Shown here piece after piece: positions 1 to 64,000 of a stretch of DNA of 64,000 bases (its first letter is position 1; the number at the start of each line of letters is the position of its first letter). Source of the DNA: Natronobiforma cellulositropha (GTDB lineage: Archaea; Halobacteriota; Halobacteria; Halobacteriales; Natrialbaceae); assembly GCF_025629245.1 (NCBI RefSeq), contig NZ_JANZXN010000030.1:178856-242855 (forward strand), given 5' to 3'. Both the position numbers and the translations under genes were made by a program. Under the pieces are notes generated by a model that searched no databases, was not told the origin of the DNA, and saw only the letters and a program-made list of their open reading frames with translations.

Positions 1-18
1 AGGAGAGGAGAGGAGAGG
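1..18. repeat. GGAGA pentanucleotide repeat, cut by window edge
   Basis: About three and a half tandem copies of GGAGA lie directly downstream of the minus-strand MATE gene. The same pentamer occurs as six copies at 20526-20555 between two convergent genes. The left border is outside the window, so the true length is unknown. Confidence 0.8.
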
Positions 19-35
19 TCGCCCTCGGGGCGAGT

Positions 36-1436
36 CTAGTCCGATTCGAGGCTGCCGCGGACCTCGAGGTGGTGGAGGGCGTTCTCGATCCAGAACTCCT
101 GGTTGTACCAGAAGTAGATGAGACCGAACCGCCAGACGTTGTAGGCGACGATCGCGAGGTAGACGAAGACGACGCCCCCGCCGAGGACGATGCCGCCGAC
201 GTAGGTGATCCCGAGGAGCAGTCCGAAGACGCCGGTGATCTCCGCGATGAACGGCTTGGTCGTCTCACCGGCCCCCTGGAGGATGCCGGAGTACGAGCGG
301 AACAGCGCCTCGAGCGGGGCGGCGATCGCGAAGACGACGATGAACGTCCGTGCCGCCTCGGCCGTCGTCGCGTCGTCGGAGAAGATGCTCGCGAAGAACT
401 CGTTGCCGACGAGCATCGTGAGCGAGAGGATGCCGATGGTGAGACAGCAGAACAGCGTCAGCGCGGCCGTGCTGAAGTGGGCGTCCCGGATGCGCTTCTC
501 ACCGATCGCCTGACCGGTGAGGATACTACCCAGCACGCCGTAGCTCCGTGCGAATGGGCCAGTCAGCTGCGAGCGGACGGTCTGGCCGACCGTGTAGGCG
601 GCGTACACCTCGACGCTGAAGGCGACCAGGATCGCCTCGAGTGGAAAGCTCGCTGCCGTCGTCGAGAAGCCTTCGACGGTGCGCGGAATCGAGATGGCGA
701 CGATCTGTTTCGCGATGGTGAGGTCGGTCGGTCTGACGAGGTTCACGTCGGACCAGCCGGTGGTGAAGACGAGGATGACCGCGACGGCGGCGAGAACGTT
801 CGAGCCAGCCGTCGCGAGACCGATGCCGACGACCTCGAGTTGCGGAGCGGGACCGAGTCCGAGACCGAGGGTGACCGTCCCGATGATGTTGACGACGTTC
901 GCGCCCCCGCGGATGTACATCGGGGTCATCGTATCACCCGTCCCCTGCATCGACTTCTCACCGATGAGGACGATGTGGCGGAAGGGGGCCGTGCCGAGGA
1001 CGAGCAGCAGGTACGGCGCGCCGGTCTCGATGACTTCCGCTGGCGGGGCGAAGAGAGCGAGTGCCTGTTCGCTAAAGAGGAACGCAAAGAGGGCGAACGG
1101 GATACCGATCAGGAAGCCGAGGAGGAGCGCCTGTGTCACCGCCTGGTCACGGTTCGCGTCCGCGCCGCTGCCGGTGTCCTGGCTGGTGAGTGCGAGTGAG
1201 CCGGTCCCGATACCGATGCCGGTGAACAGCGCCAGTCGCGTGTAGAGGTTCGAGAGACCGAGCGCGGCGATGGCAGCCGGGCCGAACAGACCGGCGACGA
1301 GGACGTCGGTCGTACGCATCCCCGTCCGGACGAACGACTGCACCGAGATGGGCCAGCCGAGTCGGACGAAGCGCTTCCACTCCGCGAACGTTCGCCGGCG
1401 GTCGCCGAGCGCACGGGTGAGTTCCCCGCGACTCAT
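36..1436 (-). CDS. MATE family multidrug/Na+ antiporter-type efflux transporter
   Basis: The 466-residue integral membrane protein has about 12 hydrophobic segments, the usual MATE length and layout. The N-terminal stretch around residues 20-60 (WKRFVRLGWPISVQSF, then RTTDVLVAGLFGPAAIAALG) is typical of archaeal MATE proteins. The family exports cationic drugs or metabolites in exchange for H+ or Na+; the substrate here cannot be read. The start codon overlaps the end of the upstream ABC ATPase gene by 4 bp (ATGA), so it is the last gene of the peptide-transporter operon and probably translationally coupled to it. An exporter tied to an importer operon is unusual. The downstream side is a GGAGA repeat. 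Confidence 0.9.
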   Translation of the reverse strand: MSRGELTRALGDRRRTFAEWKRFVRLGWPISVQSFVRTGMRTTDVLVAGLFGPAAIAALGLSNLYTRLALFTGIGIGTGSLALTSQDTGSGADANRDQAVTQALLLGFLIGIPFALFAFLFSEQALALFAPPAEVIETGAPYLLLVLGTAPFRHIVLIGEKSMQGTGDTMTPMYIRGGANVVNIIGTVTLGLGLGPAPQLEVVGIGLATAGSNVLAAVAVILVFTTGWSDVNLVRPTDLTIAKQIVAISIPRTVEGFSTTAASFPLEAILVAFSVEVYAAYTVGQTVRSQLTGPFARSYGVLGSILTGQAIGEKRIRDAHFSTAALTLFCCLTIGILSLTMLVGNEFFASIFSDDATTAEAARTFIVVFAIAAPLEALFRSYSGILQGAGETTKPFIAEITGVFGLLLGITYVGGIVLGGGVVFVYLAIVAYNVWRFGLIYFWYNQEFWIENALHHLEVRGSLESD

Positions 1437-2785
1437 CGCTCGCCGTCCTGTTCACAGGCCCGAAGGCAGGCCGCCCGGTGCTCGGAGCCAACCTCGACGA
1501 ACGGCGGCGCAGTCGCTGCACACGGCGAGGCGAAGTCCGCCTCCAGCATAGCGAGCGCCGTCTCGGTGTCTCCCGACACCAGCGCAGCGAGACTCGCCCC
1601 GAGGAGGTCCTCTGCGATCTCGTCCGTGAGCGGCTGCGGTATCGAACACCGGTCTCTGATCGCTCGCTCGAGCGCCACCTCGTCCTCGGGGTCGACTCCG
1701 TGTCGGTCGGCGAGTGTCGCGAGGGCGTCCGCGTCGAAGCGGCCGGCGCGCACCTGGCGGCTGTACTCGAGGATGCCCGGCCAGGCGTCCCGTTCGAACG
1801 CCGCTCCGTAGGTCTCTGGCGGGACCACCACCGGACACCGGGTGTGGAACCGACAGCCGCTGGGTGGGTTTCGCGGCGAGGGGATGTCGGTGGTCGCTGC
1901 CTTCCGGTCACCCGCTCGAGCGCCCCGGCCGGGGGTGCTCTCGAGGAGAATCCGGGTGTAGGGGTGGGACGGATCCTCGAAGACCCGGTCTACCGGACCG
2001 AGTTCGGCGACCCGGCCGAGGTACATGACGACGACCCGGTCACACAGGTAGCGGACGACCGAGAGGTCGTGTGAGATGAACAGGTAGGTGAGGTCGAACT
2101 CGGCCTGCAAGTCGGCGAGGAGGGTGAGAATCTGCGCCTGGACGCTGACGTCGAGCGCGCTCGTCGGCTCGTCGAGGACGATCAGTTCCGGATCGAGCGC
2201 GAGCGCACGGGCGATACCGATGCGCTGGCGTTGGCCGCCGGAGAACTCGCTCGCGTAGCGCTCGAGGTGGTCGGTGGAGAGACCGACGCGCTCGACGAGG
2301 TCGGCGACGGTCTCGTTCCGGTGGGATTTCGCACCGACCTGGTGGATGTCGAGCGGTTCGCGGACGATTTCGCGGAGGGTCATCCGCGGATCGAGACAGG
2401 ACGACGGGTCCTGGAAGACGATCTGGGCACGCCTCGCGAAGCGCTTGCGGTCGGTGGCGACCTGCTCGTGAACGTCCGTGCCGGTGAACTCGACGCGGCC
2501 CGCGGTGGGTTCGTGAAGCCCGAGGATCGTCCGCGCGAGCGTCGACTTCCCACAGCCGGATTCGCCGACGATCCCGAGGGTCTCCCCGCGGTAGAGGTCG
2601 AACGAGACGTCGTCGACCGCGCGCACCCTGCCGGGGTCGTTCGAGAGCAGCCAGTCGGCCAGCCCCTGGTCGTCGACGTAGTGTTTCTGCAAGCCGTCGA
2701 CCCGGAGGAGGGGGGCGGAAGGGCCACGGTCGGGAGCGGTGCGTCCGGGACTGTCCTGGGGTACCGGTGCGGGTTCGTTACTCAT
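1433..2785 (-). CDS. Dipeptide/oligopeptide ABC transporter ATP-binding protein, DppF/OppF type
   Basis: The 450-residue ATPase energises the permease pair encoded upstream. Walker A GESGCGKS lies near residues 74-81, the signature FSGGQRQRIGIARAL near 180, and Walker B LIVLDEPTSALD follows. A C-terminal oligopeptide-transporter cysteine region (CRFHTRCP ... HRAACLR) is split by an insertion of about 100 acidic residues, making it longer than bacterial DppF (about 330). The start was set at the ATG at 2785, which overlaps the preceding ATPase gene by 8 bp. The longer reading frame upstream is only the shadow of that gene. The last 4 bp overlap the MATE start. Confidence 0.93.
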   Translation of the reverse strand: MSNEPAPVPQDSPGRTAPDRGPSAPLLRVDGLQKHYVDDQGLADWLLSNDPGRVRAVDDVSFDLYRGETLGIVGESGCGKSTLARTILGLHEPTAGRVEFTGTDVHEQVATDRKRFARRAQIVFQDPSSCLDPRMTLREIVREPLDIHQVGAKSHRNETVADLVERVGLSTDHLERYASEFSGGQRQRIGIARALALDPELIVLDEPTSALDVSVQAQILTLLADLQAEFDLTYLFISHDLSVVRYLCDRVVVMYLGRVAELGPVDRVFEDPSHPYTRILLESTPGRGARAGDRKAATTDIPSPRNPPSGCRFHTRCPVVVPPETYGAAFERDAWPGILEYSRQVRAGRFDADALATLADRHGVDPEDEVALERAIRDRCSIPQPLTDEIAEDLLGASLAALVSGDTETALAMLEADFASPCAATAPPFVEVGSEHRAACLRACEQDGER

Positions 2786-3968
2786 AGGCGACGTCACCTC
2801 GTTCGGGAGCCGGCGTGTCGATCGGGCGGAGGGTCGAGTCCGCGAGCGACGAGGAGCCGGCATCTGCGGCGATGTCAGCGTGGATACAGGCGACCCGGTG
2901 GCTCGAGTCGGTCGCGACCGGCTCGAGTTCGGGGTCGGTTGCCGTACACTCGTCGGTCGCCGCCGGACAGCGCGGGGCGAACGAACAGCCGGGCGGCATC
3001 TCGTGGGCGAGCAGGTTCGGAACGTTGCCGGGGATGGGTGTGATCGGCGCGTTCGGGTCGTCGAAGGTCGGCAGTGAGCCGAGCAGCCCCTCGGTGTAGG
3101 GGTTGGCCGGGTGGTCGAAGACGCGGTCGGTCGGGCCGACTTCGACGAACTCGCCGGCGTACATGACGGCCGTCCGGTCGGCAATGTCGGCGACGACGCC
3201 GAGGTTGTGGGTGATGAGGAGGATGCTGGCTCCGGTGTCGATCCGGAGTTCGTCCAGCAGTTCGATGATGCCGGCCTGGATCGTCACGTCGAGTCCGGTC
3301 GTCGGTTCGTCGGCGATCAGGACCGTGGGATCGGCGGCGAGCGCCTGGGCGATCATCGCCCGCTGGAGCATCCCGCCGCTGAACTGGTGTGGATACTCGT
3401 CGGCGCGGGCGGCCGGGTCGGGAATGTCGACGCGCTCGAGTAAGTCGACCGCTCGCTCGAAGCTCTCGGGGGAGACGAACGAGGAGGCGGGTGAGAGGAC
3501 GTCACGGAGCAAGTTCGAGAGACCGTAGGTTTCACCGCGGGCGAGGCGTGCGTTACACTCGACCGCCTCGGCGATCTGTTCGCCGACGGTCAGCGAGGGG
3601 TTGAACGCGGCACCCGGGTCCTGGAAGATCATGCCGAACTCGGTGCCACAGAGCGACCGGCGAACCGCTGGTGAGACGGCGCGGACGTCGACGAAGTCGC
3701 CGTCGACGGCGTCCGGGTGGTCGGTGAGGTCGGCGGCGAGTTCCGGCGAGTGGAACCACAGTTCGCCGTCGACGATCGCACCCGGTGGTTCGATCAGGTC
3801 CATCAGGGAGCGGCCGGTGACGCTCTTGCCGCTGCCGCTCTCACCGACGACCGCGAGGACCTCGCCCCCGTAGAGGTCGAAGCTGACTCCGGAGACGGCG
3901 TTGACCTGTCCGGCGTCGGTGAAAAACCGGGTCGTGAGGTCACGGACAGAGATGATGCTCTCAGTCAT
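2778..3968 (-). CDS. Dipeptide/oligopeptide ABC transporter ATP-binding protein, DppD/OppD type
   Basis: The 396-residue ATPase is the second nucleotide-binding subunit of the importer. Walker A GESGSGKS lies at residues 42-49, the Q-loop GMIFQDPGAAFNP in the middle, the signature FSGGMLQRAMIAQAL follows, Walker B is VLIADEPTTGLD, and the C-terminal oligo_HPY region contains PGCSFAPRCP. Inserts of about 30 residues before the Q-loop and in the helical domain lengthen it relative to bacterial homologues. Its ATG overlaps the end of the permease gene by 4 bp. Confidence 0.93.
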   Translation of the reverse strand: MTESIISVRDLTTRFFTDAGQVNAVSGVSFDLYGGEVLAVVGESGSGKSVTGRSLMDLIEPPGAIVDGELWFHSPELAADLTDHPDAVDGDFVDVRAVSPAVRRSLCGTEFGMIFQDPGAAFNPSLTVGEQIAEAVECNARLARGETYGLSNLLRDVLSPASSFVSPESFERAVDLLERVDIPDPAARADEYPHQFSGGMLQRAMIAQALAADPTVLIADEPTTGLDVTIQAGIIELLDELRIDTGASILLITHNLGVVADIADRTAVMYAGEFVEVGPTDRVFDHPANPYTEGLLGSLPTFDDPNAPITPIPGNVPNLLAHEMPPGCSFAPRCPAATDECTATDPELEPVATDSSHRVACIHADIAADAGSSSLADSTLRPIDTPAPERGDVAYE

Positions 3969-4966
3969 AGCCCACCCCGCTGGATACCCGGGTCGAGGGC
4001 GTCCCTGAGGAGGTCACCGAGGAGGTTGATGCCGACGACGGTGACGACGATGAACAGGCCAGGGACCGTCGACAGCCACCAGGAGGTGGCGAGGTAGTCC
4101 CTGCCCGCGGCGATGTCGTAGCCCCAGGAGAGGGTCGTCCCGGAGAAGCCGAGAAACGAGAGCGAACTCTCGATGATGATGATCGAGGCCACCTGGATCG
4201 TCGCCAGCACCAGAATCGGCGTGATCGAGTTCGGGAGGACGTGTTTCCTGATGATACCCAGATTGCTCATCCCCATCGTTCGCGCCGCCATCACGTACTC
4301 TTCGTTCTTGGCAGCGATGGCCTCACCACGGGCGACGCGGGCGATCCACACCCAGACGACACTCGAGATGGCGAGGGTGATCGTAACCGGGATGACGGCG
4401 TGTGTCGGCCGGTCGGAGACCAGGCCACTGGCGACCAGCGGGTCGGGGACGGTGACGGTGATGTTCCCGAGGATGCCGATCATCGCGAGGGTTATCAAGA
4501 GGGCGGGGAACGCGAGGACGATGTCGACGAAGCGCATCAGCACGGAGTCGGTTCGTCCGGCGTAGTAGCCGGAGACCATGCCGACGGTCGTTCCAACGAC
4601 GAGGGAGACGGCCATCGCGCTGAACGCGACGATGATCGAGGTGCGTGCCCCGTAGATGGTGCGCGAGAGGACGTCACGCCCGTTGCTGTCGGTGCCGAGC
4701 GGGTGGGCGAGCGTGCCGGCGTTCGATTCGGTGACCGTCCGAATCTCGCCGTCGATCATCCGGGTCGTCTCCGACTCCTCACCGCCGAAAAAGAGCGGTG
4801 GCTGGTGGTTTCGAGAGCTATCCTGGTCGGTCGGGTCGTGGGGAGCGAGCACCGGGGCGAAGACGGCCATGAGCAACATACTCAGGAGTAACGCGACACC
4901 GATCGTCGCGACCGTGTTCGACCTGATCTCTCGCTCGAGGGACGTCCGAGTTCTATCAGATATCAT
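3965..4966 (-). CDS. Dipeptide/oligopeptide ABC transporter permease, DppC/OppC type
   Basis: The 333-residue inner-membrane permease has an N-terminal transmembrane segment (near residues 20-40, ending MAVFAPVLAPHDP), the DppC hallmark GTDSNGRDVLSRTIYGAR, and the EAA-loop-like segment ARTMGMSNLGIIRKHVLPN that contacts the ATPase. The start was set at the ATG at 4966, which makes a 4-bp ATGA overlap with the upstream permease. The extra residues of the longer frame are the other gene read out of frame. Confidence 0.93.
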   Translation of the reverse strand: MISDRTRTSLEREIRSNTVATIGVALLLSMLLMAVFAPVLAPHDPTDQDSSRNHQPPLFFGGEESETTRMIDGEIRTVTESNAGTLAHPLGTDSNGRDVLSRTIYGARTSIIVAFSAMAVSLVVGTTVGMVSGYYAGRTDSVLMRFVDIVLAFPALLITLAMIGILGNITVTVPDPLVASGLVSDRPTHAVIPVTITLAISSVVWVWIARVARGEAIAAKNEEYVMAARTMGMSNLGIIRKHVLPNSITPILVLATIQVASIIIIESSLSFLGFSGTTLSWGYDIAAGRDYLATSWWLSTVPGLFIVVTVVGINLLGDLLRDALDPGIQRGGL

Positions 4967-5955
4967 GCGAGTTCGACCTGTGGGTTCAGTTTCGCGTTGA
5001 CGAAGTCGACGGTGATGTTGGTCAGGACGTAGCCGGCACCGACGAGGATCAGGATGCCCTGCATCATCGGCCAGTCGGAGACGTTGAGCGACCTGATGAA
5101 CAGCGTGCCGAGACCGGGCCAGGCGAACACCGACTCGACGACGACGGAGCCGCCGATCAATCCACCGAGCTGTAAGCCGGTCACCGTCACGACCGGCGTG
5201 AGGCTGTTCCGAAGTACGTACCGGTACATGAGCAACGACTCGGGAAGCCCCTTCCCGCGTGCAGCGAGGACGTACTCCTTGCCGAGTTCCTCGAGGACGC
5301 CGTTTCGCGTCAGCCGGAACAGCAACGCCATGAAGTACGTACCGAGCGCGATGGTCGGAAGGATCATGTGTGCGACCCACGAGGTGAGTCCGTTCGGGTC
5401 GGCCTGGAAGACCAGCAGTGTGAGCGCGTCGACCAGTCCGATCGGTCGTCCACTGGTCGGGAGGACGCCGAGCTGGACGGAGACGAGCAACACCATCATG
5501 ATGGCGAGCCAGAAGTTCGGCGTGCTGACGCCGCCCAGCGAGACGAGGTTCGACGTCGAGTCGATCCGCGAGCCGCGGTACATCGCACTGAGGATGCCGA
5601 GTGGAATCGAGGCGAGAACGGCGAAGACCAGTGCAGCGGCGGCGAGCTCGAGCGTGCCGGGCAGGGCGAACATGATTCGGCGCAACACCGGCGTGTTCGT
5701 CATGTAGGAAAAGCCGAGGTCTCCCTGGAGGACGCCGCTCAGGTAGTAGACGTACTGGTTCAACACCGGTTCGGTGAGACCGAGGTCCTGTTCGATCTGC
5801 TGGATGAGTTCCGGGGTCGCGTCGTCGGGTGCCATCAGCTGTGCGGGGTTCGTCGGTGAGATCACGCGAAACAGGAACACCGTGGTGACGACGCCCCAGA
5901 CGACGACGACGCCCTGAGCCAGCCGTCTGCCTAAAAATACGAGTTCGTCTTTCAT
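4963..5955 (-). CDS. Dipeptide/oligopeptide ABC transporter permease, DppB/OppB type
   Basis: This is a 330-residue permease with six predicted membrane segments. The first segment is near residues 10-30, followed by the family motif DLGLTEPVLNQYVYYLSGVLQGDLGFSY (shown in part) and the EAA-like loop YVLAARGKGLPESLLMYRYVLRN. It pairs with the DppC-type subunit to form the transmembrane channel. Only 37 bp separate it from the binding-protein gene upstream, so the two are probably co-transcribed. Confidence 0.93.
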   Translation of the reverse strand: MKDELVFLGRRLAQGVVVVWGVVTTVFLFRVISPTNPAQLMAPDDATPELIQQIEQDLGLTEPVLNQYVYYLSGVLQGDLGFSYMTNTPVLRRIMFALPGTLELAAAALVFAVLASIPLGILSAMYRGSRIDSTSNLVSLGGVSTPNFWLAIMMVLLVSVQLGVLPTSGRPIGLVDALTLLVFQADPNGLTSWVAHMILPTIALGTYFMALLFRLTRNGVLEELGKEYVLAARGKGLPESLLMYRYVLRNSLTPVVTVTGLQLGGLIGGSVVVESVFAWPGLGTLFIRSLNVSDWPMMQGILILVGAGYVLTNITVDFVNAKLNPQVELA

Positions 5956-5992
5956 ATTGTGTGGCGAATTGGTTGTGGATGTTGTCGTACGT

Positions 5993-7645
5993 CTACTCGG
6001 CCGGACGGGACCCGGCCGTCGTCATCAGTTCGTCGTTGCGCGGCGTCCAGTCGAAGGCGTCGTCGATCCCGTAGACGCTCTCTTGCTGGTGGAGGAACAG
6101 CCAGACGGCCTCCTCCTGCGCGATCACGGCGGCGTCCTGTAAGAGCGCCTCGCGGTCGTCGCGGTCTTCGGTGCGGGCCGCCTGGTCGACGAGATTCTGA
6201 ATGTCGTCTCTGGCGTCGCTCTCGACCTTGCCGAACCGGCCGACGCGTTCGGAGAGGACGATCGCCTGGAACGTCTGGGAGGCGTCGTAGGAGGGGTGGC
6301 CGTAGCCGACGGCGAAGAAGTCCATCTGGTCCGGGTCGTGGTTCGTACTCCAGAGCGTCCCGAACGTCGAGAGGTCGAGTTCGTTCACCGTACAGGTGAC
6401 GTTCGGGAGGTCGTCGATGTAGCCCGCGACGGCGGTCACGAACTCGGTGTCGAGCAGCATTCGCCCGACGCCGAAGCTGAGTTCGATCTCGACACCCGCG
6501 TGGCCGCTCTCGTCGACGAGGTCCGCCGCGCGCTCGGGGTCGTACGGGTAGGGATCGAGGTCCGGGTTGTAGCCGAACATCTCCGGGAGCGCCGGCTGTG
6601 AGGAGACGGTCCCGAAGCCCTGCATGACGTTCTCGATGTACTCCTCGTTGTTGACCGCGTAGTTCATCGCCTGACGGAACTCCTTGCTGTCCCAGGGTTC
6701 GACGGTCACGTCCATGACGCCGTGGATCACGCGCGAACTCGGCCGGGAGGTGACGGAGAGGTCGGCGTGGTCCGCGACGCGACTCACGTCGGCTGGCGGG
6801 AGCGTCTCGATCAACTGCACCTCGCCCGCGAGCAACTGGTTGACCCTGGTCGAACTCTCGGTGATGCCGGTGTAGGTGACCTGCTCGAACGCAGGTGGCT
6901 CACCCCAGTACTCCTCGAACGGCTCGAACACCGCGTACTCCTCCTCGACGAATTCGACCAGGCGGTAGGGCCCGGTGCCGTTCATCTCGGTGCTGACCGT
7001 CTCGAGGTCGTTCGACTCGACCCACTCCTTGTTGAGGACCATGATGCCGAGGTACGACGCGGCAGAGGTGACGATAGCGGTGTTCAGCCCATCGGAGACG
7101 AGGTCGACGGTGTAGTCGTCGACGATTTCGACGTCTTCGATGCCGATGACGTGGCCCTGTCTGTCGGACGTGATGTCCACGTCGTCGTCGATGATCCGTC
7201 GGATGCTGTACTGGACGTCCTCGGCCGTGAGTTCGCCACCCTCGTGCCACTGGACCCCCTCCCTGAGTTCGAACCGGTACTGGCCGGGTTCGACGCGGTA
7301 CCAGTCGGTCGCGAGCGCCGGTACGACCTCACCGGTCGGATCGCGCGTGAGCAGCCCCTCGTAGCTGTTGGTCGTCACTGACGAGGCTGGGATCCCCGCC
7401 GACTGGTGTGGGTCGACGGTGTCCGCCCCCGTCGAACTGAGGATGATCTCGATCTCCGAGAGCGACGACGAGCCACCAGACCCACCGGTTGACCCGGTGT
7501 CGGAACTGCCACCCGTATCGTCTCCCCCATCTTCACTGCCGGCACAGCCCGCCAGAAGCACCGTCCCCGCGACGGCACCGCCTCCGACGTACCGCATGAA
7601 TTGTCGTCGTCCGGATGCCTCACTGACGGTATGCGTTGCCTTCAT
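5993..7645 (-). CDS. ABC transporter substrate-binding lipoprotein, SBP_bac_5 (peptide/nickel) family
   Basis: The 550-residue solute-binding protein is anchored outside the membrane. A Tat-type signal (RRQFMRY at residues 13-19) leads to a lipobox LAGC at 31-34, followed by a Gly/Ser/Asp-rich tether. The family segment GLLTRDPTGEVVPALATDW and the EGVQWHEGGELTAEDV motif define SBP_bac_5. The family binds peptides, nickel or other small solutes; the ligand cannot be told. It heads the operon with permeases, ATPases and MATE. A TATA-like element lies about 26-35 bp upstream, so the transcript may be nearly leaderless. Confidence 0.93.
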   Translation of the reverse strand: MKATHTVSEASGRRQFMRYVGGGAVAGTVLLAGCAGSEDGGDDTGGSSDTGSTGGSGGSSSLSEIEIILSSTGADTVDPHQSAGIPASSVTTNSYEGLLTRDPTGEVVPALATDWYRVEPGQYRFELREGVQWHEGGELTAEDVQYSIRRIIDDDVDITSDRQGHVIGIEDVEIVDDYTVDLVSDGLNTAIVTSAASYLGIMVLNKEWVESNDLETVSTEMNGTGPYRLVEFVEEEYAVFEPFEEYWGEPPAFEQVTYTGITESSTRVNQLLAGEVQLIETLPPADVSRVADHADLSVTSRPSSRVIHGVMDVTVEPWDSKEFRQAMNYAVNNEEYIENVMQGFGTVSSQPALPEMFGYNPDLDPYPYDPERAADLVDESGHAGVEIELSFGVGRMLLDTEFVTAVAGYIDDLPNVTCTVNELDLSTFGTLWSTNHDPDQMDFFAVGYGHPSYDASQTFQAIVLSERVGRFGKVESDARDDIQNLVDQAARTEDRDDREALLQDAAVIAQEEAVWLFLHQQESVYGIDDAFDWTPRNDELMTTAGSRPAE

Positions 7646-7670
7646 ACTTCGAATTGTGGAAACGCCCCCT

Positions 7671-7680
7671 CATACTTATC
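7671..7680 (-). promoter_or_regulatory. TATA-like promoter element of the peptide-transporter operon
   Basis: Minus-strand GATAAGTATG sits 26-35 bp before the ATG at 7645, the expected archaeal TATA position for a leaderless transcript. The rest of the 321-bp divergent spacer (7646-7966) holds no gene. A weaker element, CCCTTATCCG near 7934-7943, could serve the plus-strand hydrolase. Confidence 0.55.
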
Positions 7681-7966
7681 AATTCCGTATGTTCGATGCC
7701 CTTGCATGATGTACACTACTAGTTCCTAAATCAGGTTTAGGCCACTACTGGACATTCACCCTGTAGATATCGTCTCACCGTGTGTGATCACGTACGTGGG
7801 TGTACGGAAACGAGATGTGCTCGTCGGGACGGTGGTGACACCGGGACGCTCGATGGTGGCGAACACGGGCGAAAAGCCGTGAACCCACCGAACAGTATTA
7901 GGTCACCCTGCTACCCCCATACGGTATGTACAGAACCCTTATCCGACCGAGAGCGATGGTCCTTCC

Positions 7967-8671
7967 ATGGGTGAAACCATACGGGAGGGTCACTACGTAC
8001 CCGACTACGTCAGTGATACCGACCTCGAGTACTTCGCGAAGAGCGGGACGGACAAGACACGCGGCTGGGGCGAGAATCCCGCCCTGTTGATCGTGGACAT
8101 GACCGAAGCGTTCGTCGACGAAGAGTACATCACCGGACGCACAGACACCGGCCAGGCGGCGGTCGACGCGAACGAGACGCTGTTGACGACGGCGCGCGAG
8201 GTGGGAATACCGGTCTTCTACACCACGCCCATCGACGACGGCGTCCTGCCGGACGAGTATCGACTGGGGTCCTCGAGCGACCCCGAGATGGTCGAAGAGC
8301 GCCGACGAATCTACTCCGCCGAGGGGAACGCCATCGCAGAGCCAATCGCGCCGGCCGACGACGAGGTCGTCATCCAGAAGCCAGCGCCGAGTTCGTTCTT
8401 CGACACGCACCTCTCGAACGTGCTCCACTACTACGGCGTCGACACCGTCATCGTCACCGGAATGACCACCAGCGGCTGTGTCAGGGCGACGGTGGTCGAC
8501 GGCAAGTCGAGTAACTTTACCATCGTCGCCCCCATCGAGTGCGTCGCCGACCGCTCGATCAGCTCCCACGAGATGTCGCTGTTCGACATGGACATGAAGT
8601 ACGCCGACGTCACGCCGCTCGCCGAGGTCCTCGAGACGCTCGAGTCGATGGCACCGACGCTCGAAGACTGA
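7967..8671 (+). CDS. Isochorismatase-family cysteine hydrolase (N-carbamoylsarcosine amidohydrolase-like)
   Basis: The 234-residue cytoplasmic hydrolase has a complete catalytic triad: Asp44 (LLIVDMTEAF), Lys138 (VVIQKPAPSSFF) and Cys171 (TGMTTSGCVRATVVDG) with the preceding cis-peptide turn. The N-terminal extension before the core and the sequence around Lys138 resemble the N-carbamoylsarcosine/ureidoacrylate amidohydrolase branch more than isochorismatase proper. It probably cleaves an amide or carbamoyl C-N bond. It is divergent from the peptide importer operon, so the imported solute may be its substrate or a precursor; that is inference. Confidence 0.88.
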   Translation: MGETIREGHYVPDYVSDTDLEYFAKSGTDKTRGWGENPALLIVDMTEAFVDEEYITGRTDTGQAAVDANETLLTTAREVGIPVFYTTPIDDGVLPDEYRLGSSSDPEMVEERRRIYSAEGNAIAEPIAPADDEVVIQKPAPSSFFDTHLSNVLHYYGVDTVIVTGMTTSGCVRATVVDGKSSNFTIVAPIECVADRSISSHEMSLFDMDMKYADVTPLAEVLETLESMAPTLED

Positions 8672-9399
8672 GCGAGCACAACGACAGACGGGCGGACGAC
8701 AGACCGGAACGCCGACGTTCGTTCCCGGTTCGCCGTGGGCACGGCCGGTCGTCTGTCCCCTTCTCTTGCCACAGCGTACAACGGTGAGTGTCGACCCTTC
8801 GTTACGGGACGGCCACCGCTTCGGAGCGGGTCTCGGTCACGGCTACGAGAGCGACAGCCGAGCGCACGCGCTCCGCCGCGGCGGCGAACAGATAGTACCG
8901 TTCCTGGCACACATTCTATATAATAGGAACATTGTATGCCACCGAAGAGCGAATACACGTATTACAATCGTAGGCCTGTAATCTATCGACGGCCGATAGC
9001 GGCAATGTATGGTGTCACCCACCCACACACTCGTCGCTGAATCGCTCGATTTTCATACGTACAGGCGTCCTACCGTGGAAGCGGCGAACCGTTCCGGAAA
9101 CGGGTTCGTCACCGTATCGGGGGAATTTTCGAACATACGCCAGAAGCGCAGGAGGAAATACGTGGTGACAATTCGCACGCGCTTCGGAGACGGGGACTCG
9201 AGGAGGAGTGAGACGGTGAGAACGACCGGACCAGTGAGCGAGCGATGGTGGCGGCTCACAGCGGACGAGCGATGTATTAACAGATAGGAGTGGTGCATAC
9301 GGAACGGTTATAGGCCACCGCTCGAGACTCGAGTCGTGGCCCGGAGACGCCAGTCACGCGAGCGGAGACGCCTGCGTAGCGAAGACTCCACGACTACCT
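8672..9399. other. 728-bp gene-poor spacer
   Basis: No convincing gene was found. An AT-rich patch, CATTCTATATAATAGGAAC near 8909-8930, looks like a promoter but no good reading frame follows. Short frames at 9009-9287 (+) and 9053-9298 (-) overlap each other and lack the acidic composition of the neighbours. The spacer may hold a small RNA or decayed sequence. Confidence 0.5.
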
Positions 9400-10338
9400 A
9401 TGAGTGAACAAGACGAGACGTACGAAGACATCGACGACGACGCTGGAATCGACGGCTACGAACCGTCGTACGTCGACGTCGACGGCATCCGAACGCGCTA
9501 CTACGACGTCGGTGACGGTGACCCGCTCGTGCTGATCCACGGCAACAACTGGAGTGGCTCGAGTAGTGCGAACACCTGGTCGAAGACCTTCGAGTTCCTG
9601 CGCGAACGGTTCCGCGTGCTCGCGTTCGACCGCGTCGGCTGTGGCATGACGGAGAACCCGGCCGACCCGGAGGCGTTCGTCTACCAGACGGACGTCGACC
9701 ACGCGCTCGGATTTCTCGACGCGATGGGACTCGAGTCGTGTCACCTCGCGGGCTGGTCGCGCGGCGGCGGTCTCGCAACGCGGATCGCCGTCGAAGAGCC
9801 CGAGCGCTTCGATACCCTGATCATCTGCAACAGCGCCACGCTCGGTCCACCAGCGGGTGACGGCGCCCACCGCCGCGACATCATCTTCGAGATGGACGCT
9901 CACGGTCTCGAGAAGACCGACCCCGCGTACATGGAGTACTTCTACCGCCAGTACTCCCACCAGCGTTCGTACATCACCGACGAGCGCGTCGGCATCGACG
10001 CCTCGATGGAGCGTACGGAGAAGGGTCTCGAGACGACGACGCTGATGTACGAGGAGGGACGGCTCGAGCGCTGGCAGGAGACGCTCGACGAGCACATGAA
10101 CGAGACCCACCAGCGGATCAAGGCGGGCGAACTCACCATGCCGGTGCTCTACGTATTCGGGCGAAACGATCCGACCGTCCCACCGGTGATGGCACTGGCG
10201 ACGTTCGATACGATCGCCCAGCACAACCCGGCGGTCCGGATGAAGATCATCAACCACTGTGGACACATGATCTTCTTAGAGCACCCCGAAGAGTTCTCGC
10301 GGACCGTCATCGAGTACGTCGACTGCTTTCACGGCTGA
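9400..10338 (+). CDS. Alpha/beta hydrolase (meta-cleavage-product/esterase-like)
   Basis: The 312-residue alpha/beta-hydrolase fold has oxyanion motif LIHGNN (45-50), nucleophile elbow GWSRG (Ser120), acid Asp257 (FGRNDPTVP) and base His289 (INHCGHM), a complete triad. A lid insert lies near residues 160-240. The acidic N-terminal tail of about 20 residues is a haloarchaeal feature. The substrate is unknown; the family includes esterases, epoxide hydrolases, haloperoxidases and C-C hydrolases. It is a single gene, convergent with the MBL hydrolase 59 bp away. Confidence 0.88.
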   Translation: MSEQDETYEDIDDDAGIDGYEPSYVDVDGIRTRYYDVGDGDPLVLIHGNNWSGSSSANTWSKTFEFLRERFRVLAFDRVGCGMTENPADPEAFVYQTDVDHALGFLDAMGLESCHLAGWSRGGGLATRIAVEEPERFDTLIICNSATLGPPAGDGAHRRDIIFEMDAHGLEKTDPAYMEYFYRQYSHQRSYITDERVGIDASMERTEKGLETTTLMYEEGRLERWQETLDEHMNETHQRIKAGELTMPVLYVFGRNDPTVPPVMALATFDTIAQHNPAVRMKIINHCGHMIFLEHPEEFSRTVIEYVDCFHG

Positions 10339-10397
10339 ACGCAGGTTCGGCCGCCGACTGCACCGTGAGCAGTGACCACGTGACGGGCGCTGCCCGA

Positions 10398-11063
10398 TCA
10401 GAACGCCCGGGCGTCGATTCCGTCGGCAGCGAGTTCCTCGAGAAACGCGTCGACGTCGGTCTCGATGGCGTCGAAGGTGTCGTAGTGGACCGGCAACACC
10501 AGGTCGGGATCGACGCGACGGGCGAACGCGGCCGCCTCGTGGCGGTCCATCGTGTAGTGGCCGCCGATCGGTGGCAACAGCACGTCCACCTCGAGCGACT
10601 CGTGGTGTGGAAGGACATCTGTGTCCGACGGATAGCAGACCGTCACGCCGTCGAGGGTGAGGACGAGACCGATCACCTCGCCATCGGCGTGAAACGGCGC
10701 ACCTTCGTCGTCGACGTGTGGGCCCTCGGGGTCGTTGTAGCCCGGAACGGTTCGGACACCGATCCCCTCGACGGCCGTCTCACCCTCGAGTTCGAGACCG
10801 ACGACGGCGAACTCGAGTGCGCTGGTGTCGATAGCGCGGTAGGCCGCAACGGTGGCATCGGGTGCGGCGACCGCCTCGATCGCTTCGGGATCGTAGTGGT
10901 CGGCGTCGTCGTGGGTGACGAAGACGACGTCGCCGTCCCGGGGTGCGGAGTCGAGCGCGCCGCTCCACGGGTCGACGTAGACGACGAGTCCGTCGTCGGT
11001 GGTGATACGGACGCTGGCGTGGCCCAGACGCTCGAGCGTCAGGCTCTCGTAGGTGACTGACAT
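10398..11063 (-). CDS. MBL-fold metallo-hydrolase (Lactamase_B_3/UPF0173-like)
   Basis: The 221-residue protein opens with the family segment LERLGHASVRI and VYVDPWSG. The metal motif reads THDDADHYDP (His51, Asp53, Asp55, His56) where HxHxDH is canonical, so the second histidine is replaced by Asp. Further likely ligands are in IGGHYTMD and VLPVHYDTF. It is predicted to be a cytoplasmic metal-dependent hydrolase of unknown substrate, or one with altered metal use. The start was set at the ATG at 11063, which begins the conserved core. A frame extension to 11090 exists but adds only nine uncharacteristic residues. Confidence 0.85.
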   Translation of the reverse strand: MSVTYESLTLERLGHASVRITTDDGLVVYVDPWSGALDSAPRDGDVVFVTHDDADHYDPEAIEAVAAPDATVAAYRAIDTSALEFAVVGLELEGETAVEGIGVRTVPGYNDPEGPHVDDEGAPFHADGEVIGLVLTLDGVTVCYPSDTDVLPHHESLEVDVLLPPIGGHYTMDRHEAAAFARRVDPDLVLPVHYDTFDAIETDVDAFLEELAADGIDARAF

Positions 11064-11131
11064 CGGTGGTGGTACGGCCAGCGCACACATAAGACTTCAG
11101 ACGAGCAACGAGAGATGTCGGCCGAGGGTCG

Positions 11132-11701
11132 TTACTCGCTCGAGGAGACCGGTGTGAGGCGGTCGGATTCGACGAACGAGTAGGTCGCCGCCATCCGGCC
11201 GAGTTTGCGAACCCGGGCGTCGATGTCGGGGTCGACGAACGCCCCCTCCTCGTCGAACGCCGCGGAGGCCCGTCGAATGCCGACTTCGTGGGGGAGCGTC
11301 CAGCCGTGGACCGTCCGGACGCCCGTCCGCAGGTGCTCGAGCGTCGCGGCGTACGAGCCACCGCCCGCCGTCGCCAGCAGGCCGACGGTCGTCCCCTCGA
11401 ACTCGTCTTTGCCGAGGTAGTCGAAGGCGTTCTTCAGCGCCGACGAGATCATGCCGTGATACACCGGCGTACCAAAGAGCACCGCATCGGCCTCGGCGAC
11501 GCGCGCTTTGAGCCTCGCGGCGTCGCCGCGGTCGCGGTCGTCGGGGTCGAACAACGGCAAATCCCACTCCCGGAGGTCGATCAGTTCGGTCGCTGCACCC
11601 GCCTCGTCCGCCGCGTCGAGGGCGTGCTCGAGGGCGAGTCTGGTGGTACTCGCGTCGCGTAAGCTCCCACAGAGCGCGAGCACCAGTCGTGTGTCTCCCA
11701 T
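11132..11701 (-). CDS. NADPH-dependent FMN reductase family protein
   Basis: The 189-residue flavodoxin-like protein carries the FMN-phosphate loop CGSLRDASTTRLA (11-23) and the hallmark TPVYHGMISSALKNAFDYL (78-96). It reduces FMN, quinones or azo/chromate-type acceptors with NAD(P)H; the physiological acceptor is not evident. The start was set at the ATG at 11701 because the core begins there (MGDTRLVLALCGS) and a minus-strand TATA-like TTATACC lies near 11726-11732, about 27 bp upstream. The longer frame adds residues without family resemblance. Confidence 0.9.
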   Translation of the reverse strand: MGDTRLVLALCGSLRDASTTRLALEHALDAADEAGAATELIDLREWDLPLFDPDDRDRGDAARLKARVAEADAVLFGTPVYHGMISSALKNAFDYLGKDEFEGTTVGLLATAGGGSYAATLEHLRTGVRTVHGWTLPHEVGIRRASAAFDEEGAFVDPDIDARVRKLGRMAATYSFVESDRLTPVSSSE

Positions 11702-12198
11702 CGTGTACACAGAAACACGGCGTTGGTATAACAGTACTGCTCGAGGAAATGCCTGGACGGGCGAGTGCGAGAGTGCATTCATGGCCTCGATCATGGACAT
11801 TCTCCGAAGTAGTATTGAGGCGGTAGTTCTGCCGCGACCAGAGTGGATCGAGGTTCGAGGGCGTATTCGAACGGTTCAACCGATCGTGAGGTCGTTTTCA
11901 CCACAGGCGGTAGTCGTATCGGGCGTTTCGACTTCTCGAGTGGGTTCGAGACCGGATACACCGTGTCCTCAGCCACAGTACGGCACGCTTCAGGACCCAT
12001 TTGAAAAGTATACATGTATGGTGGTACAGTGATACTATTTCTCGTTATAACCGGTACTCGACGGAGCCAAAGCACTGGGTGAGCGGTCGCTGGGCCCGTC
12101 TTCCCAACGAAGGGAATCACCTCGGGCAGCCACGAACATATCGCGACATACCGTGTACGGATTGGGAGTGCCGGCAGGACTCGAGAAGGTGCGGTTCG
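11702..12198. other. Gene-free spacer of about 500 bp
   Basis: It holds the promoter of the FMN reductase at its left end. At 12000-12050 there is an AT-richer patch (GTATACATGTATGG, then TTTCTCGTTATAACC). No coding sequence could be supported on either strand. Confidence 0.5.
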
Positions 12199-13236
12199 TT
12201 ACGGAGCCGACGAGCGGGCGCGCTCTCGAGCGAACAGATCGACGGCGATCTTCGCGCCGCCGAGGACGACCGGACCGATGAACAGCCCGACGGCACCGAA
12301 GACGACGAGACCGCCGAAGATGCCGACGACGACGATGGCGGCGTTGAACTCGCTCCGGTGACCGATCAGGGCGGGTCTGAGGTAGTTGTCCGAGGCACTG
12401 ACGAGGAGACCGTAGGCGACGAGGGCGGCGGCGGTCACGGGACGGCCGAGCGCGACGAGATAGAGCGCGACCGGGAACCAGACCGCGAACGCGCCGATCA
12501 GCGGCAAGAGTGCGAAGACGAACGTCGCGACGGTGAGAAAGACGACGGCCGGGACGCCAGCGACGGCGAGACCGATACCGAGTAAGACGGCCTGAATCGC
12601 GGCGACGAGGACGTTGCCGACCACCGAGGCCCACATGAGCCGGTCGAGTTCGGTGAACAGCTCGCGCTCGACGTCCGCGCGCAGCGGCGTCACCGCTCGC
12701 AGCCACGCGACGAACCGTTCGCCGTCGCGCAACAGCGAGAAGAGCACGAACACCGTCACGGTGAGTCCGATGAGGAGGTTCGGTAACCCGCCGACGACCC
12801 CGAGCGTCGCCGTCGCGAGACCCTGGACCCCCGTCGCGATCGGCTCCTGGTAGGTCGCGTACAGCTGGCCGAGGTCGCCGGTGTAGCCGACCGCTTGGAG
12901 ACGAGCCTCGAGCGTCTCCGCGTCGAGCGTCCCCTCCTGGACTGCGGCCAGGATCTCGAGTGCCTCCTCGATGGCCACCGCCAGGACGTACAGAATCGGC
13001 AGGATGACGGTGAGTATCGCCACCGCGATGAGCGCCAGCGCGGCGGCCGTCGAGCCGACGTAGCGCTCGAGGCGGCGCTGGGCGGGAGCGAAGACGTACG
13101 CGAGGACGACGGCGAAGAGGACGTACTGGAGGTACGGGAGGACGACCAGCGCAGCGAGCACCACCGCCAGCAGCGTCACCACGAGGAGACCGGTTCGGTC
13201 GGAGAGCCACGGCGTACGGGCAGGTCTCGAGGACAT
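12199..13236 (-). CDS. AI-2E family transporter (PF01594)
   Basis: The 345-residue polytopic membrane protein has about eight hydrophobic segments in the family pattern: a close N-terminal pair (residues 13-55), a long soluble loop at about 90-150, then a C-terminal membrane block ending in an IGPVVLGG motif typical of AI-2E/PerM proteins. Members export autoinducer-2 in some bacteria or act as Na+/H+ antiporters; AI-2 is not expected here. The start was set at the ATG at 13236 (MSSRPARTPWLSDRTG). It is divergent from the helicase gene, 105 bp apart. Confidence 0.9.
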   Translation of the reverse strand: MSSRPARTPWLSDRTGLLVVTLLAVVLAALVVLPYLQYVLFAVVLAYVFAPAQRRLERYVGSTAAALALIAVAILTVILPILYVLAVAIEEALEILAAVQEGTLDAETLEARLQAVGYTGDLGQLYATYQEPIATGVQGLATATLGVVGGLPNLLIGLTVTVFVLFSLLRDGERFVAWLRAVTPLRADVERELFTELDRLMWASVVGNVLVAAIQAVLLGIGLAVAGVPAVVFLTVATFVFALLPLIGAFAVWFPVALYLVALGRPVTAAALVAYGLLVSASDNYLRPALIGHRSEFNAAIVVVGIFGGLVVFGAVGLFIGPVVLGGAKIAVDLFARERARSSAP

Positions 13237-13341
13237 AGCCGGTAGTACGGTTCGCGGCGACCAAATATCCCGGTCTGGAACGCCCCACCGGGAGCCGTGG
13301 GAGCGAAATTGGTATACGCCTGACGCGATACTCGAGAGACA

Positions 13342-15390
13342 GTGACCGAGGAACGCGACGTCCCCACACAGGCGGGTGAGGAGACGCCACAGACGGACGA
13401 CGCAGCGACCGTCGAGGAGGAAGGCGAAGACGGCACGAGCGGTGAGCACAGCGGAGACAGTTCGGAAGGTGCAGACCGTTCGGACGGTTCAGACAGTGTG
13501 GAAAGTGTAGACGGTGGAGACCGTTCAGACGGATCCGGGAGCGCTGACGGCGCGGCCGACTCGAGCGACGTGGAGGGCGAAGCCGGGAGCAACGGCGGGG
13601 AGACGTTCTCTCTCGCAACGTTTCACGACTGCTGTCAGCAGGAGGGGCGGCCCGTCCTCACCGCGGCGACGGTCGCCCGTGTCCTCGAGTGTAGCCAGGA
13701 AACGGCGACCGGCCACCTCGAGCGCCTCGCCGAGACGGGTGCGCTCGAGCGCCTGTCGGTGTCGGCCGACCCGGTCGTCTGGTTCCCGAGCGAACTCGAG
13801 GACCTCACCGAGCGCGAGCGCGTGGTCGTCTTCCCCAAACGCAGAGAGATCGTCGTCGACCAGCCGAGCCAGTTTACGCGGGCACAGCTCACCCAGTTCG
13901 CCCACCAGGCCGACGCCACCGGCGACGGGGGCTACCGCTACGTCGTCAGACCCGAGGACGTCTGGCAAGCGCCCCACTCGACGTTCGAAGGACTCGAGCG
14001 GACGGTACGCCAGGCGCTCGGCGAGCGCTCTGCGGCGCTCGAGGCGTGGATCGAGAGCCAGTGGGACCGCGCCCAGCAGTTCCGTCTCTACACCCACCCC
14101 GACGAGTACACCGTGCTCGAGGGACGGACGCCGGAGGTGATGGGGAACGTCGCCCGCCAGAAACTCGACGAGGAGCACGTCCACGCACCGATCTCCGAGA
14201 CCGAAGACTGGGTCAGAGAGGGTGCGGAGGCGGCGATCAAACGGCTCCTCTACGAGGCGGGCTACCCCGTCCGCGACGAGCGTGACCTCGAGGGTGGTGA
14301 CGAACTCGCAGTCGAACTCGAGGTGAACTTACGCGAGTACCAGCGGACGTGGGTCGAGCGGTTCGAAGCGACCGGCCAGGGCGTCTTCGTCGGCCCACCC
14401 GGCAGCGGGAAGACGGTCGCCGCGATGGCGGCGATCGAAGCGGTCGGCGGCGAGACGCTGATCCTCGTCCCGAGCCGTGACCTCGCCCGCCAGTGGCAGG
14501 AGGCGCTGCTCGAGCACACCAGCCTCGAGCCGGCACAGGTCGGCCAGTACCACGGCGGCGTCAAGCAGGTCCGGCCGGTGACCGTCGCGACCTACCAGAT
14601 CGCCGGAATGGACCGCCACCGGTCGCTGTTCGACGACCGCGAGTGGGGACTCGTGATCTTCGACGAGGTCCACCACGTCCCGAGCGACGTCTACCGGCGC
14701 AGCACCCACTTACAGTCGCGCCACCGCCTGGGGCTGACCGCCAGCGCCATCAGGGAAGACGACCGCCAGGAAGAGATCTTCACGCTCGTCGGGCCGCCGA
14801 TCGGCACCGACTGGGCGGCGCTGTTCGAGGCGGGGTTCGTCGCCGAACCGGAACTCGAGATCCGGTACGTCCCCTGGGACGACGAGGCGGCGGACGAGTA
14901 CGCCGCCACCGAGGGCAGAGAACGCTATCAGGTCGCCGCGAGCAACCGCCGAAAGCTCGAGGAGATCCGCTACCTGCTCGCCTCGCACCCGACGGCGAAG
15001 GCGCTGGTCTTCGTCGAGTACCTCGAGCAGGGCCAGGAGATCGCCGACGCCCTCGACGTGCCGTTTCTCAGCGGGGAGACGCCACACCACCGCAGACAGG
15101 CGCTGCTCGAGGAGTTCCGCCGTGACGAGCGTGACGTGCTCGTCATCTCGCGGATCGGTGACGAAGGGCTGGACCTCCCGACGGCAGAGGTCGCGATCGT
15201 CGCCTCGGGACTCGGCGGCTCGCGACGCCAGGGAACCCAGCGGGCGGGGCGCACGATGCGGCCGACGGGCGGGGCACTCGTCTACGTCCTCGCGACGCGT
15301 GGCACCCGCGAAGAGGAGTTCGCCCGGCGACAGCTCCAGCACCTCGGGCGGCAGGGGATCACCGTAACCGAGCGAACCGTCGACCGCTGA
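13342..15390 (+). CDS. XPB-like superfamily 2 DNA helicase
   Basis: The 682-residue ATP-dependent DNA translocase has a GTG start. Residues 1-90 are a low-complexity Asp/Ser/Gly/Glu linker. A winged-helix-like region (LATFHDCCQQEGRPVLTAA) and a damage-recognition-type region follow. The SF2 core has Walker A GPPGSGKT near 352-359, Walker B DEVHH near 440, motif III LTAS, RIGDEGLDLP and motif VI QRAGRTMRP near 632. Archaeal XPB works in nucleotide excision repair and transcription. Part of the N-terminal linker is coded by a 9-bp DNA repeat also found next to parA. The GTG at 13342 is the only sensible start before the acidic tail. Confidence 0.92.
   Translation: MTEERDVPTQAGEETPQTDDAATVEEEGEDGTSGEHSGDSSEGADRSDGSDSVESVDGGDRSDGSGSADGAADSSDVEGEAGSNGGETFSLATFHDCCQQEGRPVLTAATVARVLECSQETATGHLERLAETGALERLSVSADPVVWFPSELEDLTERERVVVFPKRREIVVDQPSQFTRAQLTQFAHQADATGDGGYRYVVRPEDVWQAPHSTFEGLERTVRQALGERSAALEAWIESQWDRAQQFRLYTHPDEYTVLEGRTPEVMGNVARQKLDEEHVHAPISETEDWVREGAEAAIKRLLYEAGYPVRDERDLEGGDELAVELEVNLREYQRTWVERFEATGQGVFVGPPGSGKTVAAMAAIEAVGGETLILVPSRDLARQWQEALLEHTSLEPAQVGQYHGGVKQVRPVTVATYQIAGMDRHRSLFDDREWGLVIFDEVHHVPSDVYRRSTHLQSRHRLGLTASAIREDDRQEEIFTLVGPPIGTDWAALFEAGFVAEPELEIRYVPWDDEAADEYAATEGRERYQVAASNRRKLEEIRYLLASHPTAKALVFVEYLEQGQEIADALDVPFLSGETPHHRRQALLEEFRRDERDVLVISRIGDEGLDLPTAEVAIVASGLGGSRRQGTQRAGRTMRPTGGALVYVLATRGTREEEFARRQLQHLGRQGITVTERTVDR
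13442..13540 (+). repeat. Degenerate 9-bp repeats inside the helicase linker
   Basis: Eleven in-phase 9-mers such as GTGCAGACC, GTTCGGACG, GTTCAGACA, GTGTGGAAA, GTGTAGACG, GTGGAGACC and GTTCAGACG encode the Asp/Ser/Gly-rich linker (SDG, SDS, VES, VDG units). The unit matches that of the non-coding array at 17521-18660. Confidence 0.75.
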
Positions 15391-15428
15391 CGCCAGCGAG
15401 GGCCACAGGCGGCGTCACACGGCCGCGA

Positions 15429-15782
15429 CTACCCGACACCGACCGTCTGGGCGTGAACCGGGCCATCGGCCTCCTCGGCCACCCGCTCGAGCGAGTCGAC
15501 CGAGAGGATGCCGACACCGTCCTCGAGCACCCGTCTGGCGAGGGCGACGTCTTCGCCGCGGTCACCGACCGGCGTCCGGATGGTGACCGCCAGGCGAGCC
15601 TCGACGACAGTGTCGTTGAGACCGGGCTTCAGGCCCTGGACCTGTGGGTCGGCGACCGCGTCGACGGCCGGTACTCGGTCGACGACGGCCGTGACGCCGT
15701 CTGTGAGGGTTCCCGACGCGCCCAGCGGGACGCGTACGGAGAGCGTTGCAACGACGGCTCGAGTCTGTGTCTGTCGTGCCAT
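15429..15782 (-). CDS. Conserved-looking haloarchaeal hypothetical protein
   Basis: The 117-residue soluble protein alternates hydrophobic and charged residues with no membrane segment or cysteine motif. It starts MARQTQTRAVVATLSVRVPLGA and has a duplicated feel (VVDRVPAVDAVADPQVQGL, later LARRVLEDGVGILSVDSLERV). No family recognised. It is convergent with the helicase gene, 38 bp apart. Composition fits coding DNA better than the opposite strand, but no function can be given. Confidence 0.55.
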   Translation of the reverse strand: MARQTQTRAVVATLSVRVPLGASGTLTDGVTAVVDRVPAVDAVADPQVQGLKPGLNDTVVEARLAVTIRTPVGDRGEDVALARRVLEDGVGILSVDSLERVAEEADGPVHAQTVGVG

Positions 15783-15951
15783 CAGGTCCCCGTCGAGAGT
15801 CGAACTCGAGGTGCGGGTGCGACTGGAACGTCGACCGGCGTCCCGCGGGTGGTGACCGGCTCACCACGGGGATAGTCCACACTCGAGACCGGTCACTGGA
15901 CGTCGGCGTCTCCTCGGGAGAAGTACGGTCCGTCCGGCCCAGAGAGCGGCC

Positions 15952-16113
15952 CTATGCGGCGCGGACGGAGTGGATGCCGAGTGAAATCGACACCGGAGAC
16001 GAGAGGACCACGCCGCGGAGTGCCCAGGCGTTCGGATACCAGCCTCCGAACCCGGGTACCGCCACGGCGCTCTTCGCGAGTGCGAGCGCCGTGGTGGGAA
16101 TCGTCGTGGTCAT
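15952..16113 (-). CDS. Possible small hydrophobic protein
   Basis: A 53-residue frame beginning MTTTIPTTALALAKSAVAVPG and ending near ISLGIHSVRAA is mildly hydrophobic and could be a small membrane-associated protein. It sits in an otherwise gene-free 458-bp spacer (15783-16240) between the hypothetical gene and the ParA operon. There is no recognised family and no clear promoter; it may equally be chance. Confidence 0.25.
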   Translation of the reverse strand: MTTTIPTTALALAKSAVAVPGFGGWYPNAWALRGVVLSSPVSISLGIHSVRAA

Positions 16114-16240
16114 CGGTGAACGCAGATCACGCGGCGGTGATCGCAGTACGCAGAACATCTGGTCGCACTTACATAACCGTTTCTCAGGTGTGCGATAGCA
16201 TACCACAGATTCCGGCGAGGAGTGGATCGTCTCCCACGGA

Positions 16241-16642
16241 TCAGTCGTCGCGCTCGGTTCGGATCTCCTCGACGAGTCCGTCGGTATCCGCGGCGGCCAG
16301 CCGGAATACAGCGTCGTAGAACTCCCGACCAGTGAGGTCTCGCACGTCGTGGTTGGTCCGCAGCTGTGCGTCGACGAGCACGCGCGCGTCCTCGAGTGCG
16401 TCGAGGGTCTCCTGGCGGACGTAGACCGTCTTCTTCGTCGTCTCGTCGAAAGCGAACGCCGAGGGGTCAGACGGTTCGGGTTCGGTCTCCGGTTCCGAAC
16501 TCGCACCGTCAGTATCAGCTTCGGTCGAAGACTCGGGTGCGTCCGTCTCGTCGTACTCGACGGCTGCCGACGCTGGCTCTTCGTCCGCTGGTTCGTCGTC
16601 GACGGCCTCGCTCAGGCCCGCAAACCGGTTGTCATCGGGCAT
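16241..16642 (-). CDS. Small acidic partner protein of ParA, possible centromere adaptor
   Basis: The 133-residue protein has an acidic low-complexity half (residues 10-70, rich in Glu, Asp, Ser) followed by a folded C-terminal domain starting TTKKTVYVRQETLDALEDAR, whose strand-helix pattern resembles ribbon-helix-helix or other partition-adaptor folds. Its ATG overlaps the end of parA by 11 bp, so it is the second gene of a parA operon. In plasmid partition loci this position is held by the DNA-binding ParB-type protein. The DNA-binding role is inference; no canonical ParB motif is present. Confidence 0.72.
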   Translation of the reverse strand: MPDDNRFAGLSEAVDDEPADEEPASAAVEYDETDAPESSTEADTDGASSEPETEPEPSDPSAFAFDETTKKTVYVRQETLDALEDARVLVDAQLRTNHDVRDLTGREFYDAVFRLAAADTDGLVEEIRTERDD

Positions 16643-17462
16643 CGTCGACACCTCCTCGTTCGACGATGGCTGCGAGTTCGTCGAGTCGCTCGAGCATGTC
16701 GCTCTCGGGGTCGTGGACCGCGAGCGGGACACCCTCGCGCCAGGCACGGCGGAAGGCGATGCGCTCGCGCAGACCCGGTCCCGGCGAGTCGGGGTCGTCG
16801 AAGTGCGCAGAGCGGGCGAACGACGGGAGAAACTGGCCGAACTCGGACGTTTCGAGGTCGCCGATGATCCGCTTCTCCTCGTTGTCACCAGCCAGCGAGT
16901 TGGGGACGATGGCGAGAATCTCGAGGTCGATCTCCTTGCGGATCGGCAGGATCTGCTGGGTGTACATCCGCTCGAAGCCGCTGACGCTCGGCTCGCTCAT
17001 CCGCAACGGCACGATGACGTGCTGGGTCGAAATGAGCGAGGCGTCGGCGAGCGGCCCGAGGTTCGGCGGCGAGTCGACGACGACGAAGTCGTAGGCGTCC
17101 TCGAGCAGCGGGTCGACGATCTCGTTTCGGATCCAGAGCTCACCGAAGGTGGCGCTCCGAATACTGTTCTCGACGCTATCTAAGTCCTGGTTGGCCGGGA
17201 GGACGTCGAAGGAGTCGGCCGACCGGATTACGTCTCCCGCCGTCACATCACTGTTGTCGTCCAGAATGTGACCGAGGTGCGTATCACTCCGGTAGGCGTC
17301 GGCGAGACCGACGCCTTCGGTCGCGTTCCCCTGCTGGTCCAGGTCGACGAGCAAGACGTCGTGGCCGCGGTTGGCGAGGCGTTCGGCGAGGTTGATCGCG
17401 AGGGTCGTCTTGCCAACGCCGCCTTTCTGTAAGGCAACGCTGACGGCACGTGCTGTTGTCAT
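16632..17462 (-). CDS. parA: ParA/Soj-family partition ATPase
   Basis: The 276-residue deviant-Walker ATPase has Walker A KGGVGKTT at residues 13-20, DLDQQGNATEGVG (switch I region), VVDSPPNLGPL (Walker B/switch II) and LRMSEPSVSGFERM. It drives DNA or cargo segregation by ATP-dependent DNA binding. The start was set at the ATG at 17462 (MTTARAVSVALQ); the longer frame lacks family resemblance. Downstream it overlaps the small partner gene. Immediately upstream lies more than 1 kb of 9-bp repeats, a possible centromere. Confidence 0.93.
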   Translation of the reverse strand: MTTARAVSVALQKGGVGKTTLAINLAERLANRGHDVLLVDLDQQGNATEGVGLADAYRSDTHLGHILDDNSDVTAGDVIRSADSFDVLPANQDLDSVENSIRSATFGELWIRNEIVDPLLEDAYDFVVVDSPPNLGPLADASLISTQHVIVPLRMSEPSVSGFERMYTQQILPIRKEIDLEILAIVPNSLAGDNEEKRIIGDLETSEFGQFLPSFARSAHFDDPDSPGPGLRERIAFRRAWREGVPLAVHDPESDMLERLDELAAIVERGGVDDAR

Positions 17463-17520
17463 GGGTTGTGAGCGGTCGTTCGCCGCGGGTCGACTCGAGT
17501 GGACGATCCCGTCACACACG

Positions 17521-18660
17521 GTGTGGAACGTCTACACTGTTCAGACAGTGTGAAAAGTGTGGACGGTGGTGAACGTCGGGACTGTGCAGGCCGCCCACTG
17601 GTAGGTTCACGGGCCACCTGGCTGTCAGAGGTGGAGAGGAAAAACGGTGAGAACTGTGCAGGCAGCGCGAACGGTCGACGAGGTGTACACCGTGGGGAAT
17701 GTGCAAGGCGTTCATACGGTCTGAGAAGTGCGCGCCGTGGTGGCTGTTCGAACAGCGTGAGAAGGGAAGCACGCATCGACGGTATGCGCCGTGCGCGACG
17801 TGCGGACCGCGTACGAGCGGTGTACAGTCCAGACAGCGTACACAGTGTACACAGCGCACACAGTGTGAACAGTGCAGTAGCGGAGTCGGCAACCAGCTGG
17901 CACCAGGGTCGACGGTATCTACGAGACATTGTACACAGTGTGGACGGTTTTGTGTGCTCGAGTGGATTCGACGGCGAATTCCAGGCGAACTCATTCACGC
18001 ACACGACTTAACAGTGGCGGAACTGTTCAGACGTCCAACACAGTGCGGGCGGTTGAGAGGGTCTGGACTGTGTGAACGGTGTAGACTGTGTAGGCGGTGA
18101 GAGATGCGAGGTGAGAGAATGTGGAGGGCGTCCAGACGGTCAGCGCATCTGAGGCGGTGCGAGCGGTGCAGACGGCACAAGGAGTGTAGACAGGGCGGAC
18201 CGTTGAGACAGTGTGGACGGTTGGGACGGTGTGAACTGTGTGAGCTTCGCGCGCCGTGTGGACAGCAACGTCGAGCAGTGCTCGAGCGAGAACAGCCACA
18301 TTCGGTAGTAGCGCACACAGCTCGAGCACCCCCCCCCCCCCACAGTGTAGACGGTTTACACTGTGTGGGAAGTGTACACAGCCAGAGCGGGGAGAACCGT
18401 CCAGACAGTGTGTGGGATTGAGGGTGTTCGGGAAGTGCACGCAGTGAGCAGAGTGTACACCGTGTAGGATGTGTGCGATTTACAAGAAGTGCGCGAAGTG
18501 TACAAAGTGTGGACCGCGTGGGACGTGTGCACGGTTGGTCCGTGTGTGGAGAACGAAGCGGCGGTTCGGCAATGGCGTTTCGACAGTTTAGGCGGTTGAG
18601 ACAGTGTGCACAGTGTACACAGTGTATACCGTCTGCACGTGGTGGAATGTACACGCGGTC
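17521..18660. repeat. Long degenerate 9-bp tandem repeat array upstream of parA
   Basis: From the parA promoter side outward the DNA reads as 9-mers of the form GTGNNNACN (for example GTGTGGAAC, GTTCAGACA, GTGTGAAAA, GTGTGGACG; near 17820-17876 GTCCAGACA, GCGTACACA, GTGTACACA, GCGCACACA, GTGTGAACA). Phase is kept for hundreds of bases with occasional indels. Many copies contain the palindrome GTGTACAC. A run of 13 C lies at 18329-18341. Reading frames in it translate to period-three nonsense (VYTVYAVWTVH) on either strand, so I treat it as non-coding. It fills the spacer between parA and the HerA-type gene. Confidence 0.85.
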
Positions 18661-18817
18661 CAGGTGCAATGCACGTGCGGGCCAGCTACCACATCCGCTC
18701 GAGACACCCGTCCCAGAGAACGGCGGTTCGTAGCCGTTTGCTGTCACGAATATTGAAGGGGTGGGACTAGTAGTGTAATGTAATGGTTACCTCTCGAGCA
18801 GCCGAGGTGAGACGCAC

Positions 18818-20524
18818 GTGAGTGAACACCGTGAAATCGTCGTCGGCGAGACTTCCCACGGCATCGACGTGACGCTGCCGGTCGTCCAGTTGCTGACCGG
18901 ACGTGGCTTCGTCACTGGGAAGTCCGGCAGCGGGAAGTCGAACACCGCTTCGGTGATCGCCGAAGAACTCCTCGAGGCGGGCTATCCGCTGCTCGTCGTC
19001 GACACCGACGGAGAGTACTACGGGCTGAAAGAGGAGTACGAGATGCTCCACGCGGGCGCGGACGAAGAGTGTGACATCCAGATCGGTCCCGAGCACGCAG
19101 AGCAGATGGCCTCGCTCGCACTCGAGGAGAACGTCCCCGTCATCCTCGACGTCTCCGGCTATCTGGACGAGGAGGTCGCAGACGAACTCTTACGCGAGAC
19201 CGCCCGACAGCTGTTCGTCAAGGAGAAGAAACTCAAGAAGCCGTTCTTGCTCGTCGTCGAGGAGGTCCACGAGTACATCCCCGAGGGCGGTGGCGTCGGC
19301 GAGACCGGCAAGATGTTGATCAAGATCGGCAAACGCGGGCGGAAACACGGTCTCGGTATCCTCGGCATCAGCCAGCGCCCCGCCGACGTGAAGAAGGACT
19401 TCATCACACAGGCGAACTGGCTCGTCTGGCACCGCCTCACCTGGGAGAACGATACGAACGTCGTCGGGCGGATCATCGACACCGAGTACGCCGAACTCGT
19501 CTCCGAACTCGGCGACGGCCAGGCGTTCATCCAGACCGACTGGACGGACGTCGGCGTCAGAAAGATCCAGTTCAGGCGAAAGCGAACCTTCGACGCCGGT
19601 GCCACGCCGGGACTCGACGACTTCGAACGGCCGGAGCTGAAATCGGTCTCCGAGGCGCTGGTCGGCGACCTCCAGCACATCACCGAGCGGAAACAGCGCG
19701 AGGAAGACCGCATCGAGAAACTCGAGCGACGCGTCGAACAGCGCGAGGAGCGAATCGAATCGCTCGAGGGCGAACTCGCCTCCGCGCGCGACGTCTCGGA
19801 GGCCGCCCGCCAGATGGCCGATGCGCTGAGTCGCCCGGAGACGGTACAGGCGGAGCTACCAGCCTCGAGCGACGAACTCCGACGGCTGCACGAGGAACTG
19901 GTCGAGATCGAATCGAAACGCACCGATCTCCAGGTACGACTCACGGAGAAAGACCGGCGAATCGAGGAACTCGAGGACGAAAACGAGACGCTTCGTCGAC
20001 GGGTTCACGGACTCGAGCACCGCCTCGAGCGCTCGGTCGAGATGGAAGCGGACGAGGGAGACGACGAACCAGCGGCGGCCGACGAAGACGACGGGGAGAC
20101 GCCGATTCTGGTCGGCGAGGACGAACGGCTCTACGGCTACACACCGGTCGACTGGGAGGACGACGACGCGCGCGAGGTCGCGACCGACCTGCTCGTCGCG
20201 AGCGACGCCGACGAACTCGACGAGTTGCTCACCATGCCGGCCGTCCACGACCGCCTCGAGCGCGCGTGTGACAACTCCCGGTGCCGTGAGGAGACCGCGC
20301 GCCGAGCGGTCGCCATCTTGCTCAGGGAGGGACCGCTCCGAACGGAGGCGCTCGCCGACCGTCTCGAGCGCTCGACGGTGGCCGTCCAGAGTCTCGTCTC
20401 CGAGCTGCGGACGGAGACGGTACTCCACCGCACCGACGGCGGCGCGTACGCGGTCCACGACGACATCATCGCGGTGCTCTCGAGTGCGCCGGGCGTCGGT
20501 GGAGTGGGTTCGGCGACGAAGTGA
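18818..20524 (+). CDS. HerA/DUF87-type ATPase with coiled coil and C-terminal winged helix
   Basis: The 568-residue protein has a GTG start. The N-terminal HerA-like barrel is short; Walker A GKSGSGKSN is at 34-42, the Walker B segment FLLVVEEVHEY near 142-152, and the arginine-rich GKRGRKHGLGILGISQRP motif follows. Long coiled coils run at about 287-325 and 352-410, then an acidic linker, then a winged-helix-like tail (about 480-555, with LREGPLRTEALADRLERSTVAVQSL). HerA proteins translocate DNA in end resection with NurA, but no nurA is adjacent; haloarchaeal paralogues of this kind are of unknown role. The stop codon runs into a GGAGA repeat. Confidence 0.88.
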   Translation: MSEHREIVVGETSHGIDVTLPVVQLLTGRGFVTGKSGSGKSNTASVIAEELLEAGYPLLVVDTDGEYYGLKEEYEMLHAGADEECDIQIGPEHAEQMASLALEENVPVILDVSGYLDEEVADELLRETARQLFVKEKKLKKPFLLVVEEVHEYIPEGGGVGETGKMLIKIGKRGRKHGLGILGISQRPADVKKDFITQANWLVWHRLTWENDTNVVGRIIDTEYAELVSELGDGQAFIQTDWTDVGVRKIQFRRKRTFDAGATPGLDDFERPELKSVSEALVGDLQHITERKQREEDRIEKLERRVEQREERIESLEGELASARDVSEAARQMADALSRPETVQAELPASSDELRRLHEELVEIESKRTDLQVRLTEKDRRIEELEDENETLRRRVHGLEHRLERSVEMEADEGDDEPAAADEDDGETPILVGEDERLYGYTPVDWEDDDAREVATDLLVASDADELDELLTMPAVHDRLERACDNSRCREETARRAVAILLREGPLRTEALADRLERSTVAVQSLVSELRTETVLHRTDGGAYAVHDDIIAVLSSAPGVGGVGSATK

Positions 20525-20525
20525 C

Positions 20526-20555
20526 GGAGAGGAGAGGAGAGGAGAGGAGAGGAGA
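20526..20555. repeat. (GGAGA)6 microsatellite between convergent genes
   Basis: Six exact GGAGA copies fill almost the whole 34-bp spacer between the stop codons of the convergent HerA-type and aminotransferase genes. On the minus strand it is a C/T-only tract, which would lie in the 3' end of the aminotransferase transcript's complement. It may influence termination or be subject to slippage. Confidence 0.9.
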
Positions 20556-20558
20556 CCG

Positions 20559-21668
20559 CTAACGCAGACACCGGCCAACTGCGTCGATCTGTGCGGCGTC
20601 GATGTGCTGGTGAACTGGCAACGTGAGGACTGACTCGGAGAGCGTGCGCGCCGTTTCGTACGTCGAGTCGGTGAGCACGGCGGGGGCGAGTCGCGGCCAG
20701 GTGTGGACGCCGCCGACGTCACAGCGCTCGAGTTCCCGGCGGAAGCGGGCGGGTCGAGTCGCGCGGACGGGACAGACCTGCGGGCAGATGCCGTCGGCGA
20801 GGTCGGGAAAGAGGAGGTCGACGTCCGAGCGGTCACGGAGTGCGCGACGCCAGGCGCGGTAGTTCTCCCGGCGTGCGCTGCGGATGACGGCCGGGTCGGC
20901 GTCCTCGAGAATTCGCTCGGAGAGTTTCGACAGGGGTTCCTTCGACGCCTCGTAGCGGGTTCTCGGGTCTGCGACACCACCTCCGCGACGGGAGACGAGC
21001 GCACCGATGGACTGTTTGACCGCGGTGTGTGTACTGAGAACGTCGACGGCGAGTGACTTCATCACGAAGCGGTAGTCCTCGGTGTCGAAGCCCGCTCGAG
21101 GGGTCGCCAGCGGCGAGGGTGTGAAGCGCCGGCGGACCGCCTCGTCGGAGACGTAGAGCACCGCCCCGTTCGGAATCGGGAGGAGTTTCCAGAGGCTCGC
21201 GACGCCGACGTGTCCGCGCGTACCGAGGAGGGTACCGTCGTCGACGCTCAACGCACCGTGGGCGTTGTCGTCGACGTGGTAACAGTCGTACTCCTCGGCG
21301 AGGTCGAGTGTCGCCTCGAGACCTGGCTGCGGGAAGCCGAAGTAGTTCACCGAGACCACGGCGGCGGTTCGGTCGTCGAGCCGGCGCTCGAGGTCGGCGA
21401 GGTCCGGCGAGAGGTCGGGTTCGATCGCGTAGTAGCGCGTCTCGAGACCCAGTTCCTCGACCGGTTCGACGACGGCGTCGGGAAGGTACGACGGAACGAG
21501 GATGGTCTCACCGGGCGCGGCGAGTGCGGGCAGGACGTCGCGGAGCGCGGCCTTGCTGGAGCCGTAGAACCAGAGGGCATCGGCCCGCTGGCGGAGGAAC
21601 GAGGTGAGACCGACGGGGCGTGGCTCGGAGAGCGACCAGGTAAACAGCGAGGGTGAACCACTGATCAT
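20559..21668 (-). CDS. DegT/DnrJ/EryC1/StrS-like PLP-dependent aminotransferase
   Basis: The 369-residue fold-type I enzyme has the likely PLP lysine at Lys161 in VASLWKLLPIPNGAV, the pyridine-nitrogen aspartate in HVDDNAHGAL (133/134) and N-terminal GSSKAALRDVL. The family aminates keto-sugars for surface glycans and secondary metabolites, and some members are dehydratases or regulators. It is divergent from the phosphodiesterase-like gene (223 bp apart) that precedes a FemAB-type acyltransferase; together they suggest surface-glycan or lipid decoration. Substrate not determined. Confidence 0.82.
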   Translation of the reverse strand: MISGSPSLFTWSLSEPRPVGLTSFLRQRADALWFYGSSKAALRDVLPALAAPGETILVPSYLPDAVVEPVEELGLETRYYAIEPDLSPDLADLERRLDDRTAAVVSVNYFGFPQPGLEATLDLAEEYDCYHVDDNAHGALSVDDGTLLGTRGHVGVASLWKLLPIPNGAVLYVSDEAVRRRFTPSPLATPRAGFDTEDYRFVMKSLAVDVLSTHTAVKQSIGALVSRRGGGVADPRTRYEASKEPLSKLSERILEDADPAVIRSARRENYRAWRRALRDRSDVDLLFPDLADGICPQVCPVRATRPARFRRELERCDVGGVHTWPRLAPAVLTDSTYETARTLSESVLTLPVHQHIDAAQIDAVGRCLR

Positions 21669-21891
21669 CGGTCCGGTCGTGAACGAGGGGTGGTCGACGG
21701 CGATTCGAGCATGGGAGAGGGTGTGACGTACGAGGGCTTAGTGTTGGGGCGCGTACTGGGTACACACGCGAGAAGGGGGAGCTTAGCGCAGGACTCGCGC
21801 CGTCGAAAGCGGAGCTTCGAGCGGTGAAGTCGGCGCTTACAGGAGACCCAGCCCTCGCATAACAAAGCCCATCTCGCGACAGAGACACACC

Positions 21892-23517
21892 ATGAAGCGC
21901 ACAGGCGGCGCGTCTTCCCCGCACCTCCTCGTCGTCGGACTCGATGCAGCGTGTTTGCCAGTCCTCGAGCCCCTGTTCGAACGCGGTGAGATACCGACCC
22001 TCGAGTCGCTCGTCAGAAGCGGTGCGAGCGGGCCGCTCGAGTCACAGATCCCACCCTGGACGGCGAGCGCGTGGCCGTCGATCTACACGGGGAAGAATCC
22101 CGGAAAACACGGCGTGTTCGACTTTCTCACCTTCGAGGGCTACGACTGGGACGTGGTGAACGCGACCCACGTCGAAGCGCGTCCGATCTGGGAACTGTTG
22201 AGCGAGCACGGCCACTCGAGCGTGGTCGTCAACGTACCGGTCACCCACCCGGCGCGGCCGTTCGACGGGGCGCTGATTCCGGGGATGACGGCCCCCGAGA
22301 ACCCGTCCTGTCACCCCGACGGAATCCTCGACGAGATCGAAGACGCCTGCGGCGGCTACCAGGTCTATCCGCAGAGCGGTCCCGATCCCGACGAGTCGAT
22401 CGCTGGCTACGAGCGGACCATCGAGTACCGTGGAGCGGCGTTCCGATACCTCCTCGAGCGCTTCGAACCGGCGTTCGGGTTCGTCCAGTTCCAGCAGACC
22501 GACTCGGTCTTTCACGAACGGCCCGGAGACGCCAGGGCGATCCGCGCGGTGTACCGGGCGGTCGATCAGCAACTCGAGCGGACGCTCGAACGCTTCGAGC
22601 CGCGAAACGTCCTCGTCGTGAGCGACCACGGAATCGGACGGGTCGAAGGCGTCGAGTTCCGCGCGAACGAGTTCCTCAAAGAGCGAGGAGACGTGCGCGT
22701 CCAGAGCGGCGGCGAGGGAATGCCGACCTGGTCGCGGGCGTGGCAGAACGACTTACTCGAGGGCGAAGAGGCGAGTGAGCACACCCAGAGCGCGCTCGAG
22801 CGGGCGATGGAGGTTGCGGCGAAAGTGGGAATCACCACCCAGCGGGTGGCGGACACGCTGGACCACGTTGGGTTGAAAGAGCCGATCGGAGAGCGAGTCC
22901 CGAGCGATCTGATCCGGGCGGCCAGCGAGCAGGTGGCGTTTCCGGAGTCGAGGGCCTACGTCCGCTCGAAGAGCGAACTCGGCGTCCGGATCAACCTCGA
23001 GGGCCGGGAGCCGAACGGGACGGTGCCAGCCGACGAGTACGAGGCGGTTCGAGACGACCTGATCGCGGCGCTGCGCGAGGTGCAGACACCCGACGGGGAG
23101 CCGGTGTTCGAGGCGGTCGAACCCCGCGAGACCTACTTCGATGGGCCGTACCTCGAGCGAGGGCCAGACATCCTGACGGTTCCGGCGGGGTTCGACAACG
23201 CGCTCTCACAGGACCTCCTGGGAGCGGTTTTCGGTGAACCGGTCGAGCCCTGGAACCACGAGCGAACGGGCGTGATCGCAGCGACGGGTGCGGACATCGA
23301 CGGGGACGCGTCGCTTTCGGGTGCGACCATCTTCGACGTCGCGCCGACGGTCTGTGCGCTGTTCGACGTCCCGATCGACGCCGAGATGGATGGTGCTGTC
23401 CTCCCGGTTACGGACGCGACGAGCGAGCAGTCGTATCCGGCCTACGAGGGTGTCGCTCCCGTTGCGACCGACGACGCGAGCGTCGAAGACCGGCTCTCGG
23501 ATCTCGGTTACCTCTAA
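21892..23517 (+). CDS. Alkaline-phosphatase-superfamily phosphodiesterase/nucleotide pyrophosphatase-like protein
   Basis: This 541-residue protein starts with LLVVGLDAACLPVLEPLF (metal Asp18). The nucleophile is likely Thr57 in PPWTASAWPSIYTGKNPGKHG (residues 54 onward), and the second metal site is VLVVSDHGIGRVEG near 240. A C-terminal region repeats the metal-binding core (FDVAPTVCALFDVP). No signal peptide, so it is cytoplasmic or loosely membrane-bound. Archaeal relatives sit in polysaccharide and lipid-glycan clusters. The next gene begins 2 bp after its stop. Confidence 0.9.
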   Translation: MKRTGGASSPHLLVVGLDAACLPVLEPLFERGEIPTLESLVRSGASGPLESQIPPWTASAWPSIYTGKNPGKHGVFDFLTFEGYDWDVVNATHVEARPIWELLSEHGHSSVVVNVPVTHPARPFDGALIPGMTAPENPSCHPDGILDEIEDACGGYQVYPQSGPDPDESIAGYERTIEYRGAAFRYLLERFEPAFGFVQFQQTDSVFHERPGDARAIRAVYRAVDQQLERTLERFEPRNVLVVSDHGIGRVEGVEFRANEFLKERGDVRVQSGGEGMPTWSRAWQNDLLEGEEASEHTQSALERAMEVAAKVGITTQRVADTLDHVGLKEPIGERVPSDLIRAASEQVAFPESRAYVRSKSELGVRINLEGREPNGTVPADEYEAVRDDLIAALREVQTPDGEPVFEAVEPRETYFDGPYLERGPDILTVPAGFDNALSQDLLGAVFGEPVEPWNHERTGVIAATGADIDGDASLSGATIFDVAPTVCALFDVPIDAEMDGAVLPVTDATSEQSYPAYEGVAPVATDDASVEDRLSDLGYL

Positions 23518-23519
23518 GC

Positions 23520-24530
23520 ATGAGCATCGACGTCACGACACTGGACGTTCGCGACGACGCGGCCGAGTGGAACCGATACGTCGAACGAGCGAGCGCGACG
23601 AACCCGTTCTACCGCGCCGAAGCGCTCGCGGTACAGGCGAGAGAGACCGGGACGACTGTCCACCTCCTCGTCGGGTTCAAGGGACAGGAGCCGGTCGGGC
23701 TGTTTCCGGTCTTCGAGTACCGGAAGGGACCGATCACGGGCGCGTTCTCACCCGCGCCGTACTCGTGGTCGTGTTACCTCGGTCCGGCGCTGGTGACGGT
23801 CGGCGGACTCAAACAGCGGAAGGTCGACCGGCGAACCAACCGCTTCATCGAGGGCAGTCTCGAGTGGATCGAGGCGGAACTCTCGCCACACTACCAGAAG
23901 TACGTCACCGGCGAGTTCGAGGACGTCCGTCCATTCGTCTGGAACGACTTCGAAGCGACACCGGGGTACACATACGTCGTCGACCTCGAGCGTGAGGAAG
24001 ACGAACTCCTGGATCGGTTCAGTAGCGACGCACGGAGCAACGTCCGGAACGCCGACGAGCAACGCTACGAGATCGTCGAAGGAGACGGCGACGACGTCGA
24101 GGCGATCGTCGAACAGGTAGCGGCGCGCTACGAGAGCCAGGGCCGACCGTTTCAGCTCACGCCGACGTACGCCCGGGCCATCTACGACGCCGTGCCGGCG
24201 GGCGCGATTCGTCCGTACACCTGCCGGATCGACGGCGAGTTCGTCGGCGGTATTCTGGTCGCCGAATCGGACACGACGCGCTACCGCTGGCAGGGTGGGG
24301 TCAAACCGGACGCGAACATCGACCTCTCGATCAACGACGTTCTCGACTGGCACGTCATGCGAGACGGTCTCAGAGACGGTCTCGAGCGCTACGACCTCGT
24401 CGGAGCGGGCGTCCCGAGCATCAACCGGTACAAGGCGAAGTTCAACCCGAGACTCGAGACGAACTACACGATCACGGACGGAACGTTCGGACTCGACCTG
24501 CTGATCGATCGCTATCAAAAACACGTGTGA
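23520..24530 (+). CDS. FemAB/CelD-like GNAT acyltransferase
   Basis: The 336-residue protein is a tandem GNAT-like fold. The N-terminal half has FYRAEALAVQARETGTTVHLLVGFKG; the C-terminal half has DRFSSDARSNVRNADEQ and YDLVGAGVPSINRYKAKFNP, a hallmark of FemAB/CelD acetyltransferases and lipid-linked glycan acylators. It probably transfers an acyl or aminoacyl group to a sugar or surface polymer. It is co-transcribed with the AP-superfamily gene (2-bp gap) and converges with the small winged-helix gene, 44 bp apart. Confidence 0.85.
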   Translation: MSIDVTTLDVRDDAAEWNRYVERASATNPFYRAEALAVQARETGTTVHLLVGFKGQEPVGLFPVFEYRKGPITGAFSPAPYSWSCYLGPALVTVGGLKQRKVDRRTNRFIEGSLEWIEAELSPHYQKYVTGEFEDVRPFVWNDFEATPGYTYVVDLEREEDELLDRFSSDARSNVRNADEQRYEIVEGDGDDVEAIVEQVAARYESQGRPFQLTPTYARAIYDAVPAGAIRPYTCRIDGEFVGGILVAESDTTRYRWQGGVKPDANIDLSINDVLDWHVMRDGLRDGLERYDLVGAGVPSINRYKAKFNPRLETNYTITDGTFGLDLLIDRYQKHV

Positions 24531-24574
24531 TCGGGTCGCTCGAGCCGACGGTGACTCGGAAGCGAACGTTGTAG

Positions 24575-24820
24575 TCAGCTAACTAACTTGTAGACGGACT
24601 GGCGAGCGTCCCGGAGGTGGACGCGGCTCGTAACCAGGCCCTGGTCTTCGAGCTTTCCGAGAGCGTAGCGGACGGTACGTGGGCACAGCCGTGACTCGGA
24701 GGCAATCTCCTCCTGAGTGAGGTTGCCCTCGTACTCGAGGACTTTGTAGACCAGCTTGGCGCTCGGGGACAGATCGGATACGTCTGGATTCAGGTCGGTG
24801 TTGGTGTCGGTTGCACTCAT
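24575..24820 (-). CDS. Small winged helix-turn-helix transcription regulator
   Basis: The 81-residue protein is almost entirely a winged-helix domain: SPSAKLVYKVLEYEGNLTQEEIASESRLCPRTVRYALGKLEDQGLV, matching MarR/TrmB-like N-terminal domains. There is no ligand domain, so it is probably a dimeric DNA-binding repressor or a partner protein. The start was set at the ATG at 24820; the long frame above it is not protein-like. It follows the PadR gene on the same strand, 28 bp away, and is probably in one operon with it. Confidence 0.82.
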   Translation of the reverse strand: MSATDTNTDLNPDVSDLSPSAKLVYKVLEYEGNLTQEEIASESRLCPRTVRYALGKLEDQGLVTSRVHLRDARQSVYKLVS

Positions 24821-24848
24821 GTGATGTGGGGCGTTGGTCGGATCCGGA

Positions 24849-25145
24849 CTACAGTTTCGCGAGCGGGACGTCGGGCGAGACGTACTCGCTCTGCCAGTCG
24901 TACCGGGCAGCGATCGCTTCCTTGCCCCGCTCGGTGATGCTGTAGCGGTTGGTCCGCCCGTCGAGTTCGCCCTTCGAGACGAGTCCCTCGTCGACGAGCG
25001 TATCGAGGTTCGCGTACAGCCGCCCATGGAGGATCTCACGGCTCTGTGACGTCTCGAGCTCCTGTTTGATCTCCTGGCCGTTCGGCGAGTCCATTCCTGC
25101 AATGACGAACATTAAATCGCGCTGGAAACCTGTTAGATCGTGCAC
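24849..25145 (-). CDS. PadR-family transcription regulator
   Basis: This 98-residue protein with a GTG start has the PadR winged helix: DLMFVIAGMDSPNGQEIKQELE, SREILHGRLYANLDTLVDEGLV and LDGRTNRYSITERGKEAI. PadR proteins usually repress stress or transporter genes and their own operon. The minus-strand TATA-like element lies about 36 bp upstream. It shares a spacer with GlmM, so it may sense something affecting amino-sugar synthesis, though this is only positional. Confidence 0.9.
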   Translation of the reverse strand: MHDLTGFQRDLMFVIAGMDSPNGQEIKQELETSQSREILHGRLYANLDTLVDEGLVSKGELDGRTNRYSITERGKEAIAARYDWQSEYVSPDVPLAKL

Positions 25146-25176
25146 TCGAATCTCCTCTCAGACGGCTACAACCTCC

Positions 25177-25185
25177 GTATATAAG
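25177..25185 (-). promoter_or_regulatory. TATA-like element of the PadR operon
   Basis: Minus-strand CTTATATAC about 32-40 bp before the GTG at 25145 fits an archaeal TATA box. Confidence 0.6.
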
Positions 25186-25219
25186 TACACTAGCGATCGT
25201 TTAGAAATATAGGATCACA

Positions 25220-25237
25220 CTAAACCAATTTGTTTAG
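25220..25237. promoter_or_regulatory. Inverted repeat in the PadR-GlmM divergent spacer, candidate operator
   Basis: CTAAAC-CAATTT-GTTTAG has 6-bp arms around a 6-bp spacer and lies between the PadR TATA box and the GlmM promoter in an AT-rich stretch. Its size fits a dimeric winged-helix regulator site; the binding protein is unknown. Confidence 0.4.
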
Positions 25238-25339
25238 GTAATTTCCGAAAGATTTGTAATTCTGCTCACGGTTCGGGGTAGTGGATGGCGGCGATCCGGA
25301 AGTGGGTACGGACCGGCGGGGCGCCGATCGTAACGTGAT

Positions 25340-25349
25340 CATAATAAAA
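25340..25349 (+). promoter_or_regulatory. TATA box of the phosphohexomutase gene
   Basis: CATAATAAAA lies 25-34 bp before the ATG at 25374, the expected position for a leaderless haloarchaeal transcript, which also supports that start. Confidence 0.65.
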
Positions 25350-25373
25350 GGGACCGTCGGTGCAGCGGGAGGC

Positions 25374-26693
25374 ATGTTCGGGACGAGCGGCATACGCGGA
25401 ACCATCGGCGAGGAGGTGACGGGAGCACTCGCACTCGCCGTCGGACGAGCACTGGCCTCGAGCGGGTACGAACGGGTCGTCGTCGGCCGTGACGTCAGAG
25501 AGAGCGGCCGAATCCTTCGCGACGCACTCACCGCTGGGCTCAGAGAGTGTGGAGCGGACGTAGTCGACGTGGGCGTCGTCTCGACGCCGACGCTCGCACG
25601 GAACGTCGCTCCGCTCGAGGCCGACGCCGGCGTGGTGATCACCGCCTCACACAATCCCGCAGCCGACAACGGCATCAAGCTCTGGCTCCCCTCCGGGAAA
25701 GCGTTCGGGCTGGACGAACGCCGGGCGATCGAAGCGCGCATCGACGCCGACGACTACGACCTCCGCACCTGGAACGACCTCGGCTCGCTCGAGCGCGACG
25801 AACACGCTGCCGACCGCCATCTCGAGGCGCTCCGCCGCTCGGTGTCGCTCGAGACCGAGCCGAGCGTCGTGGTCGACGTCGGAAACGGGACCGGGGCGAT
25901 CACGGCGAGCGTCCTCTCCTCGCTCGGGTGTGACGTCCTGACGCTGAACGGCCAGCCTGACGGGAGCTTTCCGGGACGGCCGAGTGAGCCGAACGAAGAG
26001 ACGCTCGGTGCGCTCATGGCCGTCGTCGAACGAACGAACGCCGTCGTCGGCATCGCCCACGACGGCGATGCAGACCGGATGGTCGCCGTCGACGAGACCG
26101 GGTCGTTCGTCCCGAAAGACGTGTTGCTCGCGCTGTTCGCTCGCGGATCGGCACTCGAGGGCGAACGGGTGGCCGCACCGGTCGACACCAGCCTGGCCGT
26201 CGAAGACGCATTGACGGCGATCGGTGCGTCGCTCACGCGGACGAAGGTAGGTGACGTCTACGTGGCCGAGCGAGCGACCGAGCCAGACGTCGTCTTCGGC
26301 GGGGAACCGAGCGGTGCCTGGATCTGGCCGGACGAGACACTCTGTCCGGACGGCCCGCTCGCCGCCTGCAAACTCATCGAGTCGATCGAAACACACGGGC
26401 CGCTCTCGACACAGGCAGCGGGAGTCGAGACGTACCCGATCCGACGGCGGTCGGTTCGCGTCGACGACCCCGAGACCGTCGTCGAGCGGATCGAAGCCCA
26501 GGTGCTCGCCGAGTACGAACGCGTCGACACGCTCGACGGGGTTCGCGTCGACACCGGAGACGGGTGGTTCCTCCTGCGAGCGAGCGGCACGGAACCGGTC
26601 GTTCGTGTCAGCGCAGAGGCACGAGCGACCAGTAGAGCGGAAGAACTCACTGCCGAGGCGACGGCGATCGTCGACGACGCCGTGAGCGACTGA
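25374..26693 (+). CDS. glmM: Phosphohexomutase, probable phosphoglucosamine mutase
   Basis: The 439-residue alpha-D-phosphohexomutase has the phosphoserine loop TASHNP (Ser92), the Mg loop DGDADR near 230-235, the sugar loop GGEPSGAW near 308 and the phosphate-binding RASGTEPVVRV near 402. The start ATG at 25374 opens the family N-terminus MFGTSGIRGT. GlmM turns glucosamine-6-P into glucosamine-1-P; the nearby GlmU-like and GlmS genes make that the best reading, although phosphomannomutase cannot be excluded by sequence alone. The longer upstream frame precedes the TATA box and is not used. Confidence 0.9.
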   Translation: MFGTSGIRGTIGEEVTGALALAVGRALASSGYERVVVGRDVRESGRILRDALTAGLRECGADVVDVGVVSTPTLARNVAPLEADAGVVITASHNPAADNGIKLWLPSGKAFGLDERRAIEARIDADDYDLRTWNDLGSLERDEHAADRHLEALRRSVSLETEPSVVVDVGNGTGAITASVLSSLGCDVLTLNGQPDGSFPGRPSEPNEETLGALMAVVERTNAVVGIAHDGDADRMVAVDETGSFVPKDVLLALFARGSALEGERVAAPVDTSLAVEDALTAIGASLTRTKVGDVYVAERATEPDVVFGGEPSGAWIWPDETLCPDGPLAACKLIESIETHGPLSTQAAGVETYPIRRRSVRVDDPETVVERIEAQVLAEYERVDTLDGVRVDTGDGWFLLRASGTEPVVRVSAEARATSRAEELTAEATAIVDDAVSD

Positions 26694-26815
26694 AACACGC
26701 TACGCTCGGGATGTGGCCGCTGAGAAGTAGACAGACTGTGTAGCTGCAGACCCGACCGGTTCGGACCGCCCCGGAACCCCCGACGTCAGTTCGAGACCGC
26801 ACTCGCGTCTCGTGC

Positions 26816-26989
26816 TCACCGAACTTCTTTTGGAATGTAATCGGACGTCTTCATCTCCCGATACGTCGAACAGTCGGGACAGGCGTGAACGACGTCCCGG
26901 TTGTCGCCGAACACGCGTGCGAACTGTCGAGTCACTTGGTTTCCACAGGTTACACACCGAGGCGACGTCGTCTGTCGCGAGGTAGTCAT
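26816..26989 (-). CDS. Small haloarchaeal zinc-finger protein (DUF7563-like)
   Basis: The 57-residue protein carries two CxxC pairs (CVTCGNQV and CPDCSTY) separated by about 28 residues with the conserved core FARVFGDNRDVVHAC, a zinc-ribbon pattern common to many haloarchaeal micro-proteins. The start could also be 12 residues upstream at MSTEPSDTKW; the ATG at 26989 gives the usual length. Role unknown; small zinc fingers of this kind have been linked to regulation and surface behaviour. It lies downstream of, and convergent with, GlmM. Confidence 0.8.
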   Translation of the reverse strand: MTTSRQTTSPRCVTCGNQVTRQFARVFGDNRDVVHACPDCSTYREMKTSDYIPKEVR

Positions 26990-27031
26990 CGGCGTCCACT
27001 TCGTATCGGATGGTTCCGTCGACATCACCAA

Positions 27032-27468
27032 CGAATAGAGACACGAGGGTATTTACTATACGTCGCATAACACCGTCAGAGCGACCGTTACCTCGAGCGA
27101 AAATCCGATAGCCCAGCCGAACGTGATACTCTCGAATATCGCACAGTCACGGCCTACAACCCGAACAATACCAGATTTATGGAGAGTAATATTGTGTTTC
27201 CACGGTGGATTTCACGCTCCTGAGAGAGTTCGGAGATCCGACGGGGGGGCGGACGAAACGAACGTCACGCCGAAGGTCCCTCGAGTGAGTCGATCGGCGG
27301 GCTGGACACCCACTGAGAGGGCGTCCAGGAGGGAACGAACGGTGTGCATTCGCGGCGGGGGCCGAATCGGTGGGTGCAGGCGACCGCTCAGACACCTTCG
27401 ACGGCCCGGCAGACGGCGTGGTAATAGACGTATAATTATGCGTCCCATCGGACACCGTACGGGTATCG
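27032..27468 (+). promoter_or_regulatory. Gene-free spacer with the GlmU promoter
   Basis: In this 437-bp spacer the only clear element is TATAATTATG at 27431-27440, about 30-38 bp before the ATG at 27469. An AT-rich patch, CCAGATTTATGGAGAGTAATATTG near 27172-27195, may be another promoter. No gene found. Confidence 0.5.
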
Positions 27469-28659
27469 ATGATCGCCGTGATTCTCGCAGCGGGGCAAGG
27501 GACTCGAATGCGACCGCTCGCCGATACGCTCCCGAAACCGATGCTACCAGTGGCAGACCGACCGCTGCTCTGTCACACCGTCGACGCAGCGGTGGACGCC
27601 GGAACCGAGAAACTCGTACTCGTGGTCGGGTACGAAGCAGAGACCGTCCGCGAGTACTTCGGAGAGCGCTATCGCGGCGTGCCGGTCGAGTACGAGGTCC
27701 AACACGAACAAGCCGGTACGGCACACGCGGTCGAAGCGGCACGTGAGCACATCGACGGGCCGTTCGCCGTCCTGAACGGGGACAACCTCTACGATTCGAG
27801 TGCGATCTCACGGCTGTTCGCGGAGTGTCCCGCCGTCTGCGCCTTCGAGGTCGACGATCCGCGCAACTACGGCGTTCTCAGCACCGAAGACGGCACCGTC
27901 ACCGAAATCGTCGAGAAGCCGACGAACCCACAGAGTACCCTCGCAAACGGCGGGGCCTACGCCTTTCCCGAAGCCGCACGGGAGTGGCTCGAGGTCCCCG
28001 AGAGCGAGCGTGGCGAACACGAGATTACCGACGTCCTCGCGCGCGTGATCGACGCCTACGCCGTCACGCCGGTCAGTATGAACCGCTGGATGGACGTCGG
28101 CAGACCCTGGGAACTGCTCGAGGCCAACGAGTGGAAACTCGCCGAACTCGAGCGACGCGTCGACGGCGACGTGAGCGAAGACGCCCACCTGGAGGGAGCC
28201 GTGGTCGTCGAAGCGGGCGCGACGGTGAAAGCGGGTGTCGTACTCGAGGGACCGGTGTTAGTGCGTTCGGGTGCGACGGTCGGGCCGAACGCCTACGTTC
28301 GGGGGGCGACGCTCGTCGGCGAAGGCGCGAAGGTCGGCCACGCCGTCGAAGTGAAAAACAGCGTCCTCTCGGCCGGGGCGAGCGTCGGTCACCTCTCGTA
28401 CGTCGGCGATAGCGTCCTCGGTCGGCACGTCAACTTCGGTGCGGGAACGACAGTCGCCAACCTCCGTCACGACGGCGAACCCGTGAAGTTGACGGTGAAA
28501 GGCGAGCGCGTGTCGACCGGACGACGAAAGTTTGGCGTCGTCGTCGGCGACGGCGCCAAAACCGGGATCAACTCGAGTCTCACACCGGGCGTCACGCTGG
28601 GGACGGAAACGAAGACGTACCCCGGCGAAACCGTCGACCGCGACCGCTCGACTGACTGA
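27469..28659 (+). CDS. glmU: Bifunctional GlmU-like sugar-1-phosphate nucleotidylyltransferase/acetyltransferase
   Basis: The 396-residue protein has an N-terminal nucleotidyltransferase domain (LAAGQGTRMRPLAD at 6-19, LPKPMLPV, VLNGDNL, FEVDDPRNYGVL) and a C-terminal left-handed beta-helix (about 235-380) of hexapeptide repeats with a loop NFGAGTTVANLRHDG and KTGINSSL. In archaea such two-domain enzymes acetylate glucosamine-1-P and form UDP-GlcNAc, a donor for protein N-glycosylation and other glycans. Clustering with GlmM and GlmS supports that activity. It could instead be a glucose-1-P thymidylyltransferase-type enzyme. Confidence 0.9.
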   Translation: MIAVILAAGQGTRMRPLADTLPKPMLPVADRPLLCHTVDAAVDAGTEKLVLVVGYEAETVREYFGERYRGVPVEYEVQHEQAGTAHAVEAAREHIDGPFAVLNGDNLYDSSAISRLFAECPAVCAFEVDDPRNYGVLSTEDGTVTEIVEKPTNPQSTLANGGAYAFPEAAREWLEVPESERGEHEITDVLARVIDAYAVTPVSMNRWMDVGRPWELLEANEWKLAELERRVDGDVSEDAHLEGAVVVEAGATVKAGVVLEGPVLVRSGATVGPNAYVRGATLVGEGAKVGHAVEVKNSVLSAGASVGHLSYVGDSVLGRHVNFGAGTTVANLRHDGEPVKLTVKGERVSTGRRKFGVVVGDGAKTGINSSLTPGVTLGTETKTYPGETVDRDRSTD

Positions 28660-28743
28660 TAGAGATCGGTCGACTGACCGGCCACGACTGCTCGGCTGAC
28701 TAGCCGTGGGCACTGTTGGCGGCGTCAGCGTCGACGCTCAGCC

Positions 28744-29028
28744 TCAGTTGTCGAGTGAATCGCCGACCCGTGTCGCGGTCGTCCCGACGCCGCTCGAGCC
28801 GTCGACGCTGATCGCTCCGTCACCAGTGACCCGAACGAGGTGGTCTCTGTAGGTGAACTCGACCGTCGTCTCACTCTCACTCGAGACGTGCTCTCGACGA
28901 AAGAGCATGTCGAGCGCGTCGGTGTCGATGGCGGCGTGTAGCGGTGGCGTGAGCGCCGTCGGATCGACACCCTCGTGTTCTGCAACTCGCTTGACGACCT
29001 GAATACTGAGTGGAACCCCCGATCCCAT
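28744..29028 (-). CDS. HalOD1 (halobacterial output domain 1) protein
   Basis: The 94-residue single-domain protein has the HalOD1 pattern VVKRVAEHEGVDPTAL, LHAAIDTDALDMLF and VEFTYRDHLVRVTGDGAISV. HalOD1 is a haloarchaeal output domain of unknown target, also found fused to receiver domains. The start was set at the ATG at 29028, since upstream residues of the longer frame do not fit the family. It is downstream of glmS on the same strand (298 bp away) and converges with GlmU. Confidence 0.88.
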   Translation of the reverse strand: MGSGVPLSIQVVKRVAEHEGVDPTALTPPLHAAIDTDALDMLFRREHVSSESETTVEFTYRDHLVRVTGDGAISVDGSSGVGTTATRVGDSLDN

Positions 29029-29326
29029 ATCCTCCGTGTCACGACGCACTACATAAATCCAGGTGATCGTCCACTGAGACGATCGCTGGAAAGCGGGTTG
29101 ATAACGCGGGATAGGAGCCGTTGAACACACACGGCGACTGTCACGGGAGCGGTGAAGGAGACGGCCTGGTGGCTGACAGAGGGGACGACAGCGTCCGAAA
29201 CGGTGGTAATGCTGGCAAGAGTCACGATAGCGCTCGAACCAGTGACAACAGTGGTGTCACAGCAGCCTCGAACCCGTGGCAACACTGGTACGCGGCAGCG
29301 CTCGAGACGGCCAGTGTTAGGCCGCA

Positions 29327-31147
29327 CTACTCGACCGTGACGCTCTTCGCCAGATTTCGCGGCTTGTCGATCGGACGGCCGAGCGCGTCGGCAGCGTAGT
29401 ACGACACCAGCTGGAGCTGGACGTTCGCGACGAGACCCGCCAGCGTCGGATCGAGGTCGGGGATCTCGAGGTGGGCGTCGGCGGTCTCGAGCGCCGGGTG
29501 CCCGTCCGGACAGACGGCGACGATCGGTGCGCCGCGGGTGCCCGCCTCGGCTGCGTTCTTCAGCGTCTGTTCGTCTTCCTCGCCGGTGAACACCGCGAAG
29601 ACCGGCGTCTCGGGTGTGACGAGCGCGAGCGGGCCGTGTTTCAGCTCACCGGAGGCGAACCCTTCCGCGTGTTCGTAGGTGATCTCCTTGAACTTCAACG
29701 CACCCTCGAGCGCGACCGGGTAGCCGAGACCGCGTCCGATGAAGAAGTACGACGGACTCTCGCGGTACCGGCGAGCGATACGCTCCGCATCGCTCTCCTC
29801 GAGGACGTACTCGACGTGGTCGGGCAGGTTCGAGAGCGACGGCAGGAACGAGTCGAGATCCGCGCTCGGGTCACCGGTGACGTCCGCTGCGATCCGCTGT
29901 CCCAGCAACGTGAGGACGACCGCCTGCGACGAGAAGGTCTTGGTCGCGGCGACACCGATCTCGGGACCCGCACGGATGAGTAGTGACTCGTCGGCTTCAC
30001 GGACGGCCGTCGAGCCGACGACGTTCGTCACCGTGACCGTCCGCGCCCCCGCTTCGTTCGCCCGACGCAGCGCGCCGAGGGTGTCCGCCGTCTCACCGCT
30101 CTGGGTGACCGCCACGACGAGCGTCCGACCGTCGACCGGCGGCGCAGCGACGCTGTACTCGTTCGCCAGCAACGCCTGTGCGTGCACGCCCGCCTGGTTC
30201 AACGCGAGCGCGCCGTAGACACCCGCGTGGTACGAAGTCCCACAGGCGACGAACAGGACGCGGTCGACGTCCGTGAACGACCCCGGAGGGAAGTCTTCGA
30301 GTGTGATCTCGCTCGCCGACCGGCCGATTCGCCCCTCGATGGTCTGGGTGAGCGACGTCGGCTGTTCGAAAATCTCCTTGAGCATGTAGTGGTCGAACGA
30401 TCCCTTGCCAGCCTGCTCGGGGTCCCAGTCGACCGTCTCGAGGTCGCGAGAGACGTCCCGGCCTTCGAGATCGGTGATCTCGACGCCGTTCGGTCTGACC
30501 ACGACCACGTCGCCGTCTTCGAGGTAGGTGACGGTGTCGGTGAACTCGAGGAACGCGGGGACGTCGCTGGCGATGAAGTAGCCGTCGGTCCCCTCGTCGA
30601 CGCCGACGACGAGCGGCGACCCCTTTCGCGCCGCGTAGAGAACGTGCTCTCCCGAGAGCATCGCGGCGACGGCGTAACTGCCCTCGAGTTCAGAAATGGC
30701 CATCCTGAAGGCCGTCTCGTTGTCCCAGCCGCTGTCGAGATAGTGCTGGATGAGGTGTGGGATCACCTCGGTGTCGGTGTCGCTCGTGAACTCGTGGCCG
30801 CGCGCGGTGAGACAGGAGCGCAACTCCGCGTAGTTCTCGATGATACCGTTGTGGACGACGGCGACGTCCGTCGTCGAATCGGTGTGCGGATGGGCGTTCT
30901 CGTCGGTTGGCGGCCCGTGCGTACTCCAGCGCGTGTGTCCGATACCGACCTGCCCGTCGGCCAAACGCGAGTCGATCGTCTCTTTCAACTCCGAGACCTT
31001 CCCGGAGCGTTTCTGTACCTTGATTCCCGAGCCGTTCTGAACGGCGACACCGGCGGAGTCGTAGCCTCGGTACTCGAGGTTCTCGAGTCCCGTGAGCAGG
31101 GTATCGATCGCATCGTCGGACCCCACGCGGCCGATTATTCCACACAT
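29327..31147 (-). CDS. glmS: Glutamine-fructose-6-phosphate aminotransferase (isomerizing)
   Basis: This 606-residue enzyme has an N-terminal class II amidotransferase (MCGIIGRVG; Cys2 becomes the N-terminal nucleophile; GHTRWSTHGPPTDENAHPH binds glutamine) and two C-terminal SIS domains (ACGTSYHAG, VTQSGETADT, then the second SIS with FFIGRGLGYPVALEGALKFKE). The C-terminus is LAKSVTVE, as in GlmS. It makes glucosamine-6-P from fructose-6-P, the first step of the GlmS-GlmM-GlmU route. Confidence 0.97.
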   Translation of the reverse strand: MCGIIGRVGSDDAIDTLLTGLENLEYRGYDSAGVAVQNGSGIKVQKRSGKVSELKETIDSRLADGQVGIGHTRWSTHGPPTDENAHPHTDSTTDVAVVHNGIIENYAELRSCLTARGHEFTSDTDTEVIPHLIQHYLDSGWDNETAFRMAISELEGSYAVAAMLSGEHVLYAARKGSPLVVGVDEGTDGYFIASDVPAFLEFTDTVTYLEDGDVVVVRPNGVEITDLEGRDVSRDLETVDWDPEQAGKGSFDHYMLKEIFEQPTSLTQTIEGRIGRSASEITLEDFPPGSFTDVDRVLFVACGTSYHAGVYGALALNQAGVHAQALLANEYSVAAPPVDGRTLVVAVTQSGETADTLGALRRANEAGARTVTVTNVVGSTAVREADESLLIRAGPEIGVAATKTFSSQAVVLTLLGQRIAADVTGDPSADLDSFLPSLSNLPDHVEYVLEESDAERIARRYRESPSYFFIGRGLGYPVALEGALKFKEITYEHAEGFASGELKHGPLALVTPETPVFAVFTGEEDEQTLKNAAEAGTRGAPIVAVCPDGHPALETADAHLEIPDLDPTLAGLVANVQLQLVSYYAADALGRPIDKPRNLAKSVTVE

Positions 31148-31806
31148 CAGGAACTCACCTGGAAGCGTTGACAGCGCCGCGTCGTTCGATCACACCCCAT
31201 CCTCTCGAGTGGATTCACCGCTCGAGGACGTCGGTAAGAGAAGGATAGCGCTCCGTGACAGCGCTCGTGCGGGGTCGATGCGCCCGTCCAGACTGTCACT
31301 GCCGATGACGGTGATCGGAACACGGACATGAATTCATCCAGACGCGCTCGGCCCATTACTATAGACGGACTAACAGACCCCGTAGTATGTGGCTACGACA
31401 GCCTCCCTACCCGTCGAAAACGACAGTGGAGACGGAGAGCGAACGCCGAACGCTCGAGAGAAGCGTGACGGATGTCCACTACGCAGCCGGCAGAGCGACC
31501 AAGAGTGACCATTCGAAGACAACAACGGGATACATTCGAATAAATGCACTCCCTAGCCGACGGTACGCCCACCGAACCACGGGAACGGAGGTCTTACACC
31601 GACGGAAGAACACACCGGAGTTCCGGTGGAACCGGCCGACAGAGATGGCGCGAGTGACACCGGAAACGGACCCTCGGTGAGGCGACGTGGAACGGCACCG
31701 GAAACGGACTCTCGGTGAGAACGCAGGCCGCTCGAGAACGGCAGAGGCTGGCTCGTCGCCTCGAGCCGAGGAGACAGCCCGCCGAGACCTTCACTCGAGT
31801 GACCCT
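31148..31806. other. 659-bp spacer with origin-box-like elements
   Basis: No credible gene; short frames at 31387-31680 (+) and 31594-31794 (-) overlap and lack acidic composition. The right half holds three elements resembling the 38-kb origin boxes, described separately. A weak promoter for glmS may lie in the first 100 bp. Confidence 0.5.
31612..31717. repeat. Long-spacer variants of the origin-box dyad
   Basis: At 31612-31631 ACACCGGAGTTCCGGTGGAA resembles the reverse form of the 38-kb box. At 31658-31679 and 31696-31717 two near-identical copies read CACCGGAAACGGAC(C/T)CTCGGTG: the same CACCG and CGGTG arms and GAAAC core, but a 12-bp instead of a 6-bp spacer. The two copies are 38 bp apart, start to start. 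Confidence 0.6.
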
Positions 31807-32523
31807 CTAGGCGAGAGACGTCTCACAGAGTTCCGCGATGGCGCGGCGCAAACGCTGTGAGACGGCGGACTTCGAGACACCGAGACGCGTGGCCAGTTCG
31901 TGCTGTGAGATGCCGCGAGGGACGTCGAAGTAGCCCTCCTCGAAGGCGACCGTCAGCAACTCCTGTTGTTTGTCTGTGAGCCCGACCAGACCGTCGTCGA
32001 CGCCGTCTGCCGTCCGCAGGTGATTGACCCGGAACGTGATCTCGTGCTGTCGACAGAAGGTATTGAACGCGACGAGTGCATCGCGGTCGGGAAACCGAAG
32101 GCCGACGGTCCATCCGTCGGAACTACTCGAGACGGTGAGGACGCGGCCACCGACTTCGGCGACACGCTCGGTGAACGTGAGCGCCCGGTCGGAGAGTTCG
32201 ACCTGATAGACGCGACGGTTCGGATAACGGTCGACCAGGACGGGGCTGGTGACCGTCGGGTCCGTCGTGAGCGCGCGTTCGAACGCGTCGAAGGTGTCCC
32301 CGTAGACGCTACAGAAGAGGAGTGGACGTCCCGACTCGAGCGTGGTTCGATACTCCGGTTCGACCGTCACCTCCGGTGCGGTACGGAGCGTTCGTCCGAG
32401 GTAGAGGTCCGGGTGGTCGAGGAGGACTTCGGCAACGATCCCGCCGTCCGCTCGAGACGGGACGTGTGTGGTGTCCGACCCAGCCAGTTCGGTACTCACG
32501 TTGTCATCACCGCCACTGGCCAC
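31807..32523 (-). CDS. Bat-like HTH_10 transcription regulator
   Basis: The 238-residue regulator has an N-terminal bacterio-opsin-activator-like sensory region (about 30-165) and a C-terminal HTH_10 domain (LTDKQQELLTVAFEEGYFDVPRG, then HELATRLGVSKSAVSQRLRRA, about 180-233). The family controls bacteriorhodopsin, stress and metabolism genes in haloarchaea. Target genes cannot be told. It lies upstream of the amino-sugar genes on the minus strand, separated from glmS by a 659-bp spacer. Confidence 0.9.
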   Translation of the reverse strand: MASGGDDNVSTELAGSDTTHVPSRADGGIVAEVLLDHPDLYLGRTLRTAPEVTVEPEYRTTLESGRPLLFCSVYGDTFDAFERALTTDPTVTSPVLVDRYPNRRVYQVELSDRALTFTERVAEVGGRVLTVSSSSDGWTVGLRFPDRDALVAFNTFCRQHEITFRVNHLRTADGVDDGLVGLTDKQQELLTVAFEEGYFDVPRGISQHELATRLGVSKSAVSQRLRRAIAELCETSLA

Positions 32524-32790
32524 TCCGTCGAATAATGATCGATTATCTCACGCGACTGCATTAATCGCTCGTTTCTCCGCCGGAGGTATGATCGTGTACG
32601 CTACGATCGTACACCCGGTAGCGACTAACGCTATACGTATTCACCTCCCCTCTCGAGCGAGGTGGCGAACCGACTACCGGTGTGGAGGGAAATCGGCATC
32701 GAGAGTGGAGAGAAACGATGTGTTTCCCGGCCGGAAACGGCGTCGAACAGGTGGTCGCTGCCACCTGAGGGACGGAGTTCGTCAGAGTGA

Positions 32791-32856
32791 TCTCGAGACC
32801 GGAGTGGCACGTAGTGATGGCAGTCTCGAGACCGGAGTGGCACGTAGTGATGGCAG
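32791..32856. repeat. Exact 33-bp tandem duplication
   Basis: Two perfect 33-bp copies (each starting TCTCGAGACCGGAGTGG) are followed by the first bases of a third. They lie in the 440-bp spacer 32524-32963, which otherwise shows no supported gene. The length is a multiple of three, but the surrounding frame (GVARSDGSLET repeats) has no promoter or homology I can see. Confidence 0.85.
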
Positions 32857-32963
32857 TCTCGGGGGCACGGACGGCACGAGACGCGGACGCGAGCGGTAGG
32901 GACTCGTCAGTAGCACGGACAGCAGGAATATCGTATCAATTTAGCTAGCGAGTGGTGCGCCGG

Positions 32964-33350
32964 TCAGTAGAACGGTTCGAGGACCTCGTCGTCGTCGAAC
33001 GACTCGAGTGCGGTCTCGAGGTTCTCGCGAACCGTCTCCTCGTCCAGCCCCTGGTGGAGACCGCGCCGTGACGAGCCGATGACGTCGAGTAAGTGGAGCG
33101 TCTGCTCGTCGAGCTCTCCGAGCAGGTCGTCCTCACCGAGTTCACCGGCTTCGATGGCGAGTCCGTAGAGTCCGTGAAGAATCTCCATCAGCTGGTACTC
33201 GAGTGCGACGTACGGGATGCCCGCTTCGCGAGCCTCCTTCGTCGCCTGCAATACCTTCAGTTGGTACTGGACCGCAGGGTTCTCCGCCGCCGCTTCGATC
33301 TCCTCTGCGCTCCGACCGAGCTCCTCGAGCAGGCTGTTCGTTTCGTCCAT
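32964..33350 (-). CDS. Haloarchaeal hypothetical protein, all-helical and acidic
   Basis: The 128-residue protein is strongly acidic, predicted helical and has no cysteine or membrane segment. Features are SLLEELGRSAEEIEAAAENPAVQYQL at the start (shown in part), a central MEILHGLYGLAIEAGELGEDDL and a tail SFDDDEVLEPFY. No family recognised. A clear TATA box about 21-31 bp before the ATG makes it very likely to be expressed from a nearly leaderless transcript. Confidence 0.75.
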   Translation of the reverse strand: MDETNSLLEELGRSAEEIEAAAENPAVQYQLKVLQATKEAREAGIPYVALEYQLMEILHGLYGLAIEAGELGEDDLLGELDEQTLHLLDVIGSSRRGLHQGLDEETVRENLETALESFDDDEVLEPFY

Positions 33351-33370
33351 GTCACAGAGTATTCTGCAAG

Positions 33371-33381
33371 TTAATTATAAA
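33371..33381 (-). promoter_or_regulatory. TATA box of the acidic hypothetical gene
   Basis: Minus-strand TTTATAATTAA lies 21-31 bp before the ATG at 33350, in a very AT-rich 40-bp patch unusual for this GC-rich window. Confidence 0.65.
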
Positions 33382-33460
33382 TTTTTTGGTTAACTTGATA
33401 GATATATTGACACAACACGTGACGAGTCGTTCTGGATTCGACTACAGGAACGTGTACCAG

Positions 33461-33520
33461 GTCCGAGTGGAGTGTCCCCGGTCCGACCGGAGGAGTGTCC
33501 CCGGTCCGACCGGAGGTGAC
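33461..33520. repeat. Short GC-rich direct repeats between Bat-type gene and hypothetical gene
   Basis: GTCCGAGTGGAGTGTCCCCG, then GTCCGACCGGAGGAGTGTCCCCG, then GTCCGACCGGAGGTG: three imperfect copies of a roughly 20-23 bp unit in the gene-free spacer 33382-33616, downstream of the Bat-like gene on the minus strand. Confidence 0.7.
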
Positions 33521-33616
33521 TACTACTCCCGGGCTCGAGGTCGAGACGACTACGCTCCAGTACGCCACGAGACGCACCGGCCAGCCACGAGACGCTACGG
33601 CACACGAACCGGCCAG

Positions 33617-35881
33617 TTACTCCTCGAAGAGCAGTGTGAACAGCTTCCGCTCTGCGGTCCGGAAGTGGCGGTTGAACGTCGGTTGAGCGATGCCGAGCGA
33701 GTCAGCGATCTCCTCGCCCGTCCGCTCTCTTGGCCACTCGAAGTAGCCGTTGACGTACGCCGTCTCGAGGACGAGCCGTTGTTTCTCGGTGAGACGCTCG
33801 GCGAGCGCCGAACGGAAGTCACGGTGTGAGACCCTGGTCCGGTCCCCCTCACGACGGGCCAGGAGCGATACCTCGTCGAACGACGCCTCGAGCGTGTCGA
33901 CGAGTAAGCGCACGTCACTCCCCTGCGGGAGGTCGACGAGAACGCGCGTACGCGATCCATCCGCAGTCGCCGACCGCAAGACGGCCTGAGCATCGGCCAG
34001 CAGCGAAACGAGCGACGAGGTAGCGACGAGTTCGAACAGCGAACCGTCGTCCCGCTCGGCGACCGGCCGAACCGATGAGACGCCGTCGAGCCGGCGTGCG
34101 TACTCGAGGACGGTCTCTTCGGAACCGTTCGACGTACGTACGAACAACGCCAGGTAGCCGTCCGTGCGGGGAACGTACGACTCGAGCGAGACGCGACAGT
34201 CGAGACCGCGGGCGAGCCTCGAGAGGAGGTCCTCACCGCCGCGAAGCTCGAACTCGAGGTTGACGACGTCGGTCGTCAGGAGCGCCCGTTTCGTCTCCAG
34301 CGCGTCGATGGCGAACGCGAGTACGGTACCGACGTGTGAGAACGTCGAACGAGCGAACGTATCGAACGCTGCCGGCTGAGTGGCGTACACGGACAGCACA
34401 CCGTGACGTGAGGTCCGGTTCGATAGCGGGACCGACAGCGCCGAGTGAAAGCCGGCATCCAGTGCCGATGTAGCCCACGGCTGGCCGGTCTCGAGGGCGA
34501 TTCTGTCGACGACGGTTACCTCGTCGGTGGCGACTGCACGACAAGCTGGTTCTCCGCGGTCGTCGTGGCTGGCGAGTTCACCGCGGTCGTCCGTATCGGG
34601 AGGGGCACTGTGGTCGTCCGTATCGGGAGGGGCACTGCGGTCGTCCGTATCGGGAGGGACACCACCGTCGCCGACCGTGAGGTCGACACGGTCGAGATAC
34701 GAGCGAGGACCGCTGTCGTGTGGACTGCCGTTCGAATCGATCGACCGTCCGATCGAATCGGCGTGGGTGGGACCCGAATGGTGGTGGTTGGTTGAATGAT
34801 TGTTATTAGTTTTTTCTTCGGGCGCGCACGCGTGCGGAACGATTCGACGTTCGTACTCCCGACCGATCCAGACGAAGTCGACCCACTCGAGATCGAGCAG
34901 CGCTGCACACACCCGCTGCTCGAGCGCCGACCGCGTGTCAGCCTCGAGTGCCTCACACACGACACGCTGTGCGATAGCACTCAGGTTCGAACGAGCATCG
35001 AGCGCCGACTGGACCTGTGAGAGCGTCCGGTCTCGACTCCGGAGCGTCGACGCCAGGCCGGCGGACTCGGACGGTGAAAACGGGTAGACAGTCCGCTCGA
35101 GTGAGCGCCCGCCTCCAGCAGAGTCCCGCGGTGAGAGACCGAACACGGTGGCGACGATCCCTGTGACAGCCGGGTCTGTGAGCCGATTGGCCATCCGTAT
35201 CACGGCCGTCTGCCAGGTACCGTCCGTCCGAGCGATGCGACACGTCACCCAGCGCGTCTCGCCGAGCGAAGCGTCTCGGAGGTCGCCGATAGTTTCGAAC
35301 AGGGCTGCTGTGTCCGCCGGGTGGACGAGTCGAGATGGCCCCACCCGTTCGACCTCGTCGGGTGTGTGGCCGGTGATCGACTCGATGGCCGGGCTCACGT
35401 ACCGAAATCCACCGTCCGCGTCGAACACGAAGACGAGTGAACCGGCGTGTTCGAGCACCGTCCGGTAGAACGGCTCTGCAGGCGTGTGACGGGAGTGGGC
35501 ACGCTCGAGTGCGTTCGCGACCCGAGCACACGCGAGCGCCGGCGGATCGTCCGCGAAGAACACGTCCGAAGCACCGCTCGAGAGCGCTGTCTCGACGTCC
35601 GCCCGGTCGACCAGTGCAACGATCGGCACGTGGCCGTCGACCTCCCTGATCGCGTCCAGCACGCGGATCGGTCCCGTCTGTGGACGGACGTCACAGACGA
35701 TACAGTCGGCACTCGAGTGACGAAGTGACTCGAGCGCGTCGGTCGCCAAGACGGCAGCGACCGCGCCCGGCGTGACGACGGCGGACGTGATCGCCGACGT
35801 CGTCTCGGCCAGCCTGGCAGAGTCACCGACGACGAGCACTCGAGTCCGCGTGTCGGTAGCGAGCGCGGATCCGTCACTCAT
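33617..35881 (-). CDS. Multidomain Bat-like sensor/regulator (receiver-like, PAS, GAF, HTH_10)
   Basis: The 754-residue protein has a receiver-like N-terminus (about 12-125: RVLVVGDSARL, acceptor-like Asp in CIVCDVRPQTG), a PAS domain (about 139-250: LVFVFDADGGFRYVSPAIESITGHTP), a GAF-like region (about 300-520), a bacterio-opsin-activator region and a C-terminal HTH_10 (LTEKQRLVLETAYVNGYFEWPRE, about 700-752). The GAF-like region is interrupted by a His/Asn/Asp linker with three PPDTDDRSA-type repeats coded by a 27-bp tandem repeat. Start set at the ATG at 35881 (MSDGSALATD). It probably senses redox, light or oxygen and controls transcription; no target is evident. Confidence 0.9.
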   Translation of the reverse strand: MSDGSALATDTRTRVLVVGDSARLAETTSAITSAVVTPGAVAAVLATDALESLRHSSADCIVCDVRPQTGPIRVLDAIREVDGHVPIVALVDRADVETALSSGASDVFFADDPPALACARVANALERAHSRHTPAEPFYRTVLEHAGSLVFVFDADGGFRYVSPAIESITGHTPDEVERVGPSRLVHPADTAALFETIGDLRDASLGETRWVTCRIARTDGTWQTAVIRMANRLTDPAVTGIVATVFGLSPRDSAGGGRSLERTVYPFSPSESAGLASTLRSRDRTLSQVQSALDARSNLSAIAQRVVCEALEADTRSALEQRVCAALLDLEWVDFVWIGREYERRIVPHACAPEEKTNNNHSTNHHHSGPTHADSIGRSIDSNGSPHDSGPRSYLDRVDLTVGDGGVPPDTDDRSAPPDTDDHSAPPDTDDRGELASHDDRGEPACRAVATDEVTVVDRIALETGQPWATSALDAGFHSALSVPLSNRTSRHGVLSVYATQPAAFDTFARSTFSHVGTVLAFAIDALETKRALLTTDVVNLEFELRGGEDLLSRLARGLDCRVSLESYVPRTDGYLALFVRTSNGSEETVLEYARRLDGVSSVRPVAERDDGSLFELVATSSLVSLLADAQAVLRSATADGSRTRVLVDLPQGSDVRLLVDTLEASFDEVSLLARREGDRTRVSHRDFRSALAERLTEKQRLVLETAYVNGYFEWPRERTGEEIADSLGIAQPTFNRHFRTAERKLFTLLFEE
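34586..34666. repeat. 27-bp tandem repeat inside the Bat-like gene
   Basis: Three 27-bp units (the first two nearly identical, the third diverged) encode a PPDTDD-type repeat near residues 404-432. The length keeps the frame. This hydrophilic linker interrupts the GAF-like region. Confidence 0.85.
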
Positions 35882-36177
35882 CGATCCACCGCGGTGACGA
35901 TGCCAACAGGCTGACGAGAGACAGCGCAATCGACACGGTCGCTGTGAGAGAGCAGTGGATGCTACTCACTGTGAAGTGGCTATCGGGACGGTGAGTAGAC
36001 ACGGTTGTCCGAGAGGTTCCGGGTACCGGTGTATAAACACCGTCACCGTATCACTCAGAAGTATGTTACTACCGGTAGTAATACGCAGTTAACCGCTGAT
36101 ACGAAGCGGTTGAGATCACCGGTGTGTCGAACCAGAGCGAAGGCGTCGGTACCGATGGTGTCGGTTCACTCGAGCGA

Positions 36178-36400
36178 TTTTCACCGGAAACTCGGTGTGA
36201 ATCGCTTGGCAGTGAGAGAGTTGGAAGTGACCGCACCGATCGTGGGGACTATCCAGTACGGATGTGCGGCCGATCGTGGGGACTAGCCGGTGACGAGCGT
36301 GTGGCCGTTGGTAGATTTTCACCGGAAAGTTGGTGTGGGGAACACGTTTGTGGGCGGGAGAGACCTTCTATCGTCGTATTTCACCGGAAGGACGGTGTAA
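36178..36400 (+). repeat. Left cluster of three origin-recognition-box-like elements, forward orientation
   Basis: Copies at 36178-36199 (TTTTCACCGGAAACTCGGTG start), 36317-36338 (TTTCACCGGAAAGTTGGTGT) and 36381-36400 within ATTTCACCGGAAGGACGGTGTAA share TTTCACCGGAAANNNGGTGT. All three have the same orientation and lie in the 558-bp spacer 35882-36439 upstream of the lipoprotein gene. They match the better copies beside the orc1/cdc6 gene. Confidence 0.8.
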
Positions 36401-36439
36401 CCGGAAGTGGTTTTTCGTCCACCTCCCTAGCCCCATCCA

Positions 36440-37672
36440 ATGAACCGTCGACGATTCCTCAGCGGAACCTGCATCGTGGGAGGAGTTTCGCTCACAGGCT
36501 GTCTCGAGCGCCTTGGGTTCGAGGAGGAGTCTGCCTGGAGGGACCCGCCGCTGGTCGAGGACCGACCGAGTGCAGTCTACCTTCCCGCGTCGACTGAGGA
36601 GATGGGTACGTACGGTACTGCCACCGACGGCGAGTACGCCGTCTCGCTCTCCTATACGTTTCCCCACCGGTTCTGGACCGTCGCTGGAACCGAAACGAAC
36701 CGTGTCGTCGTCGAGCCAGAAGATACACTCCACCTGATGTGTACCGTCTGGGACCCGGTGACGGACACCGTCCTTCCGGTGGACATGAGCCTCGAACTAC
36801 TGCGAGACGGGGAGCTGGTGACCTCGGCGACGCTCTGGGCGATGCTCTCACAGCGAATGGGATTTCACTACGGGGAAAACGTCTCGCTCCCCGGCGAAGG
36901 AGCGTACACCGCACGGATTCGTGTTGGACCACTCGATGCACGCCCGACCGGCGAACTCGAGGGACGGTTCGAGAGCGCGAGCACGCTCGAGATCGACTTC
37001 GAATACCAGCGGTCAGACATTCACGAACTCGAGTTCGAACTGATCGACCACGACCGACGAGGAACGCGTGATGCGCTAGAACTGATGGACCACGGTGATC
37101 ATCACGGCAGCCACGACGGTCACGACAGTCACGACAGTCACGATGGCCACGACAACGGTGACGATGGCTACGACCACGGTCACAGTGACCACGGCAGCCA
37201 CGATGGGCACAATGACCAGGGGGACCATCAGGGCCAGGGAAGCCATCGAGGAGGTTCACTCGGACACCCACCAGCCTCTCGAGGGGCGGCGGTCGACGAT
37301 CTCCAGGGAACGATACTCGGCTCGGCCCGTAGCGCTGACGCGTACGTTACCGTGCTCGAGACGGATCTCGAGCGGTTCGTCTCGAGCGGTGACGAGACGT
37401 ATCTCGCAGTGTTCACACGAACGCCGTACAACGACGTCATCCTCCCGTTGACGTCCCTGACTGTGAGACTCGAACGTGGTGGAGATGGTACAGAAACGAC
37501 GGCGGTCGAGACGCTCGACCACGAATTTGGACACCACTACGGAGTCACGCTCGAACGGCTCGAGTCCGGAGACCGGCTGACGATCTCGATAGAGGCACCG
37601 CCCCAAATCGCTCGGCACGACGGGTACGAAACAGCGTTTTTCGAGTTCGACGAGATCGAAATCGGTGTGTGA
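36440..37672 (+). CDS. Tat-exported metal-binding lipoprotein, Tp34/P19-like with His/Asp-rich linker
   Basis: This 410-residue protein has a Tat signal (RRRFLSG at residues 3-9) and lipobox LTGC near 18-21, so it is predicted to be anchored outside the membrane. The N-terminal domain (about 45-175) includes HYGENVSLPGEGAYTARIRVG, the signature of Tp34/P19 iron-binding periplasmic proteins. Residues about 215-270 are a His/Asp/Gly linker of HDGHDS units. A second beta-rich domain (about 285-405) has YLAVFTRTPYNDVILPLTSL and GHHYGVTLERLESGD. It likely binds iron or copper at the cell surface. It sits between two groups of origin boxes, and one box lies about 40-60 bp upstream of its ATG. Confidence 0.82.
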   Translation: MNRRRFLSGTCIVGGVSLTGCLERLGFEEESAWRDPPLVEDRPSAVYLPASTEEMGTYGTATDGEYAVSLSYTFPHRFWTVAGTETNRVVVEPEDTLHLMCTVWDPVTDTVLPVDMSLELLRDGELVTSATLWAMLSQRMGFHYGENVSLPGEGAYTARIRVGPLDARPTGELEGRFESASTLEIDFEYQRSDIHELEFELIDHDRRGTRDALELMDHGDHHGSHDGHDSHDSHDGHDNGDDGYDHGHSDHGSHDGHNDQGDHQGQGSHRGGSLGHPPASRGAAVDDLQGTILGSARSADAYVTVLETDLERFVSSGDETYLAVFTRTPYNDVILPLTSLTVRLERGGDGTETTAVETLDHEFGHHYGVTLERLESGDRLTISIEAPPQIARHDGYETAFFEFDEIEIGV

Positions 37673-37751
37673 ACGGGAGGGTCGAGAGTGATGGTAGTAG
37701 AGTCTGGGAAACAGGTGACGTGAGGAGGTAACCGGACCCACCGGTCCGGGG

Positions 37752-38087
37752 ACACCGGGTTTCCAGTGAAAGAGAGTGCGGAGAGACGGGCGAAGACACA
37801 CACACCAGATTTCCGGTGAAATGGGAAAGAGGTCACAGGTTGGAGGGGACAATCACTGATCAGAGAACTCCAGAGAATCATCACAGAGCTCCAGAAAATC
37901 ATACTGAAAGTGAGAAGGACACCGTGTTTCCGGTGAAAGAGTGGCTATCTTTCTGGCGAAAAGCCGGCTGCCGGCGAGCGATAACGTCTCAGATCGGTCG
38001 TTCAGAGTCGAGTATCCGTCGCGGATGCGGTGAACCGCATCATACAGAGGGAGGGAAGCTGAGACACACACCGTGTTTCCGGTGAAA
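37752..38087 (-). repeat. Four origin-box elements in reverse orientation
   Basis: ACACCGGGTTTCCAGTGAAA (37752-37771), ACACCAGATTTCCGGTGAAA (37802-37821), ACACCGTGTTTCCGGTGAAA (37919-37938) and again ACACCGTGTTTCCGGTGAAA (38068-38087, identical). The last two are perfect dyads CACCG-TGTTTC-CGGTG. They are spaced about 50, 117 and 149 bp, start to start. Confidence 0.85.
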
Positions 38088-38189
38088 TGGCACGAGAGTG
38101 GAGTGGACTGCGACGGATTTTGCTGATCTCCTGGCAATAAAATGACGGTCTTGACGCGATAAAGTGATGGGGAGATGGGAGTTAGAGTC

Positions 38190-38216
38190 AGGGTTTTCGT
38201 AAAATATAAATAGTCT
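38190..38216. other. AT-rich stretch, candidate DNA unwinding element
   Basis: GGGTTTTCGTAAAATATAAATAGTC is the most AT-rich stretch of the origin region and lies between the reverse-oriented and forward-oriented boxes. It could also be a TATA box, but no gene follows it closely. Confidence 0.5.
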
Positions 38217-38281
38217 AACTGCGAATAGTCCATTGATACGGTCGGCATACAGAGAAAGACGTCTACGTCGGCTACCGACGT

Positions 38282-38301
38282 TTTCATCGGAAACTATCGA
38301 T
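38282..38301 (+). repeat. Degenerate origin-box half-site
   Basis: TTTCATCGGAAACTATCGAT matches the first 13 bases of the box with one change but lacks the GGTGT arm. Confidence 0.4.
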
Positions 38302-38403
38302 CTCGAGTGAAGTCGCTGTCCTCGAGTATCCTAGTCTTCTCTTTGATCCCTCACTTTTTCAGCTCTTGTTCCACTCCATCCCACTCTTTTCCTCTTGTTC
38401 CTA

Positions 38404-38560
38404 CTCCTCCCCGCTCCTCCCCGCTCCTCCCCGCTCTTGTCCCCCTCTCCCTTCTGCTCCCTCCCGCTCTTGTCCCCCTCTCCCTTCTGCTCCCTCCCGC
38501 TCTTGTCCCCCTCTCCCTTCTGCTCCCTCCCGCTCTTGTCCCCCCCCCTCTCCCCTCCTT
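38404..38560. repeat. Polypyrimidine minisatellite in the origin region
   Basis: Three copies of CTCCTCCCCG (from 38404) lead into three exact 33-bp units at 38434-38466, 38467-38499 and 38500-38532 (each starting CTCTTGTCCCCCTCTCCC), then a partial fourth running into C8. The plus strand is almost wholly C/T over about 180 bp (38395-38580), so the minus strand is G/A-rich. Translated frames are repeats without any protein features. Confidence 0.9.
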
Positions 38561-38662
38561 TCCGTTCTGATCCATCTTTTTCCTGACTTCTCACACTCAT
38601 CCCCTGTATATCGGAGCCTCACGTCCGTGTCTGGACCGTATCGGCCGGTGCTACACTCACCC

Positions 38663-38820
38663 ACACCACGTTTCCGGTGAACGAAAACCCCCGTTTCAAC
38701 TGCACCCCACCCACCCCCTCACCCCATTTCACCGGAAACCTCGTGTGTGTGTGCTAGCTATATTTTTTGACACGAACTCCCCTCCGAAACAGTAAGACCT
38801 ATTCACCGGAAACGTGGTGT
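38663..38820. repeat. Initiator-proximal origin boxes (one reverse, two forward)
   Basis: Reverse ACACCACGTTTCCGGTGAAC (38663-38682), forward TTTCACCGGAAACCTCGTGT (38727-38746) and forward ATTCACCGGAAACGTGGTGT (38801-38820). The last ends 9 bp before the orc1/cdc6 ATG. A TATA-like GCTATATTTTTT lies at 38757-38768 between the two forward boxes, so both flank the likely orc promoter. Confidence 0.85.
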
Positions 38821-38829
38821 CTATACCGT

Positions 38830-40035
38830 ATGCCGAGCACCGGGGACGACCTCTTCACTCGAGAGGACCCAATCTTCGAGAACAAAGAACTCCTCGAGAT
38901 CAACCACTTGCCCGAGGAAGGCCGGATCGTCGGCCGTGACGACGAGATTTCGAATCTCGCGAACGCAGTCAACCCGGCGATCTTCGGGCAGAGTCCGAGT
39001 AACCTGCTGATCTACGGGAAGACGGGCACGGGTAAGTCCCTCTGTGCGAAACACATCTCGGCGCGACTCGTCCGCGTCGCAAAAGAGGAAGGCGTCACGG
39101 CGGAGTTCGCCTACGTCGATTGTGCACAGGACAACACTGAAACCCAGGCGGTGCAGACGATTGCGGACTCGCTGAACGATCCCGAGCGGACGAACATCAA
39201 AATCCCTGATAAGGGTCTCAGTACGTCGACGTACTACAAACGACTCTGGAAGGTGCTCGACTCGCTGTACGACGTCGTCTTGATCATCCTCGACGAGGTC
39301 GACAAACTCGACGACGACGACATCCTGATGCAACTCTCGCGCGCGGGTGAAGCGGGAAAGCTCACACAGTGTAAGATCGGCGTCATTGGGATCAGCAACA
39401 AGATCAAGTACAAAGACCGGATGGACGAGCGGGTCAAATCGAGCCTCTGTGAACGCGAGTTCGTCTTTCCGCCGTACGATGCGAACCAGCTTCGTGACAT
39501 CATGGACGCCCGTAGCGACGCCTTCAAAGATTCCGTCCTCATGCCCTCCGTGATTCCACGCGCGGCCGCCCTCGCCGCTCGAGAGCACGGGGACGCTCGG
39601 AAGGCGATCGACATTCTCCGTTACGCTGGCGAGATCGCCCAGTCGACCGGCAGCCAGACCGTTCGCGAGGAGTTCGTCGTCCAGGCGCGCGAACGCGCCG
39701 AAACCGACCGGTTTCGTGAACTCATCCGCGGCTCGACACCTCACTCCCGGTACGTCCTCCAGGCGCTCGCGGTCCTCTCGCTCAACACGGCCGACGAGGA
39801 CGGCTTTCGAACGACGAAGATCTACGACGTCTACGAGGAGATCTGTCGTCAGGAGGGGTCTGACACGCTCTCCCTCCGGCGCGTTCGCGACCTCCTCAAA
39901 GAACATGCCTTCCTCGACATCATCGAACAGTCGCGCCAGAGCGGCGGCAGCGCCGAAGGTAGCTACACCGAACACCAGTTACTCGAGGACCCCGACGTCG
40001 TCCGCAAAGTGCTCGTCGAGACAGTCGAACCGTAA
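38830..40035 (+). CDS. orc1/cdc6: Orc1/Cdc6 replication initiator protein
   Basis: The 401-residue AAA+ initiator starts FTREDPIFENKELLEINHLPEEGRIVGRD (in part). Walker A is GKTGTGKS near 63-70, Walker B VVLIILDEVDKLDD near 152-163, sensor 1 KIGVIGISNKIKYKDR, then the initiator-specific motif; sensor 2 is EHGDARKAIDILRYAGE; the C-terminal winged helix (about 305-400) includes LRRVRDLLKEHAFLDII. It binds origin boxes and loads MCM. Start set at the ATG at 38830: the longer frame would translate an origin box. Haloarchaea carry many paralogues, each tied to its own box; which one this is cannot be told. Confidence 0.96.
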   Translation: MPSTGDDLFTREDPIFENKELLEINHLPEEGRIVGRDDEISNLANAVNPAIFGQSPSNLLIYGKTGTGKSLCAKHISARLVRVAKEEGVTAEFAYVDCAQDNTETQAVQTIADSLNDPERTNIKIPDKGLSTSTYYKRLWKVLDSLYDVVLIILDEVDKLDDDDILMQLSRAGEAGKLTQCKIGVIGISNKIKYKDRMDERVKSSLCEREFVFPPYDANQLRDIMDARSDAFKDSVLMPSVIPRAAALAAREHGDARKAIDILRYAGEIAQSTGSQTVREEFVVQARERAETDRFRELIRGSTPHSRYVLQALAVLSLNTADEDGFRTTKIYDVYEEICRQEGSDTLSLRRVRDLLKEHAFLDIIEQSRQSGGSAEGSYTEHQLLEDPDVVRKVLVETVEP

Positions 40036-40206
40036 CTCGTACGGAACCGAAACTCGCCGCGTAGTTCTCTCGCGGCCACACAGCTGTCTCCTCCGACCGT
40101 CGACGCTCCTTCACGTCCAATCGCCGTGTCCTCTGTTCTCACACCCCCCCTCTCGGCTTTTCACACTCCACCTCGACCGTTTGCGTATTTATTTCCACTT
40201 CCAGAA

Positions 40207-40226
40207 ATTCACCGGAAACCCGGTGT
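40207..40226 (+). repeat. Origin box downstream of orc1/cdc6
   Basis: ATTCACCGGAAACCCGGTGT, a perfect CACCG-GAAACC-CGGTG dyad, lies in the 275-bp convergent spacer 40036-40310, forward orientation. Confidence 0.85.
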
Positions 40227-40310
40227 GGGGGTGGGAGGAACCTCTCTCTTCGAATCCGTCGTGAGTGCTCAGAACTGTCGATGTCGCGAACTGGTGGTCA
40301 CCACCCGATG

Positions 40311-41522
40311 TCACGACCCGTTGGCCAGCAACCCACGTGGTGACTCGTTTATTCGCTCACATCCATCGTCAGTGACGAGTACGAGGTCCTCGAGCCGGAC
40401 GCCGAACTCGCCCTCGAGGTAGATTCCCGGTTCGACGCTGAAGACCATCCCCGCCTCGAGTTCACGGTCGTTTCCGGCGACGATGTAGGGCGGTTCGTGC
40501 ACTTCGAGTCCGACGCCGTGGCCGGTCCGGTGGACGAACGCATCGCCGTAGCCCGCCTCGTCGATCACCGTCCGGGCGGCGTGGTCGACCTCGCCCGCTG
40601 TGACGCCCGGCTCGACGATGTCCACGGCAGCCTGCTGCGCCCGGCGTACCACCTCGTGAACCCGTCTGGCCTTCGCCGATGGCTCACCGTCGAACACGAT
40701 CGTTCGGGTCTGGTCTCCTGGGTAGTATCCGACGCCGACGTCGTACGTCGCCGGGACGAACGCACCGAAGTCGAGGACGACTGGCTCTCCCGCTTCGATC
40801 CGCCGGTCTCCCGGCCGGTGGTGTGGACGGGCACCGTTTGGGCCGCTCGCGACGATCGTTTCGAACGCCGGTGCCGTTCCTCCCGCCTCCTCGAGGAGTC
40901 GGTCGATCTCTCGAGCCAGGTCTCGTTCGCTCGTCCCGACGACCGTCGATCCGCGCTCGCGGACCTCGACGGCGATCCGGTCTGCGATCGCTCCCGCTCG
41001 GCGCAGCGCCTCGCACTCGGAGGCGTCTTTTCTGGCTCTGAGCGCTCCGACGACGCTGCTCGCGAGTTCGACCGTCGCATTCGGACGGAGCGCACGGAGC
41101 GGTTCGGTGAACGCAGCCCACATGGTGTCGTCGACGAGGAGCGTCGCCTCGCGTCGGCGTGCTCGGTCGCCCGCTTCGCCTCCCGGCGCTGGCCGTGAGC
41201 GCTCCGCCGGTGGCTCCTGTCGTCTCACCCCGTGGTCGGTGAGTGCCGTATCGACGAGCTCCCACGGATCTGTCGCGTCTCCCCAGAGCCGTACGTCGTC
41301 GACCCAGGACTCCTCGAGCGCTCCGGCGTACAACTCCGGCGCAACGATGGTGGGGTCAGCTGTGCGCGAAACCAGCCCGAACAGCACTCGCTCGGAGGGC
41401 GTCTCGTCGAACCCCGTCAGATACGTCGTGTTAGGGCTCGGAAACAGGACGACTGCGTCGGCGTCGCGTCGCTCGAGGTGCCGTTTACACGCGCGGACTC
41501 GGTCGGCGAAAGGCGCACTCAT
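40311..41522 (-). CDS. M24-family metallopeptidase (Xaa-Pro dipeptidase/aminopeptidase-like)
   Basis: The 403-residue cytoplasmic protein has a creatinase-like N-terminal domain (VLFPSPNTTYLTGFDETPSERV) and a C-terminal pita-bread fold. Metal ligands can be followed: Asp in VLDFGAFV, Asp in YYPGDQTRT, His in RTGHGVGLEVHEPPY, Glu in FSVEPGIYL and Glu in VRLEDLVLV. The set is complete, so it is likely an active Mn/Co prolidase-type enzyme cleaving Xaa-Pro bonds. A hydrophilic insert near 115-135 (EPPAERSRPAPGGEAGDRAR) is unusual. Start set at the ATG at 41522 since the core begins MSAPFADRV. Confidence 0.92.
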   Translation of the reverse strand: MSAPFADRVRACKRHLERRDADAVVLFPSPNTTYLTGFDETPSERVLFGLVSRTADPTIVAPELYAGALEESWVDDVRLWGDATDPWELVDTALTDHGVRRQEPPAERSRPAPGGEAGDRARRREATLLVDDTMWAAFTEPLRALRPNATVELASSVVGALRARKDASECEALRRAGAIADRIAVEVRERGSTVVGTSERDLAREIDRLLEEAGGTAPAFETIVASGPNGARPHHRPGDRRIEAGEPVVLDFGAFVPATYDVGVGYYPGDQTRTIVFDGEPSAKARRVHEVVRRAQQAAVDIVEPGVTAGEVDHAARTVIDEAGYGDAFVHRTGHGVGLEVHEPPYIVAGNDRELEAGMVFSVEPGIYLEGEFGVRLEDLVLVTDDGCERINESPRGLLANGS

Positions 41523-41796
41523 AGCGCGCTCATCGACGGGAAATAGGAAAGGACTACCGCTCACCGTCGACCGGCTGTCGCCGTCGGGGGCCGTCCAGTC
41601 GATGCTCGATCCTCCCACGGGTCTCGAGGTGGCCTGCTCGAGGCGACTGGCCGCCCGTCTCCGTCCCTCGTCGGTCACTGTACTCGCGCTGTAGCCGGAG
41701 CGTACTGTCGTCCGTCTGAGCGACCCCTGATAGTGGATGGTATAAGAGTGCCATGCGGATGCAGGCCGGTAACCAACCCGTCGGGACGGTGTCGGG

Positions 41797-43530
41797 ATGG
41801 TACGAATGCGTCCCAACGAGGAGCGAGCGTCGCCGACGACTGACTTACGCGGACGTACATCGAGGACGGAGCTCTCAGTTCCCGGGGAGCTCATCGTCGC
41901 GTCCAACCGACAACCGTACCGACACGAGTACGTCTCCGCACCGCCTGCCGGCCGTCGTCCATCAGACGAAGCGGTCTCTGATTCAGATGGCACCGCCACC
42001 GACGGTGGATTCGTCGACGTCGGCCGCAACCGCGATACACAGCCAGCCCGGTCTGAAATCACGGTCGAGTGTCCGACTGGTGGTCTCACGGCGGGTCTCG
42101 ACCCCGTACTCTCTCGTTCCGGTGGCACCTGGATCGCCTGGGGCGACGGCGAGGCTGACCGCGCCGTCGCCGACGAGGACGGGTGCGTGCGCGTCCCGCC
42201 CGGAGACGAATCGTACACCTTGCGCCGGGTCTGGCTCTCAGACGCGGCCGTCGACGGCTACTACTACGGCTACAGCAACCGCGTCCTCTGGCCAACGTGT
42301 CACGAACTGCTCGAGTACGTCGACCACCGTCCCGACGACTGGACCTGGTATCGCCGGGTCAACCGGGAGTTCGCCGACGCGGTCGTCGACCACGCGAGCG
42401 AGGACGCGGTAGTCTGGCTCCAGGACTACCACCTCGGTCTCGCACCCCGGCTGATCCGCGAGTCCGTCCCCGAGTCGGTGACGATCGCACAGTTCTGGCA
42501 CATCCCCTGGCCGCGTCCGTCCGTCTTCGGATCGAGTCCACTCGAGACGACCCTGCTCGAGGGACTGCTCGGCAACGACTTCCTCGGGTTCCACATCGAG
42601 GAGTACTGCGACGCATTTCTGGCCACCGTCGACTCGCACCTTCCCGACGCGTCGGTCGAGTACGCTTCCGGGACGGTTCGCTACGACGGCACCGAGACAC
42701 GGGTCGGCGCGACCCCGATGGGTGTCGACGCAGAGACGTACGACCGCCAGAGCAGGGCGCTCGACGGCTCGCGCTGGGAATCGATCCGCTCGCGCTACGG
42801 GATTCCAGACGACGTCACCGTCGGTCTCGGCGTCGACCGTCTCGACTACTCCAAAGGTATCCCTGCGCGTCTCGACGCCATCGAGCGGTTGTTCGAACGG
42901 TACCCATCCAGACGCGAGGCGTTCACGTTCGTTCAGAAGGCGACGCCCAGTCGAACGGACATCCCGGCGTACGCGGTTCACGGTGAGCGCGTCCGCGAAG
43001 CGGTCGGCCGCATCAACGACCGGTTCGGAACCGAAACCTGGCAGCCCATCGTCTACACCGAGGACGTCATCTCGCGTGAGGATCTCTGTGCGCTCTATCG
43101 CTACGCAGACCTGCTGGTCGTGAGTTCGCTCCTCGACGGGATGAACCTCGTCGCCCAGGAGTACGTCGCCTCGAGCGTCGACGGTGAGGGAACGCTCGTC
43201 TTGAGCGACCGGGCAGGCGTTGCCTCGTCGTTCGACGATGCGGCGTACACGGTCGATCCGACCAACGTCGATGCGCTCGCCGACGCGATAGACGAGGCAC
43301 TCTCGGCGTCACCCCTCGAGCGACACCGCCGTATGACTCGCCTGCGCGAACACACGTTCGCGCGCGACCTCGAGTGGTGGATGACCCGCCAGTTCGAAGT
43401 GATCTCCCGCCTCCACGACCACGAACACCCCGACTCGGAGACCGCCGTGACCGACGGCCGAAACCATCTGAGCGACGACGCCAACGAGCCGGCCACAGAC
43501 GCAGACTCGAGCAACTCTCCTTCCTGCTGA
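41797..43530 (+). CDS. otsA: Trehalose-6-phosphate synthase (GT20)
   Basis: The 577-residue GT-B glycosyltransferase makes trehalose-6-P from UDP- or GDP-glucose and glucose-6-P. Motifs: IVASNRQPY, then PTGGLTAGL; VWLQDYHLGLAPRLIR; AQFWHIPWPRPSVFG; LGVDRLDYSKGIPARL; and LLVVSSLLDGMNLVAQEYVA. The N-terminus has an inserted acidic segment (about 50-85) relative to E. coli OtsA, and a Ser/Asp-rich tail of about 40 residues ends the protein. A TATA-like TATAAGAG lies at 41741-41748. The phosphatase gene follows 8 bp after the stop. Trehalose is a compatible solute, present in some haloarchaea. Confidence 0.94.
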   Translation: MVRMRPNEERASPTTDLRGRTSRTELSVPGELIVASNRQPYRHEYVSAPPAGRRPSDEAVSDSDGTATDGGFVDVGRNRDTQPARSEITVECPTGGLTAGLDPVLSRSGGTWIAWGDGEADRAVADEDGCVRVPPGDESYTLRRVWLSDAAVDGYYYGYSNRVLWPTCHELLEYVDHRPDDWTWYRRVNREFADAVVDHASEDAVVWLQDYHLGLAPRLIRESVPESVTIAQFWHIPWPRPSVFGSSPLETTLLEGLLGNDFLGFHIEEYCDAFLATVDSHLPDASVEYASGTVRYDGTETRVGATPMGVDAETYDRQSRALDGSRWESIRSRYGIPDDVTVGLGVDRLDYSKGIPARLDAIERLFERYPSRREAFTFVQKATPSRTDIPAYAVHGERVREAVGRINDRFGTETWQPIVYTEDVISREDLCALYRYADLLVVSSLLDGMNLVAQEYVASSVDGEGTLVLSDRAGVASSFDDAAYTVDPTNVDALADAIDEALSASPLERHRRMTRLREHTFARDLEWWMTRQFEVISRLHDHEHPDSETAVTDGRNHLSDDANEPATDADSSNSPSC

Positions 43531-43538
43531 TCACCGCC

Positions 43539-44393
43539 ATGTCACTACTGGAACCGACGCACTCGTTCGAGAGGCCGCTGCCCAGCCTTCGAGAGACGAT
43601 CGACCAGGCGAGTGAGACACTCGTCTGTCTCGACTTCGACGGAACCCTCGCACCGATCGTCGACGACCCCGACCGTGCCCGTATCACGCAGTCGAACCGC
43701 CGCGCACTCGAGGCGCTCGCTTCGACACCGGCGGTCACGACCGCGGTCGTTTCCGGCCGTGCGCTCTCTGACGTCCGTTCGCGCGTCCCGGTCCCGGTCA
43801 CCTGTGCCGGTAACCACGGTCTCGAACTGTACCGTGAGGGGTCGCACTCGGTTCATCCGATCGCGAAAAAGCGTGCGAGCACCGTCGAAGAGACTTGTGA
43901 GGCGCTCGAGGACGCCCTCGAGCGCTTCCCGCAGTGTCGCGTCGAGAACAAGCAACTGACGGGGACGGTGCACGTCCGTTCACAGCGCACCCGGACGCGA
44001 ACCCGCGTCCACCGCATCGTACACGAACTGGTCGAGCGCATCGGCGGTGACGCACTCGAGACGTCCCGCGGAAAGCGCGTTCTCGAGATTTCACCGGCTG
44101 TCCCCTGGGGAAAAGGCGATGCGGTCGCGTTGCTCGAGGAGAGCAGTCCAGGTGACCCGTTCGTCCTCTACGTCGGCGACGACGTAACGGACGAATCCGC
44201 CTTCCGGACCGTCGAACCAGACGGAATCGGTGTTCACGTCGGCACCGATCGGCCCTCGGTCGCCTCGTGTCGAGTCACCTCACCGTCGGAGGTCTCGTCG
44301 CTGCTGTCGTGGATCGCTCGCGCTCGCAGTACCGCGGCTACTGACGAATCGGTCGACACGGTGGCCATTGCCTCACCGGCGGGACTCGAGTGA
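43539..44393 (+). CDS. otsB: Trehalose-6-phosphate phosphatase (HAD family)
   Basis: The 284-residue HAD phosphatase has motif I CLDFDGTLAPI (Asp32, Asp34), motif II VVSGRALSDV, the cap region GNHGLELYREG, motif III around KGDAVALL and motif IV VLYVGDDVTDESAF. It dephosphorylates trehalose-6-P. Start set at the ATG at 43539, 8 bp after otsA, so the two form a two-gene operon; the longer upstream frame overlaps otsA. Confidence 0.94.
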   Translation: MSLLEPTHSFERPLPSLRETIDQASETLVCLDFDGTLAPIVDDPDRARITQSNRRALEALASTPAVTTAVVSGRALSDVRSRVPVPVTCAGNHGLELYREGSHSVHPIAKKRASTVEETCEALEDALERFPQCRVENKQLTGTVHVRSQRTRTRTRVHRIVHELVERIGGDALETSRGKRVLEISPAVPWGKGDAVALLEESSPGDPFVLYVGDDVTDESAFRTVEPDGIGVHVGTDRPSVASCRVTSPSEVSSLLSWIARARSTAATDESVDTVAIASPAGLE

Positions 44394-44685
44394 GTCTACG
44401 CGCTCGAGTCCCCCGACGAGACCACCGAAAGAACGGTGTAGGGGGATGAAGGGTGAGACGGAGCGGGGGGAATGTGAGACGTCGCCTGGCAACGACTTTG
44501 ATGGGGGATGTGTGTAGTGCGTTGGAAACGGTATCTCTCGTAGCGCTCTCGTCTACACCCAGATGGATCGTCGCACTATCACCACTTAAAATTTCCGATC
44601 GACATGCGAGTGACGAATTACCGCTTCAGAGCCGAAAGTATTAGTTACCATCGGAAATATAGGTATAGTACGAGTGTGAAAAGCA

Positions 44686-45045
44686 GTGAAACTCAGACAA
44701 CCAACTGACTTCCTCATCCTCGAAGCGCTCGAGGACACGGGTCGAAACGTCGCAACGAACCTCGCCGCCCACACGGGCAAGAGCCGAAAGAACATCAACA
44801 CCCGCCTGCCGGTGCTCGAGGACTACGGTCTGGTCGACAAGATCGGTCCCGCCGAGCGGTCGGGCCTGTACGAGATCACGTCCCTCGGCAAAGCCGCGAT
44901 GATCTACCAGGATCAGTACGACGAAGTCGACGACTTCGAGGCGCTCATCGAAGGGCCGAACGCCAGCGCGCTCGGCCAGTCGCCCGAAGCACAGGCGAGT
45001 TTCGTCCGCGGTGAAGAACAGCCCGAAGACGACGACGACGAGTAA
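44686..45045 (+). CDS. Winged helix-turn-helix regulator (PhiH1-repressor-like)
   Basis: The 119-residue protein has a GTG start. The winged helix occupies residues 5-75 (DFLILEALEDTGRNVATNLAAHTGKSRKNINTRL in part, then YGLVDKIGPAERSGLYEITSLGKAA), followed by a flexible acidic tail ending in a run of Asp. Similar haloarchaeal proteins are called phage PhiH1-repressor-like. A TATA-like AAATATAGG lies at 44656-44664, about 25 bp upstream. An upstream GTG at 44674 is followed at once by a stop. The 292-bp spacer before it holds nothing else supported. Confidence 0.82.
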   Translation: MKLRQPTDFLILEALEDTGRNVATNLAAHTGKSRKNINTRLPVLEDYGLVDKIGPAERSGLYEITSLGKAAMIYQDQYDEVDDFEALIEGPNASALGQSPEAQASFVRGEEQPEDDDDE

Positions 45046-45380
45046 TCGTCACCCACCGCTCGCGCCCGATCCGATGCGTCTGCGCGGCGTGTCGGCCCGG
45101 TTGTCGACTTCCCACACTCCCACTCGAACAGTGGCGGGGTAGGGAGGGGGACACGAGAGCTACGGCGTCGTCCCACCGACGGTCGTCCACGGGACGACGG
45201 GCTTCAGACCGTCACTATCGCTACTGGTAGGGCCGCTTACGAACACGGCGTTCGTATCACCACTCTCTCACATACCCGAGAGCCGTGGCGCTGCTCGCCG
45301 CTGTGTCCACTGGTGATACTGCTCACCGTCGTTCCGCCAGAGACCTCCGGTCGTCCCCCAGTCTCCTCCTCGAGTGTCGA
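45046..45380. other. 335-bp convergent spacer without a gene
   Basis: It lies between the stop codons of the winged-helix gene (+) and the membrane protein gene (-). Contains a G-rich patch (GGCGGGGTAGGGAGGGGGAC near 45132). No gene seen. Confidence 0.5.
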
Positions 45381-46175
45381 CTACCCCCTGGTGCGCACTC
45401 GCTCGAGGAGCGTCTCGCCTCCTTCTGCGAGCGCGACGAACGAGAGCGCCCAGAGGGCGACGAGTGCCCCTCCGGCGACGCCGAGACTCGAGCCCTGTTC
45501 GCCGCCGGGGTAGGCGATCGAGGCGAGACCGAAGACGATCAGTAAGGACGCCGCCGCGTACACCGGGTAGCGCCACCCGATTCCGCGAGCGCTCCCGTAC
45601 AGTGCGAGACCAGCGACGCTCAGCCCCATCGCTGCCATGAACAGGTAGTGGTCGAACTGAACGTGGCCGTCGTTGAGCGTCAACTGTGCGTTGAGTTCCA
45701 CGCCAGCGAACGTGATCGCGCCGACCGCCGTCACCCCTGCCACGACGGCGAGGCGCTTGTCGACGCTCTCGAGGGAGGGAAGCTGGTCGCTGGCTGCCGG
45801 GTGGACGATGGCCATCCCAACCAGCAGACCGAGCAGGAGGACGAACACCGGCGAGAACGTCCCGGCGAGCGTGAAGACGGTTACGAACGCGACCCACATG
45901 ATGATCGCGCTGTGGAGTGCGCCAACGCGCTCGCTGGGTCGGACTGCCTGCACGACGACGCCGAGGACGAGCAGCCCCAGGAAGCTTCCGAGGACGAAGT
46001 GGTGGAGTTCGTGGCTGGCGTAGTAGTACTCGCCGAGGAAGATGCCCGTCCAGAACGTCATCGGCTCGGCAAATGCGGGAAGGGCCAAAGCGAGAAACGC
46101 GACCCCGAAGAGTCCGAACAGCCCGATTTTCAAGCGCTCACGTGTGAACTCCCTTCTCACGTTCGCCAGACTCAT
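45381..46175 (-). CDS. Seven-TM-type haloarchaeal membrane protein
   Basis: The 264-residue polytopic protein has about seven to eight hydrophobic segments (for example residues 18-38, 60-80, 85-105, 108-128, 150-170, 180-205, 210-235). Between segments one and two is YYASHELHHFVLG, with conserved-looking His pairs, and after segment four VHPAASDQLPSLE. No signal peptide and no transporter motif. Possibly a sensory or metal-related membrane protein; no function recognised. Upstream, a TATA-like patch (46279-46292) is about 105 bp away, implying a 5' leader. Confidence 0.7.
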   Translation of the reverse strand: MSLANVRREFTRERLKIGLFGLFGVAFLALALPAFAEPMTFWTGIFLGEYYYASHELHHFVLGSFLGLLVLGVVVQAVRPSERVGALHSAIIMWVAFVTVFTLAGTFSPVFVLLLGLLVGMAIVHPAASDQLPSLESVDKRLAVVAGVTAVGAITFAGVELNAQLTLNDGHVQFDHYLFMAAMGLSVAGLALYGSARGIGWRYPVYAAASLLIVFGLASIAYPGGEQGSSLGVAGGALVALWALSFVALAEGGETLLERVRTRG

Positions 46176-46334
46176 CGCTGTCCCTCTGCTGGGTATCGAG
46201 CGTTCGCTCGCGTCTTCGAGGTGGTACTCGCTTCCGTCAGTGATGGATCACACGTACACATCCGACCGTTGTTCGGACAGATATACTATATACGTACCTG
46301 TCGTCGAGTCGGTCGCCTATCCACTCCTCTCGAG

Positions 46335-47105
46335 TTACTCCTCCACACCTACTCTCGAGTTACTCCTCCACCTCGTAACCCCTCCCTGGTACCTCTCGAG
46401 CTGGCGCTGTGCACACGCGGAGTACGAGAACGTGAGCTTCCGCTCGAGACCGTCGGTGTCGGGATAGGCCGTTCCGCACGCGGAGCGATCGAGATCGTAC
46501 GACGGGTCCCAGGCGTAAGCGCTGAGCATCGGCGTCGCCACGACGGCGGACCCCTTCCGGAACGCCACCCCGTGCTCGTGGTCGAGACCGAGTGCGTGCC
46601 CGACTTCGTGGATGAGAATCTGTACGACGCGTGCCGGTGTGCGGTTCTCGACGATGCCAGGATCTCCGACGAGCGGCTCGAGTCGGTCGACGAACCGCGC
46701 CCCGCCGACCGACGCGACGTGGGGGAGTCCGTACCCCGTCGGCGCGGTTCGCATCTGCCCGTCGGTGACCAGCAGGTTCACGTCCGCGACGGGATCGACC
46801 GGTCCCCGTCCCAGCGCACCCGCACCGACCATCGCGGGCCACTCGCCGTGGATCGTCACTCGAGCACCGTCTTCGGTCGAGACGGGGACCGACCCGCCGA
46901 AGGTGATCCTCGCTCGCCAGTGTCCGAACTCGAGTGCGAACCCGAGGTACTCGCGGATTCTCGCCTCGAGTCGGTCGTACGCCGACGCGGCTTCCGAGAA
47001 CCAGACGCGGACGTCGATCGAACCGACCGGTGGCCGCGTCGTGTAGCCGATGACGCCGAGCGAGGCGAGCGACCCGACCGCCCCAACGAACGCTCGCCGT
47101 TTCAC
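46335..47105 (-). CDS. Secreted matrixin-like (M10-type) zinc metalloprotease
   Basis: The 256-residue protein has an N-terminal signal (MKRRAFVGAVGSLASLGVIGY, Tat-like RR) and the full metzincin motif HEVGHALGLDHEHG (HExxHxxGxxH) near 168-181, followed by a likely Met-turn TPMLSAYAWD. It is predicted to be exported and proteolytic. Cysteines after the active site (DRSACGTAYP, SYSACAQ) could form a disulfide. A 20-bp direct repeat (46327-46346 and 46352-46371) overlaps its stop codon, which changes the last residues. It is upstream of the membrane protein gene on the same strand, 160 bp apart. Confidence 0.85.
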   Translation of the reverse strand: MKRRAFVGAVGSLASLGVIGYTTRPPVGSIDVRVWFSEAASAYDRLEARIREYLGFALEFGHWRARITFGGSVPVSTEDGARVTIHGEWPAMVGAGALGRGPVDPVADVNLLVTDGQMRTAPTGYGLPHVASVGGARFVDRLEPLVGDPGIVENRTPARVVQILIHEVGHALGLDHEHGVAFRKGSAVVATPMLSAYAWDPSYDLDRSACGTAYPDTDGLERKLTFSYSACAQRQLERYQGGVTRWRSNSRVGVEE

Positions 47106-47358
47106 GCGAGGAACTCGAGAGCCAGTCGGGGAATCTCCCGACGTTCACATGTTCACGGTATATGTGACTCTCTCCGATTCCGATTCGTCACGCCAGCGGC
47201 GCTGTCGCGTCGGTGGAGACGTCTCGACTCGAGTCGGACCTGCGACGAGTACGCCTCCGCACATGGTGCACGTCTGAAGCCGCGTCAGGGGGTCTCGCTC
47301 GTCGTATCTTCCGCAGAAAGACGTATCGTTTAAATCTCGCACCTTCGTTGTTCCGGTA

Positions 47359-48582
47359 GTGCTCGAAATTTTACTGGTCCTCGGTATCCTGGTTGCCGCC
47401 TTCGTAGGGTACAACATCGGTGGGGCGACGACCGGTGTCTCGTTCGGCCCGGCGGTCGGTGCTCACGTCCTCTCGAAACTGGGGGCGGCGGCGTTGATGT
47501 CCGTATTCTTCTTTCTCGGCGGGTGGATCGTCGGACCCGCCGTCGTCGACACCCTCGGAAACGACCTCGTGCCGGAGACGATTCTCACCCTCGAGACCGG
47601 CATCGCGGTGCTGTTTTTCATCGGTCTCGCACTGTTCGCGGGGAACCTCTTCGGCGTCCCCGCCTCGACGTCGATGACCGCGGTGGGATCGATCGCTGGT
47701 CTCGGCATCGCGACGGGGACGCTCGACTGGGCGACGATGGGCCGGATCGTCATCTGGTGGATCGTCGCCCCCGTCGTCGCCTTCTGGGTCAGCGGCGTCA
47801 TCGGCCGGTACTTCTACCCGACGATCAACGAGTGGGTCGCTATCTCCCGACGCGAGACCCACCTCTGGGTCGTCGACCGCACGTCCGCGATTCCCCGGGT
47901 TCGCGCTGCAGAGGGGACCGACCGCCGCGAGATCACGGGGTCGCTGATCGTCGTCGCCATCGGCTGTTACATGGCGTTCAGTTCGGGTGCGTCGAACGTC
48001 GCCAACGCCGTCGCCCCGCTGGTCGGTAGCGGGGCGCTCGACTTCGAACGCGAACTCTCGGTCGCGACGCTCGTCGTGACGATCGGTGAGATGCAGTGGG
48101 GCGTCATCATCGCCGGTCTCGCCGTCACCATCGGGGCGTTCACCATCGCCCGGCGAACGCTCGAGACGATGGGCAACGACATCACCAACCTCCCGCTGAC
48201 CGCGGCGGTCGTCGTGATGACCGTCTCGGCGACGATCGTCACCCTCCTCTCGGCGATCGGCATTCCGGTCCAGCTCGTGATCGTGGCGACGATGAGCATC
48301 GTCGGTCTCGGCTGGGGTCGTGCGACCCGGACCGCCACGGTCTCCGACGCCGTCCGCGGTGAGAAGAAGACGAGCGTCTCCGTGGGTGCGCTGACCGCCG
48401 AGCAGGAGGGAGAACCCGCGCCTGCCATCGGTGAAGAACGGACGAGTGACATCCCCCGTTCGTCCGACCTGTTCGACCCGTCGACGACCGCACGCGTGAT
48501 CGCCATCCAGAACTTCGTTCCCGTTCTCGCGACGATCGGTGCCTATCTCACCTTCCGATTCGTCCCCGTCTTCGGATTCTAA
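47359..48582 (+). CDS. pitA: Inorganic phosphate transporter, Pit family
   Basis: The 407-residue membrane protein with a GTG start has about ten membrane segments and the duplicated Pit signature: VGYNIGGATTGVSFGPAVGAHV near the start and SSGASNVANAVAPLVGSG in the middle (the second copy of the GANDVANA motif). A soluble acidic loop (about 330-385) precedes the last segments. The first copy lacks the usual GAND sequence, so the cation or anion could differ. It imports phosphate with H+ or Na+. Confidence 0.9.
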   Translation: MLEILLVLGILVAAFVGYNIGGATTGVSFGPAVGAHVLSKLGAAALMSVFFFLGGWIVGPAVVDTLGNDLVPETILTLETGIAVLFFIGLALFAGNLFGVPASTSMTAVGSIAGLGIATGTLDWATMGRIVIWWIVAPVVAFWVSGVIGRYFYPTINEWVAISRRETHLWVVDRTSAIPRVRAAEGTDRREITGSLIVVAIGCYMAFSSGASNVANAVAPLVGSGALDFERELSVATLVVTIGEMQWGVIIAGLAVTIGAFTIARRTLETMGNDITNLPLTAAVVVMTVSATIVTLLSAIGIPVQLVIVATMSIVGLGWGRATRTATVSDAVRGEKKTSVSVGALTAEQEGEPAPAIGEERTSDIPRSSDLFDPSTTARVIAIQNFVPVLATIGAYLTFRFVPVFGF

Positions 48583-48708
48583 GTGGGTCGGTTTCCGTAC
48601 CAGCCTCTTACACACCGGAGAGCGCGTCCGATGGGACGCACCGACCGCGTTGCGGGGGCACTCCCGCTCCCTCGTCGAACCGTCCGATCCGCTCTTCCAC
48701 GCCCCGAC

Positions 48709-48728
48709 ACACCACGTTTCCGGTGAAG
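48709..48728 (-). repeat. Outlying origin box in a 554-bp spacer
   Basis: ACACCACGTTTCCGGTGAAG is within one base of the copy at 38663-38682. It is 8.5 kb from the nearest other box, in the spacer 48583-49136 downstream of pitA. The rest of that spacer holds an AT-rich patch (CGTATATTATGCTATCGAATAAG near 48799-48821) and no supported gene. Confidence 0.75.
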
Positions 48729-49136
48729 ATCCATCGACTGCAGCGGGTTCGTCTTTCCACCGCGTCACGATCGACGTGACGGCGGCTGAGACTGCCCGTA
48801 TATTATGCTATCGAATAAGATTATCATCCTGTAGTCCCTAGCCGGACCTGCCTTCGTCGTTGGAGGCAGGCTCTGAAAGCGAGGGGTCTCCATTCGAGAC
48901 ACCACCTACCACCCCCTCGCCACGGAGCTACGAACACGCTCGAGGAAACTCCTCGAACCACCAGCGACTGCTACTTTCACACCGACCTGTACAATACTAT
49001 TGCCAAAACATTTCGGTATATTGGCGGTTCGTCGCTGCTTTTACACCGTTTGCACTGTCTACACATGTTCGACCGCCTGGGCGTCCGGACTCCCCGGTTC
49101 GAGGAGAGCGTCCTGGCCACCCACACGAGCACGCCG

Positions 49137-49385
49137 TCAGAGGTGGCCTTTCTCCTCGAGTGCCTCGATGACGTCGTCGACGAACTCGTCGACGTTCTCG
49201 TAGGGGAAGTCACCGGAGAGTTTGGTGTTCAACTCCATCGCCGTCATCTCGAACTCCTCCGATTCGAACCTCGTTCCCGGCCCGTTGGGCAGCGCTGGCA
49301 CGAGATCCATCGGACTCGAGATGGGGTAGTCGGCGCCTTCGAACGCCTCGGTGAACTGCGCTCTGAGTTCGGCTTCGTCTGCCAT
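49137..49385 (-). CDS. MTH865-like small protein
   Basis: The 82-residue protein matches the MTH865 family (PF07747): LRAQFTEAFEGADYPISSPMDL, ALPNGPGTRFESEEFEMTAMEL and SGDFPYENVDEFVDDVIEAL. It is a small helical, EF-hand-like fold of unknown function. Start set at the ATG at 49385. A minus-strand TATA-like TTTATTATTTA at 49404-49415 lies 19-30 bp upstream. Confidence 0.85.
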   Translation of the reverse strand: MADEAELRAQFTEAFEGADYPISSPMDLVPALPNGPGTRFESEEFEMTAMELNTKLSGDFPYENVDEFVDDVIEALEEKGHL

Positions 49386-49549
49386 ACAGTCGATTTCGGC
49401 TGGATAAATAATAAACCCGTTGATAATCTGCATTGGATGTCCACGACGCCTCTCGGCGCTGTCTCACGAGACCCACATCGACGGTCCGTCGTCCGGGCAC
49501 ACGTCGCCAGCATCGTCTCGAGACTCCCTGACCGCTCGGCCGACTCGGG

Positions 49550-50263
49550 TCAGAGTCGCCGCATGAACTCGGGGAGGATACCCCGTTCGCTCGAGTCGCC
49601 GCCACCGACCGGTTCGGCGGCGGGGTGCGTCCCGCTCGGTGCCGCCGCGTCGGCATCGTTCGCGTACGCCGTCTGCTCCGGCGCACTCGCGGCTGCCTCC
49701 GTCGGCTGTGACCCATCCGTCTCGGGACCGTCGGTCGCTTCCGTCCCGGCCGCTGCAACGGCCGCCTCGAACGCCTCGGGCGTCTCCGGCCCGAAGTAGT
49801 AGGGTTCGTTCGGCGCGAAGTACGCCATCAACTGCAGGTTGGCGTATCCGGCGACTACGAGCGCGACGGGCATGGCGATGTCCGGGAGGAGGATCACGAG
49901 GAAGACCGCCAGCGGCGAGTAGACGAAGTACGCCACCACTCGGAACCAGTTATCGACGTAGGCGTCGACGACGTAGGCGTAGAGTCCGTACGCGCCGATC
50001 ACGAGACCGACGTCGAGGTAGATTCCTACCATGAAGCCCGTTCCGCCGGCGACCATCGCGTGAACGGCGAGCGCGAACGCCCCGGCCAGTACCGTGGTTC
50101 TGTTGACGTACGTCTCGTCGAGAGCCATCCCCGCAACGAGCAATCCGAGTTGTAACAGCGGTGCGGCGATCCACCACGGAAACGCGTCGAAGAGCAGTGC
50201 GAACGACGGAACCGGCGCGGTCGACGAGAGGAGCGACAGGGCGGCGAAGAGAGACATACTCAT
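49550..50263 (-). CDS. Haloarchaeal multi-pass membrane protein with acidic tail
   Basis: The 237-residue protein has about five membrane segments in residues 20-165 (LLQLGLLVAGMALDETYVNRT, GFMVGIYLDVGLVIGAYGLYAYVV). A low-complexity Ala/Glu/Thr/Ser tail (170-237) probably sits in the cytoplasm. No known family motif seen. The neighbouring genes give no functional clue. Confidence 0.72.
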   Translation of the reverse strand: MSMSLFAALSLLSSTAPVPSFALLFDAFPWWIAAPLLQLGLLVAGMALDETYVNRTTVLAGAFALAVHAMVAGGTGFMVGIYLDVGLVIGAYGLYAYVVDAYVDNWFRVVAYFVYSPLAVFLVILLPDIAMPVALVVAGYANLQLMAYFAPNEPYYFGPETPEAFEAAVAAAGTEATDGPETDGSQPTEAAASAPEQTAYANDADAAAPSGTHPAAEPVGGGDSSERGILPEFMRRL

Positions 50264-50518
50264 ACCGTACTCGATGTCGACTAGATCCGCTCAGATCGTC
50301 TTCAACGTTCGTCCCGTATCGAGCCTCGATACGAACCTCGAGTCTCGAGGTCCTCGTGGTGACCGCCCGCTCGAGTCCCCCTCCAGATCCACGCCACCGT
50401 CACTGCCCGGTGGCAGCCGTCGGGGTCACGACCGTCGTTCCGTGTCTCGATTTTCCCCGTGAGCGAACCGAATTAACGATCACAACAGTGATTAGTCCCG
50501 AGCAACGTTGTGTGTGCC

Positions 50519-50923
50519 ATGGCCAAAGATACCGTCAGATACCCCGACAACGTCGTCGAGCAGATCGACTCGCTCGTCGAGGACGGTATGTTCGAGAGCA
50601 AATCGGAGTTCTACCGGTTCTCCGCCGAGTACGTCCTGACGCTCATCGACTCGGACCACGAGCCGGAGACGTTCAACTACGACGAGATTCTCTCCGAGCT
50701 CTCGATCGACGAACAGGCACACCGAAACCTCGCGCTCGGCACCGACGGCGGAACGTTCTTCCTCGACGCGGTGATCACGATCCGAAAACACGGTCTCCGT
50801 GGCAACTACGAGGCTGCAGAGCGCTTCATCGACACCCACTACGACCCCACCGACCAGGAGTGTATCATCTTAGAGGAACTACTCGGCTCCTACCGTGACG
50901 CTCCGAACTCCCGCCCGATGTGA
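50519..50923 (+). CDS. Ribbon-helix-helix (CopG/MetJ-type) transcription regulator
   Basis: The 134-residue protein starts MAKDTVRYPDNVVEQIDSLVEDGMF and continues SKSEFYRFSAEYVLTLID, a clear RHH strand-helix-helix. The longer C-terminal half (55-134) with LDAVITIRKHGLRGNYEAAERFIDTHYD resembles an effector or oligomerisation domain and contains no obvious metal site. Haloarchaeal RHH proteins of this shape include the CdrL-type cell-division regulators, but I cannot assign that role. Start set at the ATG at 50519 rather than the GTG at 50510. Confidence 0.85.
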   Translation: MAKDTVRYPDNVVEQIDSLVEDGMFESKSEFYRFSAEYVLTLIDSDHEPETFNYDEILSELSIDEQAHRNLALGTDGGTFFLDAVITIRKHGLRGNYEAAERFIDTHYDPTDQECIILEELLGSYRDAPNSRPM

Positions 50924-50956
50924 ACGTTCCCAGACCGCTGCGTTCATCACCTCTCC

Positions 50957-51118
<162 letters not shown>

Positions 51119-51122
51119 TCGC

Positions 51123-52934
51123 TCACCAGTTCTCGAACACGCCGCCGAGGGTCCCGAGGGCTGCGTGTCGCTCGAGCAGTGCCGCGGCGCGGTCGTAGCC
51201 TGACACGCTCGCACGGCTGCCGTTGCCGTCGCCCTCGTCGCGAACAGTGCGCCGGCGGGACCGTTCGACACCCGCTCGAGCGAACACCGTCTCGAGAAAC
51301 GCCTCGCGGACGTTCTCGTTGTCGAAGACGCCGTGGAGGTAGGTTCCGAGCACGTTCCCGCGGGCGGCGCTTCCGACACCGAGTGGCCGCGCGATCGGTT
51401 CTCCCTCGAGCGCGCTCGTCCGGCCGGTGTGAATCTCGTAGCCCGATGCCTGCCCGCTCGCACCGGCGATGATGCCCGCCCCTTCGACCGTCACCGTCGT
51501 CTGTGCGACGTGTTTCGTCGCCTCGAACCGCGTCTCGACGGGGAGGAGACCCAGTCCGGACACCGTATCCGGTGTCTCGCCCGTTCCCTCGAGTGGCGCG
51601 TTCGTGAGCCGTTCACCGAGTAGCTGGTAGCCGCCACAGAGGCCGACGATCGGTCCATCGAAGGTGCGAACGCCCTCCCAGAGACCCGACCGCCTGAGTG
51701 CCCGACAGTCGTCGACCGTGTTCTTCGTTCCCGGGATGACCAGCGCGTCCGCGCGCTCGAGCGCTGCCTTCGCTTCGTCACTTCCCTCATCCGTCGTCGC
51801 CCTCGCTTCGCCACTCGCTGCCCGGTTCCCGCTCTCGCCGTTCGTTTCACCACCGGATCCCCGGTTCTCGTCCTCGCTACCGACCCACGTAGCCGCCTCG
51901 GGCACGGGTACGTACTCGAGTCTGATCCCCGGTTCTTCGGCGAGCACCTCGAGATCGGTCGCGTTCGAGATTCGGGGGAGTCTGAGCACCGCAACCGTCA
52001 CCGACTGGGACGCCGGGACGCCGTCGTCCGCTCCGGTGGTCGCGCGCGTTCCAGGGCCGGGGAGTGAGACGCTGTCCTCCGCCGGCAGTCCGGGATCGTC
52101 GTACGGGAGGACACCCAGGATCGGGACGCCGGTTCGCGCTTCGATCGCCTCGATGCCGGGCTCGAGCAGCGACGGGTCGCCTCTGAACTTCGTGATCAGC
52201 GCACCGACGACCCGGTCGCGAACGTCCGCCGGGAGCAACTCGAGGGTGCCGTAGAGGCTCGCGAACGCGCCGCCGCGCTCGATGTCGACGAGGAGCAGAA
52301 TCTCGGCGTCGGCGAACCGCGCCGTCTCGACGTTCGCGAGGTCCCGCTCGTGGAGGTTGATCTCGGCGATCGATCCCGCTCCCTCCGCGACGACGACGTC
52401 GGTCCCACGCTCGAGTCGGGCGTGTGATTCCCGCGCGGCCGCACGAGCACGTTCCCAGTGTTCTTCGTAGTACGACCCGGCCGAGAACGTACCGACGGCC
52501 CGCCCGTGGACGATCAGTTGACTCTCGCCGTCGCCGTGGGGCTTGAGCAGCACGGGGTTCGTGTCCGTCGTCGGGGTGACTCGCGCTGCGCGCGCCTGGA
52601 CGAACTGAGAGACACCGATCTCGCCCCACTCGTCGCCTACTCCCTCGCCCTCTTCGTGGTCTCCGCTCTCGTCCTCGCTCTCACCTCCGCGACCGGCCGT
52701 CGCCTCCGGACGGACGACCACGCGGGCGTTGTTGCTCATGTTCTGGGCTTTGAACGGGGCGACGGCGACGCCACGGTCTGCGAGCGCCCGACAGAGACCC
52801 GCGGCGACCGTCGACTTTCCGACGTGACTCGCTGTTCCCGCGACGAGAATCGTTCGCGCACTCGAGTCGGCCGTTCGTTCGTTCACATCGCCCGTCCGGT
52901 CGCTCGGGGCTGTCCGTTGCTCGCGCCCAGTCAT
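51123..52934 (-). CDS. cobQ/cbiP: Cobyric acid synthase (adenosylcobyric acid a,c-amide amidase)
   Basis: The 603-residue enzyme uses glutamine and ATP to amidate adenosylcobyrinic acid diamide side chains. N-terminal P-loop [10 protein letters not shown] at 33-42 and [11 protein letters not shown] are diagnostic; the C-terminal type I amidotransferase has the nucleophile in [16 protein letters not shown] and the base in [11 protein letters not shown]. Acidic insertions (about 75-95 and 350-395) enlarge it over the bacterial length of about 500. It is near cob(I)alamin adenosyltransferase (56.1 kb), so the two probably serve adenosylcobalamin formation or salvage. Confidence 0.95.
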
Positions 52935-52984
52935 TCGCCTCTACGAGGTGACTCGAGCGGCTTTCACCTGTCGGTCTCGGCCGG

Positions 52985-53176
52985 TCAGGATTCGTCGTCG
53001 CTCTCGAACGTCACCTGCTCTTCGGGGTGCGGTTCGATGTGGCTCAGGATCTCGTGGGGGACGTAACCGATGTTGTACCCCTCTTCGTTGCGCAGGACGA
53101 TTCCGTGTTCGAACTCCCGGAAGTCGAAACAGTCGATCTCTTCGTAGGCGTTGCCCGGTTTGTACACGACTCGCAT
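52985..53176 (-). CDS. Small conserved-looking haloarchaeal protein
   Basis: The 63-residue protein starts MRVVYKPGNAYEEIDCFDFREF and continues GIVLRNEEGYNIGYVPHEIL, a compact beta-rich shape with an acidic tail. No family recognised. It is upstream of cobQ, 50 bp away on the same strand, so possibly co-transcribed. Confidence 0.68.
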   Translation of the reverse strand: MRVVYKPGNAYEEIDCFDFREFEHGIVLRNEEGYNIGYVPHEILSHIEPHPEEQVTFESDDES

Positions 53177-53247
53177 ACCCGGCCTATCGTCCTCGCCGTC
53201 CGTCGCTCGGTCCCTTGCGACTGAGCGGCGTTGATGTGCGGCTGCTC

Positions 53248-54684
53248 TCAGCCCTGGTGATAGATCTCACGCCAGCGCGTCCCCGCCCGCGAGAGGAGCG
53301 CCACGCCGACCCCGCCGACGAGTACGCTCGAGAGACAGAGCGCGAGTGCGAGGGTCGGGCTGGGCGAGACGGCGACGAAGCCGCTCACCAGTGTCGGGAC
53401 GAGCACGAGGGCGACCCCGGCGGTGAACAGGCTGAACCGGACGCCGTCGAAGAGGAACTCGTTGGGGTCGAATCCCGCGAGGTAGACCGTCAGCCCGTAG
53501 TAGTACAGCGAGTAGCCGGCGAGGACGACCGCGCCGACGGCCGCGTCGAGTCCACTCGCGCCGAACCAGAGGACGGCACCGGCGTAGGGGACGGCGACAG
53601 CCGGGGTGTTGACGACGACGAAGGCAACCGCCTTCGCCCGGAAGAGGGTCGCCACGTCGATGGGGTAGGTGAGGTACTCCTCGACGCTGTCGAACTGCGT
53701 CACCCAGTTGTACGTGGTGAACGCGCTCAGCCCGAGGACGCCACCGAAGAAGATCCCTGGCGCGGGTTCGACGCCGGTGACGTCGCGGACGACGCCCACC
53801 AGAAACGTGACGAGTGCGAAGAGGATGCTCGCCGAGACGACCGGCTTCCAGTAGCCGCCGCTGCTGCGACCCAGTTCGAGCAGCGTCTTCGTGACGAGCC
53901 CCGACTCCGGACCGACCGTGGACAGTCGACGATTGAGACCCGTGAACCGATCGGCCGCGGTCGTCGTCGGCCTGCTGTCGGTCGGGTCGTACCACCGGAG
54001 TGAGAGCGCCGCTAGCCCGCAACTCGCGAGCGCCAGCACCAGCGAACCCCCCACCGAACCGGTCGCTGCGGCCACCAGCCCCGAGAGGTCGCCGAGGAAG
54101 CCGCCGACCCAGAGGGTGCCGACCCCGAGAACGACGACGCCGGCGAGGGTGCGACCAGAGACTCCGCGCGTTCGGGCCGTGATCGCGGCCACCGTCAGCG
54201 CCATTCCCGCGACGAACAGCAGCGACAACAGTAGCCAGTGGTAGCCGAGCGCGCTCGCCCACTCGAGCGGCCCACCGGCGAGCACCGAGACGCCCGCAGC
54301 GATCGGCAGGACGAACAGCAGGCAGTAGTAGAGTGCATCTTTCACCAGAAAGACGGTGAGTAGCCGCCGCTCCGAGAGCGGTAACATCGCCGAACTCCCG
54401 AGGAGTAACGAAACCTCACCGAGGGCGTTCTCGAGCATGTCGTCGCCGACGAACCCCGCAGTGCCGCTGTATAGACCGAACGCGAAGACGAGGGTAGACA
54501 CCCCGAAGACGACCGCGTCGGGGTCGGTTCCGGTTCGGACGAGACCGATCCCGCAGACGGCGACGAGGGCCGCGATGACGGCCGGAAACGCCACGAACCG
54601 ACGGCCGCCGAACAGTTCGGTGTGGAGTCGCCACTCCTCGAGGAACAGGATTCGAACCAGGGCTCGCGTCGACGTGCCCGTCAT
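53248..54684 (-). CDS. ABC transporter membrane subunit (ABC-2-like exporter)
   Basis: The 478-residue membrane protein has about twelve hydrophobic segments and no ATPase motif. Its start MTGTSTRALVRILFLEEWRLH overlaps the stop of the ABC ATPase gene by 4 bp (ATGA), so it is the cognate permease. A soluble loop near 260-290 separates two six-segment halves. The segment TYNWVTQFDSVEEYLTYPIDV recalls ABC-2 permeases of haloarchaea. Substrate unknown; drug, lipid or antimicrobial export is typical of such pairs. Confidence 0.85.
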   Translation of the reverse strand: MTGTSTRALVRILFLEEWRLHTELFGGRRFVAFPAVIAALVAVCGIGLVRTGTDPDAVVFGVSTLVFAFGLYSGTAGFVGDDMLENALGEVSLLLGSSAMLPLSERRLLTVFLVKDALYYCLLFVLPIAAGVSVLAGGPLEWASALGYHWLLLSLLFVAGMALTVAAITARTRGVSGRTLAGVVVLGVGTLWVGGFLGDLSGLVAAATGSVGGSLVLALASCGLAALSLRWYDPTDSRPTTTAADRFTGLNRRLSTVGPESGLVTKTLLELGRSSGGYWKPVVSASILFALVTFLVGVVRDVTGVEPAPGIFFGGVLGLSAFTTYNWVTQFDSVEEYLTYPIDVATLFRAKAVAFVVVNTPAVAVPYAGAVLWFGASGLDAAVGAVVLAGYSLYYYGLTVYLAGFDPNEFLFDGVRFSLFTAGVALVLVPTLVSGFVAVSPSPTLALALCLSSVLVGGVGVALLSRAGTRWREIYHQG

Positions 54685-55424
54685 CTCGTAGTCGGGTTCG
54701 GTACGTCTCGTGGGCTCGCGCCGTCGACGTGTCGCAGGAAGGTCTCGAGTAGCGGTTCGTCCATCGTTTCGAGGTCGCACTCGGCGATGAGGCTCCCGTC
54801 GGCGACGATCCCGACGCGCGTACAGATATCTTCGGCGACGTCGATGTTGTGCGTCGAGACGAAGACGGTGTTGCCGGCGGCGGCGTAGGCGACGAGCAGG
54901 CGTTTGACCTGTTCCTGGACGAGCGGATCGAGGTTCGCCACCGGTTCGTCGATGAAGACGACCTCGGGTTCGTGGACGAACGCCTGGGTGATCATCACCT
55001 TCTGTTGTTGCCCGCGCGAGAGTTCGGCGTGGAGCGTATCGAGTTTACTCCGGAAGCCGAGGCGGTCGGCCCACACTTCGGTCCGCTCGGCGACCGCCTC
55101 GGGCTCGAGGCTGCGGACCTCGCCGACGAACGCGATGAACTCCCGGGGGGTGAGGAAACTCGGTGGCCGCTGTTGTTCGGGGACGATACCGATCCGTCGA
55201 CGGGTCTCGAGCGGTGTCGCCGTCGGGTCGGTTCCGAGGACTCTCGCCTCGCCGCGGTCGGGACTCACCTGGCCCGTAAGAATCCGAATCGTCGTCGTCT
55301 TTCCTGCGCCGTTTGGCCCGAGAAAGCCGAACAGTTCCCCTCGAGACACGCTGAGACTCATCTCCGCCAGCGCGTCGACGGAACCGTACGACTTCGCGAG
55401 TCCGTCCGCCTCGATAGTGGCCAT
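54681..55424 (-). CDS. ABC transporter ATP-binding protein (ABC-2 type)
   Basis: The 247-residue ATPase has Walker A GPNGAGKTTT near 35-44, Q-loop IGIVPEQQRPP, signature ELSRGQQQKVMITQAF (a variant LSRGQ in place of LSGGQ), Walker B VVFIDEPVANLD and H-loop VFVSTHNID. It powers the membrane subunit coded downstream with a 4-bp overlap. Start set at the ATG at 55424 (MATIEADGLAKSYG). Upstream is a gene-free 378-bp spacer. Confidence 0.92.
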   Translation of the reverse strand: MATIEADGLAKSYGSVDALAEMSLSVSRGELFGFLGPNGAGKTTTIRILTGQVSPDRGEARVLGTDPTATPLETRRRIGIVPEQQRPPSFLTPREFIAFVGEVRSLEPEAVAERTEVWADRLGFRSKLDTLHAELSRGQQQKVMITQAFVHEPEVVFIDEPVANLDPLVQEQVKRLLVAYAAAGNTVFVSTHNIDVAEDICTRVGIVADGSLIAECDLETMDEPLLETFLRHVDGASPRDVPNPTTR

Positions 55425-55802
55425 CGAACGAGGCGACGTTCTCGTGGATTGGTAATAACTGTGCTGGCAGACGGTCCGATTCGGCGATGTCCTCGTCTGT
55501 ATCCACTGGTTCTCGGCTCTCTGGCGAGTATCGTGTGTAGAGCCGATCCGACCGGTGGGGGCGGATCTGGCAGCCACGGGACCGCACACCCCCGGACAGA
55601 TGATATCGCATCATACAGTGTATGTCGGTGGTACACCCGTCCTCGCTGGCCCGGCCAGTCAGCGGCGTCTCACAGCCACCGGCGTACACTCTATGTTGCT
55701 ATACAGTCTCCCGTCACACTCGTCCGCTTCCATACGTTCAGCGACGAACTATATGATATTATTTGGAACAATTTTTATCGTACCCCATCGTAACTAACGG
55801 TG
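55425..55802. other. 378-bp divergent spacer
   Basis: It contains an AT-rich right end: ATATGATATTATTTGGAAC near 55750-55769 and TTTTTATCG at 55772-55780, the likely TATA box of the plus-strand small gene. No further gene seen. Confidence 0.5.
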
Positions 55803-56039
55803 ATGGTCGAACCAACACTTCTCGAGGAAGGTGGCATCAGGGTCGTGAAACTGTACGAGACGAATCGAGAAGTGGAGTGGGTCTCCTCGGTCGAGGCTGC
55901 CGTCGACGCGGTGAGCGAGACCGGATCCGGGGAGACGATCTGTGATCAGATCGTCGCGAGCGACGGTACCGTCGTCTACGACTCCGACCGGAACCGACCG
56001 ATCGACGAGTGGAAGGCGAGCCGCCTCGAGCACCGATAA
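55803..56039 (+). CDS. Small acidic haloarchaeal protein
   Basis: The 78-residue protein starts MVEPTLLEEGGIRVVKLYETNREVEW and ends with ETICDQIVASDGTVVYDSDR and a basic tail. A well-placed TATA box about 23-31 bp upstream and acidic composition support it. No family recognised. It converges with the cob(I)alamin adenosyltransferase gene, 20 bp apart. Confidence 0.65.
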   Translation: MVEPTLLEEGGIRVVKLYETNREVEWVSSVEAAVDAVSETGSGETICDQIVASDGTVVYDSDRNRPIDEWKASRLEHR

Positions 56040-56059
56040 CGTCTCACCGGTCTCCGGCG

Positions 56060-56794
56060 TCAGAACTCAGTTCCCCGACGTGCGCGCTGGCCAGCGTCGA
56101 TCGGGTGTTTCTCCTTCGCGACGCTGGTGACGAGGTCCGCCCGCTCCTCGAGGTACGCCGGTCGCGTGTGGCTCCCCGAGAGGACGAGTTCGAGGTCGTC
56201 CGGTTTCGCGTCGACCACCGCGAGCACGTCGTCGTGGTCGAGCAATCCGCTATCTGCTGCGTAGAGTATCTCGTCGAGAATCAGCATGTGGACGCCCGTC
56301 TCCGGCGGTGCGTCGAGATCGATCGGTGCCGTGAGATCCGCCGCCGTGGCCCGCTCGAGCAGGTCGAACGTCCGTTCGAGACCCGCTTCGGCTTTCGCCC
56401 TGTGCTCGTTCTCGTCGCTGCCGTCGGCCATGCCGTGCCAGCCGTAGTGACCCAGGTTCTCGTAACTGAACCCCGGGAGTGCGGCGATGGCGTTGTACTC
56501 CCCGCGGACGGCCTCGACGCTCGAGGCACCGCCTTTCATAAACTGGAGCATGTGAACGCGGTAGCCGTGGCCGGCCGCTCGCAGCCCCATCCCCATCGTC
56601 GCCGTCGTCTTCCCTTTGCCATCGCCCCACCACACCTGGACGAGACCGAACTCTTCGGGTGCTGCGGGTTCGATCGGCGCTGCTTCGGGTGTCCGTCCCT
56701 TTCCGGGCGTGTTCTCGAGGATGGCTGCCCGCTCGCTCGCCGTCTCGCTGTCGGTGGCCGTTCCTTCCGTCGGTGTCTCCGCTGGGTCGGTCAT
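56060..56794 (-). CDS. cobA: Cob(I)alamin adenosyltransferase, CobA/CobO type
   Basis: The 244-residue enzyme transfers adenosyl from ATP to cob(I)alamin or corrinoids. The P-loop GDGKGKTT is at 57-64, in WWGDGKGKTTATMGMGLRA. Later motifs: VHMLQFMKGG, the LILDEILYAADSGLLDHD Walker B region and VLSGSHTRPAYLEERADLVT. The N-terminal 45 residues are low-complexity Glu/Thr/Ala. Start set at the ATG at 56794 in place of the GTG/ATG options upstream. It complements cobQ 3 kb away. Confidence 0.94.
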   Translation of the reverse strand: MTDPAETPTEGTATDSETASERAAILENTPGKGRTPEAAPIEPAAPEEFGLVQVWWGDGKGKTTATMGMGLRAAGHGYRVHMLQFMKGGASSVEAVRGEYNAIAALPGFSYENLGHYGWHGMADGSDENEHRAKAEAGLERTFDLLERATAADLTAPIDLDAPPETGVHMLILDEILYAADSGLLDHDDVLAVVDAKPDDLELVLSGSHTRPAYLEERADLVTSVAKEKHPIDAGQRARRGTEF

Positions 56795-56912
56795 CGCTTC
56801 CTCGCTCGTGCGCCACACACTTCAGCCCACGCTCTCCGCTCGAGCACTCGCCGTCGAAAAATGAATACCGACTCGAGGCGCGTGTGTCGGTGCTTCCGAT
56901 CCGTGTGACTGC

Positions 56913-57485
56913 TCACCTCGTCCCGGCGGCTGTCCCCGCTCGCATCTCGCTGCCGGCCGCGTAGGCGATGTACGCCGCGAAGATCGCCGTCAACACGCCG
57001 GAGACGACGTTGCTCCAGACGAGCCCGTCACTCGCCACGTCGAGACCCTCCATCGCGACGGTTCCCTCGAGCGCGAACGGCGCGACCAGGATCCACAGAC
57101 CGAGCAGCGCCACGAGCGACATGACACCGGTGCTCGTCGGGTGGCTGCTGACGATCCGGTAGTAGTTGTAGCCCGCGAGCAGGAAGATCGCCGCCCCGAC
57201 CAGCACGTTGTTCCACAGCATCGACTCCATCACTTCGTAGACGAACGGCGAGATAGCGACCCACAGCCCGATCAGGGAGACGATCCCGCTCAGCCACTTC
57301 TGGCCCGACGGTTCTCCCTGTCCACGCCGCGTCTCCGGGTCGCCTGCACCGCCTCCACTCTGGGTCTCTGTCCCGTGCGCGTCCGTCCCGTGCGTATCGG
57401 TACTGTCCGTGTCCGCACCGATCTCCGGCTCTGGTTCCGTTCGTGATGCGCCTGCGTTTGGGTCGTCTGGTGGTGACTCACTCAT
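56913..57485 (-). CDS. SPW-repeat membrane protein
   Basis: The 190-residue protein has a 65-residue acidic N-terminal tail and four membrane segments arranged as two SPW repeats: LIGLWVAISPFVYEVMESMLWNN and LLGLWILVAPFALEG with a later WSNVVSG. SPW proteins (PF03779) are small integral membrane proteins of unknown role. It is upstream of cobA on the same strand, 118 bp apart. Confidence 0.87.
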   Translation of the reverse strand: MSESPPDDPNAGASRTEPEPEIGADTDSTDTHGTDAHGTETQSGGGAGDPETRRGQGEPSGQKWLSGIVSLIGLWVAISPFVYEVMESMLWNNVLVGAAIFLLAGYNYYRIVSSHPTSTGVMSLVALLGLWILVAPFALEGTVAMEGLDVASDGLVWSNVVSGVLTAIFAAYIAYAAGSEMRAGTAAGTR

Positions 57486-57850
57486 GTCTATCGCCAGCGG
57501 TGCTTCCACCGATGTCCGGAAAAAGCGCGACGATTGTTTTGGCCACTCTCACGGCCGCCCGCTCTCGCGTCCGTCTCAGAGTCCGTCTCGAGCGATACCA
57601 AAGGTCGTGTTTCTACGGCAGTCTCGAGTTACCGCTCACAGGGTGACAGACTGTCTCTCTTCGAGCTACCGCGCTCTCACAGCCGTTCGCCGAGCCGATG
57701 GCTCGCCGGTTCGTTCGTGGTGCTGGATAGGTAAGATACGGTTACTCGGCCGGTGTTCGGCCACGCTGCTCTGGACGAGACGGGCCTGCGTTTTCCGCCT
57801 CCGGCGCCGTCACCAGCGTTCGACAGTCGGCTATCGCACTCGCCGCGTGG
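57486..57850. other. 365-bp spacer, no gene seen
   Basis: Short overlapping frames exist on the plus strand but none has an acidic composition or a promoter. Lies between SPW and GST genes. Confidence 0.5.
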
Positions 57851-58810
57851 TCACTGTATGCCGCTCGACCCGGCGAGGGAGTCCCGGTCGTGCGGTGCCG
57901 TGAACGCCCGGTCCGGGCCGACCGGTACGAAGCCGGTTGGGTTGATGTCGGTGTGGCTGCGGTAGTAGTGTTCTTTGATGTGTTCTTCGTTCACCGTCGA
58001 GGCAATGCCCGGAAGCTGGTAGACGTCCCGCGTGAAGCCCCAGAGGTTCTCGTACTCGATCAGGCTTCGCACGTTGCACTTGAAGTGCGTGTGATAGACC
58101 GCGTCGAAGCGAACGAGCGTCGCGAACAGCCGGAGGTCGGCGAGTGTCAGCTGTTCACCGACGAGGAACCGCTGGTCCTCGAGTGTGCGCTCCCACCGGT
58201 CGAGCGCGTCGAACAGCTCCGTGGTGGCGTTCGCGTAGGCCGATTGCGTCTTCGCGAACCCTGCTCTGTACACTCCCGTGTTGACCGTCCGGTACAGGTC
58301 GTCGGCCGTCGAATCGATTTCGTCGCGGAGTTCCTCCGGATAGAGGTCGACGTCCGCCCGGTCGCCGAAGGCGTCCGCGAACGTTCGCATGATCTCGATC
58401 GACTCGTTGTTCACGATCGTCTCCGTCTCCGTATCCCACAACACCGGCACTGAAACCCGTCCGGTGTAGGAGGGATCGGCGGCGGTGTAGACCGACCGGA
58501 GGTACGAACTCCCGTTCTCAGTATCCGGCGTACACCCCGGCTTCTCCGGCGCGAACTCCCAGCCGTCGGTCCGTCTGTGGGGGTCGACGACGTCCATGGT
58601 GAGTTCGTCTTCCAGGCCGAGCAGTTTCCGGACCACGATGACACCGTGCGCCCAGGGACAGGCCCTGGAGACGTACAGGTGGTACCGTGTCGGGTCGGCG
58701 GGAAACGCGCTCGAGCCGATCGTCTCTCTGAACGTCGTCGGGTCACGCTCGCGGTCGCTCTCGTCCAGTTCCTCGTCCGTTCGCCAGTCGCCGTCGATCA
58801 ATCGTCCCAT
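57851..58810 (-). CDS. Glutathionyl-hydroquinone reductase-like (Xi-class GST)
   Basis: The 319-residue protein has thioredoxin-fold motif SRACPWAHGV (catalytic Cys51), the substrate strand ETIVNNESIEIMRTF, and the C-terminal helical domain with FLVGEQLTLADLRLFATLVRFDAVY and VNEEHIKEHYYRSHTDINPTGFVPVGP, diagnostic of Xi-class/ECM4 GSTs. Haloarchaea use gamma-glutamylcysteine as their main thiol, so that is the likely co-substrate. It follows DoxX and a DsbA-like gene, forming a redox set. Confidence 0.92.
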   Translation of the reverse strand: MGRLIDGDWRTDEELDESDRERDPTTFRETIGSSAFPADPTRYHLYVSRACPWAHGVIVVRKLLGLEDELTMDVVDPHRRTDGWEFAPEKPGCTPDTENGSSYLRSVYTAADPSYTGRVSVPVLWDTETETIVNNESIEIMRTFADAFGDRADVDLYPEELRDEIDSTADDLYRTVNTGVYRAGFAKTQSAYANATTELFDALDRWERTLEDQRFLVGEQLTLADLRLFATLVRFDAVYHTHFKCNVRSLIEYENLWGFTRDVYQLPGIASTVNEEHIKEHYYRSHTDINPTGFVPVGPDRAFTAPHDRDSLAGSSGIQ

Positions 58811-58869
58811 GTGAGTAAAATCTGTGTATTCGTTCGCGCTTCTCGCGTCGGTTCCGTCGTCACCACGAT

Positions 58870-59682
58870 CTAGGTCGTCTTCCAGAAGTGCCCTGATCCA
58901 CGCTCTCTCGACGTGAGCTGCCCGTCGGCTTCGAGTGACTCCAGGCGCTCGAGTGCACCCTCGCGGTCGAGTTCGTACAGTTCGGCGACCTCGCGTGTCG
59001 CGACCCGGCTGTGTGAGTCGACGAAGTCGACGAGGGCGGGCGGCTCCCGTTGTTCGAGCGATGGGTCGACGCGCTCGAGTGCCTGGGCGATCGAGTCGAA
59101 CGACTGGAACCCGCGGAGCAGCTGGCGATCGTCACCGTTCTCGACCACGAAGGACGGGAAGGCGGTCGCCCGGTTGCGCCGTGTCCGTTTCATGTCCTGG
59201 CTGAACGCCTCCCGGGCCTGGGCGCTGTGGAGATCGGTCTCGAACTGTTCGACGTCGAGACCGACGTCTTCGGCCAGTTCGAGCAGGACCTCGGGCTGGT
59301 CGATCTGTCGACGTTCGGCCGCGAACGCTTCGCGGAGTCGTCGGAGGTACCTGTTTGCCAGGGCTTCCTCTTGAAACCCTGCTGCCTTGTAGGCGATGCT
59401 GGCTGGGTAGCTCGAGTTCGGCGGGTTCTCGTACCAGACGTTCGCGTCGACCGGCATTCCGTGTCGTCTGGCTGCCTCCTCCCAGTGTGGGGCGACGTCT
59501 ACCGGGTCGGAGATGCCGTTCGCGCCGTCGTGGAACGTTTCGAAATCTTCGACGAGTCCGCCCATGACGAACTCGAGGTCGATCTGGTCGCCGTAGATCG
59601 CTCTGGTCCGTCGGATGACCGGCTCTGCGCCCCAGGACCACGTACAGAACGGATCCGTAAAGCCGACGAGTGTGGTTGACAT
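58870..59682 (-). CDS. DsbA-like thioredoxin-fold protein with C-terminal winged helix
   Basis: The 270-residue protein has the DsbA/FrnE-type start LVGFTDPFCTWSWGAEPVIR, with one active-site cysteine (Cys13 in CTWS), and insertion-domain motifs NSSYPASIAYKAAGFQEEALANRYLRRL (in part) and TAFPSFVVENGDD (cis-Pro loop). Residues about 220-268 (SRVATREVAELYELDREGALERLESLEADGQL) form a winged-helix-like tail. There is no signal peptide, so it acts in the cytoplasm. With one cysteine it more resembles HCCA isomerase/FrnE than an oxidase. It starts directly next to the DoxX stop. Confidence 0.86.
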   Translation of the reverse strand: MSTTLVGFTDPFCTWSWGAEPVIRRTRAIYGDQIDLEFVMGGLVEDFETFHDGANGISDPVDVAPHWEEAARRHGMPVDANVWYENPPNSSYPASIAYKAAGFQEEALANRYLRRLREAFAAERRQIDQPEVLLELAEDVGLDVEQFETDLHSAQAREAFSQDMKRTRRNRATAFPSFVVENGDDRQLLRGFQSFDSIAQALERVDPSLEQREPPALVDFVDSHSRVATREVAELYELDREGALERLESLEADGQLTSRERGSGHFWKTT

Positions 59683-60099
59683 TTACATCCCCACCCCGAG
59701 GGCGTACGGCCACTCGATGCCTGCAAGTGCGGCGAACACCAGCGCGACGCCTGCCAGACCCACGTTCTTCAGGAAGTGAATCTGCTCGTTCTGTTTGTCC
59801 ATGCCCTCCGCGTTCCAGAAGTCGTGCATCACGGGCGTGATTCCGACGAGGAACGCCGCGATTGCGAGCGCACCGAACAGCGGGTACGCACCGACGAGAA
59901 TCGAGACGACTCCACCCAGGAGGAGGAGACTCGACACCGGCACCGAGATGGACGCGAGCGGTGCGCCCTTGCTCTCGGCGTAGGCGACCGTCCCCTCGAG
60001 GTCGAGGAGGTTGCCGATCGCGAGGTAGCCGAGGATCGCGGCGAATGCGATACGGCCGATCAGGAACAGCTCGCCGGTTGCGGCCGTTTCGAACGCCAT
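59683..60099 (-). CDS. DoxX-family membrane protein
   Basis: The 138-residue protein has four hydrophobic segments with DoxX features: LIGRIAFAAILGYLAIGNLLDL, AYAESKGAPLAS and HDFWNAEGMDKQNEQIHFLKNVGL. Relatives are subunits of thiosulfate:quinone oxidoreductase or redox-linked membrane complexes. The DsbA-like gene begins immediately after its stop and the Xi-GST gene follows, so the three probably act together in thiol or sulfur redox. Confidence 0.9.
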   Translation of the reverse strand: MAFETAATGELFLIGRIAFAAILGYLAIGNLLDLEGTVAYAESKGAPLASISVPVSSLLLLGGVVSILVGAYPLFGALAIAAFLVGITPVMHDFWNAEGMDKQNEQIHFLKNVGLAGVALVFAALAGIEWPYALGVGM

Positions 60100-61123
60100 C
60101 AGCACGCACCTCCTGCGACGGTGGCGGCCGTGGTTAGTAACGTCCCTGCTGTCAGTTCGTGAGTTGCGTTCATCACACTCTCTCCTACGAACGGCCATTA
60201 CTTATAGTTCAGACAACATGAACGATACCACGTATAGGCCTGGAAAGCAGATGTACCGGGGTACACCACCTGTCCGCCCTTCACACCCAATAACCGGCAC
60301 ACGGCGGTACGATCGTGTCGTTGTTCGATCTACTGAATCACTTCGAACCAGGAATAAAACTATGGATAAATATACAGACTTGAAAATTGTGGTATCGAAT
60401 CTATCATATCGTGGGCCGTCCGGCGCGTCGCCTGCGCTCTTCCATCGAGACTCCCTGCGCTCGCCGTCGCTGGTCGGCCACGTCCCTCGTTCCGGTAGCG
60501 TCCATCGACGCGTTCGAGTACACCGACCGTTCGCCCCACGTGCGTGTGCGTTACATACTATCCTTGACCGGCGGTGGATTCGTCGACACTGCCGGCTGAC
60601 GGCACCATCTCGTTATTGCTCGACGGCCGTTCTCCGAGAGCGGACACTGGAAGTTGATAAATGGAGCTGTCTATTCGAAAGGCACACTTATTGATATATC
60701 TACATCTTGCGGGTGGCACTCGCATCACCCTCTCTCACCTCGAGAGAGAAACCAAGCCCCTGTCATCGGAGATCGTGGAGGAGCTATCGGCCTGGAATCT
60801 CTCTTTCCCGTCGACCACGCTTTTTCGACCACCTTGTTCGCTGGCATTCGTCAACCGGTTGTACCGGGTTCGTCGCCGTCACGTGATCGATCAATTCTCC
60901 CGGTACGAGCCAAACCTCTCCGTTCTACTGCGTATGTGGTACTTTTACACTTTTGTCCCCGCCGTCGCCACTCGAGCGCTCCACCGGCGTCGTTCACCGG
61001 TTCCACCCGGACACCGGAACGCGCGGATGTGGCGCGCTCACCTGCGGCATCGAGGGTGACGAGGAGGACGGGGCGGAGTCCCGGAGCGAAACGTTTCTGC
61101 TGGTGGGACCTGCTCCGGTAGGT
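60100..61123. other. 1-kb gene-poor spacer
   Basis: Contains AT-rich patches near 60360-60400 and 60655-60720 (for example TTGATATATCTAC), so promoters are possible. A 132-residue plus-strand frame at 60661-61059 has an HTH-like opening (HLLIYLHLAGGTRITLSHLERE) but a basic, Arg-rich tail; I do not call it a gene. No RNA gene recognised. Confidence 0.5.
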
Positions 61124-62116
61124 ATGGAACGAATCTCGTTGGCGAACGCCGCGTTCGAAGGCAACAACAACGCCTACCTCTTCGCGGACGGGCCGGAGAC
61201 GGTGCTCGTCGATACGGGCGACTCGACGAACGCGACGGCGAGCGCGCTCGCTTCGGCGCTCGCCGACCACGGCGTGACGTTCGCCGACATCGACCGTATC
61301 TTCCTCACTCACTGGCACGGTGACCACTCCGGTCTCGCCGGAGAGATCCAGGCCGAGAGTGGCGCGTCCGTCCACGTCCACGCAGCGGACGCCCCGCTCG
61401 TCGAGTACGACGAGGAGACGGCCGTGCGGGCCGACCGGCTCAAACGCCAGCGGTTCGACGAGTGGGCGATCCCGGCCGAGAAACAGGAGCGCCTCTTCGA
61501 GCGGATCACGGGGTTCGACACGACGCGTCCCGTTCCCACCGTCACCACGTTCGAAGACGGCGACACGTTCTCGGTCAACGGCTCGGAACTCCGCGTCGTT
61601 CACGCGCCCGGACACGCCGCGGGAGCGTGCATCTTCGACGTGGCTGTCGACGGCCGGCTCGAGGCGTTCACCGGTGACGCCTTGCTGCCGGTCTATACGC
61701 CGAACGTCGGTGGTGCAGACCTCCGCGTCGACCGCCCCCTTGAGAAGTATCTCGGTGCGCTCGAGCACATCACCGACGCGGGCTACGACCGGGCCTGGCC
61801 CGGCCACCGAGACCCCATCGACGATCCGGCCGCTCGCGCCGAGTCCATCGCCCGCCACCACGAGACGCGCGCCTACCGCGTCCTCCAGGTGCTCCGTGAA
61901 CACGGTCCCTCCAACGTCTGGCGCGTCAGTGGCGCCCTGTTCGGCGAACTCGAGGGCATCCACATCCTTCACGGTCCCGGCGAGGCGTTCGCACACCTCG
62001 ATCACCTCGAGCGCGAGGGCGTGGTCAGCCGCGACGGGCAGGTCTACCGCCTCGAGCAGGGAGTCGCGTCGACGCTCGACGACCTCGACGAGGAGCGGTG
62101 GCCGCTGGTGTCATGA
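61124..62116 (+). CDS. MBL-fold hydrolase with C-terminal winged-helix-like domain
   Basis: The 330-residue protein has the complete metal motif THWHGDHSG (His63, His65, Asp67, His68), HAPGHAAGACIF, TGDALLP and WPGHRDPI, a metallo-beta-lactamase fold of the glyoxalase-II/LACTB2 type. The C-terminal 80 residues (YRVLQVLREHGPSNVWRVS, LDHLEREGVVSRDGQVYRL) look like the LACTB2 winged-helix domain. Likely a cytoplasmic thioester or phosphodiester hydrolase. Start set at the ATG at 61124. Confidence 0.9.
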   Translation: MERISLANAAFEGNNNAYLFADGPETVLVDTGDSTNATASALASALADHGVTFADIDRIFLTHWHGDHSGLAGEIQAESGASVHVHAADAPLVEYDEETAVRADRLKRQRFDEWAIPAEKQERLFERITGFDTTRPVPTVTTFEDGDTFSVNGSELRVVHAPGHAAGACIFDVAVDGRLEAFTGDALLPVYTPNVGGADLRVDRPLEKYLGALEHITDAGYDRAWPGHRDPIDDPAARAESIARHHETRAYRVLQVLREHGPSNVWRVSGALFGELEGIHILHGPGEAFAHLDHLEREGVVSRDGQVYRLEQGVASTLDDLDEERWPLVS

Positions 62117-62150
62117 CATCCTCCCCGCCGTGAACGGCGGGACTCTCTCG
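62117..62150. mobile_element. Hairpin resembling an IS200/IS605-type element end
   Basis: Directly after the stop codon: GACATCCTCCCCGCCGTGAA followed by CGGCGGGAC. The hairpin CCCGCCG-TGAA-CGGCGGG occupies 62124-62141. The flank GACATCCTCCCCGCC matches the right end common to IS200/IS605/IS1341-type elements in haloarchaea and bacteria. No tnpA or tnpB gene is present, so it would be a relic, or it is simply a terminator hairpin. Confidence 0.45.
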
Positions 62151-62174
62151 CTGTAGGTCGGTGCACGTGCGGTG

Positions 62175-62225
62175 GTTCACCGGGGAACACCTGGTGTCCC
62201 ATATCAAATCTGGTGACTTATAATT
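62175..62225 (+). promoter_or_regulatory. Promoter and inverted-repeat operator of the acyl-CoA ligase gene
   Basis: TTATAATT at 62218-62225 is a TATA box about 31-38 bp before the GTG at 62256. Just upstream (62175-62200) is GTTCACCGGGGAACACCTGG followed by TGTCCC, with opposed arms GGAACACC/GGTGTCC. It may be an operator; it also recalls an origin box with extra bases. Confidence 0.5.
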
Positions 62226-62255
62226 CACATTAAGAATAAGTGTGCTGTCGGTGTT

Positions 62256-63956
62256 GTGACGAACGTGACCCGACCTCTCAATCCGACGGCAGACGGAACT
62301 GAGCGACCGAACACCACGATTACCGTCGATGCGCTCGTAGACAGTGGAAACGAGGTGTTCGGTACGCCAGAACTCCACTATCCGAAGCGCATCAACGCGG
62401 CAGACGTGATGGTGGACGACCACGTACGCGGCGGACGAGGTGACTCCGTCGCCATCTACTTCGAGGACGAGGAAATTACGTACGGAGAGTTACACGAGCG
62501 GACGAACCGGCTCGGAAACGCTCTCCGAGACCTCGGCGTCAGGCCGGGGAACCGCGTCTTCGTTCGCTTCCCGAACCGGCCGGAGTACGTCGTCGCCTGT
62601 CTCGCCATCCAGAAGGTGGGGGCGATTCCGGTGCCGTCGATGAAACTCCTCCAGACGACAGAAGTCGAGTACGTCCTCAACGACTCGGGCGCGCGCTTCG
62701 CCGTCGTCTACGAGGACCTGCTCGGCCCGGTCGAAGAAGCCGACGCCGCCGGTCTCGAGGAGGTACTCGTCGTCGAGACGTCGGATACAGATCACGACTA
62801 CCTCTCGTACGCGGACGTCGTCGACGGCCAGTCGACTGCGCTGTCCGTACAGGACACCCACCGCGACGACTTCGCACTCCTGGCGTACACGAGCGGGACG
62901 ACCGGCCAGCCGAAAGGGACCGTCCACACGCACCGACAACTGCTCTCGATTACCGACGCCTACGCGCGCAACTGTCTCGAGCCGACCGCAGACGACGTCT
63001 TCGGCGGGAACCCACCGATCGCGTTCACGTTCGGCTACGGCCTGCTGGTCGCCTTCCCGTTCCGTTTCGGTGCCAGTACGTGTCTCGTCGAGGACCAGAC
63101 GCCGGAGGCACTGCTCGAGGCGGTCGACGAGTACGGAATCTCGATCATCGGCTCCGTTCCGACGGCGTACAACCAGATGCTCGCGCTCGACGCGGAGACG
63201 ACCTACGATCTCTCCTCGCTGCGAACCGGCATCAGCGCCGGTGAGCCACTGCCCTCGGATACGTACGACCGCGTCCTCGAGGAGTTCGGTATCGAACTCC
63301 TCGACGGAATCGGGACGACCGAGATGCTCCACATCTTCATCAGCGACCGAGCCAGCGACGAGGTCGATCCGACGGCGACCGGCTATCCGGTTCCGGGCTA
63401 CGAGTGTAAAGTTGCAGATCCCGAGACGGGTGAAGAACTCGACCGCGGCGAGCCAGGTGTGCTGATGGTTCGCGGACCGACCACCGTCTCCTACTGGAAC
63501 CGCTCGGACAAACAGCTAGAGGCGGTCCACGACGGCTGGTCGATTCCCGGAGACATCTTCGTCCACCGTGAGGATGGACGGTTCGTCCACCAGTCGAGAC
63601 GCGACGACCTGATCATCACCAGCGGATACAACGTTCCCGGCCCACAGGTCGAGGAGGTCTTACAGGAACTCGACACCGTTCGCGAGTCGGCGGTCGTCGC
63701 CAGTCCCGACGAGATCCGCGGAACGATCGTCAAAGCGTTCGTCGTCCTCGCCGACGGCACCGAGGCGAGCGAGGACCTCACCGACCGCCTCCAGACGTAC
63801 GTGAAGGGGCAGATCGCACCCTACAAGTACCCTCGAGAGATCGAGTACGTCGACGACCTCCCGATGACCGAATCCGGGAAGATTCAGCGCGCGAAGCTTC
63901 GAGAACGCGAGTACGGTGACGATGGCGACAGTCAATCTCCGTTGATCGCCGACTGA
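62256..63956 (+). CDS. AMP-dependent acyl-CoA synthetase (aryl/benzoate-CoA ligase-like)
   Basis: The 566-residue ANL-family enzyme with a GTG start has the AMP-binding P-loop LLAYTSGTTGQPKGT near 211-225, the A5 motif LLDGIGTTEMLHIFIS, A7/A8 GWSIPGDIFVHREDGRF and RRDDLIITSGYNV, and the catalytic lysine in MTESGKIQRAKL. The pattern resembles 2-aminobenzoate- or benzoate-CoA ligases more than acetyl-CoA synthetase. The first 40 residues include PKRINAADVMVDDHV. It activates an aromatic or short-chain acid; the substrate is unknown. The window ends 44 bp after its stop. Confidence 0.92.
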   Translation: MTNVTRPLNPTADGTERPNTTITVDALVDSGNEVFGTPELHYPKRINAADVMVDDHVRGGRGDSVAIYFEDEEITYGELHERTNRLGNALRDLGVRPGNRVFVRFPNRPEYVVACLAIQKVGAIPVPSMKLLQTTEVEYVLNDSGARFAVVYEDLLGPVEEADAAGLEEVLVVETSDTDHDYLSYADVVDGQSTALSVQDTHRDDFALLAYTSGTTGQPKGTVHTHRQLLSITDAYARNCLEPTADDVFGGNPPIAFTFGYGLLVAFPFRFGASTCLVEDQTPEALLEAVDEYGISIIGSVPTAYNQMLALDAETTYDLSSLRTGISAGEPLPSDTYDRVLEEFGIELLDGIGTTEMLHIFISDRASDEVDPTATGYPVPGYECKVADPETGEELDRGEPGVLMVRGPTTVSYWNRSDKQLEAVHDGWSIPGDIFVHREDGRFVHQSRRDDLIITSGYNVPGPQVEEVLQELDTVRESAVVASPDEIRGTIVKAFVVLADGTEASEDLTDRLQTYVKGQIAPYKYPREIEYVDDLPMTESGKIQRAKLREREYGDDGDSQSPLIAD

Positions 63957-64000
63957 CCGGCCACCGGTTCTCACCGGGGGTCCACACGTAGGTAGCGACT

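Follow-up and report, generated by a model that had tools for sequence, protein, structure and literature searches.

The window, that is, the whole 64-kb stretch of DNA analysed here, lies on a 270,905-bp contig (C24) which represents 7% of the genome and whose circularity was not shown. Around xpb, parA and herA, which encode an XPB-type helicase, a ParA ATPase and a HerA-like ATPase, respectively, C24 resembles pHTUR04 and its kin. In finished genomes, orthologous ParA proteins (84-90% identity) are encoded by plasmids or chromids of 130 to 402 kb, found in Halomontanus, Natrononativus, Natronorubrum, Haloterrigena, Halosolutus and Halostagnicola. The contig also carries its own initiator gene (Table 1). 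Directly before this gene, at 38404-38551, 33-bp and 10-bp tandem repeats occur in DNA of low GC content, and the cumulative GC skew reaches its maximum at about 38 kb. This region is probably the replication origin of the C24 replicon.

The product of parA meets the deviant Walker A criterion of the ParA family, as judged from its translation and from its Pfam, PHROG and PDB relatives, and it also matches NCBIfam ParA_partition at a score below the cut-off. Two further features expected of a ParA-based partition locus are present, namely a partner gene in operon with parA, here an overlapping gene, and a cis site of repeated motifs near parA. The partner protein has an N-terminal MPDDNRFAGL motif, an acidic linker and a conserved C-terminal domain of ca. 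75 amino acids. Across its family the linker is very variable in length, the C-terminal domain of ca. 75 residues is conserved, and the N-terminus keeps an F-x-x-L motif, which reads NRFAGL in the partner studied here and NPFDDL or DPFADL in distant family members.

No convincing match to the partner was found in Pfam, PDB or PHROG, and it could not be placed in a known DNA-binding family. In particular, no Pfam match to the N-terminal CTPase domain and helix-turn-helix of ParB, as in Spo0J-like ParABS systems, was obtained. By eye, its C-terminal domain resembles a ribbon-helix-helix (RHH) protein, with the strand KKTVYVR followed by two helices. The helices predicted at residues 77-95 and 105-132 are in an RHH-compatible order, but the AlphaFold model is of low confidence (pLDDT 61 for the whole protein and 51 for the C-terminal domain). 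A comparison of the partner profile with the RHH proteins of the same genome failed (probability 0.4%) and a Foldseek search with the low-confidence model returned no match. The RHH fold is not confirmed and was not assigned to the partner. Searches of viral contigs for the partner and for ParA yielded no useful relatives.

Table 1. Features of the parA region and of related sites in the window.
Feature	Coordinates	Strand	Evidence or remark
Satellite array copy within the XPB-type helicase gene (13342-15390, +), in the part coding for its acidic, Ser/Asp-rich N-terminus	13428..13532	.	Best-scoring array match genome-wide
Partner gene, 133 aa, overlapping the parA stop; proposed centromere-binding protein (binding inferred)	16241..16642	-	Overlap and conservation in ParA loci
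parA, 276-aa Walker-type ParA ATPase with KGGVGKTT P-loop, without N-terminal DNA-binding extension	16632..17462	-	Pfam AAA_31 3.5e-36; PHROG ParA-like 1.3e-42; PDB Soj/ParA 3e-22, delta' 4e-10
Main 9-bp array; degenerate palindromic units of consensus R S A C N G T S Y; proposed parS	17500..18690	.	Autocorrelation, phase model, unit count versus shuffles, conservation only in parA-bearing relatives
HerA-like (DUF87) ATPase gene bordering the array; synteny anchor	18818..20524	+	Present with or without parA and array
Orc1/Cdc6 initiator gene	38767..40035	+	On the same contig; the replicon has its own initiator
Short satellite array outside the main spacer	49040..49084	.	Array-model search

The 9-bp array between parA and the HerA-like gene

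A spacer of 1355 bp separates the divergently oriented parA and HerA-like genes. At lags of 9, 18 and 27, identity within 17501-18690 was 0.42, 0.42 and 0.40, respectively, compared to 0.21-0.33 at neighbouring lags. In the rest of the 64-kb window the identity at lag 9 was only 0.308, equal to that of every multiple of 3, i.e. the period-3 level of coding DNA. The autocorrelation check proposed in the first-pass annotation (0.42 in the array against a background of 0.31) thus confirmed that the array is periodic. Of all 300-bp segments of the 64 kb, the three with the strongest lag-9 signal fell within the array (z 6.0-8.1), and the fourth strongest was 13430-13729. A 9-state phase model gained 239 nats over composition in the array versus 32-75 nats in six random segments, and it required only 8 phase jumps across 1190 bp.

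The same annotation had described over 100 consecutive 9-mers. This stands as far as phase is concerned, with 143 complete in-phase units in the spacer; it does not stand as an uninterrupted run, as the array is broken, for instance near 17590-17640, 17880-17930 and 18270-18340 (this third gap contains a C tract), and only 72 of the 143 units keep at least 3 of the 4 core bases. In shuffled sequences, this number averaged 17 and never exceeded 27. The centres of the units with at least 3 core bases span 17520 to 18742 and become sparse past 18660, and many units match the consensus poorly. The C run itself, at 18328-18341, lies between two phase blocks.

The 9-bp unit is best represented by R-S-A-C-N-G-T-S-Y, a palindrome with N at its centre. 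The unit initially proposed, GTGNNNACN, is identical to the array unit read in another register, the symmetric form being nnACnGTny, and the palindrome GTGTACAC, first reported as frequent, was found only 5 times. When the unit was fitted to each replicon separately, nnACnGTny, symmetric about the central N, was recovered in nearly all orthologous spacers and in the Haloferax plasmids. A pooled matrix of about 2200 units reads R-C-A-C-N-G-T-S-Y and is near its own reverse complement. The array of pNRC100 is built of a 9-bp unit different from the ACNGT type of Natrialbaceae and Haloferax; at positions 3700-3985 of this locus (L163), ctattcnnn units run in one orientation and then, nearer parA, in the opposite one (gaatag).

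A search with four copies of the exact pattern GTGNNNAC gave no match because the array is degenerate, and BLAST with the array DNA gave no convincing match other than the array itself and the xpb copy. A loose search for four ACNGT units with 2 mismatches was noisy and also caught 9-periodic coding sequence elsewhere; its high counts came mostly from parA-bearing genomes. Other repeats in the window include a 9-bp tandem repeat, TCACGACAG, at 37102-37154 within a long ORF (36440-37672, +), which is unrelated to the array unit, and a CT-rich microsatellite with a 73-bp higher-order repeat at 50951-51124.

Distribution of the array across loci and replicons

The first survey covered 56 loci around the HerA-like gene, 11 with parA and 45 without, the parA-partner pair lying between xpb and herA in some loci and being absent from others. 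All loci with parA show 9-bp periodicity in the parA-proximal spacer, whereas those without it have a strongly negative log-odds score in the xpb-herA gap. A 90-bp array model gave 163 matches in these 56 loci, all in the parA-proximal spacer of the 11 parA-bearing ones and none in the other 45. Since some of the model sequences were drawn from herA loci, part of the 163 matches arises by construction; the absence from the 45 loci does not. The HerA-like gene is not thought to be part of the partition system.

The second survey comprised 36 haloarchaeal ParA loci (39-100% ParA identity), most of which display 9-bp periodicity just upstream of parA. The lag-9 excess averaged 0.121 upstream of parA versus 0.038 downstream of the partner gene (Wilcoxon p 7e-7), and of the periods from 5 to 30, period 9 ranked first on the upstream side of parA in almost every replicon scanned. 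As the loci of both surveys are not phylogenetically independent, p-values are only indicative. Some of the strongest arrays are those of Haloferax gibbonsii pHG2, H. mediterranei pHME505, H. alexandrinus and Halobacterium pNRC100, and the array stretch beside haloarchaeal parA genes measures 0.3-1.7 kb.

Nearly all loci surveyed have a recognisable partner gene at the stop of parA, usually with an overlap of 4, 8 or 11 nt; five lack it. Neither partner nor array accompanies four ParAs of a clade with 50-54% identity and one degraded parA. The four (L214-L217, in genomes G018, G013, G023 and G028), two of which are on chromosome-size contigs, probably have a different function. The degraded gene is that of Natrialba magadii pNMAG01 (L162), a 378-kb replicon which lacks the partner gene and has little 9-bp periodicity at this locus, and which we interpret as bearing a decayed partition locus. 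The array signal was weak in three loci that have a gene at the partner position (L158, L211 and L212).

In the genome under study, every match of the array model below E 0.15 is on C24. Beyond the main array, satellites are found at C24 positions 25091, 151218, 192302 (inside xpb) and 227895 (window position 49040). A random scatter of arrays through the genome, which would have refuted the original proposal, was therefore not observed, the arrays being confined to C24. In seven relatives, about 10 places outside the main spacer lie on the parA replicon and two lie elsewhere (G034:C4:136074 and G004:C10:8621); those parA replicons whose size is known account for only about 3-6% of their genomes. 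The possibility that an N-terminal array is a conserved feature of xpb was rejected, as the xpb genes of relatives have none and the copy is specific to this genome. The xpb copy at 13428-13532 may be a satellite site that was captured, or the repeat may have been used there by chance as a linker.

A putative centromere and its alternatives

The array is very probably the centromere (parS) of a partition system made of ParA and a small partner, serving this secondary replicon, although binding and partition are themselves inferred. One reason is that the array occurs only with that ParA and the small partner gene. It is a cis element that follows parA and its partner rather than herA or xpb, is bound to the replicon, is palindromic, keeps its phase and is constrained, which together correspond to the anatomy of a partition centromere located upstream of a type Ib-like operon of parA and partner. 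Among the options initially put forward for the array, the partition centromere is thus strongly favoured, since the array tracks parA and partner and not their neighbours, on plasmid-type replicons. No support was obtained for a boundary element.

If the array is a centromere, the 133-aa partner would be expected to bind the palindromic 9-bp boxes, probably as one dimer per box, and to do so cooperatively along a contiguous run of ca. 100 degenerate boxes, which would give rise to a large nucleoprotein complex. Its conserved N-terminal NRFAGL tail may contact ParA, and control of the ATPase by the partner is likewise an inference. ParA in its ATP form, on nucleoid DNA, would then pull or position the partner-array complex so that sister replicons separate, while the short satellite arrays of the replicon could serve as auxiliary binding sites. 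Against the centromere stand the lack of any binding or stability data and the polyploidy of haloarchaea, in which active partition is not obviously needed. Further weak points are the partner's lack of a match to known DNA-binding families and its low-confidence structure models, the weak arrays of three partner-bearing loci, the many units that fit the consensus poorly and the off-replicon satellites of two relatives.

The array could instead be an operator only, where the partner would coat the promoter region of the parA operon and so repress it, with no part in partition. This is improbable, as about 1 kb and ca. 100 boxes far exceed what an operator needs, satellites lie kilobases away with one of them inside a coding region, and the gene pair consists of ParA and a partner rather than of a plain regulator. 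The array is nevertheless directly upstream of parA, and the parS sites of pSM19035 overlap promoters (PMC9499535), so that autoregulation is likely as a second function.

A part in the replication origin, as initiator-binding repeats or as an unwinding element, could be suspected from the Orc1/Cdc6 gene in the same window and from the orc1 gene that lies beyond parA and its partner in Haloferax plasmids. The initiator gene and the skew peak of the window are, however, about 20 kb away and have repeats of their own, and elsewhere the array tracks parA and partner in contexts without an adjoining orc1. We consider this reading very unlikely.

The 9-bp tandem period and some short near-perfect runs, such as ACAGTGTAC x 2.9, might also point to a neutral or expanding minisatellite produced by replication slippage, another of the options first offered. 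Neighbouring units of the window, however, resemble each other hardly more than do those at a distance of over 40 units (0.40 vs 0.37; 0.28 vs 0.26 at the centre base), the spacers of different genera diverge and yet retain the palindrome, and the array is absent where parA is absent. The core bases are moreover constrained. In six non-overlapping pairs of related spacers, the substitution rate was 0.170 at the 4 core positions versus 0.232 at the other 5 (p 1e-4, whichever member of the pair sets the phase). The effect is moderate and the sites are not fully independent; its direction is the one that constraint on a binding site would predict. A minisatellite origin is therefore hardly tenable. 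Finally, the array could hardly be a degenerate coding region for an acidic protein of low complexity: long open frames do cross it, a 9-bp period corresponds to whole codons and the xpb copy is read as a Ser/Asp-rich linker, but any stop-poor 9-bp period is expected to give open frames, the unit is palindromic, and the phase jumps break the frame, which leaves this reading next to no credit.

Relation to known partition systems

By what means the many large plasmids and chromids of haloarchaea are inherited is an open question. The module of ParA, partner and array extends across haloarchaeal families and is present in laboratory organisms, among them Halobacterium salinarum NRC-1 (pNRC100) and Haloferax mediterranei (pHME505), which makes active partition directly testable. 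The array also provides a sequence handle for plasmid-versus-chromosome calls, incompatibility typing and stable vectors, and its degenerate, phase-locked boxes raise the biophysical question of how a protein can recognise phase rather more than sequence. Neither this array nor any haloarchaeal ParA centromere was found described in the open-access library searched; most subscription papers and preprints were outside this search and a prior description is not excluded. A wider proposal, which could equally well hold or fail, is that the secondary replicons of haloarchaea have in common a class of centromere not yet described, made of about a kilobase of highly degenerate, phase-keeping 9-bp palindromes coated by a new partner family unrelated to ParB, ParG, omega and SegB. 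The box sequence would diverge between replicon groups (ACNGT versus pNRC100 type), possibly setting plasmid incompatibility.

Bacterial type Ib loci (ParF/ParG) have a short ParA without N-terminal helix-turn-helix, a small partner gene downstream and a centromere upstream of parA. The present locus shares the short ParA, the downstream partner and the upstream position of the proposed centromere; it differs in that bacterial centromeres are short, in its partner family and in its archaeal host. On the secondary replicons of Deinococcus radiodurans, arrays of direct repeats upstream of parAB are reported to act in maintenance (PMC7671480), a similar placement of repeats on secondary replicons, although with a bacterial parAB system.

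SegAB of Sulfolobales likewise consists of an archaeal ParA-type ATPase and a small DNA-binding partner, whose gene lies downstream and overlaps that of the ATPase, with palindromic sites upstream of segA (PMC5120986, PMC12284271), DNA binding by the partner described here being inferred. SegB, however, recognises isolated 13-bp palindromes (TCTAGASTCTAGA) dispersed over the chromosome, whereas the array consists of tandem 9-bp boxes at one locus on secondary replicons; its nnACnGTny unit does not meet the criterion of a 13-bp TCTAGASTCTAGA-type palindrome.

In the delta/omega system of pSM19035, parS is formed by contiguous 7-bp WATCACW repeats, at least 4 unbroken repeats being needed to activate ParA (PMC9499535). 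The upstream period of 9 does not satisfy this site definition, the unit is a 9-bp palindrome rather than a non-palindromic 7-mer, the units are about 10 times more numerous and much more degenerate, and the partner has no detectable sequence relation to RHH proteins. Both systems nevertheless combine ParA and a small partner with contiguous short repeats without spacers, at several sites per plasmid and upstream of the par genes (PMC9499535), and delta' is among the PDB relatives of the ParA studied here. By this analogy, we infer that the array may work most like the contiguous repeats of pSM19035.
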